This document shows, in pieces, positions 1 to 64,000 of a DNA stretch of 64,000 nt. This DNA comes from Umbelopsis ramanniana AG (lineage: Eukaryota; Mucoromycota; Umbelopsidomycetes; Umbelopsidales; Umbelopsidaceae). The DNA is taken from the NCBI RefSeq assembly GCF_025399195.1, contig NW_026252090.1, forward strand, positions 310,001 through 374,000, written 5' to 3'. The notes under the pieces were generated by a model, which made no database searches, was not told the DNA's origin, and was given only the letters and a program-made list of their open reading frames with translations. Every line of letters starts with the position of its first letter. Position 1 is the stretch's first letter. The position numbers and the translations under genes were made by a program.

Positions 1-604
1 GGTAACTTCGCACCTTGTAACTCCATAGCAATGCTCCATACGTTACTACCCTTATTGTCACTTGTTTCCTTTTTAGACGATAAATTTTTAGAGAAGTCTT
101 TTAATTCCATTACTTTGACTTTTACAACTCAACATTGCTGCGCGAGTTGTCAGATACCTTTAGGAATGGCATTGATGACATACAGACGTATTGGATCAAA
201 TTTTGGCGACATGTACTATTCATTAAGCCAAGTTAACTGCCACCTTATGATTAATGATTTTTCGACACAAGCACAATATCGCAACAAGTAGCTACTCACT
301 ATCATTTGATCTTTCGATAATCTTGATGAAAGATTATATTTAATACGATTACCTTCACTTACTACTTTTGACGCACCATAACTGCTAATTTCGGTCGATT
401 GATCCCTGATAATGATAGCTCATCGATCACGCACCGCAACTTTAAAGCAGTATGATCTCCGCCAAAAAAGGACGAGAGCTGAGTCATAGACAAACCTTGA
501 TGCTAGCCAGATGATTAAATATAAATTATGTAATGCTCACATATGGTTTTTGGAGTATCAAACAAGTTCAAAAAAGAAGAAACATCTAAACCCTCTACAA
601 ATTT
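1..604. other. Left-edge intergenic region, no gene supported
   Basis: AT-rich DNA upstream of the MFS transporter. An open frame at 31-291 has no recognisable domain, no splice context and a composition like non-coding DNA, so it is not called. The last part (about 480-604) is presumably the promoter and leader of the transporter; no clear TATA box was found there. Confidence 0.5.
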
Positions 605-2657
605 ATGGCTAATGCTCAAACTACTGACCTCGAAAACCCAAGTAGTAGCGATGCCGGCCCCATATCCCGAATTGATACAAACGATGCTGAGGTGTATAGC
701 GCTTTCAGTGTAGGTCAAAGATATAGCATCTTAGCAATTGTTGCAACTGCTGGATTTCTTTCCACACTTTCGGCCAACATTTATTTTCCTGCCTTGGGAG
801 TGGTGCAAAATGTATGTCTATTTGATCTGCATCAAGACTACATATCAGTATCACTGATTCAACCTATTACAGGATCTCCACACCACCCCAGAACTGATCA
901 ACCTTACCATTTCACTTTATATGGTAATCTCAGCTTCATTACTTTAACTGACATGCGACAAATTGGTTTTTAAAGCGCAATCTTAATTTTTTCTCAGGTG
1001 TTTCAAGGCTTGTCTCCATCCTTTTGGGCACCTCTGGCTGACCTGTGGGGTAGACGCCCGGTATATCTTGCAACAACCACAGTGTATCTAGCGTCCAATA
1101 TTGCGCTAGCCGTGGCTCCAAATTACGCATCCGTACTTGTTCTCCGTATGTTGCAAGCTTTTGGTTCAGGTCCAGTCATTGCGCTAGGTACGATCGCATT
1201 CATACATGCTATTCATGTTACGAATCACTTAATTTGTATCGTTTTCTGTAGGTGCTGGATGCATCGGAGACATTGCAAACCCCACAGAGTATGTTTTTAG
1301 CGACTGTTGCTTCAAAGCTTTCTACTGCATCCTTTCTCTAAAACCTATTACAGACGTGGCACGTTTTTTGGGATTTATACGTCTGGTCCTCAATTAGCCT
1401 TTGTGTTTGGCCCTGTATTGGGAGGGATCGTAGTAAGTGTTTCTTTCAATGGGGCTTTGCATGCTGTGTTTCAGCCTAACTGCCATAAAGTAAAGCTGAC
1501 ATGTTCATTTTAAGACTAACTCACTCGGGTGGCGATGGATCTTTTGGATTTTGACTGTACTGGCAGGAGTTCTATTGCTCTCCATTGTATTTCTGCTACG
1601 TGAAACTCTAAGATCGCTGGTAGGCAATGGCACCGGATACGCAAATCCAACCCCAACGCAATGGCTATATAAGCGCTTCAAAGGCACCGATAAAGCCAGT
1701 ACTGCTGATACAAAACGATTCAGGCAATTCCCCAATATACTGACGCCATTGACTTATGCTTTCCAACAGGACATTGGACTATGCTTGATCTACAATGGCA
1801 TGTCTTATTCAGTGTTTTACGCTATGCTTGCTGCATATTCCAGATTACTGGAAACGAGCTACAACCTCAATGAACTTCATGCCGGTCTTTGCTACATTCC
1901 CACTGGAATAGGTTGCATTTTTGGAAGCTTGCTGGAAGGAAAGATACTGGATAGAGATTTCCGCATTATAGCTGAACAGCACGGATATGATCCAAAGGTG
2001 CTGAAAAGAGGAAATCTTGATCTTGACTTTCCAATATACAAGGCTCGTTTACGCACAATCTTATTCCCACATTTCATCTTTGATGGTAAGCTTGATTAAA
2101 TGATTGCAGTTTTAAATTTGAATACTGAATTTTATTCAACCTCCAGTTACGTTGATTTTATTTGGATTCATGGTTTATATAAAGGCGCCGCTAGCCGTCG
2201 TTCTGGTGTTCCAATTCATCTGTAAGTGTGTTCCTATACGATGTGGTATGACCCTTCTAAACCTAACTTGTATCATTTTTCATTGTTACAGTTGGTTACT
2301 CAGCAACATCAATTTTCAATGTGTTTCATACCTTGTTGGTGGACCTGTATCCAAAGCACACAGCATCCATCGCCGCTTCGAATAATATCGTCAGATGTTT
2401 ACTTGGGTAGGCTAATGCGCTTCGTTCGCCAAAAAGAAAGTACCCTATTCGTAACTAACGCTTACGATATTTTCTACAGAGCTGCAGTGACAGCTGCTAT
2501 AGAGCCTGGTATCGCTGGAATCGGGGTGCAGTACATGTTTTTAGCCATTGGTTTAGTCTTAATGTTTTCGAGCCTGCTACTGTGGGTCATTCAGAGATAT
2601 GGTCCTACTTGGAGAAGACGTCGTGCTGAACTAGAGCAAGTGCAATACACAGAATAA
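605..2657 (+). CDS. MFS multidrug:H+ antiporter-like transporter (DHA1 family)
   Basis: Nine exons join in frame: 605-811, 873-923, 998-1187, 1252-1288, 1354-1432, 1515-2085, 2147-2221, 2292-2406, 2480-2657, giving about 500 aa. After a hydrophilic N-terminus there is a first membrane segment (IVATAGFLSTLSANIYFPAL). The loop 2-3 MFS signature follows (PLADLWGRRPVYL), then a fifth-helix motif of drug antiporters (GPVLGGIV). Two sets of about six membrane segments are separated by a long basic cytoplasmic loop, as in the fungal 12-TM DHA1 drug:proton antiporters (Qdr/Flr/Dtr type). The protein should sit in the plasma or vacuolar membrane and export small organic compounds. The substrate cannot be read from sequence. 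All introns are GT-AG and 60-82 nt long. The ATG at 605 is chosen because it opens the first exon in frame. No truncation is seen. Confidence 0.9.
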
Positions 2658-2888
2658 TGAAGGTTACAATGCTATCTTTATTTTCAAGAAAGAGTAAATG
2701 CGATACAAAATACGCTTTGGTCAGTCTGCACAGATATGACGGCATCGAACGAAATGTATTGAATCACACGTATGACTGGAGACGGGTCGAGCAGGAGCCG
2801 TGAGTAAAGTGGCAAAAGGAAGGACTTTGAGCGATCTGACCATAGAGAACATATTCAGAGCTATGTCGCATTAAGTAGGTAGGTGAAG

Positions 2889-2935
2889 CTGAAGGTACCG
2901 CAGGGCCAGTCGCCCGTCGTACCTTCCAATAATTG
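2889..2935 (+). repeat. Candidate left terminal repeat of the mobile island (weak)
   Basis: Here AAGG, CAGGGCC (2901-2907) and AATAATTG (2928-2935) occur in order. On the opposite strand at the far side of the transposase relic the same words occur with nearly the same spacing (20 versus 19 nt between CAGGGCC and AATAATTG): CAGGGCC at 9533-9527 and AATAATTG at 9507-9500. This could be an eroded terminal inverted repeat. No flanking TA duplication is obvious and the intervening positions do not match, so chance similarity is possible. Confidence 0.2.
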
Positions 2936-3112
2936 TCGGAAATGAACGCTCATAGATATATTTTAAAAAACATCTCTTACAAATGAATAAAAACGTGCCG
3001 CATTTAAAAGTAATACCTTGTTGTCGGGCCTGTATGATAGAGAAAAAAGGTTGGGAATGGGCATGAGAAGCAAAAACAAGCGAAATCTCTGTGTAGAGAT
3101 AACTGAGCGAAT

Positions 3113-3121
3113 AAAAAAAAA
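3113..3121 (-). terminator. Pol III terminator of the tRNA-Ala gene
   Basis: A run of nine A on the plus strand (nine T on the tRNA strand) lies 8 nt beyond the 3' end of the tRNA-Ala gene, as expected for RNA polymerase III termination. Confidence 0.8.
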
Positions 3122-3129
3122 TTCATCAA

Positions 3130-3202
3130 TGGAGTAGGCGCGATTCGAACGCGCGGCTTCCCGCATGCAAAGCGGACACGCTAACCACTGCGTCACAACC
3201 CC
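3130..3202 (-). tRNA. tRNA-Ala (anticodon UGC)
   Basis: The minus strand folds into a complete 73-nt cloverleaf. The acceptor stem starts GGGG and ends with CTCC plus discriminator A. The D stem is ACGC/GCGT, the anticodon stem TCCGC/GCGGG with loop TTTGCAT (anticodon TGC), and the T stem GCGCG/CGCGC with loop TTCGAAT. The G3:U70 wobble pair, the main identity element for alanyl-tRNA synthetase, is present. One U-U mismatch lies at pair 6:67 of the acceptor stem. There is no intron. A T9 terminator follows. Confidence 0.95.
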
Positions 3203-4215
3203 GATTTTTAATTTCCGAAAAATATTGTACATTATATTTTGTAGCACTAAAATTGTTACATTTTGAATATTTGCTACTAAAATGATACTTTCACCAACCG
3301 TGTGTTCGTAATCTGCATAGTATTATTAAAAAGAGCATGTATTTTTTTAAATGGTAAAAAAAATTTTTTTCATATGTCGTACGCCTCGTTTTTATTTCAA
3401 CGAGCTTTCTGGTAACAGCTCGTATCGACCTAGTAGTCAATGGCGTGAACAAATTGAGATTTAGTCTCGACCTCAAAAGTCTCTAGTAAGGCCAATTACT
3501 TCACTATATTTTCATTATGTGGTACCATCCAAGGAATCAAAGAATGTTAGCGATATGTCCAAGCAGAGTTATAGAAAATGGCATTCGATGACTTAGTATA
3601 TATCGAATACTTCGGTCAAGTTCTACCATGAGACACTCTTTTTCCTCACCTATGAACTTTTTTCTGCAGTCTGAATGACATGAAATATCAGCGTTTTTCA
3701 GATCATGAGCAAGACAGCGTTCACAATGATATCTATCATATGAGCTTATGGATCAGGAGCCACTGGGTATGCTATCTCATTATATTTCCACGAAGCATGC
3801 TAAATAGAGACTTTTGCCCTTTGAATATATTCCGAGGGAAAACATAAATTTATTGCTGCGTTATTGTTATTACGCTAAACTGTCGAGGCACATATGTTAC
3901 ATTTTCAGTGATATTTGCACTTCGAAGGCACATAACGTTCGTTCCGCCCACCTCGTAAAGTTGTCCTTTTCCTTGAAAAGTTTTGCAGCTTGGCAGATAT
4001 TGATAAATAAAGCCTCCTCGCTTGCAAAAAGATGCTTCACTGCTTCGTCAAGGTACATATATAATGCGCGACCCTCATTCGTAAGGAAGCCCGAAAGACC
4101 TTAGTACCTTTCCTTGCCCATATGTGCGTGCAGGAGCACACACCTGTATGACAGATTGCGAAAAAACCGTTATGCAGGAAAAGTACTTTACACACCATTA
4201 CATTCGTAACCATTG
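3203..4215. other. Gene-poor AT-rich region left of the Fanzor gene
   Basis: No coding exon, RNA gene or repeat family could be supported. Short open frames here have no domain and no plausible splice partners. It may be part of the mobile island or its flank. Confidence 0.4.
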
Positions 4216-4545
4216 TCAACAGAATAAATTCATTAACAGGCATTTGATGGCTGAAGTGAGCTGATTCACTTGATCTCGAGTGTTCTTGAAGACAGGAAAC
4301 CACACTTGTCTTTTAAATTCGAGAAAGAAACATAGGTGATCATACCACTCGTCAACTTTGAGGTTGAGTTTTTCTCTCAATGCGTATGTCTGAAGTAATT
4401 GAGCCTCGAATGCTGCGAAGGAGAGTATGGTGCAGTCGTGACATGAGGACATTGACAAGCCGACAGTATCAAGCCGACAGTACTGTTTATTGATCACAAA
4501 TTTACGGAAGATGGAATGATAATTTGCGTTAGATAGAATGATCAT
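4216..4545 (-). CDS. Hypothetical ORF immediately 3' of the Fanzor gene
   Basis: An uninterrupted 109-codon frame on the same strand as the Fanzor gene, starting about 108 nt after its stop codon. The middle part has protein-like composition with aromatic and charged residues (DEWYDHLCFFLEF) and alternating helix-like stretches. I recognise no family. The first codons run into the decayed minisatellite at 4515-4608, so the true start is uncertain. It could be a fragment of another element protein, a second exon of something lost, or chance. Confidence 0.25.
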   Translation of the reverse strand: MIILSNANYHSIFRKFVINKQYCRLDTVGLSMSSCHDCTILSFAAFEAQLLQTYALREKLNLKVDEWYDHLCFFLEFKRQVWFPVFKNTRDQVNQLTSAIKCLLMNLFC

Positions 4546-4608
4546 TTTGCGTTAGATATTGCGTTAGATACTTTGCGTTAGATACTTTAGATACTTTAGA
4601 TACTTTTT
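4515..4608. repeat. Decayed minisatellite of TTGCGTTAGATA / CTTTAGATA units
   Basis: About four copies of TTGCGTTAGATA and three of CTTTAGATA, separated by short spacers, are arranged head to tail on the plus strand. They lie between the hypothetical ORF and the Fanzor stop codon. Such arrays often mark transposon ends or slippage next to them. Confidence 0.7.
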
Positions 4609-4627
4609 ACTTGCCTCTTTCGAGTAT

Positions 4628-4642
4628 CGTTCGTTACGAACG
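4628..4642. other. Short perfect hairpin 10 nt after the Fanzor stop codon
   Basis: CGTTCG (4628-4633) and CGAACG (4637-4642) are a perfect inverted repeat around a 3-nt loop. It lies just 3' of the Fanzor coding region, where guide-RNA (omegaRNA-like) scaffolds of TnpB/Fanzor systems are usually encoded. Whether it is transcribed with the nuclease is unknown. Confidence 0.45.
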
Positions 4643-4652
4643 CATGGGGCTT

Positions 4653-7457
4653 TCAAAGCACCCTGTGCCTATCTGGCAAGTTCCACGCTGGACGAGCACC
4701 AGTTGTTGCGTAGTGATGAACGATGCGGCGCATGTTAAATGCAGCCATCACATCTTTATGCCATAACGGTAGATGATCGAAAATTCGACGTTGGCAGATA
4801 TTGGCAAGATACTGGGTCCACAGAAGCTCATCGTTGCGAAGGGAACTGTTTGCGTATTGCTCAGCGCAGTGGGGGCACACCCGGTGGCGAATAACGCGGA
4901 GATTCAACTCTTCTCGCAAATCTGGACATTCTCGGAAAGGGTGTAGATATTCAAAGTTACCATCCTCTCTATGGCAGCAGTCCATACAAAGTATAATTAG
5001 AACGAAATTCGAATCATAATTGGATTAAAACTCTAATCTTTTACCTTTGGCAACACCATTTTGAGCGTTTTGTCCAATGCTTCCCATCCAACCTATTTGT
5101 ATACTTCTTGCGCTTGAAGTGATCACAAACGATAGCATGCCTTGAGACATGGTGTTCAACGGTGCGATTGTCGCAGGGGCAGGTTATACTAGTTCTAAAT
5201 TCTGGCACCTTGATAACATGACAAAATCGAGCCACGTACTTAGACAAGCCTTTGTTTGGCATGGGAGGGGATCCTTTCCTGTTGCCGAAGTTGCCGCTGC
5301 CCCATGCAACGACCTTTGGTACATCTTGTTCTTGATAGATTGGTCTTTCAATTGCTGGACCAGTTGCTGCCACAGGTTTTATTGATGGAAGTCTTGAGTT
5401 TGAGCTAAGAATTGCGTTTTTCATGCCAGCCATAGCGCTCTCAATCCTTATCTCTCTACTACGCCGCCATCTGCGATAGAATGGCAGTTGTGACCATGAA
5501 TGAAGTATTTCGAAATTAGCATAGTACTGGTGAACATAGATGACCCATTCATCATAATTGTCGCGACGTAAAGTTGACAACTGAACCAGCGGTTCAAGAA
5601 CTTGAGAGCGCTCTCGGACGCCTTGTTCTTTCCTTTCGAAAGCAGATGTCAGTCTGGCGTTCTTCCAATAGCCTAAAGTATGAAGTGTACGCATTATTAA
5701 AATGCTCATCACGAATAATATAACTTATATTCCTACAACTCCCAAATACCTGAAGTCAACTGGACATTGTCTGTTGGATTGTCAGATCGTACCGCTGTTA
5801 CAAGGGATTTCATTCCTGGATCCACACCGATAAGGTTGGCGGTAGCCAGGATAACAGAAAGGCTTTCTGGGGTTACCATTTCCAGCGGAAAATTTCCTTT
5901 GGTGGTGCTGGAAATGTCCTTTTTTTCATTCTTACGCCGCTTCTTCCTTTGCTTCCTTTTGCGTTTTCGAGGAACGGCACTTGATGTTCCTTCTCCAGCA
6001 CTGCTCTCATCATCATCGTCAGGTTCAGCTGGTGGGCTACGGCCCCCGCCAATGGTCACACAACAGCCATAGCCATCAGTGGCAATGCTAACATGTTCTG
6101 TCATGTTGCTACAGAAAGAATATTTCGTAAGACTTTGCACCAATATATATTATAATAAAATATTATACTGCATACCTGATGCCAATCTTGTCAAAGTGGA
6201 ATACTTCTTCCCATATGCCTTGTTGTTCTGAGGGTATGTTGCCTTTGGTATCTACTCCGAACACTGTAGCTACTTGCGGTCGACAAAGGTGCTTGAGAAT
6301 GACTTCATCCAGCTTGAAGTATTTGGTTACCATCTTGTATTCGGGAAATAATTGGAAACGCCGGCAATTCAATAGTGCTCGCTCAATTCGTAAAAATTTC
6401 ATGTAATTTATGATGGCAGCAATAGACTTTTTTTCCTTCAGCAGTCGCCTATTCAGTCGATGTTTTCTCCTGTCTCGTGTAGAAGTGACAAGAAGGAGGA
6501 ACCCCAACGATCGTCTATGTGACGTGATGATACCCGACAATGCATCGTTTTCTATATGCTGCCTGGCTAACCTCTCTCCAGCTGTTGCCACCCGCTGCTC
6601 CGCTTCAGTGATGACATCGTCTTCATCAGAGTCACTTTCATCAGATTCATTGTCATCCAAGCGTGTATTTTCTTCTTCTTCTTCTTCTTGCCCCCGAGTT
6701 TCAATATCTGTGCCATCAGCCTCAGACGTAGTGGGGACTGCCTGAACAGGTATTGAGATGGCTTCGTCCCACAACTGATCGGTAATGACTCCTGAGTGAG
6801 CGTTGGCGTATGATTGATATCGGTCCAGATCTGTAACAAACACTAACTGATTGATACGTTGAGATATGAAAAATGAAATCTTTTTGATCACATTCCGCTT
6901 TTCAGAGTCTGATAGCTCCTCGGTAATGTGCTGGTCCACTTGAGCTTTAATGGTTGCATACTGATACTTGTGAAAATGAGTATATATTTGAGCCTTCTGG
7001 TTGGCGATCATTTGCCTGGCATTGAATCCTCTCATTTGAGATGGGCAGATTGTAGAAGTAGGTTTTCCAATGCCATCCGGGTTTTCTGAACTAGCGAACG
7101 ATGGAGCAAATACTGTTTCGAATACTCTCTTCAATGCCAATTTCTCTCGAGTCAAAGCACTTTGATATGGTCGAAATCCAGTCAAGAATAGACCTTGCGC
7201 ATATTCGTAGAAACTTTGCAAGTTGTCCTCAGGCAAGTGAGCATCATCTTGGTTCAGATATGTGTTGATAAGAAGAGAAGCTTGACGACGCAAGAACGAT
7301 GCTACAACAGCAGTTTCTTGGAAGACCTTTTGAAGATGTTGATACTCGGGTTTCAAGATACTTAGAACACCAGTGCGAATGGTTTTTCGCTTTGGCCTTT
7401 ACGTATGGTTAGCTTAGTAATCTTATGGCCGGAACTATTGTAGTTCTTTACTCACAT
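4653..7457 (-). CDS. Fanzor (eukaryotic TnpB-like RNA-guided DNA endonuclease)
   Basis: Five exons join in frame: 7457-7456, 7396-6176, 6108-5750, 5672-5045, 4968-4653; about 841 aa. Introns are 59, 67, 77 and 76 nt, all GT-AG. The first intron splits the ATG itself (AT|G), so the protein begins MPKRK, a likely nuclear signal. Residues 1-420 form the N-terminal recognition/wedge part, with an acidic low-complexity stretch (poly-Glu, then DESDSDEDD) and ending in TDGYGCCV. A linker follows with a DDDDE run and a strongly basic cluster near 454-471. The RuvC core shows IGVDPG (Asp about 504), KVPEFRTS (Glu about 685, the rearranged position known in Fanzors) and HKDVMAAFNM (Asp about 809). Cys motifs (CPC, VCPHC) make an expanded zinc-ribbon region. 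Family members cut DNA guided by an RNA encoded near the gene's 3' end and travel with transposons. No stop or frameshift interrupts the model, so it looks intact. Confidence 0.9.
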
Positions 7458-8009
7458 GCTATGGTGCTTGTTCGTTTTCTCTTTTGAAGGTTTTGGTAGG
7501 TGTCAAAGATGAAGCAAGGAGAGAAAAGCAAAGAGGCGCAAGAGAAAGTTTTTTTTTCAAATCTTATACTACGTTTTTCAATTGACAACAAGACAACAAA
7601 AATGGAGGTAAAAGTGCCACATCAACATATCAGTCGACAGCAAACGTGAAGCCTAAACTACTTGTAATCGCGTCCTGTGGTAATATGAGATAACCACAGT
7701 CTTAATCCACAACTGAAACATAAAAGATTAAGAGGCCACATGTATGCTATATGTATTAATGAAAACACGCATGAATGAACAGTAGAGTTCAACTATGTCT
7801 ATAAATGAAAAGTGTAAAACCGCTGAAATAAATCATCAATTAAATGCATTCTATTTAGTAGGTCGACTAATTGAACAATACAGCTTCAATCGTCTTTGGC
7901 TGGACCCCTTTACTGTCGTAGAGTGCCTCTTATATTTTGTTGTCAACAATGGAAACTGGAAATATAATGATGATAGGATGACGAGGTCTCGTCTCTTCCA
8001 ATTCACACC
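7458..8009. other. Spacer between Fanzor gene and transposase relic
   Basis: AT-rich DNA holding the 5' leader and presumed promoter of the Fanzor gene. No coding exon is supported, and no inverted-repeat partner of the transposase's far end was found, so no transposon end could be placed here. Confidence 0.45.
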
Positions 8010-9371
8010 TCAGAAGGTATGGTCCGGCATGGATAATTCATACTTGGCTGTCTGTTTGAGTTGCATTTCGGACAGCTTCGCATATGCGGTCAGTCAGTCA
8101 GTCGATCTTCAGCAGTCAAGGCATTTCGTCTGACACCAGCCTTTACTTTTCACAAAATTCTTCTGTGGGGTTCAAGAAGGGCGAATACGGTGGAAGATAT
8201 AAGCACTTGTAGCCTCGACCTTCCACTAACTCGCGTACCTTGCCTGGAGTATGTATAGGCGCATTGTCCATCACTAGATACTGTCCCTTCATACCGTTTC
8301 TATCAAGTACATCCATCACGTTAGATATATATGCAAGAAAATTCTCGGTTCTAGTTCCAATCCGCCGACCACTAATCACTCTCGCAGTTGAATAATTTAC
8401 TTTTCTCTTCTTCGAAGCTGACACGGCTTGTGGTTTCTTTAGAGATATATCTATCACACCAGCTTGCGATATCGCTCCCAAGATCGTTATTGTCACACCT
8501 TTGGCTGTTGGCGCTATCCCCTTGGCAGGTGTTCCTCTTCGAGAACGACCATAATTTCGTTGAGTATAGAGATTGAATCCAGACTCCTCGATGAACACGC
8601 AGTTCTTGGCAAAATTCAGCTCTGAAATGGCCTCCCACTCCTCAATTCTTTCCTTTCGTAACTTGAGCACACGCTCGCTATTTCTTGCAGCAGGTATTTT
8701 TTCCAGTTTTTTGAGAGTCAACTTACATTTTTCAACCAAGTGTCTATGCAACGCGGATATTGATATAGATACTTCTGGAAACGCCGCACAGAGTGCTCTT
8801 CTAATATCCAACAATATAGCTGTCGGGTGCTCATCGGCATAACATATAAGAAATTGCGAATGGTCGTCTGTCAACTTAGGCTAACGACCAGCTCCTGGCT
8901 TTGTACCGCTTATCGGTAAACGTCGTTCGTCATCGTCATTGTATGTTCTGATGTAGTGTTGCGCTGTCCTAACGTTAATTCCAGTCAAGAGCGCAGCTTC
9001 CTTGGCAGTCTTACCCTGTTCAATCACGTAACTAAATAATTGTTCAATCTGATGTCCAGTGTATCGTCTATATGGCCCTCTTATCTTTCGTGATTGGTGC
9101 CTTTCTGTTGAGCTTTCGACGATTGCTATGGGTGAAGCCGTTTCTGTGGATAGCGTGTGGTCTGGTCCCACCATATCAATATCCATCAAAGTTCCAACGG
9201 TACCAGAACGTCATCGTCATTTCCGCCTTCCTCCTCGATATCCATCGGTTGACTTGGTTTTTCCATCATAGTCTCCTCATTTTGCATGTAGGACCCTGTA
9301 GGGGTAGAGTTATCCGCTTCACACAAGATCATGTTTTCGCCTTCAATAAATGTGATATTACTGTTTTCCAT
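8010..9371 (-). pseudogene. Broken Tc1/mariner (IS630-type DDE) transposase
   Basis: The frame runs from an acidic N-terminus (from 9371) into an HTH domain (EQGKTAKEAALLTGINVRTAQHY split as a typical helix-turn-helix). The DDE_3-type catalytic domain follows, with second-Asp motif (LVMDNAPIH) and third-acid motif (YSPFLNPTEEF). There are three lesions: a frame change near 9186-9189, an in-frame amber TAG at 8881-8883 in the linker after GR and before PKLTDD, and a frameshift near 8145 just after the last catalytic Glu. Past that point the family's C-terminal tail is readable in another frame to a stop at 8010-8012. The first catalytic acid is Glu instead of Asp (FIEESGF, about 8580-8600). 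The copy should be inactive. It lies about 550 bp upstream of the Fanzor gene in the same orientation. Confidence 0.88.
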
Positions 9372-9499
9372 GTCATATGCTCACTATGCAAGGGCTTATA
9401 GTCCGTATATTCAATTTTCTATGAAAACCTGAATTTGCGTTTAAGGCTACTAGGCGAAATATAGTTATAGTTTGCGTATACAAATCAGAGGATCTGCGC

Positions 9500-9548
9500 C
9501 AATTATTTTGAGAAAGACAGTATTTCGGCCCTGGCTGCCTTTAGAACC
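9500..9548 (-). repeat. Candidate right terminal repeat of the mobile island (weak)
   Basis: Read on the minus strand, CAGGGCC (9533-9527) is followed 19 nt later by AATAATTG (9507-9500), and AAGG precedes it. This mirrors the words at 2889-2935. A CAG start is usual for Tc1/mariner-type ends, but no TA target duplication is directly adjacent. Confidence 0.2.
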
Positions 9549-9745
9549 ACGTCAAACATGTGACTAGCGTATAATCAGTGAGTGGAAATTTTTCAACAAA
9601 AAAAAATATACGTCCTGCAACGGCCATTCAACATTCATAAAAGACAGGGGAACTTGTATGAATCAAGCCTAGACAACCACATCATTACGCTCCGTACAAT
9701 ACTTCTTTTCATAATTGCTATAGAGACCCACTAGTACAATACACA

Positions 9746-11607
9746 ATGTCGACTCTTCAGACACGGACGATAACGGCTGCTGTCATGGAGTGGATTAGTC
9801 GACCGCTGGCACGACCACCAATTCTGCCAATTAATGCAAGGACTTGCCAAGCAACAAATAGATATATGAGCACTTCAACTCTACCATTCTTAAACCCTAC
9901 GATACCCTCAACGTGTCAAACTTATATTGCTACGAATGCGACCAAAATACTTCAGCCAGGTAACTATCACTTAGGATATTAAATATGGTCGCTGTCTACC
10001 AAATCGTAGTGGTAACTAACATACGGATCCACGTTATAGTTGTATCGACAAGAAGCAAAATTTATTGTAAATATTCGAGTGCTCGAAGAAAAGAGATCGA
10101 TCGGCGAAATTGGCAGCAATACACGATACGAAAACACTTGGAATCTGGTGCAGAAGGACTTGCACTTCAAGTCTATTCTTCCATGGGACTGCTAGCTCAA
10201 GACGAAAAGGGCAAGGAAAAGTTCTTCCGACTTCTTCATGTGTCAGAAGTATATCGACTACTTGAAGTATTACGTCAACAAAGTGCGAGGACGCTTGTCC
10301 ATGATACTCTGCAACATCGGTATCATACTCAGCGACTTGAACTGTTACTGGGACATCTATGGTTTCGTTTGGAAGGATTAGACAGGCGAACGGCAGATTG
10401 TGCTTTGGAGATTTATGGTCGAGCAGGCGCTATTGAAGCAGCAGAATGGATTTTTCAAAGATTTTTGGAGTGCGGAGCAGAGCCACGGACAGACACATAC
10501 AACAAGCTCATGACCGTTTACCTCAGCCATATAAAGCAGCATGGACATGAAGAAGATGAGAAGCGAAAGGAATACATGGAACGATTGGAAGGCATATGGG
10601 AGAAAGTCAGGTTAGGGCCTGATGGACCGGATGCATACTCGTATAATATCCTACTCAGCGCCAAAGTCAAAATTGGAGACATTGAAGGAGCCGAAAGGGT
10701 TTTTGAAGAGATGATGGTTCAACCCGATAGAGTCAGCTATCACATTCTTCTGGATGGTTATCTCAAAGCACTTGAGCACAGTCAGCAGCAGCAAGCAGAA
10801 TTATGGCTTGGGAAGATGATGAAGCATGGCATTCAGCCGGACACTAAGACATTTAATACCCTCATGGCAGGTTTGGTCAGGCAAATGAGAAGGTCTCACT
10901 CTCGACAAGATGACGATAACGCAGGAACGTTAAAGGCAACTGCTAGCACGATATTCAAACTATCCGAAGCCATGGACAAACTTGGAGTTGAAAAGGACAC
11001 CCATTCCATAGGAATCTTGATCCATTGTTACTTTTTGTGTGGTGAAATCGAGCAGATCGACAAGCTTTCCCGGGAACTCGGCATTATGAAGAATGGCGGC
11101 TATGATACCACCATCATCAAATCCAAGTTGGTCGCTGGCAAGCACATTTACAATAGTTTGATCAACATATACCTCACTATTGGACAGGACGACAAAGCGA
11201 TGGAGATATACCATGATATGACATGCAAAGGCAAGCATGCGGATGTCATAACATATGGAACCTTCATTCGCCATAGTCTCAAGAGAGGCAATCTTCAAGG
11301 AGCGATGAGCTATTACCAGATGATGGAGCGAGCTGGTATACCTGGCAATTCTCGAATTCGGAACATGATTTTATCAGCGACAACCAAGGAAGAAGAATAT
11401 AACAGAGCAAAGCCGCAAGAGTCAGCGAGCGCGCAATCTTCAGCGAATGCGGAATTGTCAGCCAACCCCGAAATGTCAGCGAGAACGCACTTGTTAGCGG
11501 AATCGCAAGCCTTCAGTGAAGTCTCCGACAATACAACAAATCAGACAACTGACAGGGCGGCTGAACAGACAGCAGAAGTAGCAAAAATGAATTCTGCACA
11601 CAAATGA
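9746..11607 (+). CDS. Pentatricopeptide repeat (PPR) protein, probably mitochondrial
   Basis: Two exons (9746-9959 and 10040-11607; 80-nt GT-AG intron with an AACTAAC-like branch site) give about 593 aa. The N-terminus is rich in Arg, Ser and Thr and nearly free of acids, as in a mitochondrial targeting peptide. At least five degenerate PPR helix pairs follow, for example TYNKLMTVYLSH, SYNILLSAKVK, SYHILLDGYLKA, TFNTLMAGLVRQ, IYNSLINIYLTIG and TYGTFIRHSLKRG. They are spaced about 35 residues apart where clear. The last 60 residues are a low-complexity Ser/Ala/Glu-rich tail with repeated SA(N/Q) units. PPR proteins bind single-stranded organellar RNA and act in processing, stability or translation. 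The exact target and a yeast orthologue are not evident. Confidence 0.88.
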
Positions 11608-11999
11608 AAATCATGGCTTTGATGCAAGGTTTTCTAGGATTGGCTCCATTGTCATAGCATCGGCAAGACGGGATCCAAGACTAGTTTCTGTGTAATATAT
11701 TGTGGATGTACAGGATAATCAAGGCTGATATTGAGCCAACTTTTTTATATACCAACTAGAATGGGTGTGCGTAGAAACTACACTAAGAAATGAAATAATG
11801 TTTGCTGTAATAATTCTAAAAAAATATAAAAAATACAATGGTTCGCTTTGTATTGCTCATCGCAGTTACTAGTCAGCATTAGCACAGTCGGACGTGACTG
11901 AGTGAGACATTGCTAGCTCTGCGATCTTAACACTAGTGCATTGTGTTTGCCAAGATCTCAACGTTTCCGTCTTTGTCTCCGCCACCACCTCCGCACTAG
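11608..11999. other. Intergenic region between PPR and hydrolase genes
   Basis: AT-rich 3' flank of the PPR gene, including several possible polyadenylation signals (AAATAA-like words), followed by the promoter region of the hydrolase. No gene seen. Confidence 0.5.
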
Positions 12000-12007
12000 T
12001 ATATAAA
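12000..12007 (+). promoter_or_regulatory. TATA box of the alpha/beta hydrolase gene
   Basis: TATATAAA lies 54 bp upstream of the ATG at 12061 and is followed by a CT-rich leader (TTTCTC, CCTCTTCC), the common layout of inducible promoters in this window. Confidence 0.65.
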
Positions 12008-12060
12008 GAACCCCTTTCTCAAGTTTCACCTCTTCCTGCGCCATTCCTCTCACATTCCTC

Positions 12061-12873
12061 ATGGACAATATACAACTCAAGACTGATACCCGATTCACCT
12101 ACTCCTATAGGCTATACTGCTCTCCAGGAAAGGAGTCAGACCCTCTCCAACTTCTGGTTGCAGTGCATGGTAACGAACGCGACGCCAAGGGTTTATTGGA
12201 AGGTTACGAGCAAAATGCCAACCACCTAGCGCCTGGTAACTATGCTATGCTTTCCCCACTGTTTCCTGCTGGCATCCTAGGAGATGGTTGGGAGCAAGGT
12301 TACAAGTTTTTACACGAGAAAGATATTCGATATGACACTCTTTTATTTGACATGATCCACCAACTCTGTCATCATGATTTACATCTTCAGCAAGACATAC
12401 CAACTTTCCTACTCCACGGTTATTCTGGAGGCGGTCAGTTTGTACATCGGCTTTTCTATTTGCACCCGGAACGGATAACTGCACTTTTCGTTGGCGCTCC
12501 TGGTGCTATTACAGTGATCAGCGATGAGCATCATTGGTGGTACGGAACCCGAGGCATGAAGAAAGCATTTGATCTCCACGGCGGCTTGGACCTAAATGCT
12601 ATGAAAAAGGTTCCTGTAATGATGTTGGTTGGTGACAAAGATACAAATGATATGGTCTATAGCAAAAAAGCCACAGAGAAATTCCTTGCTACCTCTAGTC
12701 AAGAAGCTTTAGACGCCATCATGGGCAGAAATCGTTTAGAACGAATGCACATCTTATATAACAACTGGAAGCAAGCTGGTCTTAACGTACAGCTACAGGT
12801 TATTCCTGGCCTTGGCCACAATGGTGCTCGAGTGGTTCCCAATGCAGCTGCATTTTTTGCTTCTTTAGCGTAA
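12061..12873 (+). CDS. Alpha/beta hydrolase of esterase/depolymerase type
   Basis: A single-exon 270-aa protein. The fold is shown by an early strand with an HGN oxyanion-type motif (LLVAVHGNERDA, residues about 32-42), the nucleophile elbow GYSGG (Ser about 122), a later LVGDKD strand with the acid candidate, and GLGHNG carrying the catalytic His near 256. No signal peptide or membrane segment is seen, so it should be cytosolic. It resembles small bacterial-type hydrolases related to PHB-depolymerase-like esterases more than the large fungal lipases. The lack of introns, in a region where most neighbours are intron-rich, would fit an acquired or intronless gene. The substrate is unknown. Confidence 0.8.
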   Translation: MDNIQLKTDTRFTYSYRLYCSPGKESDPLQLLVAVHGNERDAKGLLEGYEQNANHLAPGNYAMLSPLFPAGILGDGWEQGYKFLHEKDIRYDTLLFDMIHQLCHHDLHLQQDIPTFLLHGYSGGGQFVHRLFYLHPERITALFVGAPGAITVISDEHHWWYGTRGMKKAFDLHGGLDLNAMKKVPVMMLVGDKDTNDMVYSKKATEKFLATSSQEALDAIMGRNRLERMHILYNNWKQAGLNVQLQVIPGLGHNGARVVPNAAAFFASLA

Positions 12874-13310
12874 CTTTTCAAACAGCCATAGCATAGCAGC
12901 ATATAAACGGGTTGTTCCATTCTCGATAGAAATATGTAGCTCATTTTTTGAGATATACAGGAAACATACGATGTAATGCATCTCAATAAATACAGTACTT
13001 ACAGGTTCACTGGTGATGTTCGAATATCCTAGCTTTTTGCCCTCATCATTCCGTATATACCATGGCATCATCATTGCCGTGAGACATGGTGTCAAACAAA
13101 GTTGAAGAGGGGCCAACTAGAGCGCTGTGTAAAAAATATCGAGGGTATACTTTAGAAAGGCGCACTCACTCTACATCGTTACTTCAAGGGTTGCATCGAC
13201 CTGCTGTATGACATTCCAGAATCACTTCATAGCAACAAAACGTTCTTTAAATATTATACAAAACGTTGCTTTTATTTACATGCGAAGTCTAGACCCAAAT
13301 ACACATCATC
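12874..13310. other. Convergent intergenic region
   Basis: Lies between the 3' ends of the hydrolase (plus) and bZIP (minus) genes. Open frames on the minus strand here are antisense to the hydrolase end and show no domain. Nothing else is supported. Confidence 0.5.
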
Positions 13311-14504
13311 TTACATGGCTAATGATTGACCATTGTTCGTAGACTCTTCCGCAAAAAATCCTAAGAGCTTTCCTTGAGATTTTCCTAAAGGACCTGCGTC
13401 TTTCTTGACATGCCGACCAGCGTTGTCCCAGACAATCGGGGGCTTGCCGTTGAGAAGACGCCACTTATTGGTACAACGCAGCATATCTTCATCACAAATG
13501 AACCAAAAATCATAAAACAGCACTTCTGGCAATTCCCATGCATCGTTTTGTAGTGGATCTCGGCCCCAACATGTAGCGCCCTTGACAATATGATCGACGA
13601 CGGAATTAATATCAAGGACATCTTGGAACAGGATTAACCGTTCGCGCAGCTTTGGACAAGGCAAAAATCGAAGCCTTGGGTGGAAGCGAACCTTGTCACT
13701 CAGTGCCAGTTCAAGCGGAGTAGGATCCAGGCCAGAAGGTGGATATTCTTTGTCTGGGTCGGTCAGTTTCTTGAGGTATTGAGACTGAATGTAGTACAAA
13801 GCAACATGTCTCGGTATAGGACCCCGAAGTGGACTGATTTGACTTGACATGCTAGAACCTTCAGTACTTTCTGGCGTCGAAAATTCTTCGAGTGCGGGGA
13901 TATCCGCCATGTCATCGATCTGCATAGCGACTGGGTCCATGTCTTCTGTTAATGGGCTATCGAACGTCGGTAAGACCTCTTCCAAAGCTGATGGCGGAGA
14001 TTCAATGATACTGTGGGGGCTAGGTTCTGTATTTGTAATTACACTGGAATCAGAATGAGGTGTTTCGTATACAGGATTTGGTATGGAGCGTAGGGATTCG
14101 TTTATATCAGCAAATTGTTCATCAAGATCTTCTGCTGCTCTTTGCTTGAACATGCTGAGTCGCTCTTTGATCGAACTTGGTACAGCGATGCCTTGCAATA
14201 CGCAAAGGCGTTCCATGTCATATACCAAGTTTGCCATTCTTTCCAGTTTGCCGTTCTTATCGATTAATCGTTGTTGCAGTTTGGCATAATTTTCCTTATA
14301 GTTGTCACGCTCTTTCTCGGCTTCCAATAACTGCTGTTGTTGCCGTTGACGGTATGCTCTTTGATTGCGACGGTTGCGAGACTTGCGATCGCCTTCAAGG
14401 TGATTGTCCAAGGATTTTCGTCCCCGTGGCCGCGGTTCTATTCCACTAGACGATTCGTTTTCCAACACGAACCGAACAGGTTTCATAGTCGCAGATTCTG
14501 TCAT
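13311..14504 (-). CDS. bZIP transcription factor with DUF3425-like C-terminal domain
   Basis: A single-exon 397-aa protein. Residues about 38-62 form a bZIP basic region (RKSRNRRNQRAYRQRQ), followed by a leucine-zipper-like coiled coil to about residue 100. The middle (150-230) is acidic and Ser/Pro-rich, typical of an activation region. The C-terminal 160 residues (RHVALYYIQSQYL to the end, with LRFLPCPKLRERLILFQDV and a Trp-rich segment) match the DUF3425 layout seen in many fungal bZIP proteins. It should bind DNA as a dimer in the nucleus. The related Yap/PAP1 class acts in stress responses, but whether this one does is inference. It is divergently arranged with the CENP-C-like gene, 201 bp away, so the two may share regulatory DNA. 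Confidence 0.9.
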   Translation of the reverse strand: MTESATMKPVRFVLENESSSGIEPRPRGRKSLDNHLEGDRKSRNRRNQRAYRQRQQQQLLEAEKERDNYKENYAKLQQRLIDKNGKLERMANLVYDMERLCVLQGIAVPSSIKERLSMFKQRAAEDLDEQFADINESLRSIPNPVYETPHSDSSVITNTEPSPHSIIESPPSALEEVLPTFDSPLTEDMDPVAMQIDDMADIPALEEFSTPESTEGSSMSSQISPLRGPIPRHVALYYIQSQYLKKLTDPDKEYPPSGLDPTPLELALSDKVRFHPRLRFLPCPKLRERLILFQDVLDINSVVDHIVKGATCWGRDPLQNDAWELPEVLFYDFWFICDEDMLRCTNKWRLLNGKPPIVWDNAGRHVKKDAGPLGKSQGKLLGFFAEESTNNGQSLAM

Positions 14505-14705
14505 TCTGTGAACTTGGACGAGTTGAGTGAGATTTGGAATAAGGCGGCCGTGGTAATGGAGATTTTACAAAAGCCAAAATGTTTATCACGTGGGCGAGTA
14601 CGGTTAAATTTTGGATTTTTAATCCACATTAAAAATTCGGTGTGTTGGACCAAGCGTGGTGATAAAATCGCAGCAAAGAAGTTTGATTTATAATACATTA
14701 TATCC

Positions 14706-15672
14706 ATGGATTCCACCTATTCGCATACACTCGCCTTTATCCAACACAAGCAAGCAAGAAGGCACAAAAAGCTAGTTCGAGCACCTACACTGATCCACGC
14801 TACCGGCTCACATGTGGCTACAGTAACTTATCAGCATGTGCATACACCTAAGACGTCAACTCCAATTGCAACAAGTCTATGCGAATTAAAAAATTCAGAT
14901 TTTTCTCCTGACAGTCAAGCAACTAATATACAGTCTTCAAAGGAGTCATTTCGAAGCAGCTCTCGATCTACATTTCGTCCTGTAATTCCACACACCAAGC
15001 GGAAATTGACTACCATGGTCTCGCTACCACGTACCGCTTCAAAAGATAAATCGCCAGAGATGCTGCCTTCAAGCCCAAAAAAAATCTCAAGTGACACAGT
15101 ATTGCTTAGACGGTGGATAAAGAAAAATTCACAAAGTATGTCGCAGATTACAGACAAAGTAACTAATTGGTTTGATTTGTCTTGGACTTCCATGGATCAT
15201 ACCGAATGTGAACCATGTAATTTTGTGTAAATTTTTCTTTCTCTGGAAAACCATGTAATTTTTTTTCTAATTATCCTTTTATAAATACAGTTGCCCTAAT
15301 GTTTGAAGACCTGGTTCCATTATTATGTACCGTTGACTCATCTCTGTTCCTGAAAACATTTCAAATCATGCCTGGTATTTCCATTGGCATTCTCATATTG
15401 CCTCCTTATGAGAAAAAGTCTGCTGCCAATACAAGAGACAATTCCTTGGTGTTTTTTGTCATCCAAGGTCTAGTAACCATCACAGTAAATGGGCATTCTT
15501 TTACAGCCAAAAAAGCTAGCCATTTCATGGTCCTGCAAGGTTAGTTAGTCTTATCATTAACGTCATATTAAATATTAATATTGATCCAATGCAATCAACA
15601 GATAGCATATACCAGTTTGCGAGCGAATCTGATAGTGACACTGTGATGTACTTTGTCCATGTTATGCATTAA
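14706..15672 (+). CDS. CENP-C/Mif2-type cupin protein (short)
   Basis: Three exons (14706-15216, 15291-15539, 15602-15672; introns 74 and 62 nt) give about 276 aa. The first 170 residues are basic, Ser/Thr/Pro-rich and largely disordered. The last 105 residues form a cupin matching the CENP-C/Mif2 dimerisation domain: GILILPPYEKK, then RDNSLVFFVIQGLVTI, then HSFTAKKASHFMVLQGD and a final MYFVHV strand. In known kinetochores CENP-C links centromeric nucleosomes to the outer complex. The Arg-rich CENP-C signature that contacts the CENP-A nucleosome is not visible in this model. The protein is also much shorter than yeast Mif2 (549 aa). A missed upstream exon cannot be excluded. The donor at 15217 (GTAATT) is weak but is the only in-frame choice. 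Confidence 0.75.
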
Positions 15673-16886
15673 ATGACTTGGAGTGAAACCAAGCGAACCA
15701 GGCCAGTGTGTGGGGATTTGTAATTTTTTTTTTCCTTTTTAAAAAATATACTATTTAAATAAATAACCAGTAAGCGATCAATAAAGCTGGACAATGAATG
15801 CCAAGGGTTCTCTGATGTCCGTCAATATTGGCTACCTCCCTCATGATGCTAACCAAACTAAAAACTACAGACTTTCCACTTTCGAAAGAGTGATCATCGG
15901 CTTTTGAGTCCGTCATTGATCTTTCAGGTAAAGCACGTTAGGTCAGCTCTTCCTAGCTAGATAGCTTACGGATAGCTTATGTCATGAATACGACGGCTGA
16001 ATTTGATTACGAGCCTACTGCAAAATAAAATACAAAGAAGGGTAAACTCGGTAAATGCGGGTATGACAAAGCTAAATGATGGGCAAATGCAGGACGAGCT
16101 TAAGGAAAAGACATCCGGGTTAAGAAAATCGTCATTTCCCCATTCTACTCTATACGGCGCTTATGTCATTGCCTTGATCTGGCAAGTCAGTGGCGAATAA
16201 ACTGCGAGTCCAAACTCATCTAATGTGGCGTTCTGCGATCCGAATCGCGCCATGCTTTGCGCAGCAAAGAGCCGGAAATCCGGCTGAAATGTGCGTATTC
16301 CGATAATATCTTGTCTTTATTCATACTTTAACCAATGTGACAAAAAAAAATGCCCTAGCATGTTCCATCAATGCTACGCGCTTGCGCTCTTTGCTTCAAA
16401 AAAGTTTCTTCCTTTGGTTATTGAAGTCTAGTCTGGGACTCGTAGACGGATGGTTTCATGACCGTGCTACCATACTCCACTGAGTGAAACTTCTGCCCTA
16501 CACTGCTCTACAGCAGTTTTTAATGGCAGTAACAACCTGGCAATAGCTGTGGTAACAAGTCACAGGCAGGTGAAAGTGAACGATATTCGGATCGGAATCT
16601 CAATAAAATGACTCAGGCTCATTTTTCAAAGATGGATAAAGGTAGCCCGATAGTTCGGCCTATACAGACCATATCTTGACGCAGAAAAGTTCCACTGGAG
16701 ACATCGTCAGCATCTTCAGTTAAATACGCAATAGAATAGCTCAGTTTTGCTATAATGTATCTGTGTATGTAGATTGGTTCAAAAACAGGCTACTGATGAA
16801 CTGGCGGGCGGTTCCTGAAAATTTTTTGAGACAAAAAATATTTTGTTATTGAGGCAAGCAGCTCTTTCTCTTTACATTTTCCCTCA
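15673..16886. other. Intergenic region with two adjacent small hairpins
   Basis: No coding exon is supported in 1.2 kb. An open frame at 16003-16200 has no domain. Around 16253-16284 two inverted repeats lie side by side: CTTTGC/GCAAAG and GCCGGA/TCCGGC with a 2-nt loop. The last 50 bp before 16887 is the CT-rich leader of the GGC1 gene. Confidence 0.45.
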
Positions 16887-18467
16887 ATGTCTCCCCCACC
16901 TTCCGGCAAAAAGCACTCTGAATCCGGTCTTGCTCGCTTCTTCGGAAGTGCCACCTCTGGTATTCTCGAGCTTTTCATTTTTCACCCCGTCGACACTGTC
17001 GCCAAGAGATTAATGAGCAATCAAGCAAGAGTAAGTTGTGTTTTGAATTGTGTGGAGATGCATTGCACATTAAGAGAAGAGGCACAGATTCGACCATCCC
17101 TGTGGATTCATTCAACAAAGTGAAAGAGGTGCATAAGAGGGTCTAACAACGGAGCTCCAACAATATAAAACGTCCCAAAAACAATCTGTGTGTCCAAAAC
17201 CGTATTTACAAATACAGTGATGCTGCGCTAAGCACAACGCCGCATGGAAGGAATATATTATATCCTTCCTGGTAGATCTCGCATTAATAATGATTTCCGT
17301 TTATAGCTCTTTGTCCCCGGAGAGAGTCTTTCTGTCGGATTCAGCGCCCTTGATAAGGTCGTCTTCAGGGTAAGTTACGTAGCCCCTTCGTGGCAGTGTC
17401 ATATTGTATGGTGACCAAGCAGGGTGCTGACGATAGATGTTATACAGGATGCTGTCAATGCCACAGCCTTGAAGAAGTATGCTTCACTCTTCCCTGGTCT
17501 TGGATTTGCTGCTGGTTACAAGGTTGCTCAGCGTGTCTACAAGTTTGGTGGTCAACCTTTTGTCAACGATTTCTTGAACAACAACTACAAGTCGGTGTTC
17601 ACTTCGGCATTCGGTGAAAAGACCGGCAAGACCATGATGCACGCAACTGCTGGCAGGTAAGACATTTGCCAAGTCGAATTAGTCTGCAACACAGCCTACC
17701 CGTCACGGCCCGTTCTCACCTTTTTCTATTCAATTTTAGTTTTGTTGGCATTGGTGAAATTGCTCTGTTGCCCTTGGATGTGCTGAAGATCAAGAGACAG
17801 ACCAACCCTGAAGCATTCAAGGGACGTGGTTTCCTCAAGATTGTTGCTGACGAAGGCATGGGGTTGTATAGGTAAGCACGAAAACATGGATTTGTCAACG
17901 ATCGTCGTCATGTATGCCATGACTAATTTTTCTTATGCGACACAATCAGGGGTGCAGGATGGACCGCAGCTCGTAACGCCCCGGGCTCATTCGCCCTTTT
18001 TGGAGGCTCTGCTGTTGTTAAGGAACACATCTTCCATCTTAACGATTACAACAAGGCTACCTTCTTCCAAAACTTCTGTGCCTCTATTGGAGGAGCCGTT
18101 GCCTCCATCACGGTGGCCGCTCCTTTGGATGTCGTCAAGACTCGTATTCAAAACCGCAACTTTGACAACCCTGAAAGCGGTATGAACATTATCAAGGATT
18201 TGTTGAAGAAAGAAGGTGTGGCCGGTTTCTTCAAGGGATTAACACCCAAGATTCTTGTGGTACGTCAATTTTTTTTTTTTTTTTGACTTGCTCGCGTGGT
18301 AGAACGTCTAACGCGGGGGATTCCGACTATCATTGCTAATCTATATTTAACAACTTTTATAGGTCGGCCCGAAGCTCATCTTTTCGTTCACTGTTGCTCA
18401 ACAGTTGATTCCCATTTTCCATAAGAGCTTTGAAGCTAACGGTATAACCAAGACCGTTGCAGTTTAG
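16887..18467 (+). CDS. GGC1: Mitochondrial GTP/GDP carrier
   Basis: Six exons (16887-17030, 17307-17369, 17448-17656, 17740-17871, 17950-18259, 18363-18467) give about 320 aa. The sequence follows yeast Ggc1/Yhm1 almost domain by domain: SGLARFFGSATSG, FHPVDTVAKRLMSN (first carrier signature), LFPGLGFAAGYK, LLPLDVLKIKRQTNPE (second signature), GWTAARNAPGSFALFGG and APLDVVKTRIQNRNFDNPE (third signature). The inner-membrane carrier imports GTP and exports GDP, supporting mitochondrial translation and iron homeostasis. Intron 1 (276 nt) is much longer than the others. No targeting presequence is present, as usual for carriers. Confidence 0.95.
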
Positions 18468-18746
18468 AGTAGATTTTTTAGTTACAAACGGTATATTTGC
18501 ATTTCAATCCCCCCATCCGCGCAATAAAAAATATAAAAGAGAAAATCCGAATAGAAAAAATATATGCCGGCCTCCGATGTGGCGGCCCAGTGGCGGAATG
18601 GAAGATCGGGTAAACTCCACCCATATCGTCCCATTATAGGCCAGTGCGTTCACCTACCCTTTTCAGTCGAAGGCCTGCCTGGACTTGGACCACTAAAAAT
18701 TTTGTCAGCACGGCAAACCCAAAAAGACCAAAAAAAAAAACTTTCT

Positions 18747-18754
18747 TATATAAA
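18747..18754 (+). promoter_or_regulatory. TATA box of the coiled-coil protein gene
   Basis: TATATAAA lies 84 bp upstream of the ATG at 18838 and is followed by a long CT-rich leader. Confidence 0.6.
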
Positions 18755-18837
18755 GGCCCTGTTTTCGCTTTCTCTCTTTCCTTCCATAGACCATTTTATT
18801 TCTTTTTACCCTCATCCTTTTCAATATACCTCATACA

Positions 18838-19425
18838 ATGCCTGCTGTTATATCCCGTGAATACTCCATGCCCATAGCCAAATCACAGAAATCATCAGGT
18901 CGGATCACCAAGAACCACTCCGCAGCCCCTCAAAAGCAGTGGATCAAGAATATTACCAGAGAAGCCTTAGCCGATACCACCGAAATCAAACGTTTAGAAA
19001 AGGAGCTAGCTTTCTCATGCGATACCTTAGCGACGATTGTCGTGATGATCGAAAGTCTTCAGCGTGCATATGATACCTGCCGACCAGATCAGTCCCAAGG
19101 CCGAACTCGCCTTAACCCAGCTGAACGAGAATTACTAGCTGAATACGACGACTTAGAACTCCAGATGTCTCACCTGGAAAAGAAGATTGCTCAAATGGAG
19201 GCCCAGCTTACTGAACTCAAGGGTAACCAGCCAGCAACGCCAGCAGATCACTTTGTGAAGCTAGAAGTGCAAGTGCCGGTTTTCAACGATTGGGAGCAAC
19301 TCCAATTTGTCCCGCAGCAAAGCCTGAGTCCAGAAGAATTTTTTTACACTGATAACCAAGAATCAACCACCATCAAGATGGAAGATATGGTCGATTGGAT
19401 TGACTGGTCCATCGATTCATTTTAG
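18838..19425 (+). CDS. Small coiled-coil protein of unknown function
   Basis: A single-exon 195-aa protein with a good TATA box. Residues 1-40 are basic and Ser-rich. About 48-130 is predicted helical with heptad spacing (EIKRLEKELAF, then DLELQMSHLEKKIAQMEAQL). The last 45 residues are acidic and end in MVDWIDWSIDSF, resembling a short acidic-aromatic activation motif. I recognise no family. A coiled-coil dimer with an acidic tail could be a transcription cofactor, but that is only inference. No signal peptide or membrane segment is present. Confidence 0.7.
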   Translation: MPAVISREYSMPIAKSQKSSGRITKNHSAAPQKQWIKNITREALADTTEIKRLEKELAFSCDTLATIVVMIESLQRAYDTCRPDQSQGRTRLNPAERELLAEYDDLELQMSHLEKKIAQMEAQLTELKGNQPATPADHFVKLEVQVPVFNDWEQLQFVPQQSLSPEEFFYTDNQESTTIKMEDMVDWIDWSIDSF

Positions 19426-20209
19426 ACACTTATAACCTTTATATTTAAAAATACCACACTTACCCCCCATTTGTAAAATTGAATTCATCCCCATCATCAT
19501 CATCTTTGTACATTTGATTCCAATAGATTAGACCAGAAAAATTAGTAAAAAAATATAGACTTGAGCCTCTGGAAGCTCTTTGATTTTTACCACACACGCC
19601 ACCTCATTTCCGCTTTTGTCGTCATGATCTAACAAACAACAATGCTATCCGGCCGAAACAAAGTGCCAATATCTGATGACTTTTTTCGATTGATGTCATG
19701 TGCGGGTTCTTCTCCCCCACACTGGTCTGAAACAAGGGCACAGCAGTTCATTGGAAGACGGGTATTGAAAGTTGCATTGCAAAGGATTGAAAAGAGCAGT
19801 CAATGTTGATGTTTTATCAAACATGCAGAGCGATTTTATTTTCCACGGACTTAAAGACCCTCCCTCATGGCTTGTTGTGGAAGGTTCCAAGGCAGAAGTT
19901 TCCAAAGAAAAATTAGCCTGGGCTTAAATGGGTAAACGTGGCACAGACAGAAAGGGAAATGATCGAGACGACATTTGAACCAATCGCAAATCATGAAGTC
20001 AAGCTTACTCCATTCTGACGACAGCTTGCTTGGCGTTTCTTTTGCATGCGACAGCCAAGATAATGTAGATGGTCTTTCTTTTTTTATTAAAAAAAATTTA
20101 GATATCATTTTACGCAAAGTGTAATAAACGGGTTGAGTTCAATGTATAGTTCAAATGTTATACGGTATTTTTTGGGTTGTGGGATAGAGATTGAATGGGA
20201 GAACGTTCT
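19426..20209. other. Convergent intergenic region
   Basis: AT-rich 3' flanks of the coiled-coil gene (plus) and the Ypt31 gene (minus). Minus-strand open frames at 19696-20117 have no domain. Nothing else supported. Confidence 0.5.
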
Positions 20210-21400
<1,191 letters not shown>

Positions 21401-21889
21401 TATTTCAGATGCTTGGGGTGTTAAATGAAAAACAAAAAAAGGGCCAGATGAAGGGAAAAGCCTACGTCCTGGATTGCAAGTTAATAAGCCTACGTTTATG
21501 CAGGCACATGACTTGCAAATTTCCTCTATTTTTTTTGGCGCTTTCAATCAAAGGCGCGGTGTGACAATCCATATTTTAAGTTAAGCTGTCGCAGGCAGAC
21601 TTAAGAGTGAAAATCTGTGGTTGTTGTCCATTCTTCGCATCCCTTCAGAACTACCACTTTAAATCCACCCAAAGGTTTAATAGTACGGTTGTCTTCAAGC
21701 CAATACTCATGGATGCCATGCATCTCTCCATACAGCTTATTTGTACAGTCAATTGGTTCAGCATTAGACAAATATAAATGTTCAAATAGTTGAAAAGCAA
21801 ATTTTTTTATAATAGAATGTTTCATTTGTTCATTTGAATCTACAGTTCTTTATGTATCGAATTTTTTTTAGGGTTGTATGCGAAGAAAA
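21401..21889. other. Spacer between Ypt31 and TCP1 genes
   Basis: Contains the promoter of the Ypt31 gene and the 3' flank of TCP1, both on the minus strand. One short frame inside it is listed separately. Confidence 0.45.
21601..21825 (-). CDS. Hypothetical 74-codon ORF
   Basis: A short frame between two minus-strand genes. Its composition looks protein-like in the middle (GEMHGIHEYWLEDNRTI, then GGFKVVVLKGCEEW), but no family is recognised and no splice partner or promoter was found. Confidence 0.25.
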   Translation of the reverse strand: MKHSIIKKFAFQLFEHLYLSNAEPIDCTNKLYGEMHGIHEYWLEDNRTIKPLGGFKVVVLKGCEEWTTTTDFHS

Positions 21890-23923
21890 TTAGTGACCAT
21901 GGCCGTCGTCTTGTTGTGGTTGGTCAGGAGCAACTATATAATAAAAGAAAGCAGTTAGCAAAGGTAGATGGATGGATGATTAAGCAACGGGTCTTACCCT
22001 TGATCATATCGTCAATTCTCAAAATTGAAATGGCAGCTTCTGTTGCACTCTTCAAACTTCTGATCTTGGACATGGCAGGTTCCAAAACACCAGCGTTCAA
22101 GTTATCTCGTACTTCGCCCTTGATCAATTCAAGACCGTACCACTTCAAAGCACGTTGACGCTCATCAGCTCCGGCATTAAGAGCAGCGTTGTGGTAAGCT
22201 CTCAACTTGGAAACCAATTCAGTTGAGTCCTTGGCGGCATTGACGGCAAGGGTCTTGGGAATAACTAGAAGAGCATTGGCGAACTCAGCAATGGCAAGCT
22301 GTTCTCGGGATCCGAGACTGGTGGCAAAGTTCTCCAAGTAGATGCTGAGAGCAGATTCAACGGCACCACCACCAGGAACCACAGAGCCACTTTCCAAGGT
22401 GCGCTTGACAACGCAGAGAGAATCGTGCAAAGAGCGTTCCATTTCATCCAACATGTAATCGTTTGCACCACGGAGAATGACGGATGCAGAGCTCTGTGTC
22501 TTTGTACCTCTAATCATGATGCATTCATCATCGGAGATACGTTCTTGAACAACTTCTTCTGCAGATCCAAGGTAGGAAGCTTCAAAAGTTTCCTCTCCTT
22601 CCAAGTTGGCGAGTGATGAGGTCAATGTAGCACCGGTTGCTCTTGCAATACGCTTCAAATCTTCCTTCTTACAACGACGGACAGCCATTGCTCCAGCTTC
22701 AACGAACAACTTTAAGCACAAGTCATCGATACCCTTGGTAGTCAAGATGACGTTAGCACCAGTTGCCAATATCTTCTTGATGCGTTCAGTTGTGATTTCA
22801 ATTTCTCTACAAGAGGCAACTATGTATTAGAAACCTTGATCCCCACGCATACATTTATGGCATGCTACCACAACGTACCTCTTTCTAATATCCTCCAACT
22901 TGTCAGGGTCATCAATAACGATGTTGACGCCCATGTGCATTCTGGTCTTTTGGAGGTTCATGTCCAAACAAGCAATCTTTGCGTTTTGAACGCGAGTCTT
23001 CATGGCTTGTGAAGCGACGGTGCAGTTCAAAGCATAACCACGAACGAAGATGGATTCACGGCCAGATTTACCGTGAGCCTTGAGGATATTGACAGCCTTG
23101 ACAGGGTATTTACTTTCACCACGAGCATTGGTGGTCTTGACAGCGAGCATAGATTCGACAGCCAAGTTTGCAAAGAAATCAGAGTCACTGACAGAGAGGG
23201 AGCGAGGTTATCAGTATGCTGGTGAAAAAAATGGGCAATACCATTGAACGCTAAGACTTACGATCCAATGATCTTACTGCTCATAGAGGTCTTGGCAGCG
23301 TTAATCAAACAGTCCTTTCCAAGAGTATCAACCTTGACAGCCATCTGGTCGGCAATAAACTTGCAAGCTTCCTTTGAAGCCAATCGGTAACCAGTGATGA
23401 TGGTAGTAGGATGGATTTTGTTCTTGACAAGTTCGTTGGCGCGTTTCAACAATTCAGCGGCAATGATAACGACTGATGTAGTACCGTCACCAACTTCACG
23501 ATCCTGCTGTTGAGCGAGTTCAACGAGGACCTTTCCGGCAGGGTGTTCGACTTCAAGAAGTTGAAGGATGGTAGCACCATCGTTACTGATGGTAACGTCC
23601 TGTAGATCACGACAATATCAGTACCAAGTGGGATCATCCCGTATTCGCCATGTATTTATACTTACACCGATCTCATCGACAAGCATCTTGTCCAAACCAA
23701 CGGGTCCCAATGAACTCTTGACAATGTTGGCGATCGACACTGCTGCTAAGACTAGATTTCAAATAGATGATGACAGGTTCAGTAACGAGATCATCAAAAA
23801 CTAGTTACCAGCTAACGTATACAGTCAAATGTATAGAAACCTACCGTTAGCTGAACGTACATCTTGTCCAGATGTACGCTCACCGCCGAGGAACAGATTG
23901 GGATTGCGTTCTCGCTGGTACAT
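21890..23923 (-). CDS. TCP1: CCT/TRiC chaperonin subunit alpha
   Basis: Six exons (23923-23845, 23751-23666, 23599-23262, 23187-22879, 22806-21998, 21933-21890) give about 554 aa. Group II chaperonin motifs are intact: [34 protein letters not shown], and the ATPase motif GDGTTSVVI with its catalytic Asp. The apical domain follows, then the conserved VVPGGGAVE near the C-terminal equatorial half. [18 protein letters not shown] matches the alpha subunit specifically. The tail is short and acidic/His-rich. The protein is one of eight subunits of the cytosolic ring that folds actin and tubulin. The ATG at 23923 gives a start equivalent to the yeast protein. Confidence 0.95.
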
Positions 23924-24163
23924 GGTTTGTAAGTTTGAATACGCGTATTGTTCGTTCGGGCTCGAAATTTGTCTGCCTATGAGATTGACCCAGCAGTGGC
24001 TTAGCCCACTCACAATGGATGGCTCAGCGGACAAGTTGAGACTGGAAGTGACGTCGGTTCCTTTTTTTTTTTTGGACCAGAAAAAAAGTTGCGCTAAAAC
24101 TGGGACTGGCTAAAGACCATAGATTAAACCTTTACTTCATCGTAAAGCCCCATATCAAGCGTC

Positions 24164-25989
24164 ATGTCTTCAACCGCTCAGAATGAAAACAATGCTGAAC
24201 ATAATATTGAGATCTGGAAGATCAAGCGACTCATCAAGAGTCTAGAAGCTGCAAGAGGGTATGTTTTTCTTTGTCATCTTCCAACCATCTCATGCAACCA
24301 GCCTTTCACTTCGATTTCAAAGTCCAAGTGTTTTCATAACATCCTGGACCTCATCCCATCAGTCCAGTTCGAATACAGTGCTAACATCATCTATTCATAT
24401 CCTCTAGCAACGGCACATCTATGATTTCATTGATTATTCGTAAGTAAACATACCATGAACGTTTTCTTTAGCGATAGATAAGACGATTCGCACAGCATAC
24501 CGACTATGCCGCAATCCATCGTCATGACTAGCAAAGACACAATGGGAAATGTGTACAAGTCAATTTCGTACCCACATGTTCTATCGCTGAGTCGTCGTCG
24601 TTACGGCCCAACATTCGTCATGGGCCATTTTTATTTTATTTTTATTTACCCAAACCTTATCCGACTTGTAGCTCCAAAGGATCAAATTTCTCGCGTCGCC
24701 AAAATGTTGGCCGATGAATACGGAACAGCATCCAACATCAAATCCCGTGTCAACAGATCGTCTGTGTTAGGTGCTATTACATCTACCCAACAAAGACTCA
24801 AGCTGTACAACAAGGGTAAGTAGATTCAAAGTCTTTCCCGTGACTGGAGCGCCACCTCCTACAGTTTAAAACTCACCTTGTTTTTTCTCTAGCTCCTCCA
24901 AATGGTTTGGTTGTGTATTGCGGTACCATCGTCACTGATGAAGGCAAAGAAAAGCGTGTCAACATTGATTTCGAACCTCACAAGCCTATCAATACATCGT
25001 TGTATCTTTGCGACAACAAGTTCCACACCGAAGCTTTGTCAGAGCTTCTTGAGTCGGATGCTAAGTTCGGCTTCATTATTATGGATGGTAACGGTGCTCT
25101 TTTCGGCACCTTGTCGGGTAATACCCGTGAAATTATACACAAGATGCAGGTCGATCTTCCCAAGAAGCACGGAAGAGGTGGTCAGTCTGCTGTTCGTTTT
25201 GCCCGTCTTAGAGAAGAAAAGCGTCACAACTACGTTCGTAAGGTTGCCGAACTTTCTGTCTCCTTCTTTATTAGTAACGACAAGGTATGCATAACTATCA
25301 TTGCGTGAATTGTCTTTGTTTTCCCACTAACACTCGTTTAGGTCAACGTCGCTGGCTTGGTTCTTGCTGGTTCCGCTGATTTCAAGACCGAATTGGGTCA
25401 ATCCGACATGTTGGATCAACGTCTCCAAAGCAAGATCATCAAGGTTGTTGACGTTTCATATGGTGGAGAGAACGGTTTTAACCAGGCAATTGAGTTGTCT
25501 GCTGAATCTTTGTCCAACGTCAAATTCATTCAAGAGAAGAAGCTCATTCAACAATACTTTGACGAAATTTCCCAAGATACCGGCAAGTTCTGTTTCGGTA
25601 TTGAAGATACTTTGAAGGCGCTTGAACTCGGTGCCGTTGAGACCCTTATTGTTTGGGAAAGCTTGGATCTTACCCGTTATGTTCTCCGTGACTCTGAAGG
25701 TGCCGAACATGTCATTCACCCTAACAAGGAGCAAGAGAAGGACCGAACCATCTTCCTTGATCCTGCCGTCCCCAACACTGAAATGGAGATCGTTGACACC
25801 AAGCCATTGTTGGAATGGTTCACTGAGCGATACAAGGACTTTGGTGCCACCTTGGAATTCGTTACCAACCGTTCTCAAGAAGGTGCTCAGTTCGTTAAAG
25901 GCTTTGGTGGTATTGGAGGTCTTCTCCGATACAAGGTTAACTTTGAGCAGCTCAACTATGATTCTGAAGACGAATTCTTTTCAGACTAG
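24164..25989 (+). CDS. SUP45: Eukaryotic translation termination factor eRF1
   Basis: Five exons (24164-24258, 24408-24439, 24672-24815, 24893-25284, 25342-25989) give 436 aa, the usual length. Stop-codon recognition motifs NIKS (about 64-67) and YLCDNKF (about 128-134) are present. The GGQ loop (186-188), which triggers peptidyl-tRNA hydrolysis, follows in the middle domain. The C-terminal eRF3-binding domain ends with an acidic tail (SEDEFFSD). It acts in the cytosol with eRF3 at all three stop codons. It is divergent from TCP1 with 240 bp between starts, so the two housekeeping genes may share a promoter region. Confidence 0.96.
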
Positions 25990-26342
25990 AGTATCCTGTT
26001 TGTGTAATTTGTCAAATTTGTTATTATCATCCCCACTTGTAGAGTTCCGTCGCCTTTTTGTCCCCGTATTCCTCTTCATCCCTGTCCATTATTTTTTTTT
26101 TCTTCTTAAGTTCTTTCTTCAATAATCTGAACAGAGAAACAAAAAAGTGAAAAGAAATTATTTCTGCCATATATTCGATGTAAGCGTGCAAGGAAGGTAC
26201 GTTGTTTAAATGGGTTGCTGTACCAGGAAACCTTTTGGATCAGCATAGCGGAATTCTGGCTGCTTGCCCCGTCGGACTTTCAACCGCTCATATGATGAAA
26301 GTGAGAGCCAGCACGTTGCTACAAAGTGACTTATTCACGGTA

Positions 26343-29300
26343 ATGGATTATTCATTCTGCTTGACTCGAGATCTGGACATACCTGTCAGCGTACGAATGT
26401 AAGCACCACCACTGCTCTATGTTCGTAAAAGTAATGAAGCTAAGCTTTTTTGTTGATCAGTTCCAGCTTGGAAGGAACGCGGACGAAAAAGTCATTCACA
26501 GAGCTACTTGATAATCCCGAGCTAAAATTCGCTGGCCTCCAAGTGAGGTTGGTAGCCCGTCAATTGTATGCCATAGTGTTGTCATTGTACGTGGGTTAAT
26601 CTATTCCATTTTCACAGCGATCACTCCGACCTATATGTCACCGTACAACTATACGCAGATAACAAGCCGCTGACAGTATCAGTTCGTACCAGTTACAAGG
26701 CGTTCAAACAGCAGTGGAGGTAGGGGGATTGATACCTTTTATAACAGTGTGTGGCTCTGTGCTGATGACTGGGTATTATTTCAGGTGGAATGAATGGTTG
26801 GTTCTTCCCATCAAATATCGAGACTTGCCTGCATCAGCACAATTAGTTATCACCATTTGGGACATTGAGAAACCTCGCAAGACCGTACCAGTAGGAGGAA
26901 CGACATTTAGGCTCTTTGGAGAATATTTGTAAGCTGCGCAGGCATCAGATTTCTGCCATTTCAATATAGCTAATGCAAAGTGTTGGCTGGTGTTAGGACA
27001 ATGCGAAAAGGAAAGCACAAGTTGTATGTATGGCCAGGTATAGAGGCAGATGGAAAGAACGATACAAGTACGCCAAGCAAACTTAAGACAACTAGCGAGC
27101 TGGATCGTTTAGAAAGACTTGTGAAAAAGCATGACGCTGGCGACATTCAACCCGTCGACTGGCTGGATGCTCTTGCATTTCGACAAATAGAGAAGATACA
27201 TAAGGTACATAGGAAAATAATCCATGTTATATCGCGAACTTCATTTAAATCTTACGTATTTGTTGAAAATACAGGAGGAAACTGAGAAATCGCATGATTT
27301 GCACCTCTACATCGACTTTCCAAAGTTTGATTTTCCACTTGTTTATGGTGAAATGGCAAGTGCTATAACTGACGACTCGAGCCGTTTGCCAAATAGACTT
27401 TTCTGTATTAACTTATCCTTTACAGGAGTGCATACTACCAGAATCAACTGGTTCTATGATTGGACAACCACTCACACCACAGCCAAATGCAGCTATTGCA
27501 AACGCTATGAGCCAGCAAATCAATTTCGCCATCGATGAAGATAATATAACCACCGCCCAGTATCCTCCGACAGCGATATCACAATTCAATATTATTTTGG
27601 ATCATGAAATTCACAGGGAAAACCCCGTGGAAGCTAAACATCGACGGCTGGTCCGAAGTCATAGAAATGGTCCCCTCGATAGAGATCTTAAACCCAATCC
27701 CAAGATTCGAGACGAACTTAATGTAAGGCACCAAGGGCACTTGAGGCAAATACAGACGGCTGCAGTATCTGATTCAATCAATTTTATATGTACTATAGAG
27801 TATACTGTCGTATCCCTCTACAAAAACACTCACAGCAGAGGAGAAGGATCTTGCATGGAAGTTCAGATTTTATTTGACAAGGGATAAGAGGGTAAGTAGT
27901 GAATGATCCTATCACTAATGTTCGATATAAAAAATGCTCACCGTGCCCTGCTCTCATTAGGCGCTGACCAAGTTCTTGAAGTGTGTTGTGTGGACCGATC
28001 CTACTGAAGTTCGACAAGCTGTAGACCTGCTTCCACTCTGGGCAGATATTGATGTTGACGATGCCCTGGAGCTTCTAGGAAAAGACTTTGCAAATCGACA
28101 TGTTCGTGCTTATGCTGTCGGCCAGCTCAGAAAAGCAGATGATGATGTAAGTCAATTCTCGCATTTAAGGTATTGTATGCATTGTTTCATTAACGTTGAC
28201 TATATCCCAAATTTACAGGATTTGTTACTCTACCTCTTACAACTGGTACAAGCCCTCAAATTTGAGAGGATAACGGATAACGGCCCAATTTCGTATGACT
28301 CTTCCCTGGCACAGTTCTTGATAGATAGAGCCATAAGAAATCCAATTTTGGGCAACTACTTTCACTGGTAAGAAATGAACCTTTTATTCTGTGAAATATA
28401 TATATAATTTCCTTTGAGCATTTAAGCGTACCATACTCATCGTCATGTTAATGTCGCTGTCCCTATCATTTACTCAGGTACCTTATGGTAGAATGTGAAG
28501 ATAAGGTGGTTGGAAGAATGTATGCAAAAGTAGCATATCATTATTTGACGGCCATTTTGGAGGTAAGCAGTATTCATGTTATATGATCATTCTTTATTGA
28601 TGGCTATCTAACAGATGTGGTCACTGTAGGTGCCAGGCGGTCACCGAAGACGGGACATCCTCAGGAGACAAGGCGAGCTTATTCAAAGGTTGTCCGATTT
28701 GTCCAAAGATGTGAGAGCCATGAAGGACACTCGGCCCAAAAAGGTACACTGTTTTGCCATGCAAGTAAAGAAGCCTTCCCTTGTATCTGATATAATCTCC
28801 TTTAGGTGGAAAAGCTTCGACGAATGATCGCCGATGCAAAAGGTCCTCTTTTCTCGTTCACAACATTGCCTTTTCCTCTCGATCCTCGATATGAAGTTTG
28901 CAAAGTCATCGCTGGTGGGTGCATATGGAACTTTTTGAATTAAATCATAGCTTCGCGCTAACATATGGTGAAAACTCGTAGAAAAATCGGGTGTATTTAA
29001 CAGTAATTTGCAACCACTGAGGTTAACATTTGCTACCCCGGAAGCCATCGAGTATCCAATCATTTTCAAAACTGGTGATGATCTCAGACAAGATCAGCTC
29101 GTCATTCAGATCATCACTCTTATGGACAAACTATTGCAGAAGGAAAATCTTGATTTGAGACTAACACCTTACAAAGTGCTGGCTACCGGACCCGATCATG
29201 GGCTTATGCAATTTGTACCATCCAAGTCCCTAGCTGCTGTTCTGAACGATCATCAAAACAACGTTCTTTCCTTCTTCCGCCAGCATCATCCTGACCCTGG

Positions 29301-29901
29301 ACCTGATGGTATTTATGGTATTGACAGTCAAGTTATGGAGACATACATTCGGAGCTGTGGTAAGTTGGATTGCCCTGAATACACTGATTTACCACATACT
29401 ATATCTTTAACATCATCCTGCCTAGCTGGTTACTGTGTCATAACTTATTTGTTGGGAGTTGGAGACAGACATTTAGATAATTTGCTTTTGTCCCCTGACG
29501 GGTTCCTCTTCCACGTTGACTTTGGATTCATTCTTGGACGAGACCCCAAGCCGTTCCCGCCGCCAATGAAATTGTGCAAGGAAATGATTGAAGCTATGGG
29601 AGGAGCCAACTCTCCTCACTATGCAAAGTTCCGTCAATACTGCTACACAGCCTTTACTACTCTCCGGCGTAACGCAAATCTCATTCTCAATTTGTTTGCC
29701 CTCATGGTTGATGCCAACATCCCCGATATCAAAATCGAGCCGGATAAAGCTGTCTTCAAAGTGCAGGAGAAGTTTCGACTCGATCTCTCGGAGGAGGCGG
29801 CTATCAGTTATTTCCAAGGCTTAATTGCAGAAAGCGTCAATGCCCTGTTCCCCCAAATTATGGAGACCGTCCACAAGTGGGCTCAATACTGGCGACGATA
29901 G
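26343..29901 (+). CDS. VPS34: Class III phosphatidylinositol 3-kinase
   Basis: Fifteen exons join in frame: 26343-26398, 26461-26547, 26618-26719, 26785-26928, 26997-27204, 27275-27355, 27426-27722, 27799-27891, 27961-28146, 28219-28367, 28478-28562, 28630-28743, 28806-28914, 28982-29359, 29426-29901. They encode about 854 aa (yeast Vps34 is 875). Order: N-terminal C2 domain ([22 protein letters not shown]), helical PIK domain ([11 protein letters not shown] to [14 protein letters not shown]), then the lipid kinase. The kinase has the ATP-binding Lys of [13 protein letters not shown] (about 600), catalytic DRHLDN (Asp about 710), DFG (about 728), and the C-terminal helix ending AQYWRR. It makes PI3P for endosomal sorting and autophagy. 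Intron 6 (27356-27425) has a GC donor (ATG|GCAAGT). The exon 2/3 junction (26547/26618) is the least certain join. Confidence 0.93.
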
Positions 29902-32042
<2,141 letters not shown>

Positions 32043-32783
32043 ACCATGTATACGTATTAAGAGGGGAGAGAGTGTAATTTTTTCATGTATAAAAGCAAAT
32101 AGCTTGGGCCCCGTACATTCGGAGCCCAAGACTTGTTTGAAACACCAAAGACATTCCATCATTATTATCCATTAAAATCAATGATACTCCGGCAAAACAT
32201 TACTTCTTTTATCCCATTTTCTTTTACCCAATCTGGAACCTCACGTCAGTCCAACATGAAACAAAAGACTACTTACTTTATTCTTTTTAGTAGATATCAT
32301 CCTTTAGCTGTGGCTGAGCAACACTGAGAGAAGCAACACTGACTTTCAAAAGTGTAAAGCAAGCCAAGCCTTGGCAAGTACCTGCTTCGATCGTCATCGA
32401 ATAGAACTGGGCTAGATTACACGCTTATCGGAGATGGAATGCGGATGATACGACAATGTTTACAATGATTAGGTCACGGGAAGCGTAAAATGGTGTTAAT
32501 ACGCTGTCAAAAATATAGACTGCCAAGACGTGTTTTTCGGAGGGCGATCCAACATATCTGGACGTGGCTTCTTATATAGAAATGTACGTAGTTGCGTGCT
32601 GTCCTGATCCAAAAATAAATTTTTTATCGTTTTCTCGGTGGTAAAAACAACTCAGTCAAAAAAGTGAGCCCAAAAATGGTTTACGTCACTCAGTTATAAA
32701 AAATTACTAGAGGTTAAAATATGGACGATCTTTTGCCTTTTTTTTTTTCGTACCTGCTTGGCTTTTAGATCAGTCTACGTTCC
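32043..32783. other. Intergenic region
   Basis: The first 300 bp are AT-rich 3' flank of the monooxygenase. The rest is the promoter region of the GT31 gene, with poly-T tracts just before its start. No gene seen. Confidence 0.5.
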
Positions 32784-33614
32784 ATGCGATTTGTCGTTCT
32801 TGCCTTCGTCTTGACGTCGACCATCGTCTACTACGCATATCTAGGTTATCTCTTAAACCTACCCAACCTGGGCCGACCGGTGGTATGGCAGAAATACTGC
32901 GACTCTCATACCCCAGACGCTACGCTAGATCCGGTCAATATCTTTGTGGGTGTATTGACCATGGACACCAAATTTGATAGACGACAGATGATTCGAGACA
33001 CCTATTTAATGTACAAGCCAGATAATGTGATATTCAAGTTCGTTCTGGGCCGTCCACGCAATGACCCTGAAGTCATAGCCAAGCTTGAAGAGGAGTATCA
33101 TAAATATGGCGACCTCATGTTTCTAGACATAAAAGAAAACATGAACGAAGGAAAGACATACGAATACTTTCGATATATGGCTGAGACTTATAACACCACA
33201 GGACTCGACTATGTGTTCAAAGCCGATGACGATTCTTACATTCGGCTGGACCGATTGGAACTGGACATGAGGAATCAGAAACGACAAATGCTCTACTGGG
33301 GCTACTTAGTCGGCGATACCTTTATGGGAGGTGAATGCTATGGTCTCTCATTCGACTTGGTACAGTGGGTCAGTACGTCGCAGACAGCTCAGAAATACAA
33401 ATCTGGTCATGAGGATTCTCAGGTACAAAAATGGTTCAAGTGGGCCAGTATCGATAGCAGTGTGCATTATGCTCCAAGGAACTGTTATATATATGACGAC
33501 CCTGAGTCAGACAGCGTCTACGCCAGACCATTAACCGCCGACGCTCGCACCATCGTTGTCCATAATCTCAAACGAAACGATAGATTTATGGCAATCCATC
33601 AGCAATTGCCTTAA
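32784..33614 (+). CDS. GT31-type glycosyltransferase (beta-1,3-galactosyltransferase-like)
   Basis: A single-exon 276-aa protein. A type II membrane anchor is at residues 4-26 (VLAFVLTSTIVYYAYLGYLL), so the catalytic part should face the Golgi lumen. The domain shows the family order: IFVGVLTMDTKFDRRQMIRDTYL, then FKFVLG, EEEYHKYGDLMFLDIKENMNEGKT, the metal/nucleotide-sugar DXD motif as KADDDSYIRL, and GGECYGLSFDLV with GHEDSQV near the end. GT31 enzymes add galactose, GlcNAc or GalNAc in beta-1,3 linkage to surface glycans; the acceptor here is unknown. It is short but contains the whole core. The TATA-poor promoter follows a T-rich stretch. Confidence 0.87.
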   Translation: MRFVVLAFVLTSTIVYYAYLGYLLNLPNLGRPVVWQKYCDSHTPDATLDPVNIFVGVLTMDTKFDRRQMIRDTYLMYKPDNVIFKFVLGRPRNDPEVIAKLEEEYHKYGDLMFLDIKENMNEGKTYEYFRYMAETYNTTGLDYVFKADDDSYIRLDRLELDMRNQKRQMLYWGYLVGDTFMGGECYGLSFDLVQWVSTSQTAQKYKSGHEDSQVQKWFKWASIDSSVHYAPRNCYIYDDPESDSVYARPLTADARTIVVHNLKRNDRFMAIHQQLP

Positions 33615-35407
33615 CCCCGCCTCCGCCCTCCCATCCAGTTCAGTCCGCGTCTAGCAAAGCTAAAAAAAATTATTTTACACCCCCAACCAACCTATCTTAA
33701 TCTTTAAAGCAAAAAAGACAAGAGGTCAAACAACAACAAATCACTCTGTGGCGAGCATTCATATACCCCCAACCGTTTCCTTCTCTTTTGTTCCCTTTCT
33801 TCAGACTCTTTTTTTTTTTCCTTATATTTCTATTTCACACGAATGGGCTTTCCCAAAGGAAAGGGTAGGGTTGCCTCTGTGGTATCCGTAATTACTATCC
33901 AATCACCTGGTGCACCATATCTCGCTGTGTTACAATGTAAACATATAAAGCAATAGTAGACAATATTATGTTTTATTATGTGTTGCGCTAAATTTCTCTC
34001 TCTGCCCTCCCCTCGCTTATGTGGCAACGGTTAGAGAGGCATGCATGCATGCATATTTCTGATAGGAACACACTTACTGCTTTTCCGTTGATTGTTCAAT
34101 TGCAAATTCTTCAACATCGCAAAGGAAACTTTATCGGAGTGAAAAAAAAACCTGACAGCTTGGGATAAAGGGGGTGGGTGTGCTTGGTACGGAGTAACAG
34201 CGCGCGCTTGCACATTAAGTCGGTCTCTGGCGGGAATACACCGTTGTGGGACACACACCAAGCTGTTAGAGAAAAATCCAGAGTCATGTTTGGAAGCTGA
34301 GCGGGGGTCAACTGCTTTGCATCCTTTGATTCTTTGTACTAGGTTGCAAACTTTAGCTGTCACTCAACTTAGACCAATGGAATCCCTTCTTTCCCCTGCC
34401 CTCCCTTAGCCACGAATTGAATCCACCCATGTTCAGCCAATTTTTTTTTAAACAACAGCTTGTCTTTCCTGGGGGGGGGGGAGAAGTGAGATTCCTGGCG
34501 AGAGAGCGACGGAAGGGCCGGAGTATAAAGCAACTCATTGGAATGTACGTACGGGCAGAACGCGCAGTAGGGAAACACAGACATATTCTTCCACATACTT
34601 TCACATTCTGGGATTTTAGAGTTAGATTTGAATTGCGGACAAAAAGCTGAGGATAACTCTATCGATACTGCTCAATTGAAACCAAACTTTTTCCGTGCCT
34701 CGTCTGGTTTTTCTTTCTCACTGCCCTTTCGGCGGCCTAAAGTCAGGGTGACTAGAGGCACACGTTGCCATTGCAATCATTGCATGAACCAACCGAGTAA
34801 GACATATATGTTATTCATGCTTCGGAAAGCGTTGCCCTTGCCATACACAAAATATTGGTAACGTGACAGCCGTTTTCCCAGGTATCCCACAACCTCCATA
34901 CTATTGTGCAATTCAATCTACAGAGCAAACTCCGCCAATCGAAAAGTCATTATCACGCTAACTAATATCACCATTCATGAATGCTCTTTGAGCGACTGTG
35001 TGTTTGGAATAAATGGTCTGCAAGAGTAACTTTCTTTGTAACGCTAACGCTGCTTAGAACCTCTTGGAGGTTCGATGAGCTTTGTTTGATAGTAGCATTG
35101 ACACATATCAAACACTTTCACACTGAATGTAAGTTAAAATAAACAAACATTAAGAAAAAATAAATATGTGCATAACGGTATGAAACCCATGCATTGCCCA
35201 TCAATTTCGAATTGGTTGCTCGTGGCAACCGCTTATAGATGAAATAAAAACCCCCGGATTGGTTTGAACTGTACTGAATTTATTGAGAACAAAAATTATG
35301 TAACTTGAAAGTGGAGACTAATGACTGCATATGATACAAAGGAGAAAGGAGAGAAGGGTGATGGGACAAATGCAAGGAGGGAGGTATCGCAAGAAACGAT
35401 AAGGGAG
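33615..35407. other. Long intergenic region with simple repeats
   Basis: About 1.8 kb between the GT31 gene and the 3' end of the KDM5 gene. It contains a short GCAT tetranucleotide run near 34040-34052, a ten-G tract near 34473-34482, several poly-T/poly-A runs and CT-rich stretches. A plus-strand frame at 34628-34861 has no recognisable domain. No gene can be supported. Confidence 0.45.
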
Positions 35408-38400
35408 CTATACGAATAAAATAGACGACGGTTCAGGCAAGGCTGACCGTTCTGAAGTAGGTGATGTGCTAGACTTGTCACCCGAAGATTTACGCTTTTT
35501 CTTATCCTTGATTTGATCTTGCGAGAATTTTCGTTTCTTCTCTGACATCTCTGGAGAAAGGGGTGGTCGTAACTTCAGTCGAATGATATTGGGTGGTCGT
35601 CCAAGGGCCGGTTTAGTTGGCTCGGGAAGTTGGCTGAAATCCATCGATCTTCTCTTGGTCTCCAAGTCTATAGTGCAAAAGCCATAAATAAATTTGGGGT
35701 CATGTTCTGCTTTTCAATCCCTGAAACTTACATGCATCCAGCATACGAACTTGGCCGTACGGATAGGTCAAATGTCTGGAATGTGAGCAAGCAGGGCACA
35801 TGTATTTGCCAATGCGGTCCACAACAGTTGATGACAGGTTAACACAGTCAAGATGGAACCAATCCTCACAGACATCGCACTGAATCATTGAATTATTCTT
35901 GGCATCACTAACTCTTCGTCGACATAAGCAGTAAACTTGTGAATCTTCAACTTCGTCTTTGGGTTGAGTGACTTTGGCGTGGTTGACATCATGATACGGA
36001 AGCCGTTGAAGAGAGGAATGTGATTGTAGTGGAGACTGCTGCTGTTGTCTAGCTATCGGTTCGTAAGAGGGATCGTCGTCATCATCAGACTCATTTTTGA
36101 AAGAGATCGACGTATCAGAAGATTTGCGGTTACGAGGATGCTGGCTGCTGCCCATCGGTTTCTTACCACCTCGAGGTCGATCAATGGACGTCTTTCGCCC
36201 AGCATTACTTAGCCTTTTACCAGTGGTTAACGCTGGCGGTGGAGATAACACACGCATCTTCTCGCTGAGGAACTCGGTTTCGTCTTGCAGATACACGTCA
36301 ATGCCCATGAGTTTTCGTAAATAATTTCGAATATCAGGTACATCCTCGACACCCAATTGAGGTTTCGACCGACAGAAGTTTCGAACTTCTTCGCGGAATC
36401 GTGCCACTCGAGCTACAAGTGATTGCAAAATGGTGTATTCTGAAGTTGCAAACCAGCGTTGATCTGCTTCTTGCAGCAACTCTTCAAATTCCTCAAGATG
36501 AGGTCGATCACTGAAGGGAGCAGTAATGCTGCATACGGGACAGACATAGGATGTTTGTGCTTTGGCTTCTCGTCTCGATACTCGAACACAGTTTCCATGA
36601 TACCATTCTCCACAGGTATCGCATTCAATCATTAATCCAGATTCCGACGAACGACAGATACAGAATACGTCTTGCGTAGTGGGGATGTCAGTTGGATGTG
36701 CTGGACTGAAGCTGTTATTACGATGAGCTGTGACTTGGATGGCATTGTTCTCAAGGTAAGTGAGAACCATCTCCATGGATCGAGCGCCTTGACTGTGTTC
36801 ACTGACCGACATGACTTGCTTCAATTTGGCTCTCCATCTATCCATAAGGTACGTCTCTTCATGGAATAGATCTGCTCCTATGATGGTCATAGGGAGATAG
36901 TTGATCAGTTTCAAGATTTTGTTAAGGTCGCTCACAGGTGGCTTCCAGTCGGTCCTCAAGTCTTGCCGTGCTTGCAGCAGACTCTGCGCCAGCCGAGTTG
37001 CCTCATTGTACTGATTCAACAAATTCTGAGCTTTGTTTCGCAAGTCAACACTAATCACTCTTGCATTTTTGGCTGAATCTAAAACTTGATGCAAATCTTC
37101 TGGCTTGATCAAAGGTTGTTCCAAGATACTAGATGCTTGCTTGACCCATACAGAGGCTTCAGCTGCCCGTTCCTCAAGTGAAATCAATAGTTCGTTGTTG
37201 GCTGGAATATCGCACTCTCGGGCTTGGTCAATTAAGGATGTTACTTGATTATAGTCTTGGAACCGGTCAATATTGTCTCCAACAGTTCGCTTCCATTCCA
37301 ATTGACCAGCAAGGACTTGCAAATGCGTGTATTCTATGGTATTTATATTGATGGTCGATCCAAGCTTTATGACATTCTGACATTCGCTGATTGTTGCTTT
37401 GGGGTTTTCGAGAACGTTATGGGCTCTAGTGGCAAAATCCTCCAACAAGTCTACATACTGTTGAAGCAAGGCGATTTCTGGAGCACTAAACGCCAGATCT
37501 TTGCTCTGCTGTAAAAGCCGCTTGATAGCGTCGTATGTAGGTCCACGCGCATACTCTAGAGATGATTGCTTATCATCGTGTTCCGACTTTCGCCACTTGG
37601 ATTTGCGTACTAGGAAGCTGTTGGCTTCTTCTGACCACTTTTCGATTTGTTCCACATAATCTTTCAAAGTGAGTACTTCTTCAATGACAAGAGAGAGTTT
37701 TGCAGCTTCTTGTAGTAACGGTCGCAGCGTCTTGATCGATGGTGCCTGAGACTTCGACATGGTTTTGCGAAGCTTCTCAACCCAAGCCGAAGCTACTTGA
37801 GAGTTGTCTGTACATTTATAAACGAGTTGCTCAAGTTCTTCATCGGAGAATCGTAGCCTCAGTGTCTTTTGTTTGGTTTCACAGCTGCAGAGCTGATAAA
37901 ACAGTGGAGATTCGTTTAAGTTATTTGTATGCAGCATTCATCCAAAAGCCTACTTTTAAGTAAAGAACGTACCTCTTCAAGATGATCCGCACATGCTACC
38001 TTTTCGGTACAGGTACAGGAGATTTGTGATAAGTAAGTAAATGCATTGCAGTGTACGCATTCAGTCTTTCCTTCAGGTCGGTCCTTGTCATCAATCACTT
38101 CTTTCAAGGAAGGATACTGCTTACGAGTGGCTGCACGATCGTTCAATTCACGATTACACATCTCCACTAGAGCTTCCTTAAGCCATGCCGCGTCATCAGC
38201 CTTTGCATCATTAAGAGCTGTGGTAACGAGTAGTTCATCATGAGAGAAACAAGGATGTCGCTTGTATTGCTTGTACCGTTTTGCACACTCTTGTCCGTAA
38301 TCTACCCATTCGTATGGGGCAAAGTTGACAGCCTCACAAAAGTTGAACTACAGTCATAGATCGATTAGCATATCATAAAGCTGTTGAGTATGGTAACCAA

Positions 38401-40532
38401 GGAACTTTACTTACTCCGTGGTTAAAACCAGAGTGATAGGCTTGTGGGAAGGTGACGACAAATTGGCCGGGACGTTGGTCTACAACATAGCAGCGAACGC
38501 CTTCTTTCATGAGTGTTCCAGGGCTAAGCATAGTAACAAGTTGGAACAGCAAATCGGGTTGTTGCTCAAACAATTCTGGTACGGCTCTTCGCATGGCGTC
38601 TTCGAACTTTAGAGCATCAGCTCCAGGGATACCATACCAAGTCTTGGTTTCGCCCCAATGGTGATAGTTGATGGAGTAGGTGTAATGATCTTCATTGTGC
38701 CAGCAGAATGCAGAAAAGCACATGCCTACGTAAATCCATGGTACCATCATACCGGAAATATCAGATTTGATGTGGGTAAAAAGAGAGTCTGGCAACACTG
38801 GTATGACATTCAAATTCCAAGGGTTCTTCGAATATGGATTTTGAGGATGTCGTTCCATAGTTGGGAAACCGCTACAGAGAAGATGTATTAGTGTTAAATA
38901 AGATGAGGGAAAGCTTCTTTAAGCCTGTTTTGTTCATAGATCCATACCTTCCGTGTTGCGTGCTATGCAGATCAGCACCATATTCAACTTCGCATGATTC
39001 ATGTGGGTTTTCAACCAGACGCCAAAATTCATCCTCGCAGTCTTCTTCAGTGACAGCTTTCGGATTCTTGACTTCTTTAGCAGCAAACCATTCTTCCTTA
39101 AATTTGTCACACTTCTGCTGGAACGAGTGCAACGAGTATTCTCCGCCATCTTCAAAGCCATAATCTTCTCCTGCGGCGGTCAAACACTTTACGCAGTACC
39201 ATTCTGTTCGAGGAATGCTGTTAAGGGGTGGGTCAAGGCAGTACATGTGGTATCCTCTATCGCACCCGTCGCAGAGTAAGATTTCATCTTCGTTTTCGCC
39301 AATGTTGCAAATTTCGCATATTTCTCCTCTACCAGGTGAGGAAGAATCTCTCTCATTTTCATCATCGTCGTCCTCATTTGTTTCTGGTACAGATATGGAA
39401 CGTTAAAGGAAAGGCCAATTGGAACATTTACTTTTTCAGGCATTTCTGTCTCGTACCTGCTTCTTTTTTCACACGCTTCATACCACCATCCTTGTTGATG
39501 GAAGATATAGCCTTATTGATTTCGTCGGCGCCTTTGAGTTTTGTTTGCTTTGAGAGCCATATCTCGTATGGGAGAATCACGCGATTATAGGCGGATTTCA
39601 AAGCATTGGACATAGAAGTACATTGCTTTCTAGTGTAACCAAGTAGACGACCTATTTCTGCCCATTTCTTTTGAGCTGTAACCTATAATAATCAGATGCC
39701 AGTATGTCAGTGCTCCATGTTTATCTGCTGTGGCCCAGCTCCCATAACAGGGGAAATATGTACCGTTTGGTAGCCACCTCTTTGTGCGACCTCCTTTTTG
39801 AGGCGAAAGAGATCAATAGGACGCTTATCAAGCTGAGGAATTTTGTGAACAGGGTGACCAGCTTGTCGATGAAACTTGTATAGTTGTTCCAAGTAGTTCA
39901 GGTTTGCACGAGTTTCACCTTCCATTGAGTTCAATTTCTGGATCCTGGTGCGAAATCGAAATATCTAATATAAACAAAAAATGGGTAAAGTATATCAGTA
40001 AAGAAATCAATGAAAACTGAGGGATGGAGTATCCAAGAGGTAATCGTGGTCTATGATACGTGAAATAGTTGGAAAAGTTGCGATTATAAAAAGTATGACG
40101 GTAGAGAGTGCAGTCGTCAAGGCGGAATTGCGATTTGTGGCATGTGGAAGATATTTGGTAGGTTGATGGAGGAAATTTGCAAAGTTTCCATGTAAAGTGT
40201 TGGGCAAACAAACGATCTATCGCCAAAGATCAGCTGAAATAAAAGTTGCTCACCTCTGTATCTAAACTGAATTCTGGAGACCAGCCCTTGGGAGGGACAA
40301 TTTTGACAATGCCATAATCCTCAGCTTCAGCTCGGATACTTTGTATGTACTTGATAGGGTCGGTAAACTCCTTTGAAGTGGGATAATATGTTGGAGCTTC
40401 TTTCAATCCGAATATGCGAGGGCGAGTACGTGGTGTATGATCAGATGTTCTTTTCACAGTTGATAGGTCTAGAGGGGTTTGTGCGGTGCTGGATGGCTTG
40501 ACCACACTTCTTGTATTCATGGATTTCATCAT
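35408..40532 (-). CDS. JmjC histone H3K4 demethylase, KDM5/Lid2 type
   Basis: Eight exons (40532-40254, 39964-39764, 39682-39457, 39383-38948, 38871-38415, 38347-37973, 37892-35732, 35667-35408) give about 1464 aa. Domain order is diagnostic of KDM5/Lid2: JmjN (about 38-85, APTYYPTSKEF), ARID (about 100-190), PHD1 (about 262-310, CEICNIGENEDEILLCDGCD), then JmjC with Fe(II) ligands His 439 and Glu 441 (CWHNED) and His 527 (AYHSGFN). The C5HC2 zinc finger (about 620-655), the PLU-1 helical region (660-1000), PHD2 (about 1063-1113, CICRSSESGLMIECD) and PHD3 (about 1311-1363) follow. The tail is basic and Ser-rich. The catalytic residues are present, so it should remove methyl groups from H3K4 in the nucleus. 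The 2161-nt exon 7 is unusual beside the otherwise short exons. Confidence 0.95.
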
Positions 40533-41076
40533 GATGTGAGAAGGGTTAACTACCACCAAAAAGACTAGAAAAAATTCGCTTTCGTGGGATGAACTAGTGT
40601 ATCAAGTAGTCAATGGATGATTTTTTTTAGGATCTTGAAGTTTCAAAGGCGATGAGTCTCGCGGAAGAAGGTGAAAAAACAAGAAAAAAATGTCGATGTG
40701 CCCAGGATGTGTTGGCATGGTTTGCTCCAAAATGAACCGAGTCACACTTTTTTTTCAGGTCTCTCTTTCCCTGCCTTACCACCCTACCTCATTTTCATCA
40801 GACCGCTATATACAATATACTAGTATTCACAAAACAATTGTACGCAATGGCTCATAAAAATATGGAAGCAAGCCCCTCTCATTGAAAGAGCGTTAATAGC
40901 TTATTTAAATATTTTTATTATCCCAGAGCACAATTCACACGCAAAACCTTGGAATGGGAAAAAAAACCAGATAAAAATCTTGTCAGGCAGCACAGGTTTT
41001 ATTTTCTCTCCCCACTTTTTAAAAACTCTGGCTTTACCTTTTTCCTCTTGTAACTCTCCTTTTCTTCACTCTTACA
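40533..41076. other. Divergent promoter region between KDM5 and arrestin genes
   Basis: AT-rich DNA with poly-T and poly-A tracts and a CT-rich leader just before 41077. No coding exon seen. Both neighbours start from here in opposite directions. Confidence 0.5.
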
Positions 41077-42232
41077 ATGGTACCTTTAATGCCAGAGTTG
41101 AAGATATCGCTAGAGAATGATCGTTTAGTGCTGCACGGTTCTCCTTCTGAGTCCGCGGGCTGTGTTCTACGCGGGGTAGTTTCACTCAAAGCAATGGAGC
41201 AGTGCAAGTTTAAGAGCCTTCGACTCAAATTTAAAGGCGTGATGCATATTGAATGGAAAGAAGGTAACAACAAAATTGGCTGATGCTGATAACAGATTGA
41301 TGTGCGTTATCTAATCTCCAACCTCTTGCCTCACAGGTCCTCAAGGTCATCAAAAAGAATTTAAAGAGGAACGCACTGTGATTGAGCACACGTGGTCATT
41401 CTTGGCATCTGGTCATAAGCAACACTCAGTGACGGCGGGAACACACACATGGCCATTTGAGCTTCCATTGGCGGGAAATCTGCCAGAGTCACTCCATATT
41501 GGCACCACCTATTATGTACATTACAAACTAAAAGCCATAGCCGAACGACCGGGAATTTTGTTCAGCCAAATTGCCGCACGGGCGCCAGTCTATGTTAGTC
41601 GGTATATTGCTTCGTCGGTTGTAGATGACTTTTTGGAGCCGATTCAAATTTCATCAGAATGGACTGACAAAGTTCGCTATGATATTGCTGTAGCTTCCAA
41701 AATATGCCACATTGGCGGCGTAGTTCCGGTTATACTGCGACTTATACCACTTAACCCCAAACTGCGAGTCCGCTACCTTTCCTTTACTTTCAAAGAATAT
41801 ACCACTTACAAAGCTCGGCCAGGGCATCAGAAAACTCGTGGTCGAGTGGTTCACCATCAGCGTAACGATCAATTGACTAAGATAGAGGAAGAAGAGGGCG
41901 TCTGCTGGTACAACACCGAAAACATCCCTGTTCCCGATACGCTTAGATGCGATTCATCTGGTGACGTTGTGAAAATTCGACACCGTATAAAATTTATTAT
42001 GTCACTGGAAAATGAAGATGGTCATATTTCAGAGCTGCGCGCCGCACTGCCTGTTATAGTCGTTGCAGCTAACAACGAAGAATCCATTAATGTATTACCG
42101 ACATACGAGAATTCATGGCAATCACTTCCGTATGACGAACATATTATGATCGAGATGCTTACTGCCGGTCGGACGCCGTCAGAACTAATAGCCCCACCGT
42201 CATATCAATCGCTTTCGACGCCGGTACGTTGA
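41077..42232 (+). CDS. Alpha-arrestin (ART-like trafficking adaptor)
   Basis: Two exons (41077-41263 and 41337-42232; 73-nt intron) give about 360 aa. The N-terminal arrestin sandwich starts at residue 6 (ELKISLENDRLVLHG, then CVLRGVVSL, KSLRLKFKGV) and includes the WPFELPL and YYVHYKLKA strands. The arrestin C domain starts near residue 185 with VASKICHIGGVVPVIL. The C-terminal tail carries LPTY and a perfect PPSY motif (PPxY, near residue 352), the binding site for WW domains of Rsp5/Nedd4 ubiquitin ligases. Such adaptors direct ubiquitination and endocytosis of plasma-membrane transporters. The protein is compact compared with yeast Arts. The cargo is unknown. Confidence 0.88.
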
Positions 42233-42451
42233 AGAGACCCTTCATGATCTAAACTGACGTCCGGTTGATCTAGTTTATTTGCATTTGAATATCGCATCAC
42301 TCCATTATTCCACTTATTTATTGCTTATATTTTATTACATTTGTGAGAAACGCACTTTTTCTTTTTCTTTTTAACTCCAAAATAGCTACTTCATAGTACC
42401 AAAAGTTTGATCCTTGTGCTGTTACTACTTTTATATACATAAAAAATAGCT

Positions 42452-42685
42452 TCATTTACTCTCCTGGCTTTGATCATCTTGCGATGGCCATTTATCTTTG
42501 GCGCCTTTGAGTTGTGTATTGTTATCGAGCTCGCCTTCCATGTGCTTAGGAACTCCAGTGCCTTGGTATCGGCCTCTCAATTGGTCAGACGACGTGGTGC
42601 TTTTCATTTCGTTCTCCTGCCGGGCCTCACTAGTGACGCCTGTTCCAAAATCTCGGCCGCGATGTACTGTTGTTGATTTATCCAT
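42452..42685 (-). CDS. Small hydrophilic disordered protein, possibly stress-related
   Basis: A single-exon 77-aa frame with its own TATA box 43 bp upstream. It has almost no hydrophobic residues, many Gly, Gln, Asp, Lys and Thr, two similar motifs (GTGVTSEARQENEM and GTGVPKHMEGELDN) and no cysteine. This composition is like LEA/hydrophilin-type desiccation or stress proteins, but I recognise no named family. Real-gene status rests on the promoter, composition and internal repeat. Confidence 0.6.
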   Translation of the reverse strand: MDKSTTVHRGRDFGTGVTSEARQENEMKSTTSSDQLRGRYQGTGVPKHMEGELDNNTQLKGAKDKWPSQDDQSQESK

Positions 42686-42727
42686 TGTATAGAGTGAAGG
42701 ATGCAGGTTGAGTTGGAGTTTCTACGA

Positions 42728-42735
42728 TTTATATA
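42728..42735 (-). promoter_or_regulatory. TATA box of the small hydrophilic protein gene
   Basis: TATATAAA on the minus strand, 43 bp upstream of the ATG at 42685 and followed by an ACTCC/CCTTCACTC-type leader. Confidence 0.6.
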
Positions 42736-43054
42736 CCATGTAATTGGAATGATGTCATATGGATGCATTTATTGCTTCGTTTCACTTCACATTTGTCCTA
42801 AATTTCCTACGCCAATGGCGGCGGTCGCTCTAGCGTACTCGGTATTTGTGACATCAAAACTTGAGTGAGTGAATAACTTCTTTGGGTCGCGCAATACTCA
42901 TACATGGTATAAACCTCGCATGTGGACCCATTCAGCTGCACAAAAGCTGATTGGCCAGCAAATCTAAAATAAAAAGGCGGGCCTCTTTTATGGATTCCAA
43001 AAACCCGATCGAAATCGATTCAGTTTCTTTAATCGGAAATTCTCGAATACAGCT

Positions 43055-43954
43055 ATGTCAAGCAAGACTATTCTCATCACAGGAAGCACCGACGGGCTCG
43101 GTAAAGCGACTGTTGTGAAGCTGCTAAAGGATGGCCATACAGTGGTTATGACAGGTCGTGACCCTAAGAAAACTGCAAGTACTGTTTCCTGGCTGGAATC
43201 TCAAGGTGTCAGTACTGAGAAGCTTCATAAGATTAGCTTGGACCTTAATTCCTTGGAGTCCATTCGTAATGCCGTCGAAGAGTTCAATGCCTTGAATCTT
43301 CCTCTCGACGTGCTAATCAACAACGCTGGTGTCTATCTTGGCAAAAGACAATTCTCGCCTGACACCGAGAGGGTCGAAAAAACCATCTTAATTAATTTCG
43401 TAGGCACCCTTTATTTCACTTTGCTACTAGAGCCAAGATTACATGAAGGCTCCCGTGTCTGGTTCGTGACATCCAGTCTTCATGATCCTGAAGTCAGAGG
43501 AGGAGGCGGCAAGGTAATGGAACTGGAATTGGATAATCTTGATGGCTCAAAGGCATGGGACGGTTCAGCATTCTATAGAATATCCAAACTGGCCGTGATG
43601 TACGCCACTTACCTTTTGGCAGAGCGACTGAATTCCAAGAAAGTATTGGTTGGCGCATTCTGTCCAGGCTTTGTACCTACTACGGCATTGAACCGTGAAA
43701 GCAGCATGGCCGTACGATTCCTTATGAAGCGACTGTTGGCAGGCGCCAGTTTCACTACATCGGAAGATCAGAGTAGCTCAGATTACGTTTATTATGCTAC
43801 GAGCGAGGAAATTACAGAAACAGGAAAATACTTCAGAGACAGGAAGCAAGCCGATAGCTCCAAAGCCTCTTATGATTTAGAGAAAGGAAAGCAAGTATGG
43901 AATATAGCTTGCGATATTTGCAAACTCGATGATATGAAATACCCTACTGCTTAA
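43055..43954 (+). CDS. Short-chain dehydrogenase/reductase, retinol-dehydrogenase-like
   Basis: A single-exon 299-aa protein. The Rossmann fold starts at residue 5 with TILITGSTDGLG (TGxxxGxG cofactor loop), followed by MTGRD, consistent with NADP(H) preference. NNAGV, the catalytic Ser in VTSSLHD, and the YxxxK pair in FYRISKLAV are all present. PGFVPT follows as in the family. It should reduce or oxidise a small carbonyl/alcohol; the substrate is unknown. It is intronless and convergent with the SR/His-rich gene, only 34 bp apart. Confidence 0.9.
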   Translation: MSSKTILITGSTDGLGKATVVKLLKDGHTVVMTGRDPKKTASTVSWLESQGVSTEKLHKISLDLNSLESIRNAVEEFNALNLPLDVLINNAGVYLGKRQFSPDTERVEKTILINFVGTLYFTLLLEPRLHEGSRVWFVTSSLHDPEVRGGGGKVMELELDNLDGSKAWDGSAFYRISKLAVMYATYLLAERLNSKKVLVGAFCPGFVPTTALNRESSMAVRFLMKRLLAGASFTTSEDQSSSDYVYYATSEEITETGKYFRDRKQADSSKASYDLEKGKQVWNIACDICKLDDMKYPTA

Positions 43955-43988
43955 TATCAGATTACTTAATAAACGCTGCTACCAACCA

Positions 43989-44776
43989 TTACAAGTCTCG
44001 ACTGTCGCTACTATCATCGTGGGCGAGATACTCGCTCAATCGAATTGGTGTATTCCCGGAGTGAGCTTCTTCATCGTGGTTGTGTGATGAGTGTGAATGG
44101 CGTGTATGATGGTGATGGTGATGACTATGATGCTGGTGCTTCTTGTTCTTTCGATGGTGTGAAGACGATGATGATGTGGATGATATTTCGCTATTTCGCC
44201 GCTTCGAGTGCTATAGCAGGACGGTTAGTTATGCGATATAAGCGGTGTCATACGATAAAAAAGTTTTACATGATGGTTGTCGTCGGGAGATGATCGACGA
44301 CGGTGCTTCGATCGTCGATGAGAATGATGGTCTCTTTCGGGAGACCTGGAGTCACGTCTTGAGCGCCGCTTATCACTGCTTGACCTTCTTGTATGACTCT
44401 GTCAATGGAAATCAATGCAAAGGACATATGACTAAATTTCCTATAAACATGCTAACGCACTTGCTTATCACTTTTGGAATCACGGCGGTCACTATTGGAT
44501 CGACTGTTAACGGCGTCTCTGTCGTTCACAGTCTCAATCTGCGTCGCTTGTTGAATATCCTCCGCTCCGTCTAAACTTGGGCCTTGTTGTTCGGCAATAA
44601 AGGTATTCTTGTCTTGCCTACAAAATCATTTTTTGGTGAACGTTAAGTTATGGAGAATATGGAAAACTATTTATCAACAGAACGATACTCGCGAGGCAAT
44701 GATGAAGGATATCTACCAACAGCAACGGTGAAATGAAGCAAACTCACCAGTCATAATCGCGGGATGCTGGGTCCAT
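43989..44776 (-). CDS. SR-like, histidine-rich disordered nuclear protein
   Basis: Four exons (44776-44748, 44617-44461, 44398-44270, 44210-43989; introns 130, 62 and 59 nt) join in frame to about 178 aa, starting MDPASRDYDWQDKNTF. The N-terminal 60 residues are acidic and polar. Exon 3 is Arg/Ser-rich with SR and RS dipeptides (DKRRSRRDSRSPERD) like splicing-factor RS domains. Exon 4 starts with a Ser run and continues into a His-rich segment (HHSHHHHHHTRHSHSSHNH). The C-terminus is NTPIRLSEYLAHDDSSDS. RS and poly-His tracts both favour nuclear-speckle localisation, so a role in mRNA processing is inferred. No single family is recognised. Confidence 0.7.
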
Positions 44777-44997
44777 CACTGGTTGTTTGATTTAGAAACT
44801 TAATTCCAGGGTATTATGTAGTTAGTTGATCTGGCACTGGTCAAAAATTGAACTTTTTGTTTTGGCGTGGGTATGGCAGTTAGCGCAGAGCAATTGCTGG
44901 TCCGTGGGTCATGTCAAACTGAACTGAAAAATTGACAGTCCATAATTTTCATGCCACTGTCACTTTCTGCAACACTCCATCCACCGACCTTGCAATG
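44777..44997. other. Short 5' region upstream of the SR/His-rich gene
   Basis: Promoter and leader of the SR/His-rich gene on the minus strand. If the small frame at 44998 is real, it is also a divergent promoter. No clear TATA box. Confidence 0.4.
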
Positions 44998-45351
44998 GAC
45001 GACACTAACTTGTACCTGACAGTTGATCTTGGAGCGAATACACTTCGTGATCTGACGCGATTGAACACCTCAGTAGCCATCGACGTTGGCCCCAATATCT
45101 CCAAATCTGTTAAATATCTCGTCTACGGCATAGTAGGTTGCACGGTCCTTCAGGTACAGTGCATTCCGTCGACTCAAACAAGTTACTTACACCAGCGTGA
45201 TTCAAACACATTTTGGAAAATGAATGTTAGTGTATTACTCAACTTTTACTGGCAAATATATCATCAAGAAAACCACCAAGTAATGATAACAAGAAATAAA
45301 ATACTACAACTGGGAATAACAAAAGACTATTACAATTTACACATGGTATAA
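44998..45351 (+). CDS. Possible small membrane protein (uncertain)
   Basis: A frame starting at 44998 encodes a protein-like first 53 residues (MDDTNLYLTVDLGANTL, then ISKSVKYLVYGIVGCTVLQ with a short hydrophobic segment) up to a good donor context (CTTCAG|GTACAG, near 45155). The rest of the frame to 45351 looks non-coding. No second exon could be chosen with confidence before the next gene ends at 45393. It may be the first exon of a small gene or chance. Confidence 0.3.
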   Translation, partial: DDTNLYLTVDLGANTLRDLTRLNTSVAIDVGPNISKSVKYLVYGIVGCTVLQVQCIPSTQTSYLHQRDSNTFWKMNVSVLLNFYWQIYHQENHQVMITRNKILQLGITKDYYNLHMV

Positions 45352-45392
45352 TGAATGAGAGTGGAGTTAAATCATGTTTAACTCATGGTGCT

Positions 45393-47436
45393 TCAATCTG
45401 TGGCATCCTTGAAAATGGTACTAACTACACGACGCTTGGTCCATCTTGATTTGGAAGCACTCGGTGTAGGTGTGGGACCTTCATTGGACGGTTTTGTACT
45501 GAAAAACGGCGTTGACGCGGAAGAAATTGGTACCTGAGGTAGTGCCTTTGCAGCGGCCACACTGCCTCGTCGATTTTTTGACAAGGACGTCTGGAATTGG
45601 ATATACTCGCCACCCATACTGCTGCGATGGCGCATGGTCTCGAAATCTATGTTGGCACGAGGAATGACATCTTCACTAGCTTGATCTGTTGGTGATGGCT
45701 TAGGGCCCGCATTGGAATACACTGGACTTGCTTTGGGAGAAGGAGGCGGTGTGATGGTTCGAATTTGTTGCTGAATACTAGCACTGCTAGCAGTTACATC
45801 AAATCCGTACACAGATGAAACTGTCCTGCGACGACCGCCCTCTCTTGACGCTGAGGATGATTCTCTAGACATGTTTGCTTCCATTGCCTGGGCAGCCATG
45901 GATTCTGCTCTCAATGCCAACTCCGATGTGGATAAGGAGGCTGATGGCCGTAGCGCTACTTGTTCATTTCGCCATATTCCTTCCATTTTTAGGTCGGCAA
46001 TGGATTTGCGCTTGCGATGAAGCCAGTGAGAAGCTAGGTTCGACTTTGGGGAAGGAGTTTTATTCAAACTTGGTTCAGGCGAGCTGTTAGCTGATTTGGT
46101 TTTGAGCGGTGAGCCGTTGAAACCATCTGCTCTTGTATCGAGGTCTGAATTTCCTGTCTTCATGTAGGCATCGATCGACGATGCACTGCTGAATTTTCGT
46201 TCTTGACCTTGTGACATTGGTCTTGGCTCCATAGAAATGCGTGGGCTTCTCAAATTCATGGCTGATTTACTGTGCATGAGCTTGTGATGTTCATTAAGCT
46301 CAAGGCTCTCCTGTTTAGAGTGCACCATGGTGCCATCGTTGGTGTTTTTGAGAATTGGCTTTTGTGGAGTTATCACAATCGTTGGATGTTTAGCGTCTTG
46401 GCTATCAGCTGCAATATCGATGACTGGACTATCGTCTTCTTCTGTCATATCTTCGTATGACTGCTGCATCATACCAAGTTCGTATTCCAAAGCTTCAACA
46501 GTGGCCTATATGAAGGAGGGCAATTAAAAACAGCTCTTCAAAGAAAATCAGTGATGGCATATATTGAGCCACTATAGCTTACATTAATTTTGTTGACCAG
46601 CTTGTCGGTCGGTTCTCGATAAGCTGAAGATTTGTATACGGCATTTTGATAAGCAGCCTTCATATTGTATTAGTTGAGAATCGAGACATAATGCTATATG
46701 CTGCATAACGACAGTTACCTCTATAACACTTTGGTCTGGAATATGTGATTTTAGGCTGATTTTGTTGTTGGCCACAGGTTTAACTTCCACAGCTGTATTG
46801 GCGTTTTCGACCTTTTTCTCGGCTGAAATAAATGTCTGTTAATATCCAGTCACTGTTTCGTCTTACGAGAGCAATTTCATTTTCATACCAGAGCTTTTGT
46901 GAGACTTCAACTCATCCTTTAGAGATTCGTTCTCCTTTCTTAATTGAGTTATCATGTTTAATGCTTCGTCGTGCTTGGCAACTTGTACCAGTCGTGATCG
47001 CTTTGCATCTTCTTCGAATTTAGTCTTCATCTTCTGTAACCGATCTGTAGAAATTGAATTTGATAAGAATAAATTCTATAATAGCCATTTGCTATGATTG
47101 ACAACATACTTTCATATTGCACTTGTAATTCATGTTGTGATGTCTCTAGTTCGCTGCATTTGCGTTTCCAAATTGTCAGTTCGCGGCTAACATCCTGGAT
47201 TTCCATCTATAATGTCCACACAATTAGCATTTCTTTAAACTGTGAACACATCAAGGTGGCCCACTAACCTCGTACGAATGGACTTTCTGCCGTAAGACAT
47301 TGATTTCGTTTGAATAGGATTTATTATTTGATGTGTGCATCCTGGAGAGGTCATTGTCAACTCTATAGCTGCTGAGATGCTTATGGTGTGAAAAGTGCGA
47401 AGAGTTCGAAGTCGTTATCAGTGATATTGCAGACAT
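45393..47436 (-). CDS. Coiled-coil protein with long Ser/Pro-rich tail
   Basis: Six exons (47436-47269, 47206-47110, 47044-46889, 46822-46719, 46657-46583, 46505-45393) give about 570 aa. Residues about 35-140 are a coiled coil (EINVLRQKVHSYE, then QDVSRELTIWKRKCSELE, then HDEALNMITQLRKENESLKDEL). The middle has short polar exons. The C-terminal 350 residues are basic, Ser/Pro/Thr-rich and disordered, with many SP/TP sites (TPPPSPKASP, NKTPSPKS) and one compact basic motif (SHWLHRKRKSIADL). This design fits a cytoskeletal or polarity scaffold regulated by phosphorylation, but no family is recognised. Confidence 0.7.
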
Positions 47437-48236
47437 TGAAAACGTTTATGCAAGGGGAAAACGAACAGTTACGGGCTCTTGTCGATTCTTTATATCTTCA
47501 GGCTTTACCTTACCACGCAATTTCCTTTTTCGGAGGGCCAAAAACAATTGTCCTCTTTTCGACCGCTAAACGGCTTGCTGAAGGATAACATCCACCCACT
47601 TTTGGAAATCCTTACAACGTGTAAATTACTTCGCTGTAACGTTCAGACCGGTTTCATTGGTCACACCTCGATGATCAGAGCCCCCTGTTACATCCACCTT
47701 TACCAACATCTGGAACGATCTGGCCATAGCACCCTTCGATTTTATATATCGTATGTAAGGCACGGGACCTATCGCTGAATGGACTTCCTGGAGATCTCAC
47801 CAGAGGTACCGCATTAGTAGGAGAGGTTTTACTTGTTACTGTGGTTCTGTGTATGCACTTCCGCCCATGTACAGGGTAATACAGTCTTACTTACTTCCAA
47901 TCGCATGCGCCACCCGAGACTCTTCGCACTTTCCAGATATTGAGCTTAATTTCTTGACGTTTGGTCAACGTCATAGGAAACATGTTACGCTCGACTACGA
48001 AACATGAAGGGCTGGTTGTACAACTTGAGGTACCATATCCTCACAATATAATTGTCCTTGTATCTCAGTGACAGGTTTGGATATTGTGAGAATTTATTAT
48101 GTCTAAGACTGCGCCATTCTTTTGTCAGTTGCACAGTAAGCTACCGTAGTAGAAAGACATTACAGTTTCTTAGACTCCAAGTGAATGTATATCATGGAGT
48201 ATTACTCGCGGTTCTTCACATTGATACTTTGCTACA
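47437..48236. other. Intergenic region without supported genes
   Basis: Several short frames (for example 47479-47778 and 48052-48240) have no domain or splice context. This is probably promoter DNA of the flanking genes. Confidence 0.4.
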
Positions 48237-48487
48237 ATGAGCGGCGGAAGAGAACGAACAAGGTACGTGATATACCAAAAATTGATGACTAAAGTGATGA
48301 TCAACATCCGGGTGCAACCCTAGCGTACTGAGACCAACATATTCTAAATGGGACCCCATAGTGCATAAGAAAGTTACTTCAGAAAGGACTGTTTACGGTC
48401 ACTATATGCAGGTTAGAGCCCTGTAGATGGCAAGCAATGATCATAAACAACGATTAGGACGTGCCGTTTCGTGCGCTATGGCCGTGA
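48237..48487 (+). CDS. Putative 47-aa protein in three short exons
   Basis: Three exons (48237-48262, 48324-48411, 48458-48487; introns 61 and 46 nt, GT-AG) join in frame to a 47-aa basic protein beginning MSGGRERT. It contains RPTYSKWDPIVHKK and VYGHYMQ and ends FRALWP. The aromatic and Pro-rich composition and three clean junctions suggest a real small gene, possibly a small subunit of a larger complex. I recognise no family. The second intron is at the lower size limit. The frame is too short and too split for usual ORF searches. Confidence 0.4.
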
Positions 48488-48678
48488 AGTATCGATTAAT
48501 CAGTTTGTTATAAATATTTTACAGCACTTGCATCACTGTAGTAATAGAATATCGTGAACCGTAAATTTTGATGAGTGCCACATTAATCCTTTATTGCTGT
48601 GACTGCACAAACCTTCAGTTTTTTTTGCCAGGTCGCTTTGTTACTGCAGAACAGTTATCGGCACACCTTACATCCATA

Positions 48679-51593
48679 ATGAAAGTAGTTGCGCTTGTTA
48701 GGTAGGATTCCTTTTACAACGATTCGCGAATGACCTTGATTTATAGCCTCCCATTTGCTTGTCGTCCACATTTTGCGATGAATGGTTGCTCCGACACTAA
48801 TATCTCTTCTCACTTATGTTCTGCATAGTGGTGGCAAGGACAGCTGCTATAATATGATGCAGTGCGTGGCAAATGGCCACGAAATAGTTGCACTGGCCAA
48901 TTTGAAGCCTTCCAAGGAGTCCGGGAAAGGTAATACTGGTTGGTCCAGGAATGATCAACGATTCTGTATTGACACCTAAAATTTCTTATTTCACTGCACA
49001 CTCAGATGAACTGGACAGTTTCATGTATCAAACAGTTGGACATGATGCAATTCATTTTTACGCCGAATGTATGGAAGTACCACTCTACCGCCGCGAAATT
49101 TTAGGTTCTTCCGTTCTCTTAACGCCGGATTATGTTGTTACGCGTGATGATGAAACTGAGGATCTGCTCTTCCTGCTGCAAGATGTTCTGGTACGTCCTA
49201 GACGAGAAATATGTGTAAAGGAGGAGAGTATTTATTAAGAATCGACGCAGAAAAATCATCCAGATGTGCAAGGTGTGTCGGTTGGAGCCATTCTATCAAA
49301 TTATCAACGTATACGTGTAGAGCATGTGTAAGTTGATCCCCTTGGTGTGATCTAATTCACTATTGTCAACTCATGACATTCTTTCAACCAGATGCAATCG
49401 ACTCGGGTTGATTTCGTTAGCGTATCTTTGGCGACGTGAGCAAAAAGAGCTCTTAGCGGAAATGGCTGCGGCTGGCGTCGAGGCGATACTCATTAAAGTT
49501 GCTGCCATGGGCTTGACAGAGAGACATCTGGGGAAAACTATTGGCCAGATGTATCCTTTGCTATGCACAATGGTAAGGAAATAAGAACTTATAGTGGATG
49601 CGTTACCAATTGCTTAGGTAGCTCTCGATTTCAGAATGAACGTTTCGACTTGCACATTTGCGGTGAAGGTGGAGAGTACGAAACATTTACCCTTGATTGC
49701 CCATTGTTCAAAAAGCGGATCGTAGTGTGAGTGTATGTCAAGCGGCAGTCCAAAAAATCTATACACAATTTCGCTAACGAATCGATGCAACTTTTAGAGA
49801 AGAATCGGAAATTATCACGCACGATGATGCCGCCTTCGCAACTGTCGCGTATTTGAAGTTCATAAAGTGCCGTTTGGAATCAAAAGCATCCGACGAACTG
49901 CCAAAAAGTTTCGATTTGGTGCGGATACCTAATTGGGAAGAGTCTTGGGAGAAATACGATCAAGTCGTGGAGAGCATGGGTCAAGCTGACAAAACCATCA
50001 CATTGCCGCAACACACGCCACTGGTAGATGTGACCGAAGAGCTATTCGCTGGATATACGACCGCCAAGCGTGGACAATATTGTGCCATTTCTGGAATGAC
50101 AGCGTACACGGACTCCCGATCCACAACGGAAATCACATCCATACAAGAAGAAACGAAGCAGTGCATGAAGAACGTAGAATACAGATTGAAAGATGCAGGT
50201 CAGACTTGGGACAATGTTTTGCTGATTCAGGTTTACGTTTCCAACATGGCAGACTTCGCTCTTGTGAATCAAGTATACAAGACGTTCTTTGATATAAATC
50301 CACCCCCTCGGTATGTATTCACAAGCTCTGCCTTTGGTCATTTTAAATATTGATATACTCCGTCAACAGTGCCTTAGTTGGAGCAGATTTGGAAGGACCT
50401 GCAAGATTACAAGTGGACGTGATTACAAGGCGTTTCGATGATCACAGTCAGAAGCAAACTATGCATGTTCAGGGAATGTCCTATTGGGCGCCTGCTAATA
50501 TTGGTCCCTACTCACAAAGTGTTGTGGTAAGCTATCGCACCCGTCTCGTCTCGTATGTCTTAAAAAGTGTTTGAGGTTGTAATCATTATTCACGCATAAT
50601 CCTCTCTTCAAGACAAAAGAGCTGGCGTGCATAGCTGGCCAGATAGGGATGATACCTAATACTTTAGACTTACCCCAACCCCAGTCAATTGTGAGCGAAG
50701 CAGCATTATCACTTCGTAACCTGGAATGCATCACAAGTGTTCTGGACCTAGATCTCACAAAGGATGTTGCGATATGCCATTGCTATGTGAGTGATGAGAA
50801 TTTGCTGCCGCAGGCGCAAAAAGCATGGGCGGGTTACTTTGAGGTATGTTATACATTTTACACATTCTGCTAAGACTGCTATCCAAATTGAAAATATTTT
50901 CGGACGGATTTCAGGATAATTGCATACCACCAACCATATACGTTGCAATTCCGTCCCTTCCAAAGAATGGACTGATAGAGTGGCAGGCCATGCTTGGAGT
51001 TCAAAGTCCAATATCAGCAGATGATGACGATGATGATGACTCTCCATCAATACCATCGCTACCACAACGTCCTGAATCTAGCTCCACATCTTGTAAGTAC
51101 GCTTTGTATATAGAACTTTATTCCATTGTTCGATAGCATGTTTAATAACTTTGGATGTATACCAGCCGAGAAAAATGATGTAGTGGTAGAAACACAGTGG
51201 TGGTCTTCAAGCACTTTATACTTTGCCACATCCTGTGCGGCGATTGAAGGTAAATTCTCATTATACTCAAGTGAATTCAAGTTTTCGAGTTAACAGCGTC
51301 TGACCTTAATAGGTGACAATGTACCTATGAGCACGATTGTTGATGTACTACTATCAGATGTCGAAAAATCTATCTCTAATTTCGGCACTGGATGGAACAC
51401 AGCATTGTCTATGAGAGTGTTTTATCGGTTGAAAAATGACGCTCAAACAGGACAAGCATGGGAAACTGCCTTCAAGCGCAGGTTAGCTATTATTGCACCA
51501 AACGCACAACCAGCGGTCACCGTTGTGCCCGCTACTGCAATTGGTGCACGCGCTAAAGGAATCTTAGGTGTATGTATTCAAGCAGTTAAATAA
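48679..51593 (+). CDS. DPH6: Diphthine--ammonia ligase
   Basis: Twelve exons (48679-48701, 48829-48929, 49006-49190, 49251-49327, 49392-49572, 49635-49726, 49798-50310, 50370-50526, 50613-50843, 50915-51092, 51166-51249, 51313-51593) give about 700 aa (yeast Dph6 is 685). The N-terminal ATP pyrophosphatase domain shows the PP-loop ([10 protein letters not shown], residues 7-16), the [12 protein letters not shown] segment, [13 protein letters not shown] and the [10 protein letters not shown] signature. Two RidA/YjgF-like modules follow (about 320-450 and 470-600), the fusion typical of fungal Dph6. An acidic run (seven Asp) lies in the linker after the second. The enzyme makes the last amidation step of diphthamide on EF2 in the cytosol. 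Confidence 0.93.
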
Positions 51594-51794
51594 AGCGGCT
51601 AAGGTCTCCATATTATCTTGTAAAGGGGCGACATCCGTAAGCTGACTGATGTATTTTTTGAGTCTGAGTCATACAGAGCATTTCGAGGGGTAACCTTTAC
51701 AAATCCCAAAAAATTTCCCCCACTGGCTTTCAATTCTTTGTAATTGTTCGACAGCTGGGCAGTATTGTTCCTCTTCCTTCACCTTTTATTAAAC

Positions 51795-52618
51795 ATGTTT
51801 ACGGGAATCGTCGAGTACATGGGCACTATTTCTGCCGTGTCTGAAAATGACACTACTGAATCCGGCGGAAATGGATGGACCGTAACCGTCGGTGATGCAA
51901 GCTGCATTTTGGACGACTGCCACATTGGTGACAGCATTGCCATCAATGGTATGGAATTTATACGTTTTCAAACTTCTCCAACATGTCGTTTTATTCTCTG
52001 TTATTTACACATCATTATAATGATCCGCTTTAATAGGTACATGCTTGACTGTGACTGAGTTCTCCCAAGATACTTTCAAGGTCGGAATGGCACCAGAGAC
52101 ACTTAGAAAAACTAATCTCGGTAAGTTCTTTGGACCCCTACTTACAGCATTATTAGCTTGTGTACTGACGCAGGAACCGTACAGGCGAATTAAAGGTCGG
52201 ATCAAAGGTGAATCTCGAGCGAGCAATGTCAGCCAACAAGCGTTTCGGCGGACATATGGTGCAGGGACATGTAGACGATACCGCCACTATCATCGACATC
52301 ACACCTGAAGGCAACTCCTTGTGGTTCAAGCTTCAACTTCCTACTACCGCTCTTCTCCCCTATATAATACCAAAAGGCTTTATCTGCTTGGACGGTGCAT
52401 CACTTACCGTCTGCGATGTGAATGATGCCGAACGCTGGTTCACCATCATGATGATCGCTCATACCCAAAGTTGTGTTGTTATGGCTGACAAGAAGCCTGG
52501 CGACCGAGTCAATGTCGAAGTTGATATGGTTGGTAAATATGCACTCAAGAGTTTGGAAGGTGCTATGGGTAGCGAAGGTATCGAAGCACTTGTCAAGCGA
52601 CTTCTTGCCAAACAATAA
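51795..52618 (+). CDS. RIB5: Riboflavin synthase
   Basis: Three exons (51795-51948, 52037-52120, 52185-52618) give 223 aa. Two lumazine-binding half-domains are seen. The first starts with MFTGIVEYMG and has IGDSIAINGTCLTV and VNLERAM. The second starts with FGGHMVQGHVDDTA and has GFICLDGASLTV. These repeats are the hallmark of riboflavin synthase alpha chain, which converts two 6,7-dimethyl-8-ribityllumazine molecules into riboflavin and a pyrimidinedione. The active N-terminal MFTGI and the catalytic His/Cys region (GTCLTV, GHVD) are intact. It acts in the cytosol as a trimer. Confidence 0.96.
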
Positions 52619-52823
52619 GCCATGTCAAAATTATCCATATGGAATAAAAAAACGTTATTATAAATTTCTCATGTAGCAGCGTTCATAGCTTGTACCCCAC
52701 TGAAAATTGAACAAGCATATGTATTACAGTATAACACAAAGATGAAACGACACGAAGTCAACATTTTTGGTGTACAGGGTTTGAGAATATGCGTATGATA
52801 GAAATGCTGGCGGTTCGGCTAAT

Positions 52824-53631
52824 CTATGCAAAATCTTCATTATCTGGTTCTCTAACTCTCTCATAGCTACCAGGGAAGGCACCAGGAGCTTCCGACCAAG
52901 CTGAAAATAGAGGGTCATGAGCGATATGCATCCATCAGGACGTGTCCAATATTTGTTTACTCACCGCCAACGCTCAAGCTATCACCTCTGCTCTGAAGAG
53001 CGCCAACACAAGCGAACAAAGTAACTGGCTTTCCAATCAAAGAGATGATATTCATCCTATAGGAAAAATGAGAATTTTTTTAGCCCATGCATAGTCTGTG
53101 CCGTCTAAGACAAAATGAAATTGGTCACGCACGCCAAGGCAAATCCAAAGCCTCTCTCATCCAGAGGGTTATGGCCGTGCAAGCTAAACCACACAATATC
53201 GATGATAACACTGAAGGCCAATGCAGCGGTAAACTGGTAGACGGCATACAATTAGTTTTGGATAACATTCTTGATAAAATACCGCGAAATCACCTACAGT
53301 CTTTATCGGAGCATTTGAGTCACGGTTATGGTATGCCCAGATACCAAAGAAAAAAATGGCAATATTGTAAGAGGGGTTCGAAGCGATAGATCCAAGTAGA
53401 GCAAGGAACTGTTAAAAAAACACCAGATATTGGTTAATGTCGAATAAAGATCTTGGTTTAAGTGCTTGGCAATGTGGATACCATCCAAAGTCAGCCGAGG
53501 CTCATTGGCTGGCTTTCGCACCATGATTACATGCGCGCCAGGATATAGAATGGGAGTGCAAAACATACCAAGTGAAGACTGAGAAGTGTTGTAAGGCTGG
53601 TCTGTTGTGCTACTTCCTGAAGCCTATCCAT
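52824..53631 (-). CDS. AGTRAP-family four-pass membrane protein
   Basis: Five exons (53631-53569, 53408-53298, 53233-53133, 53056-52965, 52900-52824; introns 160, 64, 76 and 64 nt) join in frame to 147 aa. Hydrophobic segments alternate with short loops. NIAIFFFGIWAYHNRDSN, then LAFSVIIDIVWFSL, then GFGFALAMNIISLIGKPVTLF match the layout of the angiotensin II receptor-associated protein family (NxTILALGVWAVAQRDS-type motif, FLDIV, RFGVGMAILSLLLKP). The tail is acidic and polar. The human relative modulates receptor trafficking; the fungal role is unknown and cannot involve angiotensin. Convergent with riboflavin synthase. Confidence 0.72.
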
Positions 53632-54317
53632 TTTGGAGAAGTAAGTGAGTGAGTGGTCAAGTCGAACGTCGTGGTACAGGGTGTTTGAAACGTGCTCACT
53701 TTCAGAAATCAGTCACAGAGGTCAAGGTACCAAATGAATTGCGCGTTTCCAATTAAATCACACGGGCAGAAAATAGAGCACTAAGTGTGCTCGTCTTGTC
53801 TACCCGCAAACTTATGCGTTTTTTTACCCTGTTAATTGGTATCCATATCGCCTTTCTATTTCATTATCATTTGATGTTAGCCATGTCTAGTATCCTAGAA
53901 TTGGTCAGTGAACAGCAACGCCTGCATTATTCACGGGCGTAGACATGAGAATTGGGTATAGGAATACGTGGGTTGCTTGAACGAGAGGTTAACGAAAAAT
54001 GACATTGCATTTGCAAGTATTGCAGCGTAGCAGTTTCTAAAGTGGTTTAGTCATTGTCCGTATAACTTGTCAGCTGAAGGAAAGTAGCGGATGAATCATC
54101 TGCACTTGCTTGCTAGATATTAGTAGCACGATAGCAATGCTCATATTAGAAAATATATAATTTTTTTTTTTGTTTTTGCTTGACCTGTGCTCAACTCAAC
54201 TCACAAAACCGAACTCAGATTTTTGAACAAGCCTGTATCAGTGATACCAGATCGCGGATCCTTTACAATTAATCACACTAGTACCCAGTCCATTCACACA
54301 ACATACAATAGTTCACC
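53632..54317. other. Divergent intergenic region
   Basis: Separates the starts of the AGTRAP-like (minus) and MED10 (plus) genes. AT-rich with a long T run near 54160-54175. No gene is supported. Confidence 0.5.
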
Positions 54318-55207
54318 ATGTCGGAAGCGTCCTCACCATACGATGAAGCAATCACAGACAACGCCGGCAACACCATTTATAATTCCACCAGTAATGCAGC
54401 CAAAGACGCCGTCGATACACAGTTACAAGAATTACTACAATCACTTCTTGATTTAAGCATAATAGTCTACGATTTTCAACCCGATGGAAACAGACTCGTG
54501 TGGAACAAGATGTGAGTGTCGATTTGTACACGAGGCAGTAGGATTGCAATGGCGCAATACTGACAACAATTCGTATAGAAATGATATTATAACGCATTAC
54601 CAGAATATCGATCGTCTCAAAGACGACATATCAGAGTTCATACCGGAGGAGGTCATAAAGTACGTTAACTCAAACAAGTATGAATCGGCCTGACCTAAAT
54701 ACTGATGCAAAGCTTGCATTACTTCGTATCTACAGTTATGTCGAACAAGGACGAAATCCAGACATTTTCACACGGGCATTCATAGAAAGAGCTGCAGGTG
54801 AAAACCAATATACCAACGGAAAGATACAAGCGGTTTCGGTAGGTGCAATTCATGCCACTGCAAAGGTATTCCTTGGTAGCTGTATTTATTTCAGAACGCA
54901 ATAGGAATTCCGCGATTTGTTCAAATCCGAGCTTTCAAAATCATTTCCGGACCTGGAGATCCCTAACTTTCCATCGCCTGAGTCTTCATCACTTGGGAAC
55001 GACAAGTTTGGTAGTTCCGCCATCGATAAAATGATTGAATCGTCGAATAGACTTGCTCCAACAGATACAGATTTCGACATGGATGTTAGTACGCCGGTCA
55101 GCGGAAAAGGCACGAGAAGGTCAAATGCAATGAATGGAATAGAGAAGGATCTTGACGAGAGTCATGACAGTAATAACATGGACAGCGAAGATGTTGATAT
55201 TGTATGA
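54318..55207 (+). CDS. MED10: Mediator complex subunit 10
   Basis: Four exons (54318-54511, 54579-54659, 54736-54838, 54905-55207) give about 226 aa. The conserved Med10/Nut2 core is at residues 30-130: LLDLSIIVYDFQPDGNRLVW, then INDIITHYQNIDRL, IPEEVINYVEQGRNPDIFT and ERAAGENQYTNGKIQAV, followed by EFRDLF. The core lies in the Mediator middle module that couples activators to RNA polymerase II. The C-terminal 90 residues are a Ser/Asp-rich disordered tail absent from the short human protein, resembling extended fungal forms. Confidence 0.92.
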
Positions 55208-55463
55208 TATAGATAGCTGTCTTATGGCCATGAGCAATAAAATAAAATTGTAAATCTGACAGAGAAAAGAGCTGAGTGAGGTGCTAAGAATGATTTTATA
55301 AACATAAAGGTATGAGGAAAGCACAATGGGTAGAAGTACTATTGAAGCATCTTCTTTTGAGCGAGAAATTAAATACTACCAAAAATTTGACGTCACTCAT
55401 TTTTTGGGATGGGCCATTTAACACCTCCCTTGACAACCAAAAACAAGTCCTCATCACAGCACC

Positions 55464-55924
55464 ATGTCTTCGGCACCAGTCAGCTTCCAGACAGCCCACC
55501 GACTTTATGTCAAATCCCTCTATAAGCGATCACTAAAGCTTTCACTTGACTGGTACATTCGCCGTGATTTGTGGCGTCAGAAGGCTCTTGATATTCGCCA
55601 TCAATTTGAATTGAACAAGAATGTCACCAGCCCAAAAGAACTCCAGCAAATCTTTGCAAAGACCGAAAAGCAACTCGAAGAATTCGCTCATCCCGATCCA
55701 TATAAATGTATGTGTCGCATTCTTCATTCTACATCGCAACGCACTTACGTTCACGTCTAACATATTGTTATTTGCTTTGCAGTGCCAATGGGACCTGAGG
55801 GTACCAAGTGGGAGCGTAACATCCCACCTAGAATGGTACGTATGCACCAATGCAATATTGCCAATTATTTTGATATGTTTTCTAACTTGCTTATGTTCTC
55901 GACAACTGTCAGTTCGATCATTAG
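55464..55924 (+). CDS. Mitochondrial complex I LYR subunit (NDUFB9/B22)
   Basis: Three exons (55464-55707, 55783-55835, 55913-55924) give 102 aa. The N-terminal LYR-type motif is HRLYVKSLYKRSLKLSLDW; it continues with RRDLWRQKALDIRHQFELNKN and the helix around ELQQIFAKTEKQLEEF. The end PMGPEGTKWERNIPP is typical of B22. It should be an accessory subunit in the membrane arm of NADH:ubiquinone oxidoreductase, bound to acyl carrier protein. The last exon codes only three residues plus stop, supported by a good acceptor and frame. Confidence 0.9.
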
Positions 55925-56224
55925 GAGACCTTACGCTACGTTATTAGAATCTTGTTTTCAATCCACTTTTTTACATATCTGTTGAAAATGCAACGAAAAA
56001 TATATCGATGAATTGTGTTCACACTACAAGCTGGTGGCGTTTTCTACCATAGAGACGATAATGGAGATTATGTGGATGTTCTGGTTTCAATGCAGTGCGT
56101 TAGGGTTTTGCAGTGTCAAAAGTGGGCGGCGTAACTATCATGCTATAGAGAATAATTTTTATTAATTTGATAACATCAATTTTTTACGTATTGTTTATAA
56201 CTTTAGAGAACGAGGAAGACCATG
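55925..56224. other. Convergent intergenic region
   Basis: 3' flanks of the NDUFB9 gene (plus) and the NT-C2 gene (minus). AT-rich, no gene. Confidence 0.5.
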
Positions 56225-57612
56225 TCATGACCAATCCATTGATGAGCGTCCTGCGCTTGTCGTAACTCCATCAATCTGGTGACCTTGAAACAACTGTTCT
56301 ACTAAGTCAGTAGGAGATTGGTCGTCCGAGTTTTTGAGCATTGGAATCGGTGACAGTGATTTTTTATAAAAGTGCTCCTACAAGAATGTACAAACGTTGG
56401 TTATGGCTCTACACAGGCAAAAAAAAAATGGAATGGAATACAACACCTACCAAGTTTACAGCGGAATGCGATTTTTGTACTTGTACTGAATTGATATTAG
56501 AGTTGGTATGTCCATTTGAGTCTATTAATCGTAAGCTTATAAATTAGCCAACTCGTCAAAAAGTGTCAAGGACTGTGTCAAAACATTACCTGCGATGAAC
56601 GAATCATCCTTCACAAGACCTTTGTCTTTTCTCTCCGTTATCATGGTTGGAATGTCAGCAAATATCTGCTGCTTTTTCAAAGGTGGCCTAACAAATGATA
56701 CGTCAGTCAATGCCAAACATTATAAGTAGGGGACGCCATTCAAACTCTTTCTCCATCACTTACACTTCAAATTTGATTCCATTGTCAGACTTTTGCAACA
56801 ATCGGATGGCCAACTATTTGAACAACAAATATTTCGTTAGTCTCCATACTAAGGGATCCGACGGCGACGTGACATATAGGGGAATGAGGTTGCACAAACC
56901 TTCAAGGTTGAATTAAATTTACATTCGTCTAGTAGATATCTTCGAGTCGTTGTTCCAGAGCCAACGTACTCTGATAGATTAAGCATCAGCGTTCCGATAG
57001 TATGGGTATCTTTTCCTCCATTCAATTCCTGGACGATTTCGAGTTTCAGTTCGCATGGCGTTAAGACATTGTCCTTTCCAACAATCAAATGTACAGTGGT
57101 ATTTGTTGATTGATTCCAAACGACATTGTGGTCGGTAATAGGGGCTCTGTAAAAAGCAACAAAGGGGAGCGTTAACAAACCAGAGTAACGCATGGTTTTT
57201 TTTTGTTTTGTCAATATGGCCGTCTGTCTTTTTGTATTCCTTTTTCAGGAGTGTGGGATTTCCCAATAACCCCAACTGCCCCATTTCTTCAACTGCGCCT
57301 CCTTGCTGGTTGGCTCCATGCTGAATAACTCGAGATATCGCTGAAACTAGCGGTATATTACGAGACAAGCCAGTATATGCCAATGTGCCTTCCCCTCGTA
57401 ACATTCCTTGACTCGTCCCTCATTGGCAAAACTGCAACATTTAAGAACACTAACCTTGGCGTAGACCCACTAGGAAGGTCGGCATACTTGATCTTCCACT
57501 TGATGTGATAGTTTCCACTGACTAGCGGAACATTGGCAAGATCTTGAAACAGGATGCTGAGTTCAAAATCGATCTTCCTGCTCTTTGAGATGAAGAGCTG
57601 TGAAATCAGCAT
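56225..57612 (-). CDS. EEIG1/EHBP1-type N-terminal C2 domain protein
   Basis: Six exons (57612-57455, 57146-56900, 56813-56764, 56687-56590, 56521-56451, 56377-56225) give about 258 aa. Residues 1-155 match the NT-C2 fold: KIDFELSILFQDLANVPLV, YHIKWKIKYADLP, APITDHNVVWNQ, CELKLEIVQELNGG, GTLMLNLSEYVG and TRRYLLDECKFNSTLK. Known relatives bind membranes and link endocytic vesicles to actin. The C-terminal 90 residues are polar and disordered. Intron 1 (57147-57454, 308 nt) is 4-5 times longer than the others and contains a phase-compatible frame (GLSRNIPLVSAISRVIQ), so a cassette exon is possible. The direct join used here gives the best family match. Confidence 0.83.
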
Positions 57613-58383
57613 GATACAAGGAGCGGGTCAGATGGGTGAAGATGCGGTAAAAAAGAGAGAATGCGTAGTGCAGTGAAGTTTCAATAGTGTTATAAAAGGT
57701 GGAGTTGGGAGAGAAAGGGAGAAAGCCGTATACGGTCGTTCAATTTTCCCGGTTCCGTCGTCCCAATGACTGACTGGCTTTCTTTGTTTCTGACAAACCC
57801 CGATACCTTCACTACTCTTTACAATGCAGTGAGACTAGAAATGTTTTGCTGGAGTGGATACAACTGTGCAATGAGGTCATTCATCCGTACGTAAAGAGGG
57901 GTTTTTCTACGATTGAATAGGCAGGTTAGGTTAGATACCAGGCGTGGCTTGGTTGAGGCGAGGTCTGGCAACATCTAATTTGAGAGGAGCTTGTCAGCCA
58001 AGTTCACTGCCAGACGAGATGACAGCAACGTGGACTTTCTGAACTTCACAGCAGAAAAAAAAAAATTGAGAATCATAATAACCAACTCCTTGATTGCCCT
58101 TAATGGGTCTGCAGTAAAATTAATATTTTCAAAATTATTAAATGAAGGCAAAGATATTTAGATTACATTATTTCATAGCCTGGCTAGTTGTAACGAAAGA
58201 GCGCTTTGTACATGACGGGTGATGGTTGTGCCTTCAATCCCATACAACATGGGACGAGATGGCTTCCCACCCAACAGAGATCACGAGACCTGTTGATCAC
58301 GAGCGCCGCAAGCGTCATTGGCGATCATGCATCCTTACAACGAAAAACCTCTACCTGCTCACTTGTTCATTTCCTCGTCAGCA
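57613..58383. other. Divergent intergenic region
   Basis: Promoter DNA of the NT-C2 gene (minus) and the ML-domain gene (plus). A frame from 58206 reads into the next gene in another frame and has no domain. Confidence 0.5.
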
Positions 58384-59093
58384 ATGAAATCACTGGCTTT
58401 ACTACTTACTTTTTGCGCATTCTTGGGTCTCGCTGCCTCTGCCTCGTTTGGTCAACAAACAGCTTTCAGCGAGCTTGAAGAACCGAACATCCCAGATAAC
58501 CTCAAACTGTGCGGAGATAATAATGACCTTCTAGTGTAAAGTATCCGAGCCCACTATACCAAAACGACGGAGCTTTTTTATTAATCCTTATTACGAGAAT
58601 AGTGTTCAGAATATTGCCATTGAGCCAAACCCGCCGAAAAAGGGAGAAGAAATGCACGTTGATTTCAAGGGCTTCCTGAAAGAAGAGGTTGGCAGCGGCG
58701 CCAAAATTGACGTAGTTGTCAAATATGGAGCGGTTCGGTAAGAAAGTCTTCTTCATACCGTCATTGTATCGTTTGCCATGTATCTGCACATGAATATCTC
58801 ACCAACGCATTTCATCATAGCTTGCTCCACCGAATTTTTGATCTGTGTGAACAAGCGCCGCAAGTTGATAAAGAATGCCCAATCGAGCAAGGTGAATTCA
58901 CTGCCAATAAGACAGTTGCCCTCCCTAAGGATATTCCTCCGGTAAGCACCTCGTAGTTTAATTAACATTAGAGCGACATTTTATTAACTAAGCTTATCTG
59001 TTTTAGGGTAAATACACTGTGATGGCTCAAATCTATACGGAGGACGAGCGTCCCATCACTTGCATCACTGGCACCATCGTATTTAAACTTTGA
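58384..59093 (+). CDS. NPC2: ML-domain lipid transfer protein (NPC2/PITP-like), secreted or vacuolar
   Basis: Four exons (58384-58535, 58603-58737, 58821-58941, 59007-59093) give 164 aa. A signal peptide occupies residues 1-20 (MKSLALLLTFCAFLGLAASA). The MD-2-related lipid-recognition fold follows: LKLCG, IAIEPNPPKKGEEMHVDFKGFL, AKIDVVVKYG, FDLCEQ, KECPIEQGE, IPPGKYTVMAQIYTED and CITGTIVFKL. The six conserved cysteines needed for three disulfides are seen at C43 (LC), FDLC, KEC and ITC positions, though not all six are clear in this model. Fungal NPC2 moves sterol or phospholipid in the vacuole lumen. The start at 58384 is chosen because it begins the signal peptide. Confidence 0.88.
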
Positions 59094-61007
59094 TATTGCA
59101 ATAAAGGATTAATGGGCAGCTGGTTTTCAATTAGACAACGCGTTTGTCTAGGATGATAGATCAGCAGTAGAATGTTTACGTTCAATTGTCGGTCAAAAAA
59201 GAACAAAAGCGAAAATGATGAAATTGGGAAAATGCCATCTGCGGGAATTGATTGACGCCATTGATGGGTCTCCAGGCATGCCGGATTTATTGCGAAAGAC
59301 GTTAAAGTGGTAATATTTTTTTGACAGTCTCTACGAGAGTCAGTACCCATGCACTTTGGTCAGTTTGTGGGTATCACGGCTGTCCTAATCCAATACTGGT
59401 TTGATACCTTTGTTCGATTTAACCAGATGACCTCTAGCCAGTTTATGGTATGCTTGTTTTTCCATCGTGATCAATTATGACAGGTTCAGCTTTGCCCACA
59501 CTGGGTTAAGATTTCCATAATTTTTTCTTCTTTGCCAGTCTAAAATCGCATATACTAAATTATATGTGTACCTTACTTTTTGTACCTAACTTTGACTATT
59601 CGCGTATCAGCACACATCACCTGGACTAAACTTAAAGCTGTTCACGAGAATGACACTTTTATAAGGGGACGTACCGGAGGAGGGGCAATAGATTCGAACG
59701 AAGGCCAGTTCTTTGTTCAGTGACGATAGTGTGACAGACGTATTGGCGGTTAGGGGCAGGAAATTAGGGTAATTTTTTTGGCGGTTGTGGCTGCCACCGT
59801 TGCAGAAAACGTCAAAAAGGAATTACCCCAAGTTCTTATTCAAACGCGGTCAAGTTCCGCTTTCTCATCACTGTATCAACCATTTAGCATGCATCCCCTT
59901 AATTGATCATGCATTACGACGTAATTCTCATACAAACATTTCTCTCATATGTTAAGATAGTGTTTAGGTCAGGGAAAGAAAAAGGGTGGGGCTCTTAAGG
60001 TTTCCCAGATGGCTTTTTTAGCACCGCACCACCCTTCACGGCACGGCTAAAGGGAGCGCACGCACTCACGCACGCGGGCGGTATGGCACTGCGCGCGCCA
60101 GCCCGCCAAGCCAAGGGCTCAGGTGTCTCCATCCAATGGTTAATTTTCAAAGTCAGTGCAAATGACGTACTGTATTGATGGAAGAATGGGTTGGTGTTAC
60201 GGCTTGGGTTGTACAGTGAGAGCAAATAGTGGTCAGGTATTTGGCTCTAAGCCAAATACGAGAGAAAGCGTAAGGGTCGTCGCAAATTTTGCACACACAC
60301 ATTAATCACATTGTGTGGGGTAAAAAAGGGATGAACATTTTAAACCGGTCGGTAAGCGTCTAATTGGACCCGTTTGTAAAGGCCCAGTTCAATGAGGAAT
60401 GACCGGCATAAAAATAATGGAGTCTCAAAGCATATTGCACTATGCAGGCTGGCTGGCGGGGTGATTATGGAATTGCCTGGCAGGTATGAGAGACGAACAT
60501 GTCAAACCGACTCCTCCTTCCTCCTCTGCCTCCTCGTTGTGTCCCACCCCCGTCTTCCCGCGGTTGTTTGCTAGATACTTCGGAATCTATTGTATACAGC
60601 GCAGCTGCTCTTGTGCGAGCAGTCATCTGACTAGGAAGTGTTGCACCAGCCAAGCGTTAACAAGTTGAATCCATACAAGGCGAATCAAATGAGAGCAATG
60701 TATTCTGTCACCGTTACACGTCGGAGTGTTAAATTAATTCAATAGAATTGTGGGACATTTGAGTCATGGCCATTAAGGATCGGGTATATACTGAATTGAC
60801 AATTCAAATTCGGGTATTCTTTCGACATTGCAATCCGGGGGGAGTCGTTGAAGGAATTGAGATATGCATGCCTCTCTTCAGGCCACTCCCCCCAAAAACT
60901 GTAAATTTGCTTGCTCATGTGAGAGACGAGGCGCTAATTGTAGGGGATGCCAAATTCAGACAGCAATGATACAAGCAAGCGGAGGTACCATTCAGGAACT
61001 CAGCACT
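59094..61007. other. Long gene-poor region
   Basis: About 1.9 kb with short frames on both strands (for example 59995-60225 minus, 60392-60574 plus) that lack domains or splice support. GC-rich patches near 60040-60110 (many GCAC/GCGC words) alternate with AT-rich stretches. No RNA gene seen. Confidence 0.4.
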
Positions 61008-61015
61008 TATATAAA
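61008..61015 (+). promoter_or_regulatory. TATA box of the small Cys-rich protein gene
   Basis: TATATAAA lies 58 bp upstream of the ATG at 61074 and is followed by a strongly CT-rich leader (CCCTCCCTTCACCC, TTCTTCCCTTC), as expected for a highly expressed fungal gene. Confidence 0.65.
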
Positions 61016-61073
61016 CCCTCGTTTCCCTCCCTTCACCCTTTTTTCTCCAGTCCTTCTTCCCTTCATAATTACA

Positions 61074-61343
61074 ATGTGTCTTGAATCAACTCTATCTCAC
61101 TTCATCGTTGAATGCCCTGCTACATGTGAGTTATGCGCCCACTGGCTTCCCAACCATGCTGTAAGTACACCCACTGCCGTGACGCTTTTACTTCGTTCGC
61201 CTGTCAACTAACCTGGTCACGTTCAGAGCAATTGCCCACGAAAGGGTGTACATCCTTCCCAATGGACTTTGGACCCCTCTCTTGATGTGACCGACGAAAC
61301 ATACCAACCTGATCTTGATCAGTGTTCAGAAGATGAATGCTGA
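61074..61343 (+). CDS. Small cysteine-rich protein (67 aa)
   Basis: Two exons (61074-61160 and 61227-61343; 66-nt GT-AG intron with an AACTAACC branch-site-like word) join in frame to 67 aa with seven to eight cysteines: MCLES near the start, then ECPATCELCAHW, SNCPRKG and a final CSEDEC. There is no signal peptide, and the tail is acidic. The CxxC-type clustering suggests metal or Fe-S binding in the cytosol or nucleus, but no family is recognised. Support is from promoter layout, splice signals and frame. Confidence 0.55.
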
Positions 61344-61884
61344 CTGCGGACCAGCTTGTTCCTTTACGTCTAGTGTTGACCACGACTTTATATCACTCTC
61401 ACACATTTAATTCTCTACGTTTCTTAACTGTAACTCGATACCAAACTATACAAACACACACAACCCGCATACGCACACCTACATACCTCAACGTTGTCGA
61501 TAGACCGGAGATGGTTTCTACCGCCACCTGTACATAATCTGATAGATGGGTCTTCGACCGTATCTTTCAACGTTCTGATCTCTTCCCCTACTCGTCGTAA
61601 CCGACTCTGTTCTCTTCCTTTGATGCATTGGACATGCAAGATACCATATATTTTTTCCTTCTTATTGATACTTTATTCTTATCAACCGACTTCCATTGTT
61701 GCCCTCAGCTCAGCTGGGATGACAGCTCTAATTTCCCGCTTATGGCCAATAAATGAACGCTGTTTGAAATGACTATTTTTCTGTTACTATCACGCTATGA
61801 GTCATCCATGTCATTATGTCTCATTATGAGAGAAGCTGTATGTGCATTGTTATGGCGTGATCTAAACGGAATCTTATGCGTTCT
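61344..61884. other. Convergent intergenic region
   Basis: 3' flanks of the Cys-rich gene (plus) and the RTP1 gene (minus). The frame 61494-61772 has no domain. Nothing else supported. Confidence 0.5.
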
Positions 61885-64000
61885 TCAATGAAAGATTTCA
61901 TTACGCATGATGGTGTCCAAGTCACTAAGTGCTACGCGTGCTTGATACCGGGTGAGCTCGTCTTTGTCTGTGTCTTCCACATAGCGCAATGTGCGATAAG
62001 TCTTCTTGAGAAGGTCAGCCGGATAAGAATAGAGTGTTTGGCTGGCAAAACCTCGGAACAGTGACAGAATCACCACGGTTGCAGCTAGGTCGTGTTTCCA
62101 AAAGTAAAAAAAGTTCCCATTGCATTCATTAATAAACTATGCCTCTCATATTGCAAAAATACGTTATCAGTACACTTCTCCATACTCACCTCGTCGGATC
62201 TCCACTTCCTTCTCAAAGTCAAGGATCGTCAGAATCCAATGCATGAGCGACCATAACCGATCGGTTAAAGCCACTGGACAGGTTTGGCACGCGACCCCAA
62301 TAATAGACAGAGCGGATACACGAAGGTGCTTATCTGTCTCTCGGTTACCTAAAACAGCCTCCAAAGGCTCAAGCAACGAATCCACTACATAATCATGGGG
62401 ACGTTCATTAAAACAACCGTTTAGTCATTGTATGCCAAACAAATAGTGGTTCACGCATCTTACCGTATTTGCCAAGGGCTTCACCACATCGTTGGACAGT
62501 TTGCTGCAAAGCCTCCCCAATGCGAAGCCGGTGATCCAGGGGCCTCTTAGGGTCCGCATATATCTTTGCCAACTTTGTAATGATTTTGTTCCCATGAACA
62601 TCCGTCAAGGCGCATAGGCCCTTTACGGCGTTCAAGTAAATAAAACTGTAACCAGTTAGCAAACGAAAAGACATGGACTGGCTAATCATTTAAAGCAACA
62701 TAGCATAAACCAGATTGCTTGTTGTTAGGTGTTACTTACCTATCGTCATCTTGTACCATATTAACAAAAATGTCTAGTACTTCGTCTAATCCTTTGCCTT
62801 CCGCAACTAGAGGATCTTTGGCTAAGACCATGTTTTTCAGCATGCCCATTCCGTGCGCTCGTACAGGCATCAATTCATCACGGAGCGCTTCCATAGCCTG
62901 CTTGTAGGTATCAATGGACGACTGCATATTGGCGTTGTTACTGCCGGCCATCCGGTCACTGACATTTTCCTCAGCCTCCCGTGACTTAATGACTAAAGAA
63001 AGTTCTCTGGCCGACTCTTGAATGGCAGGTATCGGGTGATTTTGAAGGACTTGTAACTTGGGTAACAGCGCACCTAGTAATTGTTTTGCCTGCTTATCTA
63101 ACTCGTCGTTTTCTGTTACGGGGTTTGGAAATCACGTTAGAATAATATAACATACAATAAAAAGACAATCTTGTGTTCGTTTGAGTTATTTTTTTTTGGG
63201 GTGGGGGGTTGGCCTACACCACTCCCTTTCGTCTTGCAGGCGAGTACACAGCTGGGGTATTCATTGTAACACATACCATTCAGTACCGCACCCAATAGGT
63301 TGACTGCCAAAAATAGGGTGCCTAAGTCATCTTCCATTATAGCGGCTTCATCATCACCTTCCATTGCATCCTCAAAATTATCTTCTTGCGACACCAAATT
63401 TGAAATTCCAGCTAGTCCTGCATTGCCTGGTGTCGCCAAAGTAGGTGCTGATTCGTTGTAACCTTGATGGTCTGCTTGCATCAGGTGGCTATCGATCACA
63501 TTACTTGCAAAAGCGATAATTTGGGTGGGATTTTGTAATATTGTTGGCCCAAGCTTGTCCAACATGGTCATGATGAGATTCAATACCATGAGAATTCTTC
63601 ATGATAGTATAATTTCCATTGTTAATTTTTGAATACACGTTGCCAACGTGCAGGTGAAATTAGTTAATATGGACAAATGGAACTTACATTTTAGGCGCAA
63701 CCGAGCGACCTGACTCAGCTTGGAGTGAGAAATACTCGTTGAGCAAAGCGACAAAGAAATCCCCGCATAATGTCTGAATTCCAATAGTTTGGATAAAGTC
63801 AACAAAGATGTTTGTGTCCACTTGCAGGTGATCTCCCGCCACAACCGGAGGCTTCCTGTTGAATCAAGATTTGGTTGTAAAGCCGATTAAAAACGTTGTT
63901 TACGTTGGAATGAATAATTATCTTGCAGAAGGGAATACAAACTTGTGTAAGCGCATCACCACTCCACCGGTGGGACCAGGTGCAAAATATGCAAGTCGCT
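61885..64000 (-). CDS. RTP1: RTP1/TANGO6-type HEAT-repeat protein (C-terminal part, 5' end outside window)
   Basis: Seven exons are visible (from beyond 64000 to 63904, 63851-63688, 63596-63277, 63112-62740, 62645-62464, 62384-62190, 62084-61885), giving the last 509 or so residues. RWSGDALTQVCIPFCK and MVLNLIMTMLDKLGPTIL are followed by an acidic loop. Helical repeats follow (QLLGALLPKLQVLQNHPIPAI, then ELMPVRAHGMGMLKNMVL), then the RTP1 C-terminal modules FIYLNAVKGLCALTDVHG and RIGEALQQTVQRCGEALGKY. The last is RVSALSIIGVACQTCP followed by RRAAT and RTLRYVEDTD. Yeast Rtp1 acts in nuclear import of RNA polymerase II; human TANGO6 is linked to Golgi organisation. The gene is incomplete here; the first exon junction (63904/63851) is the least certain. 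Confidence 0.87.

Follow-up and report, generated by a model that had tools for sequence, protein, structure and literature searches.

A coding-intact Fanzor1 gene with a candidate guide RNA in a Tc1/mariner element of Umbelopsis ramanniana

The window (the whole 64,000-nucleotide stretch of Umbelopsis ramanniana DNA analysed here) contains a Tc1/mariner-type element of 5,038 bp at 4483–9520 on the minus strand, which carries a Fanzor gene and a broken transposase. Its limits were obtained by blastn against paralogous copies, and its ends were read directly. TA target-site duplications flank the element at 4481–4482 on the right-end side and, also read directly, at 9521–9522 on the left-end side, and the element has short, imperfect terminal inverted repeats. 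The DDE_3 match of the transposase (E 1.7e-20) and the TA duplication assign the element to the Tc1/mariner (IS630) group, which makes the carrier of this Fanzor1 gene a eukaryotic DNA transposon. The left end lies at 9129–9520; in DNA searches, a query covering 9300–9535 was found at seven places in the genome and a right-end query at five, the window being included in both counts. Two of the other copies, C27a and C27b, have TA on both sides as the window copy does, including the TA outside the same right end.

At its outer left end, the window copy was 98% identical to C27a. By eye, its inner left end groups with two further copies, C68 and C53, and this mosaic is probably the result of exchange between element copies. 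C68, C26, and C53 possess the left end and the start of the transposase and were not among the matches of the right-end search; the match of C53 and C26 to the window ends at 8675, after which these two resemble each other for about 20 aligned bases, as if they were one deletion derivative. The left flanks end in AATA (window and C79), ACTA (C27a and C27b), TATA (C68), and CATA (C53); as a basis for proposing a TAM, six sequences are too few to count. Outside the element, a tRNA-Ala gene (TGC) lies at 3130–3202, about 1.3 kb away. An MFS-type membrane transporter with several exons (590–2657) and a protein with PPR-like repeats (9747–11607) were recognised by eye, and the likely ATG of the latter is about 230 bp from the left end of the element.

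The transposase remnant, of the DDE (Tc1/IS630-like) type, occupies 7993–9359 on the minus strand and was aligned to protein P0003 over 9245–7993 and to P0006 up to 9359. Two stops and three frameshifts were counted against P0003; an earlier note on this DNA had given three lesions, and at least that many are right. The remnant also reads VFIEESGF where P0003 and P0006 read VFIDEAGF, a D-to-E change at what we take to be the first catalytic aspartate of the transposase. Neither the stop at 8881 nor the frameshift near 9190 occurs in C79, C53, or C26, the three copies aligned at that point, and both are therefore private to the window copy. The nuclease does adjoin a broken transposase, as the note had stated, both lying inside 4483–9520.

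The Fanzor frame runs from 7457 to 4653 on the minus strand in five exons that encode 841 amino acids without a stop or a frameshift, at the coordinates proposed earlier. Exon 1 (7456–7457) supplies the AT of a split start codon. Exon 2 (6176–7396) encodes the N-terminal region, which is homologous to C27a and to the Umbelopsis proteins P0001 and P0002 and, by analogy, may be the REC region of Fanzor. Exon 3 (5750–6108) contains TDG (residues 418–420), a basic stretch (454–471) that could be a nuclear signal, and the RuvC-I aspartate D504 (VDPG). Exon 4 (5045–5672) contains the RuvC core with E685 (EFRTS) and the first Zn-ribbon cysteines, and exon 5 (4653–4968) contains the second CxxC (768–771), the RuvC-III aspartate D809 (HKDVMAAFN), and the stop codon (4655–4653). 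All three acidic RuvC positions that had been claimed were therefore found. The gene is also intron-bearing as described, with four predicted GT..AG introns on the same minus strand: intron 1 (7397–7455, 59 nt), which splits the start codon, intron 2 (6109–6175, 67 nt), intron 3 (5673–5749, 77 nt), and intron 4 (4969–5044, 76 nt). Introns were reportedly noted in Fanzors in a 2023 survey. The longest open frame in the element (411 codons) is a Fanzor exon, and the maximum in 300 first-order Markov shuffles was 203 codons.

The exon joins were compared with those of relatives. The join of exons 3 and 4 is identical in the predicted U. isabellina protein P0001, and the predicted U. nana protein P0002 joins the two otherwise, without the E685 stretch; both are gene predictions and not transcripts. 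The metagenome open reading frames P0126 and P0138 start or end at the read-through exon edges of the window, including that at intron 3. At the site of intron 4, C27a has no intron and its frame is continuous across. For the most part, these relatives appear to back the proposed joins. At the start position, the window has AGG where an uninterrupted ATG stands in the sister copies C27a and C27b, so that the ATG of the window gene arises solely by the AT^G splice of predicted intron 1. Its donor, GTGAGT, directly follows the AT, its branch site is CTAAC, and its acceptor is AG. The arrangement AT|GTRAGT, CTRAC, and AG occurred at 7 of 7,506 AGs tested across the two strands, intron 1 itself presumably being among the seven. 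We take intron 1 to be real, yet it is the weakest joint of the gene model.

The family of the encoded protein was determined by profile searches. When used alone, the window protein gave no significant Fanzor match in Pfam or PDB searches and matched two Umbelopsis proteins in 5.8 billion, among the best 7,992 candidates scored. A weak GIY-YIG match (E 0.026) missed the cut-off and was discarded. Profile A1 (C-terminal half) matched 35 proteins in the same 5.8 billion, and the nine of them that carry an organism label are all from Umbelopsis. A1 alone had no significant Fanzor match in PDB; it reached P0155 at E 4.9e-5 (5.8 billion proteins) and aligned with it at an hhalign probability of 97.4%, with VDPG and E[FY]RTS aligned. 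P0155 is clearly a Fanzor1: it contains a TNB domain (E 1.4e-9), matches SpuFz1 of Spizellomyces punctatus at 4.5e-12, and also matches PpFz1 of Parasitella parasitica. Profile A3 (eight rows, one of which is P0155) matched PpFz1 at E 5.3e-10 and SpuFz1 at 2.8e-7 in PDB with the three motifs in register, each match being a sum of weak stretches (for PpFz1 none was below E 0.05 alone, and for SpuFz1 only RuvC-I was significant). On this profile evidence the window protein is a Fanzor1, because the family profiles reach P0155 and, via P0155, the solved Parasitella and Spizellomyces Fanzors; the identity given in the earlier note holds, through a link that single-sequence searches do not find. 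No relatives were detected in viral contigs scanned with P0155, A1, and the right-end tail of the element.

In SpuFz1, D383, E541, and D606 bind Mg (PMC10432273), and since the motifs are in register, D504, E685, and D809 correspond to these residues. Fanzor1 proteins are distinguished by DPG at RuvC-I, an alternative glutamate position, and TDG in the WED domain (PMC10711439). The window protein has VDPG at 503–506; its E685 aligns with the glutamate of the E[FY]RTS motif that P0155 and PpFz1 share and with that of EYKTS in SpuFz1; and its TDG (418–420) aligns with that of all three proteins. The published Fanzor1 motif, D-X(125,275)-[TS][TS]-XX-[C4 zinc finger]-X(5,50)-RD (PMC3627910), is represented by D504, 183 residues, T688 S689, I T, C692-P-C694...C768-PH-C771, 36 residues, and K808 D809. 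The departures are K for R and a CxC/CxxC finger with about 70 residues in between. An AlphaFold2 model of the relative P0123 (17 rows; mean pLDDT 47, pTM 0.32) did not make the active site readable.

The region between E685 and D809 spans 124 residues in the window protein and contains extra cysteines. Among 11 proteins examined, this spacing was 122–147 residues in the seven Umbelopsis-type members that span both positions (the window protein, C27a, P0124, P0125, P0128, P0130, and P0131). It was 76 in P0123, the model of which seems to be without a piece, and 37 in P0155; P0126 and P0127 end too early. The extra cysteines C710, C734, C735, and C751 are common to most members covering them. 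The RD of the motif reads KD (K808 D809 in the window), and in P0130 V replaces the aspartate (KV). The enlargement of the TNB region looks like a feature specific to the Umbelopsis lineage. Two relatives, P0128 and P0133, possess a Pro/Gln-rich insertion between the RuvC acids.

Parasitella parasitica and Umbelopsis both belong to the Mucoromycota. PpFz1 (PDB 9CF0-9CF3) is a Fanzor1 like the window protein, and TDG, DPG, DEFRTS, and W-x-(R/K)-D align in register between the two. PpFz1 possesses a RuvC insertion of about 100 amino acids (FRI), which binds cyclophilin (PMC11423790), whereas the window protein shows the 124-residue E-to-D region with extra cysteines, and KD for RD. The distance from D504 to E685 is 181 residues against 158 in SpuFz1, and no FRI-like insertion is therefore evident in the window. 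SpuFz1 (PDB 8GKH) shares with the window the order of the triad, an element with ends, and a right-end RNA (a candidate one here), and its TAM, CATA, ends in TA (PMC10432273) as does the target site of the window element. The SpuFz1 locus is about 2.1 kb with one open reading frame (PMC10432273); in contrast, the window gene has predicted introns, a Tc1/mariner transposase alongside, and a longer TNB region (E-to-D 124 against 65). Fanzor1 in Mariner elements was already described in 2013 for PGv-1, PUl-1, and PUl-4 (Bao and Jurka, PMC3627910), which likewise combine Fanzor1 with a Mariner-like transposase and TA duplications. Their hosts are an algal virus, Pythium, and a Hydra contig (PMC3627910), whereas the present host is Umbelopsis, which is absent from the portion of Table 1 of that paper that was examined. 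Some members of the Mariner-Fanzor1 families contain Fanzor only, with the same ends, and the chimeras share one end region and not the cargo (PMC3627910); in the window family, both ends are common and the Fanzor differs. Among the papers searched, none named Fanzor together with Umbelopsis. The window gene adds to the known Fanzor1 family as an ordinary member, by its motifs and profile matches, and is not a new kind.

At least seven loci of the genome bear a Fanzor (the window locus on C4, together with C79, C27a, C27b, C5, C40, and C95), a lower bound since the search scored the best candidates only, and the window locus alone reads as unbroken. C27a is free of stops and has a single frameshift, perhaps an intron that was missed; C27b has five frameshifts; C5 has 11 frameshifts and two stops; C40 is a fragment with a stop; and C95 is truncated on blastn evidence only. 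C79 has one internal stop in 582 aligned codons with 60 gapped positions, and its first ~175 residues are missing. Protein P0153 of U. ramanniana AG matches C5 in sequence, and P0135 of that strain shares residues found in C79 alone. C5 and C40, both heavily broken, belong to a more diverged Fanzor subfamily (~36% identity). As the sole unbroken one of the loci found, the window locus appears to deserve its earlier description as the best candidate for an active system. C27a and C27b carry both ends of the window element around a different Fanzor (48% amino acid identity to the window in C27a). These two copies agree at 97% over 3.2 kb and are flanked by different sequences, which indicates that Fanzor-bearing units have moved.

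The right end contains a candidate omega (guide-scaffold) RNA at 4483–4663 on the minus strand, composed, in alignment A6, of a conserved block 1, a variable part, and a conserved tail to the element end. The tail (4483–4574) is near-identical across the window, C27a, and C27b, although the Fanzor subfamilies share 48% amino acid identity; in C79 and C95, the outermost ~20 nt of the right end are missing or altered. Block 1 (4609–4663) forms three hairpins in the predicted fold of the window, and the stop codon lies within hairpin 1; overlap of the RNA with the gene has been described for other Fanzors (PMC10432273). Its fold gave a z score of -2.4 in the window (4 of 200 shuffles as good) and -0.9 in C27a. 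For the tail with adjoining sequence (4482–4605), folding did not surpass that of shuffles (z +1.3), there was no fold signal from the whole 190-nt right end (z +0.35), and an Rfam scan of 4300–9700 found nothing above the family threshold. Hairpin 2 (4642–4628) contains two compensated pairs between subfamilies, hairpin 3 has a GAAA loop and stays paired where one C-G pair has become U-G, and pairing in hairpin 1 reaches just 86%. As a control, sliding the partners lowered pairing from 93.5% to 50% or less, a comparison biased in favour of a structure drawn from one row. The covariation score was reached by 14 of 500 shuffles, and as many compensated pairs occurred in 356 of 500. The covariation is supportive and not conclusive, because the alignment has four distinct rows from two lineages only. 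RNAalifold closes the variable part with a six-pair stem, GATACT/AGTATC, in all five rows, which proves nothing because the stem is invariant. Short tandem repeats (TTAGATACT and GCGTTAGATA) occur at 4509–4606 inside the right end, with a 9-nt run that is longest in the window copy and AGTATC units that give the predicted RNA stem several registers. By comparison with known Fanzor loci, the presumptive native guide is the 20 nt just beyond the right-end TA (4461–4480, minus strand; PMC10432273, PMC10711439); at other Fanzor1 loci, the RNA extends ~15 nt past the duplication (PMC10711439).

We consider it probable that the locus is a coding-intact Fanzor1 cargo of an Umbelopsis Tc1/mariner element, which, with a guide RNA from the right end, would cut the empty site and so offset loss of the element. 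The spliced mRNA would be translated into the 841-residue RuvC nuclease, and the same strand, expressed between the stop codon and the right end, would provide the scaffold RNA, its 3' end in the flanking DNA serving as the guide. The nuclease would recognise and cleave a matching empty site beside a TAM that has the target TA as its last two bases, and repair from an occupied copy would restore or spread the element by homing, offsetting cut-and-paste loss. The transposase would be provided in trans, or was until recently, because that of the window copy is dead.

The intact frame could also belong to a young copy that is already non-functional, the frame having survived for want of time and the ATG-to-AGG change having removed the start. 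We regard this as somewhat unlikely, although measurements of age and constraint agree with it. Omega for the Fanzor between the window and C79 was 0.54 (bootstrap 0.31–0.93; 581 codons), and the uncorrected ratio for the broken transposase was 0.47 against C79 (150 codons), 0.34 against C53 (165 codons), and 0.66 against C26 (168 codons). The dN/dS check suggested in the earlier note thus yielded no clear excess of constraint over the broken transposase. Of 43 amino acid changes in the Fanzor, 5 were assigned to the window branch and 26 to the C79 branch, with 12 unpolarised; of 31 changes in the left end, the numbers were 3, 14, and 14. Those in the transposase, given as window against C79, were 3 and 10 for amino acids, 5 and 2 for silent changes, and 10 and 15 for all nucleotides. 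By Fisher's test, none of the three splits compared differed significantly from that of the Fanzor (transposase amino acids p 0.68, nucleotides p 0.07, left end p 1.0), and constraint on the window branch was not significantly stronger in the Fanzor than in the transposase (5 of 582 against 3 of 153 codons, p 0.37). The AGG where the sister copies read ATG also agrees with a dead young copy, as does the state of the other six Fanzor loci, which are broken, truncated, or fragmentary (C27a through a single frameshift). Against it, full splice signals would rebuild the ATG in frame, and the transposase has five lesions while the Fanzor has none in twice the sequence (p ~0.004 if all five are private, 0.036 with three lesions, and 0.032 with the two proved private), a contrast that takes the Fanzor intron choices as given and is suggestive only as a sign of constraint. 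Most of the intactness of the Fanzor is attributable to the short window branch. Of the alternatives that the note had offered, recent insertion is favoured by this short branch and selection is not favoured by an omega like that of the broken transposase; a young copy accounts for the data, and selection acting on the frame, though possible, is unproved.

An intact frame beside a dead transposase would also be expected of a Fanzor domesticated by the host for a cellular task apart from the transposon. This is very improbable: the gene is still enclosed by complete element ends that have TA duplications, the right end is conserved, its identity to the U. isabellina protein is 62% over 512 aligned residues, and the C-terminal U. 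isabellina model P0150 looks damaged by eye. As for the right end, the conserved block may be a transposase-binding end only, with the Fanzor RNA elsewhere or lost. Motifs that resemble subterminal binding sites are present at both ends (TAACGCAA repeats at the right, ACGCAAA at the left), and the tail shows no fold beyond chance. Transposase binding could explain the conservation in part. As an explanation of the whole block it seems unlikely, since block 1 sits over 120 nt inward of the end and overlaps the window stop codon, as is known for Fanzor RNAs (PMC10432273), and its hairpins 2 and 3 show the compensated pairs and the GAAA loop.

Beyond the reading of the locus as a guided Fanzor1 cargo, a wider scheme is conceivable but doubtful, in which the Umbelopsis Tc1/mariner family swaps Fanzor-plus-guide-RNA cassettes, has gained the TNB cysteine cluster, and is kept spreading by the nuclease. 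If this were true, the ends would have stayed near-constant while the nucleases diverged to 48% identity, the second TNB cysteine cluster would alter DNA handling or partner binding, and the nuclease, not the dead transposase, would sustain the spread of the elements.

Fanzors are recently recognised eukaryotic RNA-guided nucleases, and their natural role is unsettled. The locus in U. ramanniana, a harmless soil saprotroph, offers a coding-intact, intron-bearing Fanzor, broken sisters in one genome, defined ends, a predicted native guide, and a candidate scaffold RNA, and the idea that the nuclease offsets transposon loss therefore becomes testable in this fungus. The Umbelopsis proteins widen the sequence diversity of Fanzors with an enlarged TNB region and KD for RD.
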